Source: a virus. Taken from it: a stretch of DNA of 34,421 nt. Under the pieces are notes generated by a model, which saw only the letters and a program-made list of their open reading frames with translations, had not been told where the DNA came from and did not search any database. The first letter of the stretch is position 1. Each line of letters starts with the position of its first letter. Below are positions 1-34,421 of this stretch, in pieces. A program made the position numbers and the translations under genes. The stretch lies in IMG/VR virus record IMGVR_UViG_3300048026_000375, positions 1 through 34,421 of that record; one strand, written 5' to 3'.

Positions 1-1303
1 TGTTGTCAGTTAAGGTTGTACTTTTACCTGCTTCTGAAGTATGTAAACCATAACTTAATTTATCACCAGCAATTAACCCAAATACAGATTTACCATTGTT
101 TTCTATATTAGGAAATGTTGCTTGTTGTGATGTTGTTCTGTCGAATGCATCGCCAAAACTAATATTGTTGTCATTATCAAAATTAATAACTGGAACAGTC
201 GGTGTTCCACCTGATGCAATACCAGAAACTCCACAAGTTACAAATGTATTAAATGAACTTGAAAATTCTTGCACGGTTGTTGTTTTAATTGCTTCTTTGT
301 AAATAATTTCAAATAAACAATTTGAAACTTTAACTCCACGTGGGCCTGTTACACTTGGTGATGAACCGGTAATGTTTTCACCAACTAAAATTCCTGCAAA
401 ATTATCGTGTATATAACAATTATTAAAAATTATGTTTTTAGCATCATGGTCACAATCAAATGCAAGATCAAGTTTTGCAAAATCACAGTTTTCAAATTTA
501 ACATTTTTTGTATCCGTTGCTGTTGTTTGTGTTAATACAACTCCTGCTTTTCTACTTCCAAGAGAAACTGGATTTGTAACGTGTCTACCTTTAAATCTAA
601 CGTTTGTAAATGTTACTAGGTTTGCTTGGTCAACTAAAAAGTTATGATCATTTTCTGAATTATAAAATTGAACATTTGAAATAGTTATGTTTTTAGGTTT
701 TAATGCTCCACCTATACCAACGTTTGCACCTGTTTGTTGTTTACTATCAGATGTTTCACCAACTAAACCTGCACTTGTTGTTCTTTTGAAGATAGTTGAT
801 CCTGCGCCATCGCCAATAATATCTGAATTTCTAGGAAACTTAATCGAGTCAGTTACAATATATGTACCTGCTGGAAAATAAACTGTTTTTAATGATTCTG
901 GGTTAGTGTGTTCACGTGAATAAACCTGATTTAACATAAAGTTAATTTTAGCGGCTTGATCAGTTACTCCGTCACCTTCAATTCCAAAATCTTTGGCATT
1001 AATGACATCATCTAATTTACTTTGTAAAGAACGTTGAACACTAGCACCACTTGATGTTGTTTGTGCCGTGTAACCAACTTCTGCACCTTTATATGTATAA
1101 CTGTTAATACTACCTAAAATATCACTATATTGTGTTAATATTTCTGTATTACCAATTGCCGGTGCACCTTCTGATGTTGTTCCGTTACCAACGTATAATT
1201 TACGTTCATCAATCACCCAACCTAACTCTGCACTTGATAATTGTGGCAAGTCAGCATTTAAGCCTCTACGGTGTTGAATTTTTGAAATTTGAATTACTGC
1301 CAT
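1..1303 (-). CDS. Tail fibre/tailspike-like protein, N-terminal part (3' end beyond window)
   Basis: The frame is open from an ATG at 1303 to the left edge, about 434 codons without a stop, so the gene is truncated by the window. Residues 1-45 resemble the short tail-attachment domain common at the N-terminus of phage fibres (Mtd-N type: IQHRRG, then AELGWVIDERKLYVGNG). From about residue 110 the sequence KDFGIEGDGVTDQAAKIN followed by YFPAGTYIV and IIGDGAGS is the start of a pectate-lyase-3 right-handed beta-helix, as in tailspikes and depolymerases. Repeated short N-rich strands (FENCDF, FNNCYI, VSNCLFE) continue the helix. It probably binds or degrades a host surface polysaccharide at the virion tail. 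The start has AGGAGACTACAA-ATG and a late promoter just upstream. The enzymatic activity cannot be judged because the C-terminus is missing. Confidence 0.8.
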   Translation of the reverse strand, partial: MAVIQISKIQHRRGLNADLPQLSSAELGWVIDERKLYVGNGTTSEGAPAIGNTEILTQYSDILGSINSYTYKGAEVGYTAQTTSSGASVQRSLQSKLDDVINAKDFGIEGDGVTDQAAKINFMLNQVYSREHTNPESLKTVYFPAGTYIVTDSIKFPRNSDIIGDGAGSTIFKRTTSAGLVGETSDSKQQTGANVGIGGALKPKNITISNVQFYNSENDHNFLVDQANLVTFTNVRFKGRHVTNPVSLGSRKAGVVLTQTTATDTKNVKFENCDFAKLDLAFDCDHDAKNIIFNNCYIHDNFAGILVGENITGSSPSVTGPRGVKVSNCLFEIIYKEAIKTTTVQEFSSSFNTFVTCGVSGIASGGTPTVPVINFDNDNNISFGDAFDRTTSQQATFPNIENNGKSVFGLIAGDKLSYGLHTSEAGKSTTLTDN

Positions 1304-1321
1304 TTGTAGTCTCCTATAACG

Positions 1322-1329
1322 TATTTATG
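1322..1329 (-). promoter_or_regulatory. T4-type late promoter (CATAAATA)
   Basis: On the minus strand the octamer CATAAATA differs by one base from the T4 late consensus TATAAATA. It is followed after about 12 bases by AGGAG and then the ATG of the fibre gene at 1303. This spacing, with a very short leader holding only the ribosome site, is usual for T4-like late genes. Confidence 0.6.
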
Positions 1330-1331
1330 CT

Positions 1332-2015
1332 CTAGTTGTGTTTTGTATAAAACTCCTCAACCCTATTCCACCACATTTTAACAGTATTTTTATATTCTTC
1401 ACCTTCTAGTACCCAAGATTGATACTCGTAGTCTTTACTACACATTAAAATTGCACCTTTTTGTATATTAGTACCGTGAATTTCGTTATGTGCTTCAGCA
1501 TATGCCGCCAACTGTAAAAAGTAATCACCTATCCATTCTGTTTTTTTAGGTTTATTAGTTTGTTTAAAATCTATAATTGCGGGTGCACCGTCGTACATTC
1601 CAACACAGTCTGTAGTACCTGCATAAATTTTTGGAAAGTATAAAGGAACTTCTGTTCCCCAAATTTCACTTACTTTAGACATACCTTTTTCAATAACAAT
1701 TCCTGCCATTTTATGACTTTGCTGACTAAAAGGATTACTACCTGGTTCATTAATTTTATCTGCAATACAATAATCTTCCAACCATTTGTGCATACGAGTT
1801 CCACGTCCAGCGGCTTCAGTTACAATTTCTTGTGCTTTAGCCTCACCGACTCGTTTCTTCCAATTACGAAGTGCTTGTTTCTTTTCTTCTGATTTAGTTT
1901 TATCTAAGATTGTTGTAACACTGGGGACTGCTTCACCTGTTGGTGTTGTGTATAATCTTTTGCCGTCTACTTGTTTACGTTTGATGGGAGTATAGTCGTA
2001 ACGTTCGGTTATCAT
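1332..2015 (-). CDS. PD-(D/E)XK nuclease, RecB/Cas4-like
   Basis: 227 aa. It has the ordered motifs of the RecB-like PD-(D/E)XK family: GRGTRMHKWLEDY with H76, GTTDCVGM with the metal-binding D136, IIDFKQT with D149 and K151 (the D-x-K pair), and the following helix QLAAYAEAH with Q168. The fold cuts DNA with Mg2+. In T4-like marine phages such small exonucleases are usually assigned to DNA processing or host DNA degradation, but the exact substrate is not visible here. It starts at ATG 2015 behind AGAGAATTACC and has its own sigma70-like promoter, so it is probably expressed early, unlike the neighbouring virion genes. Confidence 0.82.
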   Translation of the reverse strand: MITERYDYTPIKRKQVDGKRLYTTPTGEAVPSVTTILDKTKSEEKKQALRNWKKRVGEAKAQEIVTEAAGRGTRMHKWLEDYCIADKINEPGSNPFSQQSHKMAGIVIEKGMSKVSEIWGTEVPLYFPKIYAGTTDCVGMYDGAPAIIDFKQTNKPKKTEWIGDYFLQLAAYAEAHNEIHGTNIQKGAILMCSKDYEYQSWVLEGEEYKNTVKMWWNRVEEFYTKHN

Positions 2016-2046
2016 GGTAATTCTCTTTTTGATTAAGTATGTTACA

Positions 2047-2076
2047 ATTATACAGTATTATTGACCTAGAAGTCAA
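2047..2076 (-). promoter_or_regulatory. Sigma70-like early promoter TTGACT-N18-TATAAT
   Basis: On the minus strand TTGACT (2076-2071) is followed after 18 bases by a perfect TATAAT (2052-2047), reading into the nuclease gene that starts at 2015. The element lies in the 66-base gap between the nuclease and the 120-aa gene. Confidence 0.65.
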
Positions 2077-2081
2077 GTAAA

Positions 2082-2444
2082 TTATGTACGTTTCTTTAGA
2101 GCACGTTTAGCCATTTTATCAACTTGTGTTGTTGGCTCTGTGTCCACATCATCAGGTGTTGCAATACTTTGGTCATCTTTACCATCAGTATTTTTAAAAA
2201 TAACTGTATCTTTATTAAAGTCTGTAACTAAATTTTGTATTGCAGGACTCTGTTGATGAATTGCCGAAAAACTATCGTATGATAACGGAATACCAACACC
2301 AGTTGCCATGGTTGATAATGCACTCATAGATATTTGATTTTTTGCACCTTTTTGTTCAGCACGGTTTCTAAGGAATAGTAACAAACTCATTAGTTTGTCA
2401 ATTCCTGAGGGAGTACTCTCTGTGATAAAATCACTTGCTTTCAT
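2082..2444 (-). CDS. Small protein with T4 capsid-targeting-like leader, function unknown
   Basis: 120 aa, not recognised beyond its N-terminus. It begins MKASDFITES, which closely parallels the leader of T4 internal proteins (MKTYQEFIAE cut before A by the gp21 protease): hydrophobic-x-Glu followed by a small residue, at position 9 instead of 10. The middle is helical with one Met/Leu-rich segment (about residues 17-60). The C-terminus is hydrophilic and ends KRALKKRT. Its ATG shares the A of the preceding gene's stop (TAATG at 2444), so the two are translationally coupled. A role as a minor internal or core protein is an inference from leader and location. Confidence 0.55.
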   Translation of the reverse strand: MKASDFITESTPSGIDKLMSLLLFLRNRAEQKGAKNQISMSALSTMATGVGIPLSYDSFSAIHQQSPAIQNLVTDFNKDTVIFKNTDGKDDQSIATPDDVDTEPTTQVDKMAKRALKKRT

Positions 2445-3469
2445 TACGGACGTTCTTGTCTATCTAAATCGTCAACACCTTCTTGTCCTTCTGGACCAGC
2501 ATCTAAATCAACTTCTACATCATCAGTTGCTTCTTCTTCAGGTGCTTCTTCAGTTGGTTCTGCTTCTGCTTCTACTTCTGGTTCTTCAGCAGTTAAATCT
2601 GTTCCAGAGTCAGTAGCAGTTCCAGTTAAAATACGTGATGCATTATCCATATCTGCTCTTGCAGTTGTAATAGCATCTAATAGACTTTCTAATGAACCTT
2701 TAGCCGCATTCATAAATGCTTCTGCTTTTTCGTTGCCCATTTCGTCACGAATTTGATCTGTTAATGGAAGTAAATCTTCTGCCTGCATTTCACTAACATC
2801 TTCTAACATACTTTGAATTCTGTCAACCATGTCTTTTGATGCTAATACTAATTCAGCACTTTCCATTTCGCCTTCTTTAAGAACACTCTCTTTAATACCT
2901 AATTGCTTTCTTGCACGTTTGTCAACCATTTGTAAAAATCTAACGTTTGCTAAATTACTAGACATAATTTCATCAATCATATCAATAATTGGCATAAGAC
3001 CTTGCATTAATGTTGGGGGAACTGTTTGACCTTTTTTGTACATATCTAAAGCACGTTTGGCTTTCATGTAATTTTGTGGACCTACAAGCAAACGTAATGC
3101 GTTTGCACGTCTACTTTGTGCTTGTGGTGAATTTTGTTGTGGTTCAATTTTACCGTCGCCTGGCTCTAACTCGCCTTTTGATAATTCTGTGTTGTCGTCT
3201 TTTGGTGCTTCGCTAACATTTAAATTATTTTCTACTTGCCATGCTTCAATTGTTTCTTTAACTAGTTTAGACATTAAGTATTTTTTATTTACTTGATAAT
3301 CTCCACTGCTTTCTGCAATTTCAGACATTTCTCTGTTTGCAGTACCAAGCATTTGGTTAGCAATAGTTTCATTCATTTTCGATAAATCAAAATCGAAACC
3401 AAAACGAGTATTTAATAAGTTGTTTAACTTATTGCTTCTCGTTACTTTATTTAAATCATTTAATTCCAT
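2444..3469 (-). CDS. Conserved marine T4-like structural/core-type protein, unknown function
   Basis: 341 aa, no enzymatic motif seen. The N-terminal 80 residues are helical. Residues about 120-200 form a compact helical region (RLLVGPQNYMKAKRAL, then LMPIIDMIDEIM). A second helical region follows to about 290. The last 50 residues are extremely acidic (many Glu/Asp with Ala/Pro) and end in DRQERP. An acidic tail of this sort occurs in scaffold or core proteins and in DNA mimics, but I cannot assign it. The start is supported by TAGGGAACTCAC-ATG and by a late-promoter-like CTAAATAG about 25 bases upstream, which argues for late expression with the virion genes. Confidence 0.6.
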   Translation of the reverse strand: MELNDLNKVTRSNKLNNLLNTRFGFDFDLSKMNETIANQMLGTANREMSEIAESSGDYQVNKKYLMSKLVKETIEAWQVENNLNVSEAPKDDNTELSKGELEPGDGKIEPQQNSPQAQSRRANALRLLVGPQNYMKAKRALDMYKKGQTVPPTLMQGLMPIIDMIDEIMSSNLANVRFLQMVDKRARKQLGIKESVLKEGEMESAELVLASKDMVDRIQSMLEDVSEMQAEDLLPLTDQIRDEMGNEKAEAFMNAAKGSLESLLDAITTARADMDNASRILTGTATDSGTDLTAEEPEVEAEAEPTEEAPEEEATDDVEVDLDAGPEGQEGVDDLDRQERP

Positions 3470-3494
3470 GTGAGTTCCCTAATCTACGTTATTA

Positions 3495-3502
3495 CTATTT
3501 AG
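3495..3502 (-). promoter_or_regulatory. Late-promoter-like octamer CTAAATAG
   Basis: The minus-strand octamer CTAAATAG lies 26 bases upstream of the ATG at 3469 and overlaps the stop of the preceding gene. The same octamer recurs at 5347-5354 upstream of another start, and it resembles the variant late promoters of marine T4-like phages. Confidence 0.4.
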
Positions 3503-3954
3503 TTGATTTGAATCTTTTTAATTGATTCATCTAATCGGTCTCTAATGCTATTTTTATGATATTCGCTCTCTTCCCACCTAATATACATTAATTCTTTGCG
3601 AAAATCGTCGGTTGCAGTCTTATATCTTTCATGAAATAGGTAAGAATCATTAGAATAGCGATTAAACTTCATATCATATGCTTCAACTTGTTGTGCATCA
3701 CTTGTTTGCCCTTGTAATGACGCTACAGCCCAAGCAAGGGCACTTTTTCGTAAGGTAAACGAGTTAATTAGTCTACCATTATCGTATACTTCCCATACAC
3801 CATTACGTTCTAAGCAATAGTATTTACCCACTTTAACATGGGCACCATTTATTGATACAACGGGTAAATCATTAGATTTTTCTTCTAAAAAATTCTTAAT
3901 TTTTGTAACAGATACGTTATTTTTTATTTTCTTTGACATAGTAGAGATCACCAT
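3499..3954 (-). CDS. Conserved phage protein, unknown function
   Basis: About 151 aa from the ATG at 3954; an upstream GTG at 3978 and a downstream ATG at 3939 are also possible. I prefer 3954 because AGGAAAAAG precedes it at suitable distance. The N-terminal third is basic and helical. Residues about 40-75 look like a small beta domain (VKVGKYYCLERNGVWEVYDN) with a helix holding SALAWAVASL. The C-terminal 60 residues are a charged helix rich in Tyr, Arg and Glu. No catalytic motif is recognised. It overlaps the end of the preceding 68-aa gene, so expression is probably coupled. Confidence 0.6.
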   Translation of the reverse strand: MVISTMSKKIKNNVSVTKIKNFLEEKSNDLPVVSINGAHVKVGKYYCLERNGVWEVYDNGRLINSFTLRKSALAWAVASLQGQTSDAQQVEAYDMKFNRYSNDSYLFHERYKTATDDFRKELMYIRWEESEYHKNSIRDRLDESIKKIQIN

Positions 3955-4123
3955 TTTTCTTTTTCCTATTGAGTACACTTTTATTAACTAACATAAATGC
4001 CAACTTTAATCGGCTTTCATTTAAATCGGTCAGTTTTATTGACTGTTTAAATTCATTTAAAAATTCTTCTTCATCTTTTGTTAATGACACCCTTGCGCCA
4101 TTAGAAAATTCAAAATATGCCAC
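3917..4123 (-). CDS. Small conserved-looking phage protein
   Basis: 68 aa starting at GTG (AAGGAAAATAACAA-GTG), just three bases after the stop of the kinase gene. It begins VAYFEFSNGARVSL, a beta-like segment, followed by a charged helix (DEEEFLNEF) and a basic C-terminus with KKKNGDLYYVKENKK. No family is recognised. The tight spacing with both neighbours and the good ribosome site are the reasons for calling it. Confidence 0.5.
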   Translation of the reverse strand: MAYFEFSNGARVSLTKDEEEFLNEFKQSIKLTDLNESRLKLAFMLVNKSVLNRKKKNGDLYYVKENKK

Positions 4124-4126
4124 TTG

Positions 4127-4783
4127 TTATTTTCCTTGCATTTGTTTTATCCAACGTTTTGCTATTGGACTAGTATGAGGAGATTTTGCAAACTCCTGCA
4201 TTCTTTTATACATATTTAAAATAACACCTTTAGTGTCTGATCCTTCTGAATTGTCTACAACAAACATATTTCTTCCAAAGAAATTGTGAAATCTGCCAAT
4301 ATTGTTTTGTACATCTTTCCACATAGTTGTGACCATAGGATCTGGTAATACTCTTTCTCTACTTTTGTTTCTACCGAGTGCAGTTTCTAAATCTGTGTTC
4401 ACAAAAACCATGCCAACTTCATATCCTAGTTGTCTTAAAGTTTGTGCTTGTTTAGAAATCTTTGCATAGTCTTTGCCTGTTCCATCTATAACTAAACCTA
4501 GTTTTTGTCCTAGATGCATAGCAAGAAGACTTTTTGTTATTCGCTTTGCTTTATCTCTAATTTCTTGTCCTTGTGGACTTGATATATTGTCAGGATCTTT
4601 AGGATCTAATCCTGCATCTTGTAAATATTTTTCAAATGCGGCATCGTTATTAATTAACTTAAATCCCATACTTTGTAAAGCCGTTGCCTTTACCATAAAA
4701 CTTTTACCACTACCAGGACCGCCTGCTAGGAATATTGCTTTAAAAATTGCTGGATCGTTTATGCCTTCTTCAAGGTCAGTCAG
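4127..4783 (-). CDS. P-loop kinase (AAA_33/zeta-like), probably expressed by -1 frameshift from the upstream gene
   Basis: About 218 aa. It carries FLAGGPGSGKS (Walker A), then FKLINND (a substrate-side Asp as in small-molecule and zeta-type kinases), LGLVIDGTGKD, and a later Arg-rich lid (GRNKSRERVLPD). The first in-frame ATG (4696) lies after Walker A and would remove the active site, so it cannot be the true start. Upstream to the stop at 4814-4816 there is no ATG, GTG or TTG; only a CTG at 4783. The frame joins the preceding gene (4780-5037) by a -1 shift at the A9 run 4794-4786, giving a 303-aa fusion. I list it from the CTG; the fusion is my preferred reading. A base error in the homopolymer would produce the same picture. 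Confidence 0.65.
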   Translation of the reverse strand: MTDLEEGINDPAIFKAIFLAGGPGSGKSFMVKATALQSMGFKLINNDAAFEKYLQDAGLDPKDPDNISSPQGQEIRDKAKRITKSLLAMHLGQKLGLVIDGTGKDYAKISKQAQTLRQLGYEVGMVFVNTDLETALGRNKSRERVLPDPMVTTMWKDVQNNIGRFHNFFGRNMFVVDNSEGSDTKGVILNMYKRMQEFAKSPHTSPIAKRWIKQMQGK

Positions 4784-5037
4784 TCTTTTTTTTTGACCAT
4801 CTCTGATGCAATACTAACTGTTTGTCCTGGTCTAATTTTTGACCCTTGTCCTTGTTTCTTTGCTGTCTTAGGTTTTAACGTAGGGGCATTTGGATTTGAG
4901 TTATCAACATCCATTGTTTTCAAATCAACTTTAGTAGTGATTCCAGGTTTTTTTGGATCACTTATTTCAACACTATCGCCAGCAACTTTAGTTACTTTGC
5001 CTGTCATAGGTTGTTCAAATAATTCTGAAAATTTCAT
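4780..5037 (-). CDS. Leader plus small beta domain; likely N-terminal part of the kinase fusion
   Basis: 85 aa in the zero frame. It begins MKFSELFEQP, similar to the short leaders of other genes in this block. Residues about 11-40 (GKVTKVAGDSVEISDP) look like a small SH3/KOW-type beta barrel. A Pro/Lys/Thr-rich linker follows, then RPGQTVSIASEMVKKKD. It starts at TAATG overlapping the stop of the 100-aa gene. It ends within the A9 run and overlaps the kinase frame. On its own it has no evident activity; as a fusion it would supply the targeting leader and a binding domain to the kinase. Confidence 0.6.
   Translation of the reverse strand: MKFSELFEQPMTGKVTKVAGDSVEISDPKKPGITTKVDLKTMDVDNSNPNAPTLKPKTAKKQGQGSKIRPGQTVSIASEMVKKKD
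4786..4794 (-). other. A9 slippery run, candidate -1 ribosomal frameshift site
   Basis: On the minus strand the upstream gene reads GTC AAA AAA AAA GAC TGA. This contains the heptamer A-AAA-AAA in the correct phase for a -1 slip. After slipping, the next codons are AGA CTG ACT, leading straight into the kinase frame. The zero-frame stop is one codon past the slip site. No strong downstream stem-loop is obvious. Confidence 0.5.
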
Positions 5038-5339
5038 TATTTTCTACGTCCTGCTTTGTTTAATGCTTGAACACGTTTACTTGCTGGATTGATACGTTTG
5101 GTACGTTTCGATTTCAACTTCATTCTAGCACCGACTTTTGCCTTAGTCATTTTTAACTTAATACGTTTTTTAATATCCGGTGCTTTAAAACAAGCGCCTG
5201 GACTACTTACAATTTTACCTTTTAAACGACCAATTGAACATCTGTACTTACGCACAACTTTATTACCAGAACGGCCCCATGCCATTTTAGTTTCTGTTAA
5301 TTCTGTATTTTCGTCGCTAAAAAGTTCTAATATAAGCAT
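5037..5339 (-). CDS. Highly basic conserved protein with leader, putative nucleic-acid-binding
   Basis: 100 aa. After a leader (MLILELFSDENTELTE) comes a strongly basic body: MAWGRSGNKVVRKYRCSIGR with two Cys about 14 residues apart (C34 and C50), then Lys/Arg-rich repeats ending NPASKRVQALNKAGRRK. Similar basic proteins with a detachable acidic leader are widespread in T4-like cyanophages, as I recall them. The composition suggests DNA or RNA binding inside the capsid. ELTE followed by T fits loosely a prohead-protease cut. The start is supported by the late-promoter-like octamer at 5347-5354; no strong ribosome site is present. Confidence 0.6.
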   Translation of the reverse strand: MLILELFSDENTELTETKMAWGRSGNKVVRKYRCSIGRLKGKIVSSPGACFKAPDIKKRIKLKMTKAKVGARMKLKSKRTKRINPASKRVQALNKAGRRK

Positions 5340-5346
5340 AACACTA

Positions 5347-5354
5347 CTATTTAG
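5347..5354 (-). promoter_or_regulatory. Late-promoter-like octamer CTAAATAG
   Basis: Minus-strand CTAAATAG lies 8 bases from the ATG at 5339. It is identical to the octamer at 3495-3502. The distance to the start would leave almost no leader, so transcription may begin very close to the ATG. Confidence 0.35.
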
Positions 5355-5390
5355 TATAGATTAATCGGTTTTGATTTTTTGTGAATTGTA

Positions 5391-5651
5391 TTAAATGAAT
5401 AAATTGTAAGATAAAATGGCTACTGCACTGATTAATGAGCCAATAATAGTCATTCCCCACATAATAAGTTGGGATTGACGTTTTTCTCTATCTTTGATAA
5501 CTGTATCTCGTATTTCGCCAAGTACAGTTTCAATGCCGATGACTCGACCCTCTAGATTGTCTAGTTTTTCTTCCAAACGTGAATACCTCGCCGCACATAA
5601 TTCTACATGGGCTTCTAGGCTTTCTTTTTCTATTTCTCGAGTTGTACTCAT
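5391..5651 (-). CDS. XhlA-like coiled coil plus C-terminal membrane helix
   Basis: 86 aa. Residues 1-60 are a charged coiled coil (EEKLDNLEGRVIGIETVLGE). Residues about 64-84 form one hydrophobic helix (LIMWGMTIIGSLISAVAIL). This is the architecture of the XhlA/hemolysin family, membrane proteins that work with holins in lysis. A holin-accessory or inner-membrane role is likely but not certain; a virion membrane protein is also possible. It starts with ATG behind GAGGAAGCA. It is followed by a short gap holding the CTAAATAG octamer and preceded by a 180-base regulatory gap. Confidence 0.6.
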   Translation of the reverse strand: MSTTREIEKESLEAHVELCAARYSRLEEKLDNLEGRVIGIETVLGEIRDTVIKDREKRQSQLIMWGMTIIGSLISAVAILSYNLFI

Positions 5652-5694
5652 TGCTTCCTCATTTACGTTACTTTAACGGATTGATATTTTCGGA

Positions 5695-5771
5695 TGCCTA
5701 ATGTGTGCCTGGTCGTGCCTTAATGTTGTTGCCTATAATGCCATAATAATTGCTATTAATATAAGTTGCCT
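5695..5771. repeat. Five TGCCT/AGGCA short direct repeats in an intergenic gap
   Basis: TGCCT occurs on the plus strand at 5695, 5706, 5716, 5730 and 5767. The first three are 10-11 bases apart, about one helical turn. They sit between the late promoter at 5781-5788 and the start of the XhlA-like gene at 5651. They could be binding sites for a regulator; chance cannot be excluded for five-base words. Confidence 0.3.
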
Positions 5772-5780
5772 TATACAATA

Positions 5781-5788
5781 TATTTATA
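5781..5788 (-). promoter_or_regulatory. Perfect T4-type late promoter TATAAATA
   Basis: The exact T4 late consensus TATAAATA is present on the minus strand, reading into the XhlA-like gene that starts at 5651. It would give a leader of roughly 120 bases, longer than usual. The gap 5652-5832 holds this octamer and the AGGCA repeats and no gene. Confidence 0.55.
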
Positions 5789-5832
5789 TCTTGCAAACAC
5801 CTTATATACTATAATATAATGTATAGATAGTT

Positions 5833-6573
5833 TTAAGCAGGTTTTACTTTGTAGTTTTTATTGATGTTTTTAATGTTTGGATTTCGAATTGCTTTGTATC
5901 CTATGTAAGCACCAGCCGCCACTGCCGCCCAAGTAAGTGCAGAGTTATAAGGGCTTTTAGCATTATTTGCCGCAATACCTTTTACACTTTGATTGTACGG
6001 TTGTGCTAAATCACTACCTCTTGCATAATGATTTAACATAAAGCCTAAACGTGTTGCACCTGCTTTTTGTTCATTAGGCAAAGCACGAGGCCAGTCGCCA
6101 ATAATTCTTCTCATAGATGTTAATTTACTATCTCTAATTGACAGAGAACGTTCAACTGCCATCATTGTACGTCTATCTAATTGTGTATCTACTACACCGT
6201 TTTGTACATTTTTTAAATATCTTTTAATTTGTGCCGTAGGAATATTATAACCACCTTTACGTTCTAAACCTGCAATCAAATTATGTAAATCTGTTCCACC
6301 AGTTCTTACACCGTCAAAGCCATTAAATCTTAAAGTGTTTCTAGCATATGTACTGGCTTTACCTGGATCAGTATAACGCATTGCTTGTACACCTAATAAG
6401 TGTGCATAAACGTTAGCCGCAATATCTTCTTTTTTTGTTGTAATAAACTGTTTAGGATTTTTAAATAATCGTGCTTCTGCTAGTTCATCATTCATAAATT
6501 CGAATAACTTTTTAGATGGAACTTCATGCCCACCTTCCATTGCCGCCCATTCAGTTGCAGTATATTTTTCCAT
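5833..6573 (-). CDS. Conserved structural-type protein with C-terminal hydrophobic segment
   Basis: 246 aa from the ATG at 6573, whose A is the last base of the preceding stop (TAATG); the longer GTG frame from 6585 is less likely. No enzymatic motif was found. The body is mixed alpha-helical and basic (KASTYARNTLRFNGFDG, RRTMMAVERSLSIRD). Residues about 210-232 are Ala-rich and hydrophobic (SALTWAAVAAGAYIGYKAI), possibly a membrane-inserting helix, followed by a basic tail. The position at the end of the virion-protein operon suggests a virion component. Confidence 0.55.
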   Translation of the reverse strand: MEKYTATEWAAMEGGHEVPSKKLFEFMNDELAEARLFKNPKQFITTKKEDIAANVYAHLLGVQAMRYTDPGKASTYARNTLRFNGFDGVRTGGTDLHNLIAGLERKGGYNIPTAQIKRYLKNVQNGVVDTQLDRRTMMAVERSLSIRDSKLTSMRRIIGDWPRALPNEQKAGATRLGFMLNHYARGSDLAQPYNQSVKGIAANNAKSPYNSALTWAAVAAGAYIGYKAIRNPNIKNINKNYKVKPA

Positions 6574-7829
6574 TAACTTGCCCACGTTTTAGTTGCTGAG
6601 AAATTTAATGCATTAAATTCCATTCTATCGTTTAGTTTAACGGCTCCACCGTCTACACCAAATGCTACAAATCCTTCATGGTTTGTAACTCTGTATCCAT
6701 TTTCTGTTTTTACAAATGTTCCAATTTTATCTACATTACTTAATTTTTTAATTAACATTAGTTTAGCACTTATTATACGACGATATACTGCCAATGTCAA
6801 TAGTAACGTATTACTATTATCTGCTAAAAATTGTTTTTGTTGTTCAATTTTATCTATACGTTTTTGTGCCGCAGGACTTTCTGCACCACCTTTTAATTTT
6901 TCAATTTCTTTATTCATTTTATCAGTGTAATAATTCATAAAGTTTTCTAAAAACTTTGTAGGTTCACCAACTTGTTCACCAGCTCTTACATTGTTATTAA
7001 TAAATGGTTTAATAAATTTTGCAAATTCTGCCGATAATACTGCATCCATTTTAGTACCTACTTTTTTAAGTGTAGTACGCCCTGTTGCAATAGTATCATC
7101 TATGCCTTTTTCTTCACCTGGAGTAAGTGTTGCAATCCCCGAAACATCTTTATAATTAGCATCATCAAACCATACATCTGGTGTTTCTTGTAAACTTCTT
7201 ACACTATAACCAAAACTTGCAGTCATTTCTGATAGTGTAGCACCTGTGTATTCTGTATGAAATACTATTCCAATTTTTGCTTTACCGACACGTTTACCTA
7301 TAGCACTATCAACTGGCACTGCATATGTAATAGTGTTAGGAGTAAATGTATAACAGTTGTCATCACCTACGTCTTCAGTTTTAACATCACCTGGGCCAAA
7401 AAGGAAATCGCCTTGTACAACTGTTCCTATGCCTAATTTAGGTAATAGTTTAAACGCCATTAATAATTTTGCTTCTAATGAAGGTTGTTCAGAATACCAT
7501 TCTTTAATCTGTGCTACTGATTTAGCAACTTTAGGTGTATTTGCATTAAACACTGATTTAGTGCCTACAAAGAATTTACTATCTTCTGGATCTATTCCAC
7601 AAATAATTGCAGGAGCACCGTCCCACTTAACAGTAATTTTACCTTCTGGTTGTCCACCTTCTAATAATCCTTTAACTGCATCTAAATAATCAAATGCTCT
7701 TAAGGCACCTTTGTATCCTTCATTAAAGATTAAATCTTCAACGTGTTCTAAATGCGTGTTTTTACCTTCTGCTTCATTAAGAATATTCCAATGATGCTTG
7801 TTAGGTTCAAATATTTCTGTAATTAACAT
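6573..7829 (-). CDS. Conserved phage protein with nucleotidyltransferase (DNA/RNA ligase-like) motifs
   Basis: 418 aa. This T4-like marine phage family is normally annotated hypothetical. Residues 66-73 read TVKWDGAP, matching ligase motif I KxDG, where Lys (K68) is the nucleotide-bearing residue. VVQGDFLF (137-144) fits motif III. NHEGFVAF (383-390) fits motif IV (EGxV). GGAVKLND (394-401) fits motif V. Between III and IV lies a long helical insertion (about 190-380) with a charged coiled segment. The N-terminus has a leader ending ILNEAEG, a possible prohead-protease site. It starts at TAATG coupled to the 746-aa gene. Whether it joins nucleic acid ends, caps something or has lost activity is not visible. 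Confidence 0.65.
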   Translation of the reverse strand: MLITEIFEPNKHHWNILNEAEGKNTHLEHVEDLIFNEGYKGALRAFDYLDAVKGLLEGGQPEGKITVKWDGAPAIICGIDPEDSKFFVGTKSVFNANTPKVAKSVAQIKEWYSEQPSLEAKLLMAFKLLPKLGIGTVVQGDFLFGPGDVKTEDVGDDNCYTFTPNTITYAVPVDSAIGKRVGKAKIGIVFHTEYTGATLSEMTASFGYSVRSLQETPDVWFDDANYKDVSGIATLTPGEEKGIDDTIATGRTTLKKVGTKMDAVLSAEFAKFIKPFINNNVRAGEQVGEPTKFLENFMNYYTDKMNKEIEKLKGGAESPAAQKRIDKIEQQKQFLADNSNTLLLTLAVYRRIISAKLMLIKKLSNVDKIGTFVKTENGYRVTNHEGFVAFGVDGGAVKLNDRMEFNALNFSATKTWAS

Positions 7830-10069
7830 TATGCCGCCTTTGCACTTTTGGCTAAAATTGCTCGGACTTCATCGTCTAAGTCTTGTGATTTAATTATGTT
7901 TGCAAGTTTTTCTATATCAATATAACTTGTACTGGCTTCTGGTGCACTTGCATCTGATCCTGATTCCGGTTCTTTATTTGGTTGATCTTTAGTAGTTAAA
8001 TCTATATCTTTTACTTCTTTGTTAAGTATACCAATTTGTTCATCATCCATGCCTGCTGTTTGCATAACTTGAACTACACCTGCAATGTTGGTTGGTTTAC
8101 CTGCTTTTGCCCAAGCACTTTGTAATTTTTTAAGAGTAATTTTATTACCTAATTCATGTCCAACTGCTTTACCAGTTTTAATAGCAGTTTGGGCCGCTTT
8201 CATACCTGCCGCAGTAACACCTCCAACGGCTTTATCTGCCACAGTACCTACACCTTTTACAGTTGCCATTGCCGCTTTTTTAATAGCATCTAAGGCTGGA
8301 CCTTCTTGCAAGTATTTTTCCATTAAATGATTTTCAACGTTTCTTACATATGATTCTTTTGTTTGTTTGTTCTCTGCATTGGCTACTGCACCTGCTAACG
8401 CAACTGTGGCTACTGCACCAGCAAAACCGTTTGCAAGTTTTTGGTTTAAGTCATCAATATATTGTGTAACACCGGCTTCACTTGTATCTATATTTTCACC
8501 AGTATATTTTCCGTATAATTCCCAAAATTCCTCTTGGTCAGAATCGGATAAACTTTCAAGCATTCCGTCTGAAATTTTAGATTCTGGCGAAATAAACACA
8601 CTCTTTATTGTATAAACATCATTGCCATCTGCGTCTACACCTTCAAATGAATAATCAGCAGTAAATTTTAAATCCTGTCCTTCAAGTCCATCAAAACTAG
8701 TTGATACTTCACTTGAGAAAGTTTGTCCACCTTGGAGTCCATCTGGAATATCAATTTGTTGTGCTACGGCATTTGTATTAAAGCCTTCTGGCATTTTGCC
8801 ATCAAATGCTTGAAGTTGTTGTTCCCCACCAATTTTAACACCTAACCAAGTTTCATTACCAACTGCTCTATCAAATCCTGCTTGTGCTTGTACTTGATCT
8901 GCGTCAATTCCTTTTTCTGCTAAGAACTCTTTAAACTCGTCACTTAACTCAGGTTGTGTCATATAATCTAAGCCAGCCGCTTGTATTTTATCTGCATCAA
9001 TTGATCCTGCTGGTTCAACTGTTACATCATTAGGACCATCACCGTCTTGTGTAGATGTAGATGTTGTTTTTTCTAAATTAACACCATCACCTTTAATGCC
9101 ATATTCAGTTGCTAAATTGTTTGCCGCTTCATTGGCTGTTGCACCTTCTGGTGATAACTCAAAAATCTTATCGTTAATTTCTTTTATTTGTTCACCAATG
9201 GCATCACTTGCCTCTGGGCTATCTGTGGCTAAATCTTTTGCTAAACCTAAAAATGCATTTCTAGTTTGTAATAATTCTTGTACTGCGTCTGGAGTAAGTT
9301 GTTCTGCCGTCATATTCATTGCTTCAACTTGACCCAAGTCTATTGTACTTCCATCTGAACTTGTGAATATATCTGTAACTTCTGCCGGAAATAAATCTGC
9401 CGCCGCGTCGGCAACAACTTTACCAAGTCCACCAGCAAGAGCACCAATTGCCATTTGCTTACCAGTTTTTGCAACTGCACTACTTAATTTGTCGCCTGTT
9501 AAGATATTATTTGCTAATTTAAGAAAGAAACCAATTGCCATACCTGAAACAATACCACCACTTGCAAATGCTAATGATGATGTCATTGCCGCAATTACAA
9601 ATGCACCTTTGGCTGGATTTTCTTTTACATAATTTTTCCATTTATCAACTATACCTAAAACTGCTTGTCCACCCGGTCCTTTTCCAATTGTTTGTGCAAT
9701 TTGTGTTCTTAATCCATCAAATGCATTATCAATATTTTGTATAGGTTGTGAATCTTGTGCTTGTTTGGCTAGTTTTTCAATTTCTGCTTTTAGTTTACTT
9801 GCAATGTTGCCACTAATTTTTCCTGCTTTACCTAAAACAGTTTGATTAGTTCCACTTTGTGATGCAACTGTTTCTGCTTTACTAAACAAACCATTAATTT
9901 GATCTGGTGTAAGTTCTGCTTCAAATAGTTTACTATAATTTTCAACTAAAGGCCAAACTTTCTTTTCCCAAGAACCAACATAAACTTGTTGTGCTTCTGT
10001 TAAAACGTCCCAACTTTCTGCTAGGTATTGTTTGGACTTATATTCAAATTTTACTTCGTTTAGTTTCAT
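7829..10069 (-). CDS. Large probable internal virion/structural protein
   Basis: 746 aa. The N-terminus has two Glu-small residue sites (YLAES near 19, VLTEAQQ near 26) like prohead-protease cuts. Residues about 155-190 form a long Gly/Ala-rich hydrophobic stretch (VIAAMTSSLAFASGG), with a second at about 200-225. The centre is acidic and beta-like. Residues about 555-570 (GAVATVALAGAVANAE) are hydrophobic again. Near 650-690 is a helical module ITLKKLQSAWAKAGKPTN that I recognise as recurring in marine T4-like phage proteins. The C-terminal 80 residues are Ser/Asp-rich and then helical. The membrane-active stretches and leader fit a protein packaged with DNA and inserted into the host envelope, but this is inference. 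Confidence 0.55.
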   Translation of the reverse strand: MKLNEVKFEYKSKQYLAESWDVLTEAQQVYVGSWEKKVWPLVENYSKLFEAELTPDQINGLFSKAETVASQSGTNQTVLGKAGKISGNIASKLKAEIEKLAKQAQDSQPIQNIDNAFDGLRTQIAQTIGKGPGGQAVLGIVDKWKNYVKENPAKGAFVIAAMTSSLAFASGGIVSGMAIGFFLKLANNILTGDKLSSAVAKTGKQMAIGALAGGLGKVVADAAADLFPAEVTDIFTSSDGSTIDLGQVEAMNMTAEQLTPDAVQELLQTRNAFLGLAKDLATDSPEASDAIGEQIKEINDKIFELSPEGATANEAANNLATEYGIKGDGVNLEKTTSTSTQDGDGPNDVTVEPAGSIDADKIQAAGLDYMTQPELSDEFKEFLAEKGIDADQVQAQAGFDRAVGNETWLGVKIGGEQQLQAFDGKMPEGFNTNAVAQQIDIPDGLQGGQTFSSEVSTSFDGLEGQDLKFTADYSFEGVDADGNDVYTIKSVFISPESKISDGMLESLSDSDQEEFWELYGKYTGENIDTSEAGVTQYIDDLNQKLANGFAGAVATVALAGAVANAENKQTKESYVRNVENHLMEKYLQEGPALDAIKKAAMATVKGVGTVADKAVGGVTAAGMKAAQTAIKTGKAVGHELGNKITLKKLQSAWAKAGKPTNIAGVVQVMQTAGMDDEQIGILNKEVKDIDLTTKDQPNKEPESGSDASAPEASTSYIDIEKLANIIKSQDLDDEVRAILAKSAKAA

Positions 10070-10623
10070 TATGCTTTGTCTCCGGCTTTGGAAATTAAAT
10101 CCTGTAATTGTTTTCTTTGCTCTGGAGTTAAATTTTGTAATACTGCTTTCATATCGTCTGGAACCGGAGTTGGATTTTTTTGTTCTTCACCTCTAACATA
10201 TCTACCAAAGATAGTATCTGCAACAGATACTAATTGTGGATCAATTGATTTTACAATCTTTGTAAAAGTGTTAGCACCTGCAAAAGGTGTTTTAGGTTTT
10301 AAAAAATAGTTTTGACTTGCATATGCAATAATAAGTTTTCCAATTTTTTTAATATTAGCATCAGATATAGTTAAACCTGGAATAGCAACTGCTTTTTCAA
10401 CATCTGCTTTAAACATATGCTGAAACCATCCTTTAAAAGATTCGTAAGGATCACTGTCGAATTTTTCAGCATTTTCCGTTTCTACTCTTTCATAGTCCTG
10501 GATTGCTTTTTCGTACATCTGCTTTACTTTTCTAGAAAGTGCTTTTAATTCTTCTAATTTCTTTTTAGCATCTAAAACTTTCTTTTCAAAGTTTGCTTTA
10601 TTGTCTAATTCATCAATTCTCAT
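10069..10623 (-). CDS. Helical phage protein, unknown function
   Basis: 184 aa. Residues 5-55 are a long Lys/Glu-rich coiled coil (KKKLEELKALSRKVKQ). A compact domain follows with WFQHMF and IKKIGKLIIAYASQNYF. The tail holds a Pro-rich linker (PTPVPDD) and a helix NLTPEQRKQLQDLI. No family is recognised. It is coupled on both sides: its start overlaps the end of the 80-aa gene by four bases, and its stop shares bases with the start of the 746-aa gene (TAATG). Confidence 0.55.
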   Translation of the reverse strand: MRIDELDNKANFEKKVLDAKKKLEELKALSRKVKQMYEKAIQDYERVETENAEKFDSDPYESFKGWFQHMFKADVEKAVAIPGLTISDANIKKIGKLIIAYASQNYFLKPKTPFAGANTFTKIVKSIDPQLVSVADTIFGRYVRGEEQKNPTPVPDDMKAVLQNLTPEQRKQLQDLISKAGDKA

Positions 10624-10862
10624 TTTTTTAACTTCTTTAATCCATTATTAAATTTAGCAGGATCCTGCCTTTTAATTGCTAATAGTAGTTTACGTTCCAT
10701 TTCTTCAACAATATCATCATCGTAACATTCTCTGATTAAGTTAACTAGATTAATTGCACCCGCAATGATGTGTTGAGCTCTAGACTCAATTAAATGTACA
10801 CGATCTCGGGGGATTGCTATGCTGTCTAATTCTTCAAGCAGACTACGATGTTTGTTTTGCAT
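10620..10862 (-). CDS. Small conserved T4-like marine phage protein
   Basis: 80 aa, all helical. The pattern SLLEELDSIAIPRD, then VHLIESRAQHIIAGAINL, then the C-terminal RQDPAKFNNGLKKLKK matches a family I have seen as conserved hypothetical in T4-like cyanophages. Its function is unknown. It is the first gene of the minus-strand virion-type operon running to 3917. It has a good ribosome site (ACGGAGAAAAACTTTA-ATG) and a late-promoter-like octamer about 25 bases upstream. Confidence 0.65.
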   Translation of the reverse strand: MQNKHRSLLEELDSIAIPRDRVHLIESRAQHIIAGAINLVNLIRECYDDDIVEEMERKLLLAIKRQDPAKFNNGLKKLKK

Positions 10863-10887
10863 TAAAGTTTTTCTCCGTATTATATGT

Positions 10888-10895
10888 TATTTATT
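10888..10895 (-). promoter_or_regulatory. Late-promoter-like octamer AATAAATA for the virion-type operon
   Basis: Minus-strand AATAAATA, one mismatch from the T4 late consensus, is 26 bases upstream of the start at 10862, with CGGAG in the leader. The same gap (10863-10951) holds GGTAAATA on the plus strand at 10907-10914, a weaker candidate for a divergent late promoter of the lipase gene. Confidence 0.45.
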
Positions 10896-10951
10896 TAAAA
10901 GATATCGGTAAATACATATTAGTAAGTTAACTAATGAAGGGAAATTATAAT

Positions 10952-11725
10952 ATGAACTACGATTCACACCATGCAATGCTCTCTGCACTGGCATATAAGA
11001 ATCTAACTCCAATTTTAGAAGCATCTTTTAAAAAAATAGGGTACGAAAACGTTGATTTTTTGAATATCGATGGAGCTCAAGCATATTTGCTTGCCAATAA
11101 AGACCTTATAACAGTTGTTTTTAGAGGTACAGAACCAAGCCAACCTAGTGATATAATTGCTGATCTTAAAGCATGGAAAAATAAGAGTGATGTTGCTGGA
11201 AGAGTACATAGCGGATTTTACGATGAAATTGAAAAACTTTGGCCCAAAATAGAAAAATTTGTAGCCAAACATGAAGGAAAAGAATGTACTATAACTGGTC
11301 ATAGTTTAGGTGCCGCAATGGCAACTATCTGTGCCGCAAGACTACAAGACAAGTTTGAAAATATGTGTTTATACACATATGGTTCTCCACGTGTTGGTAA
11401 TAAAGAGTTCATATCAAGCCTTAAATTTAAACATTGTCGTTGGGTTAATAATAACGATACTGTAACAAGAGTACCACCTGCTTTACTTGGTTTTAGACAC
11501 TACGGTAAAATGCATTATTTAAATCATTACGGAAACGTTCGTAACGGATTAAGTACATGGCAACGTATAAAAGACAGATTTAGAGGACGTCTATCTGCTT
11601 GGAAAAAACTGCAATTTTTTGATGGTGTGTACGATCACAGTATTGGTGACTACCATTCAAAATTGGATAAAAGTTTTAAAATATCTAACAAAGTACACCC
11701 TAAAATTAAGTTTTTAAATTCTTAA
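10952..11725 (+). CDS. Class 3 lipase (alpha/beta hydrolase)
   Basis: 257 aa from the ATG at 10952, chosen because GAAGGG lies 10 bases upstream; an earlier ATG at 10934 lacks a ribosome site. The Lipase_3 pattern is complete: VVFRGTE (oxyanion region, 55-61), VHSGFYDEI, the nucleophile elbow GHSLGAAMA (S118), YGSPRVGN, WVNNNDTVTRVPP (acid residue D169), and the C-terminal DHSIGDYH with the likely catalytic H229. There is no signal peptide, so it would act inside the cell or from the virion. Possible roles are attack on host membrane lipid at lysis or lipid release for metabolism. It is one of only two plus-strand genes, converging on gp41 with a 20-base overlap. Confidence 0.85.
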   Translation: MNYDSHHAMLSALAYKNLTPILEASFKKIGYENVDFLNIDGAQAYLLANKDLITVVFRGTEPSQPSDIIADLKAWKNKSDVAGRVHSGFYDEIEKLWPKIEKFVAKHEGKECTITGHSLGAAMATICAARLQDKFENMCLYTYGSPRVGNKEFISSLKFKHCRWVNNNDTVTRVPPALLGFRHYGKMHYLNHYGNVRNGLSTWQRIKDRFRGRLSAWKKLQFFDGVYDHSIGDYHSKLDKSFKISNKVHPKIKFLNS

Positions 11726-13103
11726 GCATATCATTTAATTTATTAGACTGTACATCAGCACGAACTATCTTTTCAGGTTGATCGTCTGGTGTACTGTTTA
11801 TATTAGATGTTGCTTTAATTTTATTCATTACATCAGAACTAGTATCTGCAGATTTCTTGTAATCACTTTCTGCTTCTTCGCCTAAATCTCTAATACGCAA
11901 ACTATTAGCATCAAACTCTAAGTCTACTTTCATACCTACGCCACTACTACTTCTAGTTTTCATAAACTGTATTTGATATCTGCCACGTTCACGCATTGCT
12001 CTACTTGTAAAAATACCAATAACGTTATCAGCAGTATTAATTTTACTAATACCACCTGCAATATGCGAGTGATCAAACTCAATTTCTTCAACTGCCGCTC
12101 TGTTTAACTGCGAAGCAGTTACCATAATAAAATCCATCTCTTTCGCAAGATTACGCAATTCTTCACTAACATACTTGTCTTTAATAAATTGATCATTAGG
12201 ACTAACTTTGGCACTAACCGGCATTAACAAGTCTAAGTAGTCAACACAAATATAATCTAATCTCTTGCCTATTTTAACTTGCAATTCTTTTATATATGCT
12301 CTAATATCGTTGATATTACTTTGTGCAGGCATATATTTAATTCTCAAACTACCTGCTTTTTTACCAGTCATACCAACTTTCATTTCAAGTGTATCAATGT
12401 CTTTAAAAATATCTTTACTTGGAATATCTGTAACCATACTATCTAAACGCATAGCACACAATCCTTCACTCAATTCAAGTGTTAAGTAAACTCCATTAAG
12501 TCCTGCCATAGTCCAATTTACTGCCAGATTTTGCATAAACAAACTTTTACCAGATCCACTACCGCCTGCAAAAATATTCAGTTCGCCTCTGTTAAAGCCA
12601 CCAAACAATTTTCTGTCTAATGCGGGCCAACCTGTACTTACTTGTCCGTTGTTATCTTTCAATGCCATAAGTCTTGCCCTAGGATCTTCCCAATATTCGA
12701 TACCTAAGTCTTTTGTTAAACTAATTTGTACTGCATCTTTAATTAATTTTTCTACAGGATCATATGTGCCTTTTTCTAATAAATCTGCACTTTTAAGTAT
12801 TGCACGTTCTAATTCTTGTCGTCTAGTAAATGCTTCAAATTCAGACATAAACCATTCATAATGTCCGTCAGTTGCTTCTTTCACTGGTTTAAGTTTACTA
12901 CCTGTTGCCGCATTAATTTGATCAGCCGTAGGCATAGTACTATATTCAGCAGTGTGTGTTTCGATAAATTTTGCCGCTTCTCTTAAACTTTTATCAAAGT
13001 TTTCACTGTTAAAAATATTTTGTACTCTAACATAGGACTCTGCATCATTGAGCATCATCTCTAAAAATAACTTTTGCAAGTCTATTGTATAATCAGTTGC
13101 CAA
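11706..13103 (-). CDS. 41: Replicative DNA helicase, T4 gp41 (DnaB-like)
   Basis: 465 aa. The N-terminal helical domain (1-130) starts ATDYTIDLQKLFLEMM. The RecA-type core follows: Walker A AGGSGSGKS (about 179-187), Walker B YICVDYLDLL, the DnaB-like ASQLNRAA segment, and a C-terminal FMKTRSSSGVG arginine-finger region. It unwinds DNA ahead of the leading-strand polymerase and recruits the gp61 primase. The start is TTG at 13103: GAGGAAG lies just upstream, a stop precedes it in frame, and the next Met is too far in. It overlaps the end of gp61 by 11 bases, so the primosome pair is co-expressed. The last 60 residues are hydrophilic. Confidence 0.93.
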   Translation of the reverse strand: MATDYTIDLQKLFLEMMLNDAESYVRVQNIFNSENFDKSLREAAKFIETHTAEYSTMPTADQINAATGSKLKPVKEATDGHYEWFMSEFEAFTRRQELERAILKSADLLEKGTYDPVEKLIKDAVQISLTKDLGIEYWEDPRARLMALKDNNGQVSTGWPALDRKLFGGFNRGELNIFAGGSGSGKSLFMQNLAVNWTMAGLNGVYLTLELSEGLCAMRLDSMVTDIPSKDIFKDIDTLEMKVGMTGKKAGSLRIKYMPAQSNINDIRAYIKELQVKIGKRLDYICVDYLDLLMPVSAKVSPNDQFIKDKYVSEELRNLAKEMDFIMVTASQLNRAAVEEIEFDHSHIAGGISKINTADNVIGIFTSRAMRERGRYQIQFMKTRSSSGVGMKVDLEFDANSLRIRDLGEEAESDYKKSADTSSDVMNKIKATSNINSTPDDQPEKIVRADVQSNKLNDMLKNLKT

Positions 13104-14103
13104 GTTTCTTCCTCATAAGTTCGATTTTAATTTTACTAGTCTGTGCCGTGTTAATAATGCTCCATAGTGTATATAGTTTACCATATGTATCAATTGCGTC
13201 ACTTACATCTTTAACGTCTTTATCCCAATCTGGAAAGGCTACACCCCAGCCATATTCAATTGCAGTATCAATTATTTTACTTCCTGCATTATCCTGGTCT
13301 GGTACTACTATAACATCTTTTCCTAAAGAGTCAAGTAAATCCGCTTGGGTATCATTAATCATATTACTGTTTATCCCAACCCCGCCAATCTTTAATGCAT
13401 CGATTGGGCCTTCCATAACTAATACAATTTTTCTGTCTCTATTTTGTTCATCAATGTTAAACACATATCCAGGTTGCATATGGTTCATATATTTAGGTTG
13501 TATATTATTGTTTATCGATCTTCCTGTATAACCAACAAATTTACCTTTATAATAAAACGGAATAATTAATCTTTGATTTAAATTACCTGCTCTACTTGGT
13601 GACCATCTTAAATGTGCAAGGCGAGATTCTAATCCTCTAGAAATAGCATACTCTGTAACTGCAACAATTTGTTCTTCGTGTTTGCCCGGATTGTGTATCC
13701 AATGTAAAAGTGTTTCAGAATCATTGGGAAATTGTTTTTCTTCAAAAGTAATTTCTTCTACTTCTTCTATTTCACCAATTTCTTCTGCATACTCTTTTAA
13801 TCGTAATGCTTCAATTTGTAATCCTTTAATTGTTTTTTCATCTGCACCAAACCATTGGAATAATTTTCTTACTTTATATGTAAGATGATATCCTGGTTTC
13901 CAATGTGCTTTAAATCCACAATTAAAACAGTGATAACTTAAAACACCATCACCGCCTCCGGCTATACCTGCTCTGCCTCTTTTATCTTGCGACTCGTTAT
14001 TGTGTACACAACACTCGCCACTAAAACTTACCCAACCGCTTGGGCTTGTCTTCTTCTTCGAAGGCAGTAAACTCGTAAATGTATTATAAATTATATTCTG
14101 CAT
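13093..14103 (-). CDS. 61: DNA primase, T4 gp61
   Basis: 336 aa. It has an N-terminal zinc-binding domain with C31, C32 or H34, and C59-x2-C62 (YHCFNCGF), then a linker. The catalytic core follows with the Toprim motifs: LVMEGPIDALKIG (E231) and VVPDQDNAGS (D269, D271). It makes primers for lagging strands with gp41. The ATG at 14103 has no evident Shine-Dalgarno sequence. A TATAAT ends only 8 bases before it, so the transcript may be nearly leaderless. There is no other in-frame Met near the N-terminus. Confidence 0.92.
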   Translation of the reverse strand: MQNIIYNTFTSLLPSKKKTSPSGWVSFSGECCVHNNESQDKRGRAGIAGGGDGVLSYHCFNCGFKAHWKPGYHLTYKVRKLFQWFGADEKTIKGLQIEALRLKEYAEEIGEIEEVEEITFEEKQFPNDSETLLHWIHNPGKHEEQIVAVTEYAISRGLESRLAHLRWSPSRAGNLNQRLIIPFYYKGKFVGYTGRSINNNIQPKYMNHMQPGYVFNIDEQNRDRKIVLVMEGPIDALKIGGVGINSNMINDTQADLLDSLGKDVIVVPDQDNAGSKIIDTAIEYGWGVAFPDWDKDVKDVSDAIDTYGKLYTLWSIINTAQTSKIKIELMRKKLGN

Positions 14104-14105
14104 TA

Positions 14106-14140
14106 TGCTATATTATAGCACAAAACTACGGACGATACAA
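14106..14140 (-). promoter_or_regulatory. Promoter with overlapping perfect palindrome upstream of gp61
   Basis: On the minus strand TTGTAT (14140-14135) and TATAAT (14117-14112) are 17 bases apart. The -10 lies inside the perfect inverted repeat TGCTATA-T-TATAGCA (14106-14120). The palindrome is directly before the gp61 start at 14103, so it could be an operator or a hairpin at the 5' end of the mRNA. Confidence 0.45.
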
Positions 14141-14908
14141 GACTTTTGTTAAGGTTCCGAGTGTTTTTACGTCTTTAAATCTAACGGCTGTAAAAACGCC
14201 AGTAAATTCAACGTATTCATTGCCCGTTTTTGACGTATATGTATTAGATGTTACGTCAACCCAATTAGCAGATAGTAAGTTAGAGACATCATCCATAGTC
14301 GCTTGGACTGTGATTGTGCCTGTATATCCGTCTAAATAGTATTGAGCAGTATGAAGTGCTTTATTTTGATTTAATTCTGGGTAAGAGTTTGCGGCACTTG
14401 TATACTTTGTTGTTTGTGTGCCTGATCCAACTACATCAGAAATTACTTTAACTTCTGTGCTAGGTCTAAATTCATTGTAAACTCCATCGATAACTTCTAT
14501 TGTTCCGCCTGCTTCATAATTGTCGCCTCCGTAAACTACGGATCTAGTACCATCTGCGTTTAATTCATGCACACTGTAAGTATACATATTTGCATCAGTG
14601 TTTCGTAAATCTGAATCAGATAATGGAAAGTCAACTTTACCTAGATTCGCATTTGATATGGTGCCGGTTTTAGAAAGGATAACTACATATGTAGAAGGAT
14701 TTAAAATATTAAAGACAAAAGTTTTACCAGTAATAACAACGGGTTTTTGGTCTGAATCTTTCAGTTGTAGTTGTAGAGTATTTTTAATACCTCTATATGC
14801 TTTTAAGGGACGTGAGTACACTGTTCTATTCCTATGTTCTACAGTTGAATCTGGAGAATATACAACTGTTTGTTTTTGATCTATTAAATATCCAATTAAT
14901 TTTTGCAT
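14126..14908 (-). CDS. BppU-like virion/baseplate-associated protein
   Basis: 260 aa, beta-rich. The N-terminus (MQKLIGYLIDQKQTVVY, then LKAYRGIKNTLQLQLKDSD) and the following KTFVFNILNP resemble the BppU/DUF2479 type N-domain of phage baseplate and receptor-binding proteins. I recognise the same opening in marine T4-like structural proteins. The C-terminal half (about 165-260) reads as a beta sandwich (TITVQATMDDVSNL, YVEFTGVFTAVRF), a carbohydrate-binding-like fold. It is a late gene, with an exact TATAAATA 27 bases before the start. Transcription would not continue well into gp61, which has its own promoter. Confidence 0.6.
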   Translation of the reverse strand: MQKLIGYLIDQKQTVVYSPDSTVEHRNRTVYSRPLKAYRGIKNTLQLQLKDSDQKPVVITGKTFVFNILNPSTYVVILSKTGTISNANLGKVDFPLSDSDLRNTDANMYTYSVHELNADGTRSVVYGGDNYEAGGTIEVIDGVYNEFRPSTEVKVISDVVGSGTQTTKYTSAANSYPELNQNKALHTAQYYLDGYTGTITVQATMDDVSNLLSANWVDVTSNTYTSKTGNEYVEFTGVFTAVRFKDVKTLGTLTKVLYRP

Positions 14909-14934
14909 TATATTTTAGTTTCCACATACTACTG

Positions 14935-14942
14935 TATTTATA
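14935..14942 (-). promoter_or_regulatory. Perfect T4-type late promoter TATAAATA
   Basis: Exact consensus on the minus strand, 27 bases upstream of the ATG at 14908. This gap also separates two divergent genes. The plus-strand gene at 14955 has only a weak AAAGAGACGC ribosome site and no clear promoter of its own. Confidence 0.65.
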
Positions 14943-14954
14943 TAAAAGAGACGC

Positions 14955-15329
14955 ATGGACGAACTACTTAAAAAACTACTTGAACAATACCCATTTTTGA
15001 GCCATATTAGTTATGGAGACAAAGAATATATAGGTATTATACAAAATCGAGACTCGCATTGTACGAGCTTTTACGACTATGAACGTATAAAAGACATAGA
15101 GTTAAAAAAGCATTTTTTAACACTTGCAGAAACATGGTGGTGGGAATCAAATAGAATGATACCAATTAACATATTTCTTAAACAAGACTGGTTGCATTTT
15201 AGACCTTTCTTAACAACGTTTGTTAGTAAAGACTGTAATGTATTAGCCGGTCCACAAGTAAGTTTAACTGACTTATCTAAAAAACGAACTAAACGTCGAA
15301 GTATACAATTAGTCAAAAAAACTAATTAA
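14955..15329 (+). CDS. Conserved T4-like marine phage protein
   Basis: 124 aa. The pattern [31 protein letters not shown] and the very basic end [16 protein letters not shown] match a family I recognise as conserved hypothetical in T4-like marine phages. The C-terminus could bind nucleic acid. Its function is unknown. It is on the plus strand, opposite to almost all other genes, and its 3' end overlaps the ferredoxin gene end by four bases in a convergent arrangement. Confidence 0.65.
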
Positions 15330-15682
15330 CCTTTATCAGGTTCCTCACTTAAATCATCTGTTTTATCACCTACCTCAGGATTCAGTTTAGGATTAAACTT
15401 ATCTGCATCAGGTAACTGGTCAATTTTTTCTGTTATGTTTGGCCATAATTCAGACATTCTTGTATTAATGTCTAACCATTTTTCTTTATCTTCAGGATCA
15501 AAGTCTGTATCTGCTCTAATGGCGCCTGCTGGACATTCTGGTTCACAAACTCCACAGTCAATACATTCATCTGGATTAATTGCTATAGAATTTTCACCAA
15601 TATAAAAACAATCTACTGGACAAACTGATACACAATCTGTATATCTACATTTAATACATTTATCATCTACAAGATATGTCAC
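15326..15682 (-). CDS. fdxA: Bacterial-type 7Fe ferredoxin (FdxA-like)
   Basis: 118 aa. The first 60 residues follow the 7Fe ferredoxin of proteobacteria (Azotobacter FdI/FdxA): C9, C17 and C50 for the 3Fe-4S cluster, C21, C40, C43 and C46 for the 4Fe-4S cluster, and C12 and C25 as the usual extra cysteines. The typical C-terminal part [16 protein letters not shown] is present too; the last 20 residues are an acidic extension. It carries electrons in the cytoplasm. It starts with GTG behind GAGGAGTATAA, overlapping the upstream stop (GTGA). The gene is embedded in a phage operon and was probably captured from a host. Its partner enzyme is not identifiable here. Confidence 0.9.
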
Positions 15683-16260
15683 TTATACTCCTCGCACAAT
15701 AGGTTAATATGTACAGCCACTAAATGTGCATATGCAACTGCGTGTGCTTTCTTAAAATAATAAGCACCGTCTTTTGGTTTATTCCAAACATCTGCAGAAA
15801 CTTCTTTCCAAGTTTTACCTTGTAATTTTGCTTTGCCCGGTCTTATAATACTTAACAACATTGCCATTCTAGGTATACTATCAGGTTTCATTTTACATAT
15901 TAAATCATAATAGTTACCTATATGAATAACTTGTTCACAAAACTCTCGACTCTTCCAAAGTAATTCCCATAATGGTTCTCGTTCTACTAAACTATCTAAA
16001 TGTGCATCATTTTTTACTTTTTGATATACTGCAACATTAAGTAAATCTAATTTAAAATATCCTCTGTCTTCTGCTATTTTATAATCCAGTGTACTCATAT
16101 TCGTACTTGGGTCTACAGGAATCTTTGTATAATAAACTCCAGTGTTATGCTTTTTAACAACCCCGTGCTCGTTCATAGAAGCCGCTACACCGGGCATAAC
16201 ATCTAATACACGTTCTCTGTCTGCAAAGTCTATATCTACGTCTGGTAATCTATGGCTCAT
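15679..16260 (-). CDS. Condensed DnaE-like (C-family polymerase palm) protein
   Basis: 193 aa, far shorter than DnaE (over 1000 aa), yet it lines up with the DnaE palm and fingers in order. [16 protein letters not shown] matches the DnaE PDxDIDF motif with two catalytic Asp (D9, D11). [15 protein letters not shown] matches the conserved HxxGVVI region. [12 protein letters not shown] matches KxDFLGL with the third Asp (D72). [10 protein letters not shown] matches the RPG loop, and [15 protein letters not shown] matches the KSHAAAYA helix. PHP, thumb and beta-binding domains are missing. It could be a minimal polymerase or a decayed remnant; the three Asp argue against simple decay. Coupled by ATGA to the zinc-finger gene and by GTGA to the ferredoxin. 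Confidence 0.65.
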
Positions 16261-16979
16261 AATTTTGCTTCTTTTAATGCATCTTTAACTATTGCAGTTT
16301 CTACATGATACTTAATAAAATTCTTTCTCCAAAAATCTGGATCAATATAACTATAAATTATCGATAGTTGTTCTTGATTTAATTTAGATAACAAGTTCTG
16401 TCCTGTTTCACAATTAAAAATAATCCAAGGACTGACTCTACCATTAACAATATGACTACAAATTTTATTTGGATTTGCCGCAAAGAAATATGTATGTAAA
16501 TGTACACCATGTTCGTCTGCCCAAGATTCCATAGTTTTTAAACTTCTTGTTAATGCATCTTGCCAAGTTTCAGTTCTTAAGTGTGCTTCTAAATATGCTT
16601 GATAATGTTTATCTTGACACCATTGATCTAATTTAATATTATTCCTAATAACATATGTAATAAAGGCACTAGTATTAATACAACTAATATTAATCATATG
16701 TTTACCAAATTTTACAAATGCATTATAATAGTTACTGTTAACAAAGTCGCCATAGGTCTTTTTTGCTCCATCGCCGCCTTGTGTCATTTCATAAAATTTT
16801 AAATAAGATTGTAAACCTAATTGTACACCTTTATCTTTTTCTTGTTGCCAACGACGTTTTTGTTCGCAAACATGGGTAGACAAAGTTTTTTCTCTACTAA
16901 ATCCTCTTTGACAATATTTACATACAAACGGTTTATCACCTGGTTTGTAGTTCTCTCTTGTTTGTTTTGCTATAGCCAT
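16257..16979 (-). CDS. Conserved phage protein with N-terminal C2HC zinc finger
   Basis: About 240 aa from the ATG at 16979 (a GTG at 16991 is possible). KPFVCKYCQRGFSREKTLSTHVC gives C20, C23, H36 and C38, a classical single zinc finger. The remaining 200 residues are helical and Tyr/Trp-rich with no enzymatic motif (for example HMINISCINTSAFITYVI, FWRKNFIKYHVETAIV). The finger suggests nucleic acid binding. The gene sits directly upstream of the DnaE-like gene and overlaps it by four bases, so the two may work together. I recognise the family as conserved in T4-like marine phages, without known function. Confidence 0.65.
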   Translation of the reverse strand: MAIAKQTRENYKPGDKPFVCKYCQRGFSREKTLSTHVCEQKRRWQQEKDKGVQLGLQSYLKFYEMTQGGDGAKKTYGDFVNSNYYNAFVKFGKHMINISCINTSAFITYVIRNNIKLDQWCQDKHYQAYLEAHLRTETWQDALTRSLKTMESWADEHGVHLHTYFFAANPNKICSHIVNGRVSPWIIFNCETGQNLLSKLNQEQLSIIYSYIDPDFWRKNFIKYHVETAIVKDALKEAKL

Positions 16980-16987
16980 TAATGTTA

Positions 16988-17503
16988 TCACAGTCTTAAA
17001 TTCTTTTCATGGTATTGTTTAATACTTTCATTCCAACCTTTAAAAATCTTTCTCTTAACGAAAATATCATTATAATCGAATAATAATAAATTGTCAATCT
17101 TTTTAGAAACTTTTTCCACTACTTCATTATAGTTATCCAAGTGCCGTTGTTTAACTTTCTTTTTACTTTTTCCACCATAACTTTTAATATCTTTAATATC
17201 TGTAACATATTGTAATGTTTCTAAATCACTTATTGTAATAGCCCATGCTTCTTTACAGTTAAATTCATAATTATCTAAATAAAAATCAAGAGGATTATGA
17301 CAACCTACTAATTCAGCACTTTCAACACTATGTATATCGTCCATGTTATCAATTTGTGCTACACTAGGAAACGGTGTACTATCATATAAATTATTATGTA
17401 TTTCACAAGGAACATTTTTTATATCTCCCCATGTAAACAAAGACTGAAGAAAGTTGCCTCCAGAACCTGGATACCAAAGTAAGAATAATTTACAATCTAT
17501 CAT
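16988..17503 (-). CDS. Sulfotransferase-like P-loop protein
   Basis: 171 aa. The N-terminus LFLLWYPGSGGNFLQSLF is the phosphate-binding loop of sulfotransferase-type proteins (compare YPKSGTTWL), not a standard Walker A kinase loop. Near the C-terminus NLLLFDYNDIF resembles the closing strand of such domains. The classical second PAPS signature (RxGxxGDW type) is not seen, so the substrate is uncertain. It starts at ATGA overlapping the preceding stop. Related proteins in marine phages are usually listed as hypothetical. Confidence 0.5.
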   Translation of the reverse strand: MIDCKLFLLWYPGSGGNFLQSLFTWGDIKNVPCEIHNNLYDSTPFPSVAQIDNMDDIHSVESAELVGCHNPLDFYLDNYEFNCKEAWAITISDLETLQYVTDIKDIKSYGGKSKKKVKQRHLDNYNEVVEKVSKKIDNLLLFDYNDIFVKRKIFKGWNESIKQYHEKNLRL

Positions 17504-17967
17504 AACATCTCTTTTATTTGTTTATCTTCGTAACCTAAGGCAATTAAGTATTTTTTTACGTCTGCTTTTGTGTTCATACTTGCCATTAGTTCTAATTCAT
17601 CTTCTTTTGCAAAAGGATATAGTGTTTTTAAAGTTTTTAGTATTTTGTTATTCACTGCATTTTTCTTTTTACCACCTGGAATCCATTCATGGAAAGTAGT
17701 ACCCATACCTGGACTAGCAGTTGTTAATAATAACCATTGAAGTTTTGGGTGTTTAGTTAAATCAAAGAAATTTGTGTTCACTCGTTTGTTAGTAGCAATT
17801 AACCACCATTCTTGCAATGCTGAAGCACCTTTAACACTACTTGCATATCTGTTCATAAGAAAGGCACTAAAAGCCTTCTTTTCCTCGTCACTTAAAATAT
17901 CGTAGAAGTCTTTCTGCTTACGATCCATTGCTCCGAGTACTTTGTTAAGTGGTAGTTTACTTGCCAT
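17500..17967 (-). CDS. Conserved T4-like marine phage protein
   Basis: 155 aa. The family is recognisable by KLPLNKVLGAMDRKQKDFYD, EEKKAFSAFLMNRYASSV and FFDLTKHPKLQWLLLTTASPG, with a C-terminal helical repeat-like end (LELMASMNTKADVKKYLIALG). It is conserved in marine T4-like phages; I know no function. It may have its own promoter (17973-18001), whose -10 ends five bases before the ATG, and AAAGGTG lies 12 bases upstream. Confidence 0.65.
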   Translation of the reverse strand: MASKLPLNKVLGAMDRKQKDFYDILSDEEKKAFSAFLMNRYASSVKGASALQEWWLIATNKRVNTNFFDLTKHPKLQWLLLTTASPGMGTTFHEWIPGGKKKNAVNNKILKTLKTLYPFAKEDELELMASMNTKADVKKYLIALGYEDKQIKEML

Positions 17968-17972
17968 AATGT

Positions 17973-18001
17973 ATTATAACACCTTTATAAATATTCTGCA
18001 A
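17973..18001 (-). promoter_or_regulatory. Possible promoter TTGCAG-N17-TATAAT
   Basis: On the minus strand TTGCAG (18001-17996) and TATAAT (17978-17973) are 17 bases apart. The -10 is so close to the ATG at 17967 that the transcript would be leaderless or start inside the gene. It is within the end of the preceding gene and therefore less certain. Confidence 0.3.
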
Positions 18002-18254
18002 ATGTAATTTCAAATAAATTTGCATCGTCAATACTTTCAAATTTTATATGATACCATCTATTATTGTCAGTATCCCAATCAATTTTAATATTAACTCCTT
18101 TGTCTACTAATTGTCTATCATTGAAAAAGTTTACAACATTTTCAATTAATGGTCTTTGAGTATTAAGCCAATGTACCTCGTCTTGAGCATTAAGTTTCAA
18201 ACTATACTCATGTGCATTATTCTTAATAATTAATTTACCAAATTTTTGAGACAT
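17985..18254 (-). CDS. Small phage protein, unknown function
   Basis: 89 aa, not recognised. Predicted as a small alpha/beta domain: KLIIKNNAHEYSLKL, a helix holding ENVVNFFNDRQL, then INIKIDW-like strands and WYHIKFESIDDANLFEITF. Its start overlaps the end of the 166-aa gene by 20 bases, which suggests coupled translation. Composition is like its neighbours. Confidence 0.55.
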   Translation of the reverse strand: MSQKFGKLIIKNNAHEYSLKLNAQDEVHWLNTQRPLIENVVNFFNDRQLVDKGVNIKIDWDTDNNRWYHIKFESIDDANLFEITFAEYL

Positions 18255-18735
18255 CTACTACTTCTGACGTTCTGCTTATATCTTCTACAAAATATGCACA
18301 AGGAGGATTTTCTCCTTCACATAATGGCACTGCTAATAAATGCCCTGGTTTAAGTTTAGGAAAGAACCATTTTACTTCATTATATACGTCTACGATTTCT
18401 ACCGGAAAAAACTCTGGTCTAAAATCACCACGTGGGTTAAAAGTAAAAGCATTGAATCCTCTATCATTTAAACTTGTTAATGGAACAACTTCTAAGTCGC
18501 CTACTTCCGCTTCACCTATTAGTAATTGCCAATCCCTCGGCATCCTAATTGTATGTTTTCCTATCTTCAGAACTAATGCTGGTGCATTAAAACTTTGAAG
18601 GAAAATTAAGGGAATAAAAAAGTAGTCTGGTTCTTTTGGGTTACTATTGTCCAAAACTCCAAAACGTAAATCTTCCACTTCTTCAGGCAAGTCATTCATT
18701 ACAAAAGTTTTGTTTTCTAGTGTAAGAATCTGCAT
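18235..18735 (-). CDS. Conserved T4-like phage protein, beta-rich
   Basis: 166 aa. The segments RFGVLDNSNPKEPDYFFIP, IRMPRDWQLLIGEAEVGD, EVVPLTSLNDRGF and VDVYNEVKWFFPKLKPG mark a family I recognise in marine T4-like phages, where it lies near replication genes. Its function is unknown. The start is coupled to ClpP by TAATG. No metal or nucleotide motif is visible. Confidence 0.65.
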   Translation of the reverse strand: MQILTLENKTFVMNDLPEEVEDLRFGVLDNSNPKEPDYFFIPLIFLQSFNAPALVLKIGKHTIRMPRDWQLLIGEAEVGDLEVVPLTSLNDRGFNAFTFNPRGDFRPEFFPVEIVDVYNEVKWFFPKLKPGHLLAVPLCEGENPPCAYFVEDISRTSEVVDVSKIW

Positions 18736-19325
18736 TAATATACCTCTTTAATTTTATCTGCTATACCATATTTAACTGCTTCTTTGGCAGAAAGCCAAAC
18801 ATCTTTTGCTGGTAATAGCACTTCTCTAATTTTCTTTTCTGACATACCTGTACATTTTTTATAATGTTCAACCATACGTTCACTTGATAGTTCAAACTCT
18901 CTAACACGAGCAAATAGTTCATGTTCTTTTCCACCTGATCCCCAACTATATTGATGTGATAAAATACTTGTATTTGGTGTTAGAATACGTTTTCCTTTTG
19001 TTCCTGCCATAAATGTAAGTATACCACAACTTGCAATAATTCCTAATCCTACTGTTTTAATTGGAATACCACTTGCTTTCATTGTATCAATAAGAGCAAA
19101 TGCGGCATGAACATCTCCTCCGGGACTATTAATAATTAATGTTAACTCTTTTGGTCTTTCACTATCAGGTGCTAAATTTTTCTCAACAATCCATTGTACT
19201 ACAGGCTTTGTGCTTTCCATAGTAAAAGGATCTGCAAAGTAATGAACACCTGCCTCCCACATTAACATTCCTGGTTGTTTAGGAAGTGGTTGTGATGATG
19301 GCATTTTTGCTTTATTATCTTTCAT
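18735..19325 (-). CDS. clpP: ClpP-like serine protease
   Basis: 196 aa from the ATG at 19325, picked because ACGGAGATCTAACT precedes it; the longer frame from 19352 lies inside uvsW. The ClpP fold is clear: LIINSPGGDVHAAFAL, then GIIASCGILTFMAG with the nucleophile S99, NTSILSHQYSWG with H124, and AKDVWLSAKEAVKYGIAD with D175. It is the normal length of ClpP. Phage ClpP homologues are either prohead-type or host-like proteases. This gene sits in a replication/recombination operon away from capsid genes and has no propeptide, so regulated proteolysis in the host cell with a host Clp ATPase is the likelier role. Confidence 0.88.
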   Translation of the reverse strand: MKDNKAKMPSSQPLPKQPGMLMWEAGVHYFADPFTMESTKPVVQWIVEKNLAPDSERPKELTLIINSPGGDVHAAFALIDTMKASGIPIKTVGLGIIASCGILTFMAGTKGKRILTPNTSILSHQYSWGSGGKEHELFARVREFELSSERMVEHYKKCTGMSEKKIREVLLPAKDVWLSAKEAVKYGIADKIKEVY

Positions 19326-19342
19326 AGTTAGATCTCCGTCCT

Positions 19343-20803
19343 TTAATCCCATTGTGTTTTTTGAATCACAAATGGGTAATTTGCTTCTTTATAGAAGTTT
19401 TTTCGTTTAGTCAAATGTCGTTTGGCATACTTACAAGTACTTGTTATATCCCAAATTTTCACAAAATCTTTATCACTTGCTTTTCTGATACCACGCCCAA
19501 TACTTTGTATAACTCTTACAAAACTTTTACCTGGTTCTAATAGTACAAGATTAAAAATTCTTGGTATATTAATACCTACTGCCGCAACACCATATGTTGC
19601 TACAATAATTTTATTATCTACATCTGCAATTTCATCATAATGCTCTTTTCTGTCTGTTGCTTTAGTGGCGCCACTAATGAAGACTGCTTTGTCTCCTAAT
19701 CTTTTTACTAGTTCTTTACCCGACTCCACTCTGTCAACTAAAACAAGAGTGTTTCCTTCTTCTCCAATTTTGTCGATTAATGTAGACAAATAGTCTAGTC
19801 TTTTATCATTTGTTAACAAATATTTTAATTCACTTTGATAGTTTCCGTAATCTCCATGGTCAACTAATTGAACTACATTAACTTCGCAATTTGCAAGTAC
19901 ACCTTGTTCTTGTAACTCACTTGCACTTTTACGACCAACTACTTCCCCTAAACTTACTAAAAGACTCATAAATTCAAAATCTTCTTTTGGAATAGTTCCT
20001 GTTAATCCCCATCTAATAGGAATAGTAGACATAGGCCCTGTTAATAAAGTTTTTAGTGCTTCTGCTTTTGCCATATGTACTTCGTCTACCATAACACAAA
20101 CTACACCTTCAATAAATTCTCCAATAGTTATTGGTGCTACTGCATTTTTTGTATTCTTTAAAAGAATATTTAAACTTTGCCATGTACAAATTGTATGTTG
20201 ATGTCCAAACTCTTTTCTGTCACCGTAAAATACTCCAACGTCTAATCCCATATTAATATAGTCTTCTTCAGTTTGAGTTACTAACGATTTATTAGGAACA
20301 ATTACAATACTTCTTCCGTACTGTTCAACTTTTGTACTTAACGCCGCCGTTATTAATGTCTTACCTGCCCCAGTGGCAATTTCTTGCATACTTTGTGGAT
20401 TGGATAAGAAGTTGTTAATAATGTCTACTTGATAGTCACGTAACACAATAGGCTCACCTTCAACAGGATGTCCTTTGGGCCATGACATATCCGAAAATGC
20501 TTCAGCAGTAATTTCATTAAAATCAAATTTAGTTTGATATTCTCTTTGGTCATCTAACTCTATTTGGTATTTCATTTCTTCTAATACCGGAATAATCTTT
20601 GGTAAAAGATTAATGTAAGTACTACCACCTAATTGGAAGTAACTAACTTTGCCGTCCCATCTTCCTAATCTAACTGCTGGGAGATATCTTGCATAAGGAA
20701 CTTCATACTTAAACATATTAAGTAATCGGCGTCTAGCATCTAATTCTAACCCTTTTATAGATACATTTACTTCATCTTTAATCAGTAATTTTGCTTGTGG
20801 CAT
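19343..20803 (-). CDS. uvsW: UvsW-type SF2 RNA-DNA helicase
   Basis: 486 aa. The N-terminal 110-residue domain (ARRRLLNMFKYEVPYARYLP, then GRWDGKVSYF) is the UvsW substrate-recognition region. The helicase core has LRDYQ (Q-motif-like), ATGAGKT (143-149), DEVH (240-243), GLTGT, SGATK, and QSIGRGIRK (motif VI). In T4, UvsW unwinds branched DNA and R-loops and shifts replication from origin- to recombination-dependent initiation. It starts at ATG behind AGGGAAAATAA and overlaps the preceding gene by 26 bases. Full length for the family. Confidence 0.92.
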   Translation of the reverse strand: MPQAKLLIKDEVNVSIKGLELDARRRLLNMFKYEVPYARYLPAVRLGRWDGKVSYFQLGGSTYINLLPKIIPVLEEMKYQIELDDQREYQTKFDFNEITAEAFSDMSWPKGHPVEGEPIVLRDYQVDIINNFLSNPQSMQEIATGAGKTLITAALSTKVEQYGRSIVIVPNKSLVTQTEEDYINMGLDVGVFYGDRKEFGHQHTICTWQSLNILLKNTKNAVAPITIGEFIEGVVCVMVDEVHMAKAEALKTLLTGPMSTIPIRWGLTGTIPKEDFEFMSLLVSLGEVVGRKSASELQEQGVLANCEVNVVQLVDHGDYGNYQSELKYLLTNDKRLDYLSTLIDKIGEEGNTLVLVDRVESGKELVKRLGDKAVFISGATKATDRKEHYDEIADVDNKIIVATYGVAAVGINIPRIFNLVLLEPGKSFVRVIQSIGRGIRKASDKDFVKIWDITSTCKYAKRHLTKRKNFYKEANYPFVIQKTQWD

Positions 20804-21998
20804 TTATTTTCCCTAAAGTATAATAACAAACCCAAGCATCATTTACGAATGTTACACCTGTTTGTCCATTAAGAATATTGAATCCGTACTGTCTAAACTT
20901 GCTTATTGAATTTGTACTAATAACAAAATCCGGCTTCCAATCATGTTTTACCTTAGGATTAGAATACCTTTGTATACTATCTATTATAGCAAATTTAGTA
21001 TCGGAAGTCAATGACTTCTTACAGTTAAAGTGGTGCTGATTGTTCTTCAACTGCACTGTACAGACGTCTTTGCCCAGTTTAGACACCAGAATTACCAGGT
21101 TCTGAGCAAGTTCTTCTGTCATAGTTCTACCGTCTATAATAAACCCAATACGTTCAAATCCAAACTCATTAACTGCTGAATCGTATATTTGTTCTGGTGT
21201 GTATTCTGTCCAATCAAATCTACCGCCTCTGTCTTTAAGTATCTTTGTACCAATGTTTGATAGTATAATATTTGAACTATTATTAACAATATCTAAATTC
21301 TGATCAGCCGCTGAAACAATTTGCTCTATACGTTTTTTAGATGACATATTATTTACCCAATATTCTTTTAGGGTATCGGGTGCATTTCGTAGCACACACT
21401 TATCATCTTCAATTACTAATTGTATTGCATAATCACTTCTATTGTTTAATATATTTTTACACTTTTTGTACACATCTTTAAATGTATCAGAATAATCAAA
21501 ATCATATTTAGAAGACCAGTTATACAAAGACATTAGATTATATTCATTATATGAAGTTTGGTATTGTTTAGTTTCTTTATCAAACCCAGTACGAATTGAT
21601 CTTAATTTTTTTGCTAACGAGTTTATTTCTCTAATCATTTCTTTGTTATATGGAAACTTAATAGTAATAATATCTTCGTCAATGTCTATAAATTTTGTTC
21701 TGTCTACCTGTCGCAACTCACTTGACCACACCGGGTTTTCAACTATCGAAGTTACATCAATACCTAAACGTTTATATTGTCGTGTGTACTTGCTTACTAA
21801 TTTAATTGTCAGAGCTCTTTGCCTGTCACTCAAACCTTCTCCTTTGTTTATACTACGAACGGCATTGTTAACAAAGCCAACATCATAGTTTGCCAAACTA
21901 ATAGGCTTGGATACAAACTTTGGAGGTACCGGACTTGCTATTACACCTATTGCTACTTTCAGGCAATACTCGAAGTCCTCTGGATTATATAATTGCAT
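20778..21998 (-). CDS. Unknown protein translationally coupled to UvsW
   Basis: 406 aa, no Walker motif. Residues about 50-150 (GLSDRQRALTIKLVSKYTRQY, ending in KFPYNKEMIREI) resemble the N-terminal module that precedes the helicase core in some phage SNF2-type helicases. The middle is helical. The C-terminal part has IGFIIDGRTMTEEL and DFVISTNSISKFRQYG, which look like alpha/beta strands of a RecA- or TOPRIM-like sheet without catalytic residues. It overlaps uvsW by 26 bases, so it may act on the same branched DNA. It starts behind AAGGAAATGAT-ATG. I cannot name it. Confidence 0.5.
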   Translation of the reverse strand: MQLYNPEDFEYCLKVAIGVIASPVPPKFVSKPISLANYDVGFVNNAVRSINKGEGLSDRQRALTIKLVSKYTRQYKRLGIDVTSIVENPVWSSELRQVDRTKFIDIDEDIITIKFPYNKEMIREINSLAKKLRSIRTGFDKETKQYQTSYNEYNLMSLYNWSSKYDFDYSDTFKDVYKKCKNILNNRSDYAIQLVIEDDKCVLRNAPDTLKEYWVNNMSSKKRIEQIVSAADQNLDIVNNSSNIILSNIGTKILKDRGGRFDWTEYTPEQIYDSAVNEFGFERIGFIIDGRTMTEELAQNLVILVSKLGKDVCTVQLKNNQHHFNCKKSLTSDTKFAIIDSIQRYSNPKVKHDWKPDFVISTNSISKFRQYGFNILNGQTGVTFVNDAWVCYYTLGKINATSKITD

Positions 21999-22021
21999 AT
22001 CATTTCCTTAAGGTAAAGTAA

Positions 22022-22039
22022 GACACCCCGAAGGGTGCC
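22022..22039 (-). terminator. Hairpin with cUUCGg loop after the AAA+ ATPase gene
   Basis: The minus-strand hairpin GGCACCC-UUCG-GGGUGUC (one G-U pair) lies 12 bases after the stop of the ATPase gene and is followed by a U-rich but interrupted tract. The same extra-stable loop closes the gp32 terminator at 29777-29798. Termination may be partial, letting some transcription reach the next gene. Confidence 0.55.
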
Positions 22040-22050
22040 TTTTAATTTTG

Positions 22051-23076
22051 TTATGCTCTTCGCATACAAGTTGATGCCGCCAAGTTTTTCCAATTATTTG
22101 GACTTAACTTCTTAAGGTCGGCAATCTTTAGTGCCATCCTTAATGACATCTCCCTTAGGAACTTTCTTTTTTCGAACATAAACTGAAGTACTTCTTTTTC
22201 TTCACTTTCGTCCATTTTGTATCCTTGGAACAAATCACCTTTTCTAGCAATCTGCATAATTCTAAGATACTTGTCTCTTTCAGTATCAAGGGTTAAGTCA
22301 ATATAATGACATCTTGACATTAAAGCATCTAGGTGATCTTTAAGTTTTTTGCTTCTAACATTATCAAATTTAATATTAGTAATAAAGCAAACACTTCCTT
22401 GGAAGTCAAAACTATTAGGAATACCTTCTGCTCTCAATTTACTTGAGTCTGCATTCCAATATATTTTACGTCTAGCACCACTATCAAGTGCCGCCTTTAA
22501 AATGTTTAATGCAAGGTCATCTAGTAATACACTATCACAATCATCAAACACTACAACGTTACCACGAGCTGAATACTCAAAAAGTTTAGCATATAAACCT
22601 AATGCCGTCATAGCACCTTTTACAAACTCAAACTTTCTAGCACCTTGTAAATCGTCAAAACCACTTTGTTCTTCTAATGTAGTTTCAACTCCATATGATT
22701 TACCAACACCTGGAGGTCCTGTAACAATCATTGCCCTAACATCATTGTTCTTAAGAGCACCTGTCATCTCATTTAGGATTTCAAACCTATCTTCAATTTC
22801 AACGATTCTCTTTTCATCTTTAGCAGTAAGTTTTGAACTTTCTTTAGGTGTGGATGCTTCAACTTGAGTAGCATACTCTGACCTATCAACGAAAGTAATT
22901 GCAGTAGGGGATTTAATCTTTACCCTAATTTTATCTGAACCAAAGCCTTCTGTACCATCAACAGTAACAAACATTCCTGTTTTACTTTCCTGTACATTCT
23001 TAATCATTGGAAAGACTTTGTTTTTTATCTTTTGGTTCCTATAAGAACCTTCTTTAACTAAAACGTAACTATTCAT
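22051..23076 (-). CDS. AAA+ ATPase, phage type
   Basis: 341 aa. An N-terminal 100-residue beta-rich domain precedes the AAA+ core: VTGPPGVGKS (118-127), Walker B VVVFDDCDSVL (174-184), a sensor-1-like CFITNIKF, and Arg residues in the following helix (DALMSRCHYIDL). Single AAA+ proteins of this type occur in many marine T4-like phages and may remodel a nucleoprotein or virion complex; the partner is unknown. It has its own promoter (23115-23142), a clear ribosome site (AATAGGAGAAATAC-ATG) and a downstream hairpin, so it is a single-gene transcription unit. Confidence 0.8.
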   Translation of the reverse strand: MNSYVLVKEGSYRNQKIKNKVFPMIKNVQESKTGMFVTVDGTEGFGSDKIRVKIKSPTAITFVDRSEYATQVEASTPKESSKLTAKDEKRIVEIEDRFEILNEMTGALKNNDVRAMIVTGPPGVGKSYGVETTLEEQSGFDDLQGARKFEFVKGAMTALGLYAKLFEYSARGNVVVFDDCDSVLLDDLALNILKAALDSGARRKIYWNADSSKLRAEGIPNSFDFQGSVCFITNIKFDNVRSKKLKDHLDALMSRCHYIDLTLDTERDKYLRIMQIARKGDLFQGYKMDESEEKEVLQFMFEKRKFLREMSLRMALKIADLKKLSPNNWKNLAASTCMRRA

Positions 23077-23114
23077 GTATTTCTCCTATTCGTCGTTTTA
23101 TGTTTATATTATTA

Positions 23115-23142
23115 ATAATAACACCATTTACTGTAGTGTCAA
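23115..23142 (-). promoter_or_regulatory. Early promoter TTGACA-N16-TATTAT (copy 1)
   Basis: On the minus strand TTGACA (23142-23137) and TATTAT (23120-23115) are separated by 16 bases, upstream of the AAA+ ATPase gene. Two other promoters of identical boxes and spacing are at 23543-23570 and 24992-25019. Confidence 0.7.
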
Positions 23143-23148
23143 CCTTTT

Positions 23149-23508
23149 TTATTGGCATACATAAGGTTTATTCCACTTACCAATATTAATATCATTGTAA
23201 TATGCAGTATGAAAATAATCTGTCATATAGTCTGATTTATCAAACCATTTATCACCTTTCATAGCCAAAAGTAATTTTGCTAGGAATTCTTTTGCAACAC
23301 CATTATAATGGTTTTCAATATGATACACATTAACCTGTGTATAACCATCGCCATGTGAATGATCAAATTCAATTGGACCACTTTGTATATTAACAACTAA
23401 ACTCGAATGATTATTAATAGCAATAGAACCTTTCATATTATACTCTTTAAGAACCGATTTAATTGCTGGTGCTAACTCTTTTTTTTCTTTTTGACTAATA
23501 AACGCCAT
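23149..23508 (-). CDS. Conserved phage protein (LPD29-like)
   Basis: 119 aa. The pattern LAPAIKSVLKEYNMKGSIAI, then SLVVNIQSGPIEF, and the end DYFHTAYYNDINIGKWNKPY matches a widespread small phage family that I associate with LPD29 (large polyvalent protein-associated domain). Its function is unknown; the family often occurs with DNA-modifying or ejected proteins. It has its own promoter and a strong ribosome site (AAGGAGATAATACAA-ATG). Confidence 0.6.
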   Translation of the reverse strand: MAFISQKEKKELAPAIKSVLKEYNMKGSIAINNHSSLVVNIQSGPIEFDHSHGDGYTQVNVYHIENHYNGVAKEFLAKLLLAMKGDKWFDKSDYMTDYFHTAYYNDINIGKWNKPYVCQ

Positions 23509-23542
23509 TTGTATTATCTCCTTTTTGTTAACTTATACTATT

Positions 23543-23570
23543 ATAATAACATCTTTCGTCAATCTGTCAA
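23543..23570 (-). promoter_or_regulatory. Early promoter TTGACA-N16-TATTAT (copy 2)
   Basis: TTGACA (23570-23565) and TATTAT (23548-23543) on the minus strand, 16 bases apart, reading into the 119-aa gene. The -35 box overlaps the stop codon of the Smr gene. Confidence 0.7.
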
Positions 23571-23887
23571 CCTTTAGAACCCCATTTCTTTAATAAGGGT
23601 GCTATATTAACCATTGATTTTACTGAGTTTTTTGAGGTTATAGAAATTTTTAAATCTTTTTTCTTCTTTTTTAGTATAATTTGGTAGGATCCACGATTAG
23701 GTAACATAGTTTTCACCGAAGATATACAAGATATTGCTTCACACCACCTGGGCAATTCCTCATATATTGCACCATATCCAGTTATAACCACAAATTTACG
23801 AAGACCATTTAAGTCACATATTTCTACATGACTCTTAAATCGTTTCCATGCATCATGTTTTGTATATCCGTGTAAATCTATCTGCAT
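23567..23887 (-). CDS. Stand-alone Smr-domain protein
   Basis: 106 aa. It has the Smr signatures: IDLHGYT at the start (D4, H6, G7), the central FVVITGYGAIYEELPRW (TGxG loop), and then VKTMLPNRGSYQIIL, the closing Gly loop. Smr domains of MutS2 type are nicking nucleases on branched DNA or RNA nucleases acting on stalled ribosomes. The last 35 residues are basic. It begins 3 bases after the stop of the 67-aa gene without a clear ribosome site, so it is probably expressed by coupling. A job in processing recombination intermediates would fit the neighbours. Confidence 0.72.
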   Translation of the reverse strand: MQIDLHGYTKHDAWKRFKSHVEICDLNGLRKFVVITGYGAIYEELPRWCEAISCISSVKTMLPNRGSYQIILKKKKKDLKISITSKNSVKSMVNIAPLLKKWGSKG

Positions 23888-23890
23888 CGT

Positions 23891-24094
23891 TTATAGTGAA
23901 ATTGTTAGTTCCATTCCACTAAAATTAGCAACATACAGATTCTTTTTCTTATATTGATTAAAATTAAGAGAAACGCCTTCTAACAAAACCTTAACAACAC
24001 CATTATAAGAAGAAAGAACAGTGCCTTCCCATTCTTTCCCATTATCTGTACAATGTACTAATACCTTATCGGGTACTTTACTTTCATATTGCAT
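23891..24094 (-). CDS. Small beta-rich protein, unknown
   Basis: 67 aa. It reads as a small beta barrel (KVLVHCTDNGKEWEGTVLSS, VVKVLLEGVSLNF) without known motif. It starts behind AAAGGAGTTGTAA-ATG inside the end of the HD gene and is followed directly by Smr, so the three genes are one unit. Confidence 0.55.
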   Translation of the reverse strand: MQYESKVPDKVLVHCTDNGKEWEGTVLSSYNGVVKVLLEGVSLNFNQYKKKNLYVANFSGMELTISL

Positions 24095-24593
24095 TTACAA
24101 CTCCTTTTGCTTCACTGTATATATCCATTGAATGAATCTTAGTCATTGCATTTAACAACAACTCCATTTCTGCAATGTATACCTTAGCAAACTTTGGATC
24201 ATTTACTTTAATATCTTTACCATTACTAATCATATCAGCCGCCTTAATTAACTGAACAGCCGCCGGTGATTGGCTTAACCGATCTCTGTCAATAGTTTTA
24301 CGAACTTCACGATTTCCATCTTCTGGTTTACTTGTATCCGTTAACCATTTAACCATATCAGCAGTTGAATTACCAAAATCTTTTCTAATATCTTCTACAG
24401 TTACATCTGTATCTTCTACTGTATCATGCAGTAAAGCCGCGGCAATCATTTCTTTACTACCGTTGTAAGATTCAACAATACTTGCTACTTCTTCAGTATG
24501 AGTAACATAAGGCAAGCCCGTGTACTTGCGAACTTGTCCATTATGTGCCTTACGGGCAAATTGCTTTGCCCTTTCAATAAACTCTTTATCCAT
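24084..24593 (-). CDS. HD-domain hydrolase, small alarmone hydrolase (Mesh1/SpoT-like)
   Basis: 169 aa from the TAATG-coupled ATG at 24593. It has the RelA/SpoT hydrolase pattern: RKAHNGQVRKYTGLPYVTH (H32), LLHDTVEDTD (H56, D57, E60, D61), then LIKAADMISNGK, where SpoT has LADRLHN (D120, N124). There is no synthetase, TGS or ACT domain, so it is the stand-alone hydrolase type that cleaves (p)ppGpp. Acting in the host cytoplasm it could lift the stringent response during infection. A general nucleotide pyrophosphohydrolase activity is the alternative. Confidence 0.8.
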   Translation of the reverse strand: MDKEFIERAKQFARKAHNGQVRKYTGLPYVTHTEEVASIVESYNGSKEMIAAALLHDTVEDTDVTVEDIRKDFGNSTADMVKWLTDTSKPEDGNREVRKTIDRDRLSQSPAAVQLIKAADMISNGKDIKVNDPKFAKVYIAEMELLLNAMTKIHSMDIYSEAKGVVNAI

Positions 24594-24958
24594 TAAGCAA
24601 TTCCAGTCCAATTTGCAATACGAGTATTATTAGCATCTTCATAAACGTTACCACGTTTAAAATTCATTGCAGGTTGATTAAATCCAGCCGCCTTAAGCAT
24701 ATCACCTTCTACAAAACCTTTAGTAGGAGTTTTAACAATAAAGCCGTTTACACTACCACCACCAAATGAACTTTTATGGTCTTTTTTGATAAGTTTAATA
24801 TACTTTTGACCTTCTTTAATTTCAATGTTCCAATTATCAACAACTTCTTTATTGTATCCAGACAACGGCTTTTTACCATCATGTGTTGCCCAATTGATAT
24901 AATCTTGTTTCATTGTTTCAACAACTTGTTCAACTGCTTGTTTAAGTAATATATTCAT
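24593..24958 (-). CDS. Conserved phage protein, unknown function
   Basis: 121 aa. It has an N-terminal helix, then a beta region with YIKLIKKDHKSSFGGGSVNG, then FIVKTPTKGFVEGDMLKAAGF and NFKRGNVYED. I have seen this ending in phage hypotheticals of unknown role. It is preceded by its own promoter (copy 3) and AGGAGAAAACAA-ATG, and coupled by TAATG to the HD hydrolase. Confidence 0.6.
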   Translation of the reverse strand: MNILLKQAVEQVVETMKQDYINWATHDGKKPLSGYNKEVVDNWNIEIKEGQKYIKLIKKDHKSSFGGGSVNGFIVKTPTKGFVEGDMLKAAGFNQPAMNFKRGNVYEDANNTRIANWTGIA

Positions 24959-24991
24959 TTGTTTTCTCCTGTTTATTTAACTTACTCTTAT

Positions 24992-25019
24992 ATAATAGCA
25001 TCTTTGTCCAATCTGTCAA
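24992..25019 (-). promoter_or_regulatory. Early promoter TTGACA-N16-TATTAT (copy 3)
   Basis: TTGACA (25019-25014) and TATTAT (24997-24992), 16 bases apart on the minus strand. The spacer shares AGATTG and AAAGATG with copy 2. It drives the four-gene unit from 24958 to 23567. Confidence 0.7.
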
Positions 25020-25032
25020 CCATTATAGTCAT

Positions 25033-25059
25033 AAAAAAAGCCTTGATTTACAAGGCTTT
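25033..25059 (-). terminator. Rho-independent terminator after the 68-aa gene
   Basis: The minus-strand hairpin AAAGCCTTG-TAAAT-CAAGGCTTT is followed by further T residues (seven in a row including the stem end) 17 bases after the stop at 25076. It separates this gene from promoter copy 3 downstream. Confidence 0.8.
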
Positions 25060-25075
25060 ATTATTTTATTTAAAT

Positions 25076-25282
25076 TTATATAAAAAATTGTTCTGCTTTT
25101 TTGCGAGATTCTGCAGTAGATATTTGACTTTCAATGCTTAAAATATTGACATAATCACTTATGCCTGAGAATTCGTCAATAAGTTGAGATTTTGCGTCTG
25201 TTTGACTATTCGCCAGCATGATAACTTCTCTACTTCTGGGATCTTCATCTGTTCTGTAACGAACTATGTACTTGCTTACCAT
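25076..25282 (-). CDS. Small early phage protein, unknown
   Basis: 68 aa. A short beta strand (KYIVRYRTDEDPRSREVIM) is followed by two charged helices (TDAKSQLIDEF, AESRKKAEQFF). It is not recognised. It has its own promoter, a strong ribosome site (CAAGGAGTCAAGTA-ATG) and its own terminator, so it is a complete single-gene unit, typical of small host-takeover genes. Confidence 0.6.
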   Translation of the reverse strand: MVSKYIVRYRTDEDPRSREVIMLANSQTDAKSQLIDEFSGISDYVNILSIESQISTAESRKKAEQFFI

Positions 25283-25315
25283 TACTTGACTCCTTGTCTA
25301 ATTACTATAAGTGTT

Positions 25316-25344
25316 ATAATACACTCTGTAATTCAAAAAGTCAA
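25316..25344 (-). promoter_or_regulatory. Early promoter TTGACT-N17-TATTAT
   Basis: TTGACT (25344-25339) and TATTAT (25321-25316) on the minus strand, 17 bases apart, followed by AAGGAG and the start at 25282. Confidence 0.7.
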
Positions 25345-25354
25345 TAGTTATTTT

Positions 25355-26179
25355 CTAATATTTTAATCTTTTGTGCATTTTTATATAAGTATCATCTGCA
25401 CCTTGTATTGGTGTTAACATCTTATCCAATGTGTTAACTTGTGCTTTTGACCTATGACAAGCAACAACATTTACAACACCACTGTTTAAAAAGATATTGT
25501 TCTTCTCACCTCTAAAGTTATTTGGATTATAATTCCTAACTGGTAACCACCACAGTAAGTAATCCTGTGGTACTAGTTCATTCCATAAAAAACTTATATG
25601 ATCTTTGTTATCGTTAACTTCGATTAACATTCCTGGTTTAAATTTTTTAATAGATTCGCGAGCTCCTATTATTACTTCCTTTTCATATCCTTCAACGTCT
25701 ATTTTTATAAAGTCTGCCTTTATAGGTTGCAATCCATCAATAGTAACCATTTGTGAAGTATGGAAAGGTCCAGAACGTTTGTTTAGTACTGTACATTCTC
25801 CATAGTTGCCAGGAATATGTGGACTATAAGAACTTATAAAAACTGAAGAAATCTTGTCTCCTATACAATTATTATATACTTGCACGTTTGAAGTTTGATT
25901 GTTTGCTAAATTTTTATATAATAATTCTCTACTAAACTCATTTGGTTCAAAAGAACTTATCTGTCCTTGAAATGCGTGTTTGGCAAACCATATTGTATGT
26001 AACCCTATGTTTGCTCCAATGTCTAATACAAAATCCGTTGGTTGTATCATATGCGACATTACTGTAAATTCTTGTTCACAGTATTCGCCATACATATCTA
26101 AACTTTTTCCAATGATAGTATCATTAGTAAAGTAAGAAAACTTTCCATGTTTACACTGTGATGTTCTAATACTATTCAT
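25355..26179 (-). CDS. FkbM-family methyltransferase
   Basis: 274 aa. The SAM-binding motif I is VLDIGANIGLHTIWFA (51-66), followed by SSFEPNEFSRELL and the FkbM hallmark FIKIDVEGYEKEVI (157-170) with KPGMLIEVND. The family methylates O-linked sugars or related metabolites. It overlaps the cytidylyltransferase-cupin gene by 8 bases and lies next to another methyltransferase, forming a sugar-modification group. The last 70 residues are family-variable. Confidence 0.85.
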   Translation of the reverse strand: MNSIRTSQCKHGKFSYFTNDTIIGKSLDMYGEYCEQEFTVMSHMIQPTDFVLDIGANIGLHTIWFAKHAFQGQISSFEPNEFSRELLYKNLANNQTSNVQVYNNCIGDKISSVFISSYSPHIPGNYGECTVLNKRSGPFHTSQMVTIDGLQPIKADFIKIDVEGYEKEVIIGARESIKKFKPGMLIEVNDNKDHISFLWNELVPQDYLLWWLPVRNYNPNNFRGEKNNIFLNSGVVNVVACHRSKAQVNTLDKMLTPIQGADDTYIKMHKRLKY

Positions 26180-26945
26180 CTTTACGTTCTATATCTTCCT
26201 CGGTACACTTTTCACCGTATTGTATTTCTACAAGTTTTACATCTTCTGTACTAGGATTATTTAACTGATGCCAAGTATTTGGTTCTATGTTTGTGAACTC
26301 GTGTTTGTGTAGTACTTGTTGATGAATTAGTCTTGGATCTTCTGGATGTTCAATATTGTTAGCAACGTTACCTTTAGTAACTAGCCAAAGTTCACTTCTA
26401 AGATTGTGTTTTTGGTAAGATAAAGACTTACCCGGATTAATTACAATCTCTTTTACTTTAACACCGTCGTCTCTATATAAAATTTTATAATGACCCCATG
26501 GTCTATCTGTTTTTGCATTTACCCAAGAAGCAAGGAAATCGCGAGAACCATATTTCTTTTCATCACCTACATTAAATTTAAATGACACTCTGTCTTTGGA
26601 TGCAAATCTTTTAACTTCAGGTGTTGATTCTTCTACCCGGTCTCCTCCATTGGCAAAAACGATTTCATCATGCGGGTACTCTTTTAGTAAGAGTTCTATA
26701 GCACCGGAGGCTGTGCCGTCAGTGTCATCAAATTCAATGACATCAGATACCATGTCTAAATGTTTTATGATTGTTTTACGAATGTTTAGGCTTTGAAACT
26801 CTTTGCCTTTTTTATGTCTGAGCCACTCATCACTGTTAACGCCTACAATTAACTTGTCGCCGAGTTTTTTAGCATCGATAAAATAGGATATATGTCCGTC
26901 GTGTAAGGGGTCAAATCCGCCCGTTACTAGCACAAGTTTCTTCAT
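26172..26945 (-). CDS. Cytidylyltransferase-like domain fused to a mannose-6-phosphate-isomerase-type cupin
   Basis: 257 aa, two domains. Residues 1-140: LVTGGFDPLHDGHISYF with the HxGH motif (H15-H18), ending with KYGSRDFLASW, a nucleotidyltransferase of the RfaE/TagD type. Residues 146-250: RPWGHYKIL, then INPGKSLSYQKH and SELWLVTKGN, the cupin of type II mannose-6-phosphate isomerases. A nucleotide-sugar precursor made by the first domain may be linked to sugar isomerisation by the second. The arrangement is compact and in one frame. The start at 26945 has no clear ribosome site. Confidence 0.8.
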   Translation of the reverse strand: MKKLVLVTGGFDPLHDGHISYFIDAKKLGDKLIVGVNSDEWLRHKKGKEFQSLNIRKTIIKHLDMVSDVIEFDDTDGTASGAIELLLKEYPHDEIVFANGGDRVEESTPEVKRFASKDRVSFKFNVGDEKKYGSRDFLASWVNAKTDRPWGHYKILYRDDGVKVKEIVINPGKSLSYQKHNLRSELWLVTKGNVANNIEHPEDPRLIHQQVLHKHEFTNIEPNTWHQLNNPSTEDVKLVEIQYGEKCTEEDIERKDE

Positions 26946-26976
26946 ATTAGTACTTATCTAGTTGTGCTACAATATG

Positions 26977-27729
26977 TTAGACATTTGAATAGTCTACAAT
27001 AGTGCCAGATAACCATTTTAATAGCAATCCTTTGTTTGTTAAGTACCCAAATTTGTTTATTTGTTCAGAACAAATTTCAGGCATTAATTCTAATAAATCG
27101 CTTATTGTCTTTTCATTATAATCATAAATGTCATTTGAATCTTTGTAAACAAATGCATTAATGATGTTAGTATTAGGTTGTTTATGTAAAAATCCGTCTC
27201 TCGTATTAAAACCACTCAGTGCCAACATATGAATTAAACTTACAATAGTAATATGATGTGTTGCAGTATCATACACTCTATGATCAGGTTCTCCATAGAA
27301 GGTATTAACATTACTTGGAAAACTTAAACATAAAACTCCCCCGTCTGAACAAACTTTATTCATTTTATGTAAAAATTTTAATGGATCTTTTGCTTCTTGT
27401 AAAACACTATGAGCCCAAACTACATCAAACTTTTTATCAAATGTAATTTCATCCCAGTCACCTTTTACTTTATTAATATTTTTATGTTCAAAGTCTGTAT
27501 TCCAAATAGGATTTTTATCTAGTGCAGTGACATTGATATTAAGCGGAATTGGATTTGTTTCATCACCGTCATCACACATTGCCCACCAAAATGCATCATG
27601 TCCATCTCGGCTTCCAACATCTAATACACTGTCAATACTTTCTAGCATTTCAGGGTATCCGTATATTTGTTGTAAAAAATTAAGACTGTGTAGTCTAGAA
27701 TTGGCTGGGTTACTTAATAAGAAATCCAT
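26977..27729 (-). CDS. SAM-dependent methyltransferase (class I)
   Basis: 250 aa. Motif I is SVLDVGSRDGHDAFWW (about 34-49); then NVTALDKNP, FDVVWAHSVLQEAKDP (motif IV region) and GGVLCLSFPS. This is a Methyltransf_11-like fold; HDAFWWAMCD replaces the usual glycine-rich run, which may affect binding. The substrate is unknown. It stands with FkbM and cytidylyltransferase genes, so a sugar or lipid target is likely. It starts inside the end of the 100-aa gene (20-base overlap). Confidence 0.8.
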   Translation of the reverse strand: MDFLLSNPANSRLHSLNFLQQIYGYPEMLESIDSVLDVGSRDGHDAFWWAMCDDGDETNPIPLNINVTALDKNPIWNTDFEHKNINKVKGDWDEITFDKKFDVVWAHSVLQEAKDPLKFLHKMNKVCSDGGVLCLSFPSNVNTFYGEPDHRVYDTATHHITIVSLIHMLALSGFNTRDGFLHKQPNTNIINAFVYKDSNDIYDYNEKTISDLLELMPEICSEQINKFGYLTNKGLLLKWLSGTIVDYSNV

Positions 27730-28012
27730 TATTCAACATTCCCTTCATAAAATCAACTTTTACTTGTTCTAACTTACGTTCTGTATTTAATATTTTTTGG
27801 TCAAATACATCTGAACTTACTTTTTTAAAACTGCGATTTAAATCTTCTGCTAGTTGATCTAATGTATATTTTTGTTGTTTAAATTTTACGCAATCTGGAT
27901 TCTCATTATCTTCTTCAGTAAATGCAGTAACATATTTACTATACTCTTTTGAGAATTTATTGTATTCAGACAGTATTTCTACTGCTTTTTTACTTGTATT
28001 ATAATGATACAT
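27710..28012 (-). CDS. Small helical protein downstream of UvsY
   Basis: 100 aa from the ATG at 28012 (GGAATGGAAG upstream); a longer frame to 28042 lies inside uvsY. The sequence is coiled-coil-like (KAVEILSEYNKFSKEYSKYV, LDQLAEDLNRSFKKV), with no motif. It overlaps the end of uvsY by 14 bases, so it probably belongs to the recombination unit. I cannot assign a function. Confidence 0.55.
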   Translation of the reverse strand: MYHYNTSKKAVEILSEYNKFSKEYSKYVTAFTEEDNENPDCVKFKQQKYTLDQLAEDLNRSFKKVSSDVFDQKILNTERKLEQVKVDFMKGMLNNGFLIK

Positions 28013-28454
28013 CTTCCATTCCGGCTGTTCTAAGTTTAACAATGTGTCCTAGTTGCCATTGTTTTGCATCTAGGCCTTTCATTATTCCAAGCCATTTGTT
28101 ACGCAATAACGCAACTTCATTTATTAATGTTTCAAAGTCAATAACTTCATCTTCGCCATCAACATACTTTTCAGCATCACGACTTGTTAATGCTCTTTGA
28201 TATGTTTCAAGATATTTTTGAAAATGTTTTCTTCGAATTTTTCTTAATTGAATATTAAGATGGTTGAGCACCGCTTCAACTTCTTGCAGTTGATTAAAAC
28301 GGTGCTCAGTTACCCCTGGTAAAGCACGAATACTTTTTTCTACAATACCGTAGATACCTACATCTCTTTTTGCTTCATCTAGTTCTTTTTCAAAATGTAA
28401 AATGAAATCTGGTAACTTTGATATATCGTGTGTTACTTTACCATACCAACTCAT
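27999..28454 (-). CDS. uvsY: UvsY recombination mediator
   Basis: 151 aa, close to the T4 UvsY length. Diagnostic parts are the C-terminal RNKWLGIMKGLDAKQWQLGH and KLRTAGMED, and the central DAEKYVDGEDEVIDF. The protein loads UvsX on gp32-covered single-stranded DNA as a ring-shaped oligomer. It starts at TAATG coupled to the 76-aa gene, and uvsX lies just upstream. Confidence 0.88.
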   Translation of the reverse strand: MSWYGKVTHDISKLPDFILHFEKELDEAKRDVGIYGIVEKSIRALPGVTEHRFNQLQEVEAVLNHLNIQLRKIRRKHFQKYLETYQRALTSRDAEKYVDGEDEVIDFETLINEVALLRNKWLGIMKGLDAKQWQLGHIVKLRTAGMEDVSL

Positions 28455-28684
28455 TATTCGTCTCCGTAAGGATCTTCGTCATCTACTAATTCTTCGTCTG
28501 GTATTGCGTTCTGAACTGCATCACGAATATGATTGTCTTCTTTGCCCAATTCTTTTAATGCTTCTTCACTAACACCTAAGTCAATTAAAGATGATACCCA
28601 ATGATCTGCCGCAGTAACTTTATCTTTTGCTGGAATATATTCTTTTAATACATTCCAAATTTCTGGTAGCATATCCTCTTCCAT
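28454..28684 (-). CDS. Conserved small protein between uvsX and uvsY
   Basis: 76 aa. The pattern LPEIWNVLKEYIPAKDKVTAA and the acidic end DEELVDDEDPYGDE match a small protein commonly found at this place in T4-like marine phages. It has a strong ribosome site (AAGGAGGCCTT-ATG). Its function is unknown; an acidic partner of the recombination proteins is an inference from position. Confidence 0.65.
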   Translation of the reverse strand: MEEDMLPEIWNVLKEYIPAKDKVTAADHWVSSLIDLGVSEEALKELGKEDNHIRDAVQNAIPDEELVDDEDPYGDE

Positions 28685-28693
28685 AAGGCCTCC

Positions 28694-29752
28694 TTATTCT
28701 TCTGTGACTGGTTCGGTTACTTCTTCAGTATCTAAAACTGTTTCTCCAGATGTAATGTCTTTCATTACAATCTCAAGTTTTTCACCTGTCCAGTTTTTAC
28801 GGAACTCAATAACTTCTGTTCCATCTTTTGATTTGTATGCAAGTCTGTTGCCTTGCTTTTTAAGTAAGCCGGCTTTTTCAAACAATTCAACAAGTCCACT
28901 ATAAGGATCCATTCCTGTTTCATAAGGGATCTTTACTTGTACACCTTCGAATGGTTTACTGTAACGAGTTTTCATTACTTTACAACCTGCTCTAATACCA
29001 CGTACATCACTTACTTTGTTTCCGTCAAGGTCTTCTTTTAGTTTTAACTTCTTCATTGCAATAACAATACTTGAAGCATATATAAAGCCTTGTCCACCAG
29101 ATATTTTATCATCTGGGTCAAACATATCTTGCGATTGGTAAGTGTGGTTTGTTGCTACTAGCCCTACATTATAACTACCAAACATATTAACACAGTTTGT
29201 TACTAATGCCTTTAGAGCTTTTGCTTTACGACCCATATCACCTTTCATGTCACCACTATCAAACTGATTAAGTTCTGTTGGTGTCATCATCATGCCTAAT
29301 GAGTCAATTACAAATAATACCTTTGGTCTTTCACCATCGGGCATATCTCTATAATCTTTCATAAACGTACTAATAGTTTTAGCAACATCATCTAACATTG
29401 CCATACTTAATTTTAATAGTTTACTTTCGTCTGTGTCTACGCCTAATGCTTGTAGCCACGTTTCATCTAATGCATTCTCAGAATCAATTAATACTACAAA
29501 GATACCTTGATCTTGTGCAGATTTAATTACGTTACCAGATGCAAAGTAACTTTTACCTGCTCCTGATTCTCCTGCGAATACACTTACTTTTCCTAATGGA
29601 AGACCTTTATTAAAATCTCCACTTACTAGATAGTTTAATGCATAACTTCCTGTACTAATCCAATCTGTTGGATCATTAAAGCCAATGCTTAACCCATCAA
29701 TACTTTTCGTAATATCTTTACGAAATTTACTTACGTCAAACGGTTTTGCCAT
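28694..29752 (-). CDS. uvsX: UvsX RecA-like recombinase
   Basis: 352 aa. Walker A is AGESGAGKS (60-68), Walker B VLFVIDSLGMM, and the DNA-binding loop 2 region follows (VGLVATNHTYQS, then ISGGQGFIYASS). In T4 it performs strand exchange for recombination-dependent replication and repair. The C-terminus is acidic, as in RecA. It lies behind the gp32 terminator; expression must come from partial read-through or from an unrecognised promoter in the 55-base gap. Confidence 0.93.
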   Translation of the reverse strand: MAKPFDVSKFRKDITKSIDGLSIGFNDPTDWISTGSYALNYLVSGDFNKGLPLGKVSVFAGESGAGKSYFASGNVIKSAQDQGIFVVLIDSENALDETWLQALGVDTDESKLLKLSMAMLDDVAKTISTFMKDYRDMPDGERPKVLFVIDSLGMMMTPTELNQFDSGDMKGDMGRKAKALKALVTNCVNMFGSYNVGLVATNHTYQSQDMFDPDDKISGGQGFIYASSIVIAMKKLKLKEDLDGNKVSDVRGIRAGCKVMKTRYSKPFEGVQVKIPYETGMDPYSGLVELFEKAGLLKKQGNRLAYKSKDGTEVIEFRKNWTGEKLEIVMKDITSGETVLDTEEVTEPVTEE

Positions 29753-29776
29753 GTTTTATCTCTCACGTTAAAAATA

Positions 29777-29798
29777 GGAGACGACCGAAGTCGCCTCC
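29777..29798 (-). terminator. gp32 terminator with cUUCGg loop
   Basis: On the minus strand GGAGGCGAC-UUCG-GUCGUCUCC (with G-U pairing) is followed by TATTTTTAA. It lies 9 bases after the gp32 stop. T4 gene 32 also ends with a terminator. Confidence 0.8.
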
Positions 29799-29807
29799 CT
29801 AGATTTA

Positions 29808-30821
29808 TTACTGTTGTCTTGAACGAATCATTGCTAAAATATCTTCAGCACGTTGTCCTGATTCACCACCTGTTGCCGCTGGGGCCGGTGTTGCCACTGG
29901 TGCCGCAACCGGAGTTGCAACTGCTTCAACTTGTGGAGCAGACACAGTTTCTGCTGGAGCAGATGTCTGAGTTGCAGTAGGTGTTGGCGTTGGAGCCGCT
30001 TCTACTGTTTTAGCACTACCATTGTCCGGTAGTTGTACTCCTGAAGGTCGGAAATATTGTCCAAACTTTTCAGAGTCATATGCCTTGCCATCAACACTAT
30101 CTTCAAACATTTGTTTGATAATGCCAACTTCGGCTTCATTAGGCTTTTTAGGAAGGAAATCATTTAAGTCATATAGACCATATGTTTCAATCGCTTTTTG
30201 TTCTTCCTCAGAAAGAGCAGTTTCTTTTCTTGCCCAATTAGAAGTTGAATAATCTGCGTAACCACCTTTTGAAGTTTTTACAACACGGAAGTCAATTCCT
30301 TTGTTGCTATCTGTTGGTAATTCTTCCATATCAGGATCCATTAAAGATGCCTTGATAATATTAAATAATTGTGGTCCCATAATAAACCTACGAATTGGAT
30401 TCTCTGGAGATTCCTCATCTAATGGATTATCACGCACAAAACCTTGGAATACATAAGATTTCTTTTTCCAATACTTACGACCCATGTCTTCTAAAGAACT
30501 ATCTTTAAACCATGGTCTAACTTCTGCTAGAATTGGACAAGAACCTACTGGTTCCCACATTTCCATACAAGGTACTTGAACAGTAATAGGTTTACTATCT
30601 ACTTGTCCTTTAATACCCTGGAACGGTAAACGAATCATTGCTCGTTCGGCCCAGAAAAATGTGTTTTGTGAATTGGAATCTGGAAGAAAACGAAGTGTTG
30701 TACTTTGTCCTTCTGAAATGTTCCAATGTGGGAAAATTGCGTTGTCGCCGCCGCGGTTTCCGCCTTGTGAGCGGGTATCCTGTGCTTGTAGTTTCGCACG
30801 GATGTCTGCTAATGATGCCAT
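29808..30821 (-). CDS. 32: Single-stranded DNA-binding protein gp32
   Basis: 337 aa. It has the N-terminal LAST-type basic region (about 1-25), then the OB-fold core: NISEGQSTTLRFLPD, FFWAERAMIRLPF, VPCMEMWEPVGSCPI, RPWFKDSSLEDMGRKYWKKK and YVFQGFVRDNP. Only two Cys are seen near the T4 zinc site (VPC and SCP), as in marine relatives, so zinc binding is doubtful. Residues about 265-320 are a Pro/Ala/Thr-rich linker. It ends in a short helix (AEDILAMIRSRQQ) instead of a long acidic tail. It coats DNA at forks and binds UvsY and polymerase. Confidence 0.92.
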   Translation of the reverse strand: MASLADIRAKLQAQDTRSQGGNRGGDNAIFPHWNISEGQSTTLRFLPDSNSQNTFFWAERAMIRLPFQGIKGQVDSKPITVQVPCMEMWEPVGSCPILAEVRPWFKDSSLEDMGRKYWKKKSYVFQGFVRDNPLDEESPENPIRRFIMGPQLFNIIKASLMDPDMEELPTDSNKGIDFRVVKTSKGGYADYSTSNWARKETALSEEEQKAIETYGLYDLNDFLPKKPNEAEVGIIKQMFEDSVDGKAYDSEKFGQYFRPSGVQLPDNGSAKTVEAAPTPTPTATQTSAPAETVSAPQVEAVATPVAAPVATPAPAATGGESGQRAEDILAMIRSRQQ

Positions 30822-30861
30822 AATATATGCCTCTCTTTTGCCTAGTTATGTTATTAATAAT

Positions 30862-30900
30862 ATTGCCTATGATAGCAATTTGTACACCTTCCTGATGTAC
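30862..30900 (-). promoter_or_regulatory. Two adjacent hairpins in the gp32 mRNA leader
   Basis: In the minus-strand leader GTACA-(loop with AGGAAGG)-TGTAC (30900-30882) is followed by ATTGC-UAUCAUAG-GCAAT (30879-30862). They lie about 40-80 bases before the ATG. T4 gp32 represses its own translation by binding a structured leader, so these are candidates for the same control. Confidence 0.4.
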
Positions 30901-30908
30901 TGCTAACA

Positions 30909-30937
30909 ATTATATTTATCTTCTTATCCAAAGTCAA
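30909..30937 (-). promoter_or_regulatory. gp32 promoter TTGACT-N17-TATAAT, overlapping late-like GATAAATA
   Basis: TTGACT (30937-30932) and TATAAT (30914-30909), 17 bases apart, a near-perfect sigma70 promoter. GATAAATA (30920-30913) overlaps the -10, giving a possible late promoter at the same place. Confidence 0.75.
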
Positions 30938-30967
30938 CCTTTTTTTTCTGAATGTGAAATAATTGTT

Positions 30968-31191
30968 ACAACTAACTGTTCGGAGGGCCTTGCTGTGAAC
31001 TCACCCCCAACTTTCTAATAGCAGATCACATCTATTTTTTGCAAGGTTTAGATATGAAATTTACTAGAACCACCTCCTCTTAAACCTACCCACTCGGGCG
31101 CCTAAAAAGAATTAGTGTGCGTTACCCCTCTGCCGAAGAGTTGTTCCGCCACAAACTCAAAAGTTTTATAAAGACTTTTGTGTTAGTTGTT
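30968..31191 (-). ncRNA. Candidate structured non-coding RNA, unknown family
   Basis: The gap 30822-31245 has no gene. On the minus strand, from the expected start of transcription, ACAACTAAC (31190-31182) pairs perfectly with GTTAGTTGT (30976-30968) some 205 bases later, and AATAATT on its 5' side also matches across a two-base bulge. Inside are the hairpins CAAAAGT/ACTTTTG (31180-31174 and 31164-31158), CTCT-UCGGC-AGAG (31140-31128), AGGTTTA/TAAACCT (31087-31081 and 31050-31044) and CCTTGC/GCAAGG (31046-31041 and 30993-30988). The last two share bases, so they may be alternatives. GC content is clearly higher than in the flanks. No terminator was found. I do not recognise a known family. 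Confidence 0.55.
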
Positions 31192-31198
31192 AATTATT

Positions 31199-31227
31199 AA
31201 TATACAGTATTGGATAGTCAAAGTCAA
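31199..31227 (-). promoter_or_regulatory. Promoter of the candidate ncRNA, TTGACT-N17-TATATT
   Basis: TTGACT (31227-31222) and TATATT (31204-31199), 17 bases apart on the minus strand. The predicted start near 31192 is exactly where the closing stem of the structured region begins. Confidence 0.65.
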
Positions 31228-31245
31228 CCGGTTTTTTATCTTTTT

Positions 31246-31635
31246 TTATAATTTACCAGAATTCCGCATATTTGCACGGATTTTTGTTGCACTAATGTTA
31301 TGTATTTCTTTTCCTAAGTCATGTTCTGTAAATGTGTAACCCACACCTCTGCCATAACTTATGTCAATAATATTAGGTACTTTCATAACAATATACTCTT
31401 GATTCATTGTAAATCCATGCTTTTCTAAACCATTGCGTATATTGACTACAACTTGGTTAAAATCAAAAGGATTATCAGTATTACCCATGCCGGCATCTGC
31501 TCCTTGTACATCTCTAACCATAATAATTACTTGTCCAGATTGTGCTAATGCACGTTTAAATAATTCTGTATGACCATCGTGCCATGGTTGCCATCTACCT
31601 AACATTTGTGTTGTTGGCTTCTTCCAGTCAAACAT
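31246..31635 (-). CDS. Nucleotidyltransferase (CTP-transferase-like)
   Basis: 129 aa. GRWQPWHDGHTELFKRAL contains the HxGH motif (H19-H22), and ISATKIR (114-120) is the second signature of the superfamily; together they mark a complete small nucleotidyltransferase. It is coupled by TAATG to the APS-kinase-like gene. The substrate is open: an adenylyl- or cytidylyltransferase for a sugar, sulfate or coenzyme precursor. It is the last gene of the right-hand operon. Confidence 0.8.
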   Translation of the reverse strand: MFDWKKPTTQMLGRWQPWHDGHTELFKRALAQSGQVIIMVRDVQGADAGMGNTDNPFDFNQVVVNIRNGLEKHGFTMNQEYIVMKVPNIIDISYGRGVGYTFTEHDLGKEIHNISATKIRANMRNSGKL

Positions 31636-32078
31636 TATAGCCTCCCTGTAGGTTTATTTTCTTTTCTAAGAATATAATTTTTTATAACTTCTGATAGTTG
31701 TGCGTGTGTATCATTAAACCAATCTGCTACATGATAATCGTAATTAAGTGGATCTTCAAACATAGCATTTGTGTCTTCGTAACGACCTTCTTTTATAGTA
31801 TTCATCCAAACTGTATAATCTGGATTAAATTCTTCCCGTGCTTTTTTAGTAGGACATATAAAATCAGCAACTGCAATTTTACCTGCCATTACAACCCCGT
31901 CTGCTAAATGACGCATACGTTGGGCTTGTCTTAAACGACCTTCTAAACTAAAGTCCCAATCATTATAAGTTTTGCGTACTTCGTCTGCATTAATGTGTAT
32001 TGCACCGAGTAAGTCCGCCATTGGCTTTGCTAGTGTAGTTTTTCCACTACCAGGCAAACCAAATATTAAAATTTTCAT
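31635..32078 (-). CDS. APS-kinase-like (CysC-like) P-loop kinase
   Basis: 147 aa. It has FGLPGSGKTTLAKPMADLL (Walker A 7-14), HINADEVRKTYNDWDFSLEGR with the DxxR substrate region typical of adenylylsulfate kinase, RMRHLADGVVMAG, and VADFICPTKKARE. It is shorter than bacterial CysC (about 200 aa), with a divergent C-terminus. APS kinases make PAPS, the sulfate donor. It overlaps the sulfotransferase-like gene by four bases (ATGA), which supports a sulfur link, but related phage kinases could act on other substrates. Confidence 0.72.
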   Translation of the reverse strand: MKILIFGLPGSGKTTLAKPMADLLGAIHINADEVRKTYNDWDFSLEGRLRQAQRMRHLADGVVMAGKIAVADFICPTKKAREEFNPDYTVWMNTIKEGRYEDTNAMFEDPLNYDYHVADWFNDTHAQLSEVIKNYILRKENKPTGRL

Positions 32079-32728
32079 ATTGCACCTTTTTTACTACTTG
32101 CTAATTTTATTGTTTCGTCTAATTTCGACTCTGTTTGTGATATATATTTTGCATTGGCGTCAGTATTCAATATTTTTAAAAGTATAGTATCGTTTGTAGT
32201 TAGTTCTACTGGCAATACTCCCATTTCTGTTTCTAACCAATTTAAATAAGATAATTTATACAAGTATAATAACTCTTGACTTGCAAAAATTGTTTTATAA
32301 TTTGAGATTATATATTCAATCTCTTTCATAAAAAAAGGAGTAGTATGTTTACCCCTTACACGTTCTTGTTGTAATTTTATAATATTGCTATCTCTACCAA
32401 TTATAGCAAATTGAATATCTGCATACTTACTTGCTTCTTTTGTGAATTTTTTATAATTTGGAATAGTTTCTTTACCATCATCAAAATATGGACAACTAAT
32501 ACTTGTTGCATAATGATAACTCTGCGTCCAGTCAAATCTGTTTAATCTACTAGGGTATTTCCAATATTCTGCAAATGGTTCTAAGTCGTGCCCTTCCCAA
32601 TACTTTTCTTGTAAACTGGGCCATGCAAAAATATTTTTATTTTGACCTAATGCTTTACTGAATAGATGATTGCCACTACCTTGTGGTCCTGTCATTATTG
32701 TTAGTATTGGTTTCACTTTCTTCCCCAT
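32075..32728 (-). CDS. Sulfotransferase-like P-loop protein
   Basis: 217 aa. The N-terminus ILTIMTGPQGSGNHLFSKAL is a sulfotransferase-type phosphate loop. FAIIGRDSNIIKLQQERVRG in the middle may be the 3'-phosphate region (R and S), and YLYKLSYLNWLETEMG resembles the later helix. The catalytic residues are not certain. It lies between a DUF2061 membrane protein and an APS-kinase-like gene, all overlapping. Confidence 0.5.
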   Translation of the reverse strand: MGKKVKPILTIMTGPQGSGNHLFSKALGQNKNIFAWPSLQEKYWEGHDLEPFAEYWKYPSRLNRFDWTQSYHYATSISCPYFDDGKETIPNYKKFTKEASKYADIQFAIIGRDSNIIKLQQERVRGKHTTPFFMKEIEYIISNYKTIFASQELLYLYKLSYLNWLETEMGVLPVELTTNDTILLKILNTDANAKYISQTESKLDETIKLASSKKGAI

Positions 32729-32910
32729 TTAGATAAATTCCATATACGTTCATGTATATAAAATGCAAAAGTATTAAATGTTAATTGTATTATAGCAATA
32801 GCACTACTTGTAGCAATATCGCCTAGTATAGCCCAACTTATTAAAAATGTTAGTAGTGTACCAGTTAATCTCCAAGATATAGTTTTAACAAGACTTCTTA
32901 CTTTAGTGTC
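32713..32910 (-). CDS. DUF2061 membrane protein
   Basis: 65 aa from a TTG at 32910, chosen because GGAG lies 7 bases upstream and the product then begins like DUF2061 proteins (MDTKVRSLVKTISWRLTG); a GTG at 32931 is the alternative. Two hydrophobic helices (TLLTFLISWAIL and AIAIIQLTFNTFAFYI) and the ending HERIW are family hallmarks. In bacteria DUF2061 proteins are sometimes found beside sulfate-activation genes. It overlaps both neighbours. Confidence 0.75.
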   Translation of the reverse strand, partial: DTKVRSLVKTISWRLTGTLLTFLISWAILGDIATSSAIAIIQLTFNTFAFYIHERIWNLSKWGRK

Positions 32911-33970
32911 CAAAATAATTCTCCAATTCACCTTCTCGGTCTATGTCACTTGTAATACAATGTATACCGCCGCCCCAAAAATACCTATGACGAAAGTGGC
33001 TGATATGTTGTTCAATTCCATTTTCTTTTAACTTCTTTTTTACTTGTGGATTGTCGTTAAACACTATAACATTTGATTCGTCTATGCTTAATATGTTTGC
33101 ATCAAATACATTACGACTGCAATATTCTTGCCAGCCGTTGTCTAACCATTCATATACAAGTTCTTTTCTTTCTTGGTCAGCATCTTTATTCCACATTTTC
33201 CAACTACGACTTTGTTTATATTCTAACCACTTATCCATTTTAGCCCAACTATCATTTAACACACTAATGACAGTCCATCCTGGAAATGTACTTGCATAAC
33301 GTGGTGCTTCGTATAAACTTAATAACACACCTGGTTTCAGTGGCCTATAACCTCCATCTTGGAATCCAAGAACATCAAAATATCTATTGTCATATTCACT
33401 TGCAAATTCATTAACAAACTTATCAAATTCTGTTGTTGGCAATGGGAAGTTTTGAAATGTTCCTAAACTATATGTGATTCTTGTACCTATCTTAGTGATG
33501 TAGCCTTCAGCATTTAACACTGTATCGCTATGTTTAATTGAATTACCATGACTTTGTACAAAGTCTAATATATTTTGATACTGTGGTAGTTGATATGGTT
33601 TCAACCAATGTATAAATTGTTCACCCAACATCATAAACCAATCACGCGGTTCCATTGGTGGAGGCAAAAGACAATCAAAAGTAGGAAAGTCTGTTTCTCC
33701 ATTTTGAAATCCGTATTGTTTAAAGAATGCGTTGTTGGTTTTTCTTTTTACAAACTCTGCTTTTTCTTCTACAACAGGTCTAATGGTTTCTACACCAAAC
33801 TGGTGTAATAAGTTAATTAAGTGTTGGTAATCTTCTTCTGTTTCTTCCGCTATGCGTTGCCATCTACTTCTTGTACCAGAGTCTTCAATGAAGTTATAAA
33901 ATTCTGGAGCATAACTTTTTCCAACGATACACTTGCGAAGTGGCTGAAACATACAGTGACGTTTTAACAT
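32903..33970 (-). CDS. Glycine amidinotransferase-like protein
   Basis: 355 aa. The C-terminal FRHRYFWGGGIHCITSDI with nucleophile C338 preceded by H337 matches the active-site strand of arginine:glycine amidinotransferase and other guanidino-modifying enzymes (GGGxHC). The start LRKCIVGKSYAPEF fits the first propeller blade, and GETDFPTFDCLLPPP the conserved Pro-rich turn. It would transfer an amidino group from arginine to an amine. Such genes occur in cyanomyoviruses. It starts directly after the stop of the oxygenase-like gene. Confidence 0.85.
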   Translation of the reverse strand: MLKRHCMFQPLRKCIVGKSYAPEFYNFIEDSGTRSRWQRIAEETEEDYQHLINLLHQFGVETIRPVVEEKAEFVKRKTNNAFFKQYGFQNGETDFPTFDCLLPPPMEPRDWFMMLGEQFIHWLKPYQLPQYQNILDFVQSHGNSIKHSDTVLNAEGYITKIGTRITYSLGTFQNFPLPTTEFDKFVNEFASEYDNRYFDVLGFQDGGYRPLKPGVLLSLYEAPRYASTFPGWTVISVLNDSWAKMDKWLEYKQSRSWKMWNKDADQERKELVYEWLDNGWQEYCSRNVFDANILSIDESNVIVFNDNPQVKKKLKENGIEQHISHFRHRYFWGGGIHCITSDIDREGELENYFGH

Positions 33971-34421
33971 TTAAATCTGCCATACTGTGTCACGTGAGCC
34001 GTTTTCAATTAATTCTCGTGTTTTATCAGATTTTAATCCTGTAATCTGAATAATCGGTCTCGGGTAACTACTTGTATTAGCCGTTGCGTGTGGTACATTG
34101 GGCCAATCAAAAATATGTGCTTCGCCGGCTTTCCAACGTTCATATATATAATTACCATACATATAAAATTGTCCAGGTTTCCAATCTTCTAAGAAAAATG
34201 TAATACGACATATTTTTTCTGGATCTTCTAAACAACGATCCCATAATTTGTCAATATGCAAGTTGAACATCTGTCCAGTTAATTGAGTGTGACAACGGAC
34301 TTTAAATTCGTTCTGATCTCCAATAATACCAAAATGCTCTTTCATTTTTAAAAGTGTAGGATAATTCTCTAACTCATCTGTCATGTTAGTTAACATAAGT
34401 TCTTTAGGGTCGCCGCCGCCT
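33971..34421 (-). CDS. 2OG-Fe(II) oxygenase-like protein, partial (5' end beyond window)
   Basis: The frame stays open past the first ATG (34396) to the right edge, with GGGDPKEL upstream of Met, so the N-terminus is probably missing. Counting from that Met, the iron-binding pattern H47-x-D49 (FNLHIDKLWDR) and H103 (NVPHATAN) plus R113 (YPRPIIQITG) fits double-stranded beta-helix 2-oxoglutarate oxygenases. RITFFLEDWKPGQF and RWKAGEAHIFDWP are the strands between. Its product may feed the amidinotransferase that follows immediately. Confidence 0.7.
   Translation of the reverse strand, partial: GGGDPKELMLTNMTDELENYPTLLKMKEHFGIIGDQNEFKVRCHTQLTGQMFNLHIDKLWDRCLEDPEKICRITFFLEDWKPGQFYMYGNYIYERWKAGEAHIFDWPNVPHATANTSSYPRPIIQITGLKSDKTRELIENGSRDTVWQI

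Follow-up and report, generated by a model that had tools for sequence, protein, structure and literature searches.

The manA motif (RF01745) has been a riboswitch candidate since 2010 and is an orphan family whose members are sited in potential 5′ UTRs (PMC2864571). Rfam had already remarked on its frequent adjacency to tRNAs, as cited in PMC3692125. The reports on manA that we consulted are computational and give it no function. Against this background we describe a region of a marine phage genome that almost certainly encodes a structured RNA related to manA; it lies in IMG/VR record IMGVR_UViG_3300048026_000375, of which the whole analysed stretch of 34,421 nt is hereafter called the window. 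We conclude that this RNA is a divergent manA subfamily with an extra closing helix, found in phages with a jumbo-like gp32. What is new here is the branch itself, its extra helix, its siting in such phages and the evidence that it brings to the question of whether manA acts in cis or in trans.

Locus and fold of the RNA

The RNA is flanked by a nucleotidyltransferase-like gene upstream and a gene for a gp32-type single-strand DNA-binding protein downstream, the next gene after gp32 being that of a UvsX/RecA-type recombinase (Table 1). The nucleotidyltransferase-like product also matches phrog_3462 (NMN adenylyltransferase, E 8e-5) and scores slightly under the cut-off of the Pfam model CTP_transf_like. 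Among annotated phages, the relatives of this gp32 belong mostly to jumbo phages (PA5oct, RaK2, Atu_ph07 and their kin) and not to the classical T4-like cyanophages.

Table 1. Coordinates of the RNA, its structural parts and its neighbours in the window, and of two canonical manA examples
Feature	Position	Strand	Basis
Nucleotidyltransferase-like gene, upstream of RNA	31246-31635	minus	phrog_395 cytidyltransferase, E 8.7e-8
Putative promoter of RNA, TTGACT-17-TATATT, predicted start ~31191	31199-31227	minus	10/12 consensus match, sequence only
Structured RNA, divergent manA type	30968-31191	minus	fold z -3.91; low-score Rfam manA match; R1/R2 matches
Terminal helix, 5′ arm ACAACUAAC	31182-31190	minus	compensatory changes in L003, L094
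Hairpin 1, CAAAAGU...ACUUUUG	31158-31180	minus	compensatory changes among lineages; equals manA first hairpin
Closing stem of manA core, 5′ arm GUUUG	31152-31156	minus	4/5 pairs covary on both sides, 97.8% paired, family
Conserved 5′ core UGGCGGAACAACUC...GAGGGGUAACGC with two short helices	31119-31151	minus	invariant or near-invariant columns in alignments A3/A5
Internal hairpin P3	31075-31110	minus	predicted in all lineages; little variation, weakly tested
Internal hairpin P4 (GGUUCUAGUA...UAUUAGAA)	31013-31069	minus	U-A replaced by G-C in L094, the single both-side change
3′ hairpin GGGGG/CCCUC	30983-31008	minus	4/5 pairs covary on both sides across family, 100% paired
Closing stem of manA core, 3′ arm CGAAC	30978-30982	minus	as for 5′ arm
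Terminal helix, 3′ arm GUUAGUUGU	30968-30976	minus	compensatory changes in L003, L094
Putative separate gp32 promoter, TTGACT-17-TATAAT	30909-30937	minus	11/12 consensus match, conserved in L003
gp32-type single-strand DNA-binding protein gene, downstream of RNA	29808-30821	minus	phrog_1192, E 2.1e-68
Canonical cyanophage manA (RF01745), P-SSM2	142837-143034		
Canonical cyanophage manA (RF01745), S-SSM7	151363-151563		

A first-pass annotation had proposed about 224 bases without a gene but with a structured RNA, and this stands: no ORF of at least 30 aa occurs on either strand within 30968-31186, and homologues, compensatory changes and conservation above both neighbouring genes speak for the RNA. 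The same annotation held the region to be richer in GC than its flanks, which is true of the adjacent non-coding flanks (0.415 for 30968-31191 and 0.456 in the core, 30978-31157, versus 0.28 and 0.24, with 0.34 for the whole window) but not of gp32 (0.41). Its near-consensus promoter ahead of the RNA and its separate gp32 promoter downstream both reappear as sigma70-type, promoter-like sites; the former is kept in the related loci L003, L094 and L275 and ends 8 nt ahead of the terminal helix. A search of the window for TTGAC-N18-TANNNT returned 7 matches against 2.4 expected, and the 1-kb promoter scan by itself returned 5 against 4.0, which is not above chance.

The minus strand of the region has a folding energy of -70.0 kcal/mol; its 200 shuffles average -53.8, and none is as good. 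The nine-base pairing of the ends, claimed at first pass, holds: the terminal helix that it forms is fully paired in L003 (ACAACUAGC/GCUAGUUGU) and L094 (UUCAACUGC/GCAGUUGAA) and loses one inner pair in L275. Its proposed AATAATT/AATTATT extension exists, but most of it precedes the probable start site, and the L094 lineage lacks it. As a feature of the whole family the terminal helix is unsupported (50 of 500 partner permutations are as good); within the window lineage the helix is real. The annotation had also foreseen internal hairpins of which two exclude each other; these prove to be the competing pairings GUGGCG/CGC.CAC and GUUUG/CGAAC, whose folds lie 1.2 kcal/mol apart and of which comparative evidence picks the latter. 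The proposed architecture is the unconstrained minimum-energy fold in L094 and 1.2 kcal/mol above the minimum in the window. The GUUUG/CGAAC closing stem is an ordinary nested helix and not a pseudoknot.

Nucleotidyltransferase, RNA and gp32 follow one another in the same order in L003, L094/L137 and L275, and a near-identical copy of the window (L002, 99%) likewise has the RNA ahead of gp32. Over the 180-nt RNA core, identity to the window is 100%, 98.3% and 90.5% in L003, L094 and L275, respectively, versus 83%, 82% and 80% for gp32 and 81%, 75% and 70% for the nucleotidyltransferase; in each, the RNA is better conserved than both neighbouring genes. Among 50,697 phage records, BLASTN with the region as query yielded short chance matches only.

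Three side observations concern the surrounding sequence. First, other strong sigma70-type matches lie at 6772-6800, 17069-17097, 20983-21011 and 25316-25344 on the minus strand and at 16614-16642 on the plus strand of the window, and may serve other transcription units of the phage. Second, the nucleotidyltransferase-like gene adjoins a P-loop kinase-like gene (together 31246-32078, minus strand), and the two match different halves of phrog_10255 (kinase, 230 positions); judging by these matches, the pair is a predicted split two-domain enzyme. Third, in the gp32 leaders of L004-L031 and in the window stretch 30822-30908, AGGCA/AGGCAA words are repeated and a promoter is conserved, including in phages that lack the RNA; this perhaps relates to self-regulation by gp32.

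Relationship to the manA family

At gathering cut-offs, Rfam returned no match in the window and 20 gp32 loci, whereas a permissive search aligned manA with the window RNA end to end (positions 1-192) at 13.1 bits (E 0.44, with 4227 families searched); we regard its remaining weak matches (E >3) as chance. The Rfam search that had been suggested at first pass thus comes out empty at the cut-off, but not below it. Orthologues of the window locus (L275, L276 and L302) match the Rfam manA model at 22.9 bits, with E-values of 1.7e-6 to 1.1e-5. Both the window and these orthologues miss the gathering cut-off of 55.2 bits, which is a database threshold and not a structural feature; hence, we treat the RNA as a subfamily or divergent relative that falls outside the Rfam family in its present delimitation.

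Relatives were first gathered from IMG/VR phage contigs with a pattern for the 5′ core, and a wider pattern gave many more: 58 of the 72 wider-pattern contigs match the Rfam manA model with E <=0.01, 36 of them lie over the cut-off, and the scores form a continuum down to 17.6 bits. In a second pattern scan, the inspected matches beyond those of the first resemble glycine-rich coding DNA and were discarded. The canonical manA RNAs of two named cyanophages score 181.6 (P-SSM2) and 123.6 bits (S-SSM7). We built two models from manA RNAs. R1, comprising 22 manA RNAs with the window lineage left out, though with two (L128 and L129) that came from the window's own pattern, matches the window RNA over its full length (30978-31157) at 47.4 bits, E 2.7e-11. 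R2 is restricted to 20 of these, each matching Rfam manA with an E-value far below 1e-9 and each obtained independently of the window's own pattern; it matches the same interval over the full model at 41.5 bits, E 1e-9. The alignment of R2 was fitted with R1, and the short calibration makes the E-values rough. Since the relatives other than the named cyanophages were gathered by 5′ core patterns, the E-values and the family statistics overstate that half of the RNA. The gathering patterns exclude the closing stem and the 3′ hairpin.

The search for covariation among homologues that had been suggested at first pass found compensatory changes, with the family core covarying strongly. In an alignment of 27 sequences, pairing reaches 97.1% over the 18 core pairs, 12 of which change on both sides. 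The covariation score, 0.579, drops to 0.214 when the alignment is shuffled and to at most 0.163 with the partners slid; helices 2 and 3 of this count are the two short helices of the 5′ core. The closing stem, the 5′ core helices and the 3′ hairpin, all supported by covariation, occupy their manA positions in the window, and the first manA hairpin, 5′ of the closing stem, is present there as well. The region between the core and the 3′ hairpin does not align between clades; in the window it holds P3 and P4. As for the setting, manA is known from marine T4-like phages and metagenomes, the relatives found here come from IMG/VR phage contigs, and the window carries gp32 and UvsX.

R1 gave a single match, of E 0.07 and taken as chance, in 80 further sources (456 kb), and a scan of 84,980 species genomes with the subfamily pattern recovered no relative besides a match in an alphaproteobacterial MAG (L304), rejected as chance. 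In 47 gp32-bearing contigs, the Rfam manA model matched just once, at 5 bits. R1 did not find the RNA in 78 gp32 loci of other phages, which marks it as a cassette of the window lineage that does not lead gp32 genes in general.

Autonomous RNA or gp32 leader

Several lines of evidence bear on whether the RNA is a transcript in its own right, as the first-pass annotation had held. In addition to the two flanking promoters and the closed terminal helix, L094 has UUUUUUU directly after that helix. Canonical cyanophage relatives carry TTGACA-16/17-TATAAT ending a few bases 5′ of hairpin 1; of 31 distinct relatives, 18 have a correctly spaced -10-like box, whereas control positions have one in 20% (binomial p 5e-6, an optimistic value because the members are related). 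A U-run follows the RNA in six of the 31, against 6% in controls. Further, the manA of S-SSM7 ends where a tRNA-Gly begins; other manA-type RNAs are flanked by tRNA-Thr and tRNA-Ala (L252), lie immediately 5′ of a tRNA-Asn (L257) or sit within tRNA clusters (L085, L088 and L099). By count, 4/31 distinct members adjoin a tRNA, with 1.0 expected, an enrichment that is suggestive only; the count misses an intron-split tRNA and one near-duplicate. The genes downstream of the relatives are mutually unrelated (transaldolase, pyrimidine-dimer glycosylase, DUF6561 and a Pam3 gp33-like gene). Taken together, the flanking promoters, the lineage's terminal helix, the U-run of L094, the relatives among tRNAs and the unrelated downstream genes incline us to regard the window RNA as autonomous, with moderate confidence. 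Against the earlier claim of independence, no terminator is recognisable in the sequence of the window copy, making read-through into gp32 possible.

The main alternative is a cis-regulatory gp32 leader, riboswitch-like or protein-sensing, in which transcripts from the upstream promoter would carry the RNA and the second promoter would give an RNA-free gp32 mRNA. It agrees with the listing of manA as Cis-reg in Rfam and its placement in potential 5′ UTRs by Weinberg et al. 2010 (PMC2864571), with the missing terminator, with the siting before gp32 retained in all four lineages found, and with the many relatives that lie leader-like, 10-50 nt ahead of an ORF, with a Shine-Dalgarno-like site. 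However, a leader should have no promoter between itself and its gene, and a promoter-like site, conserved in L003, stands between the RNA and the gp32 start codon; the RNA is closed by its own helix and followed in L094 by a U-run; the 78 gp32 loci searched in other phages lack it; and its relatives abut tRNAs and precede unrelated genes. We consider a leader unlikely, while keeping it as a serious minority view because of the unterminated window copy and the many relatives just ahead of an ORF.

A functional element on the plus strand, or a DNA element such as an origin beside gp32 and uvsX, is very improbable: replication and recombination genes do adjoin the locus and the plus strand beats most shuffles (z -2.48), but folding favours the minus strand (z -3.91), the conserved helices repeatedly contain G-U pairs when read in the minus sense, and the promoters here and in the cyanophage relatives point in the direction of the RNA. 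Still less credible is a wholly new class resembling manA by chance or convergence, the novelty claimed at first pass: there is no Rfam match at gathering cut-offs and P3 and P4 fail to align with the middle of canonical manA, but R1 and R2 match full length at E 1e-9 or better, the orthologues match Rfam manA itself (E 1e-6 to 1e-5), the same two covarying helices occur in the same places, and the intermediates L128, L129 and L084 bridge the window form and manA.

Returning to the autonomous RNA, we advance the following mechanism, which as a whole we hold to be rather probable, its transcription, trans action and binding being inferred. A sigma70-type promoter would start a transcript at ~31191, which would fold as a manA core: hairpin 1, the closing stem, the GUGGCGGAACAAC/GGGGUAACGC internal-loop element and the 3′ hairpin. 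The 9-bp terminal helix around this core would give a compact, end-protected RNA of ~220 nt, produced during infection and working most likely in trans. Its invariant unpaired core (GAAYAA, GGUAA-G) would bind a protein or other ligand, and its siting ahead of gp32 would reflect the replication-gene region and not gp32 control.

The surroundings of some relatives offer observations of their own. A boxA-like GTTCTTTAACAATTTA lies just upstream of the manA-type RNAs in L088 (180-194, plus), L099 (6529-6543, plus), L085 (4215-4229, minus) and L087 (260-274, minus), and a boxA-like CTTTGAGAACTTAACAATTTTG upstream of that in L263 (near 1482, plus); four of the RNAs so preceded sit in tRNA clusters. 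The likeness is to boxA, an antitermination signal in ribosomal RNA operons. In L087 (347-539, minus) a group I intron (RF00028, 70.7 bits) just upstream of the manA-type RNA apparently splits a tRNA gene, with the tRNA 3′ end GGTTCGAATCC. In L249 the manA RNA is immediately followed by ACACCCTTCTAGGGTGTATTTTTTT, a hairpin and U-run that resemble an intrinsic terminator.

Extended to the family, a tentative reading, to which we give slightly less than an even chance, is that manA-type RNAs, widespread in phages, are driven by promoters of their own and act autonomously in trans, and not as riboswitches. Some would be produced as part of tRNA transcripts and some closed off by a terminal helix, and the window would be a new branch that displays the autonomous form most clearly. 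A divergent branch with its own promoter, a closed helix and relatives in tRNA clusters gives a concrete reason to doubt the cis-regulatory label. Its features make testable predictions about transcript ends, and the assembled alignments would allow much wider searches for the family. If manA-type RNAs do act in trans, they would form a common but uncharacterised part of how marine phages infect their hosts.

Comparison with known systems

Large, ornate RNAs of bacteria and phages, namely GOLLD, ROOL and OLE, are orphan, structured and partly phage-associated like the window RNA, but much larger, and Rfam scans of the window matched none of the three. Canonical manA is far closer. The window RNA shares with it hairpin 1, the closing stem, the 5′ core GUGRCKGAAYAA...GGUAA-G and the 3′ hairpin, as well as a similar length, a putative promoter of its own just upstream and an occurrence in marine tailed phages. 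In contrast to canonical manA, it has an extra 9-bp terminal helix, carries P3 and P4 where the canonical form has its middle domain, reaches 13 bits when the cut-off is 55.2 bits, and is sited before gp32 in phages with a jumbo-like gp32. Between the two stand L129 (L090), L128 (L098) and L084 from uncultured phages, which are significant to manA or R2; they differ from the window in their surrounding genes and in a terminal helix that is shorter or doubtful, and have a window-like GUGGCGGAACAAC...GGGGUAACGC core.
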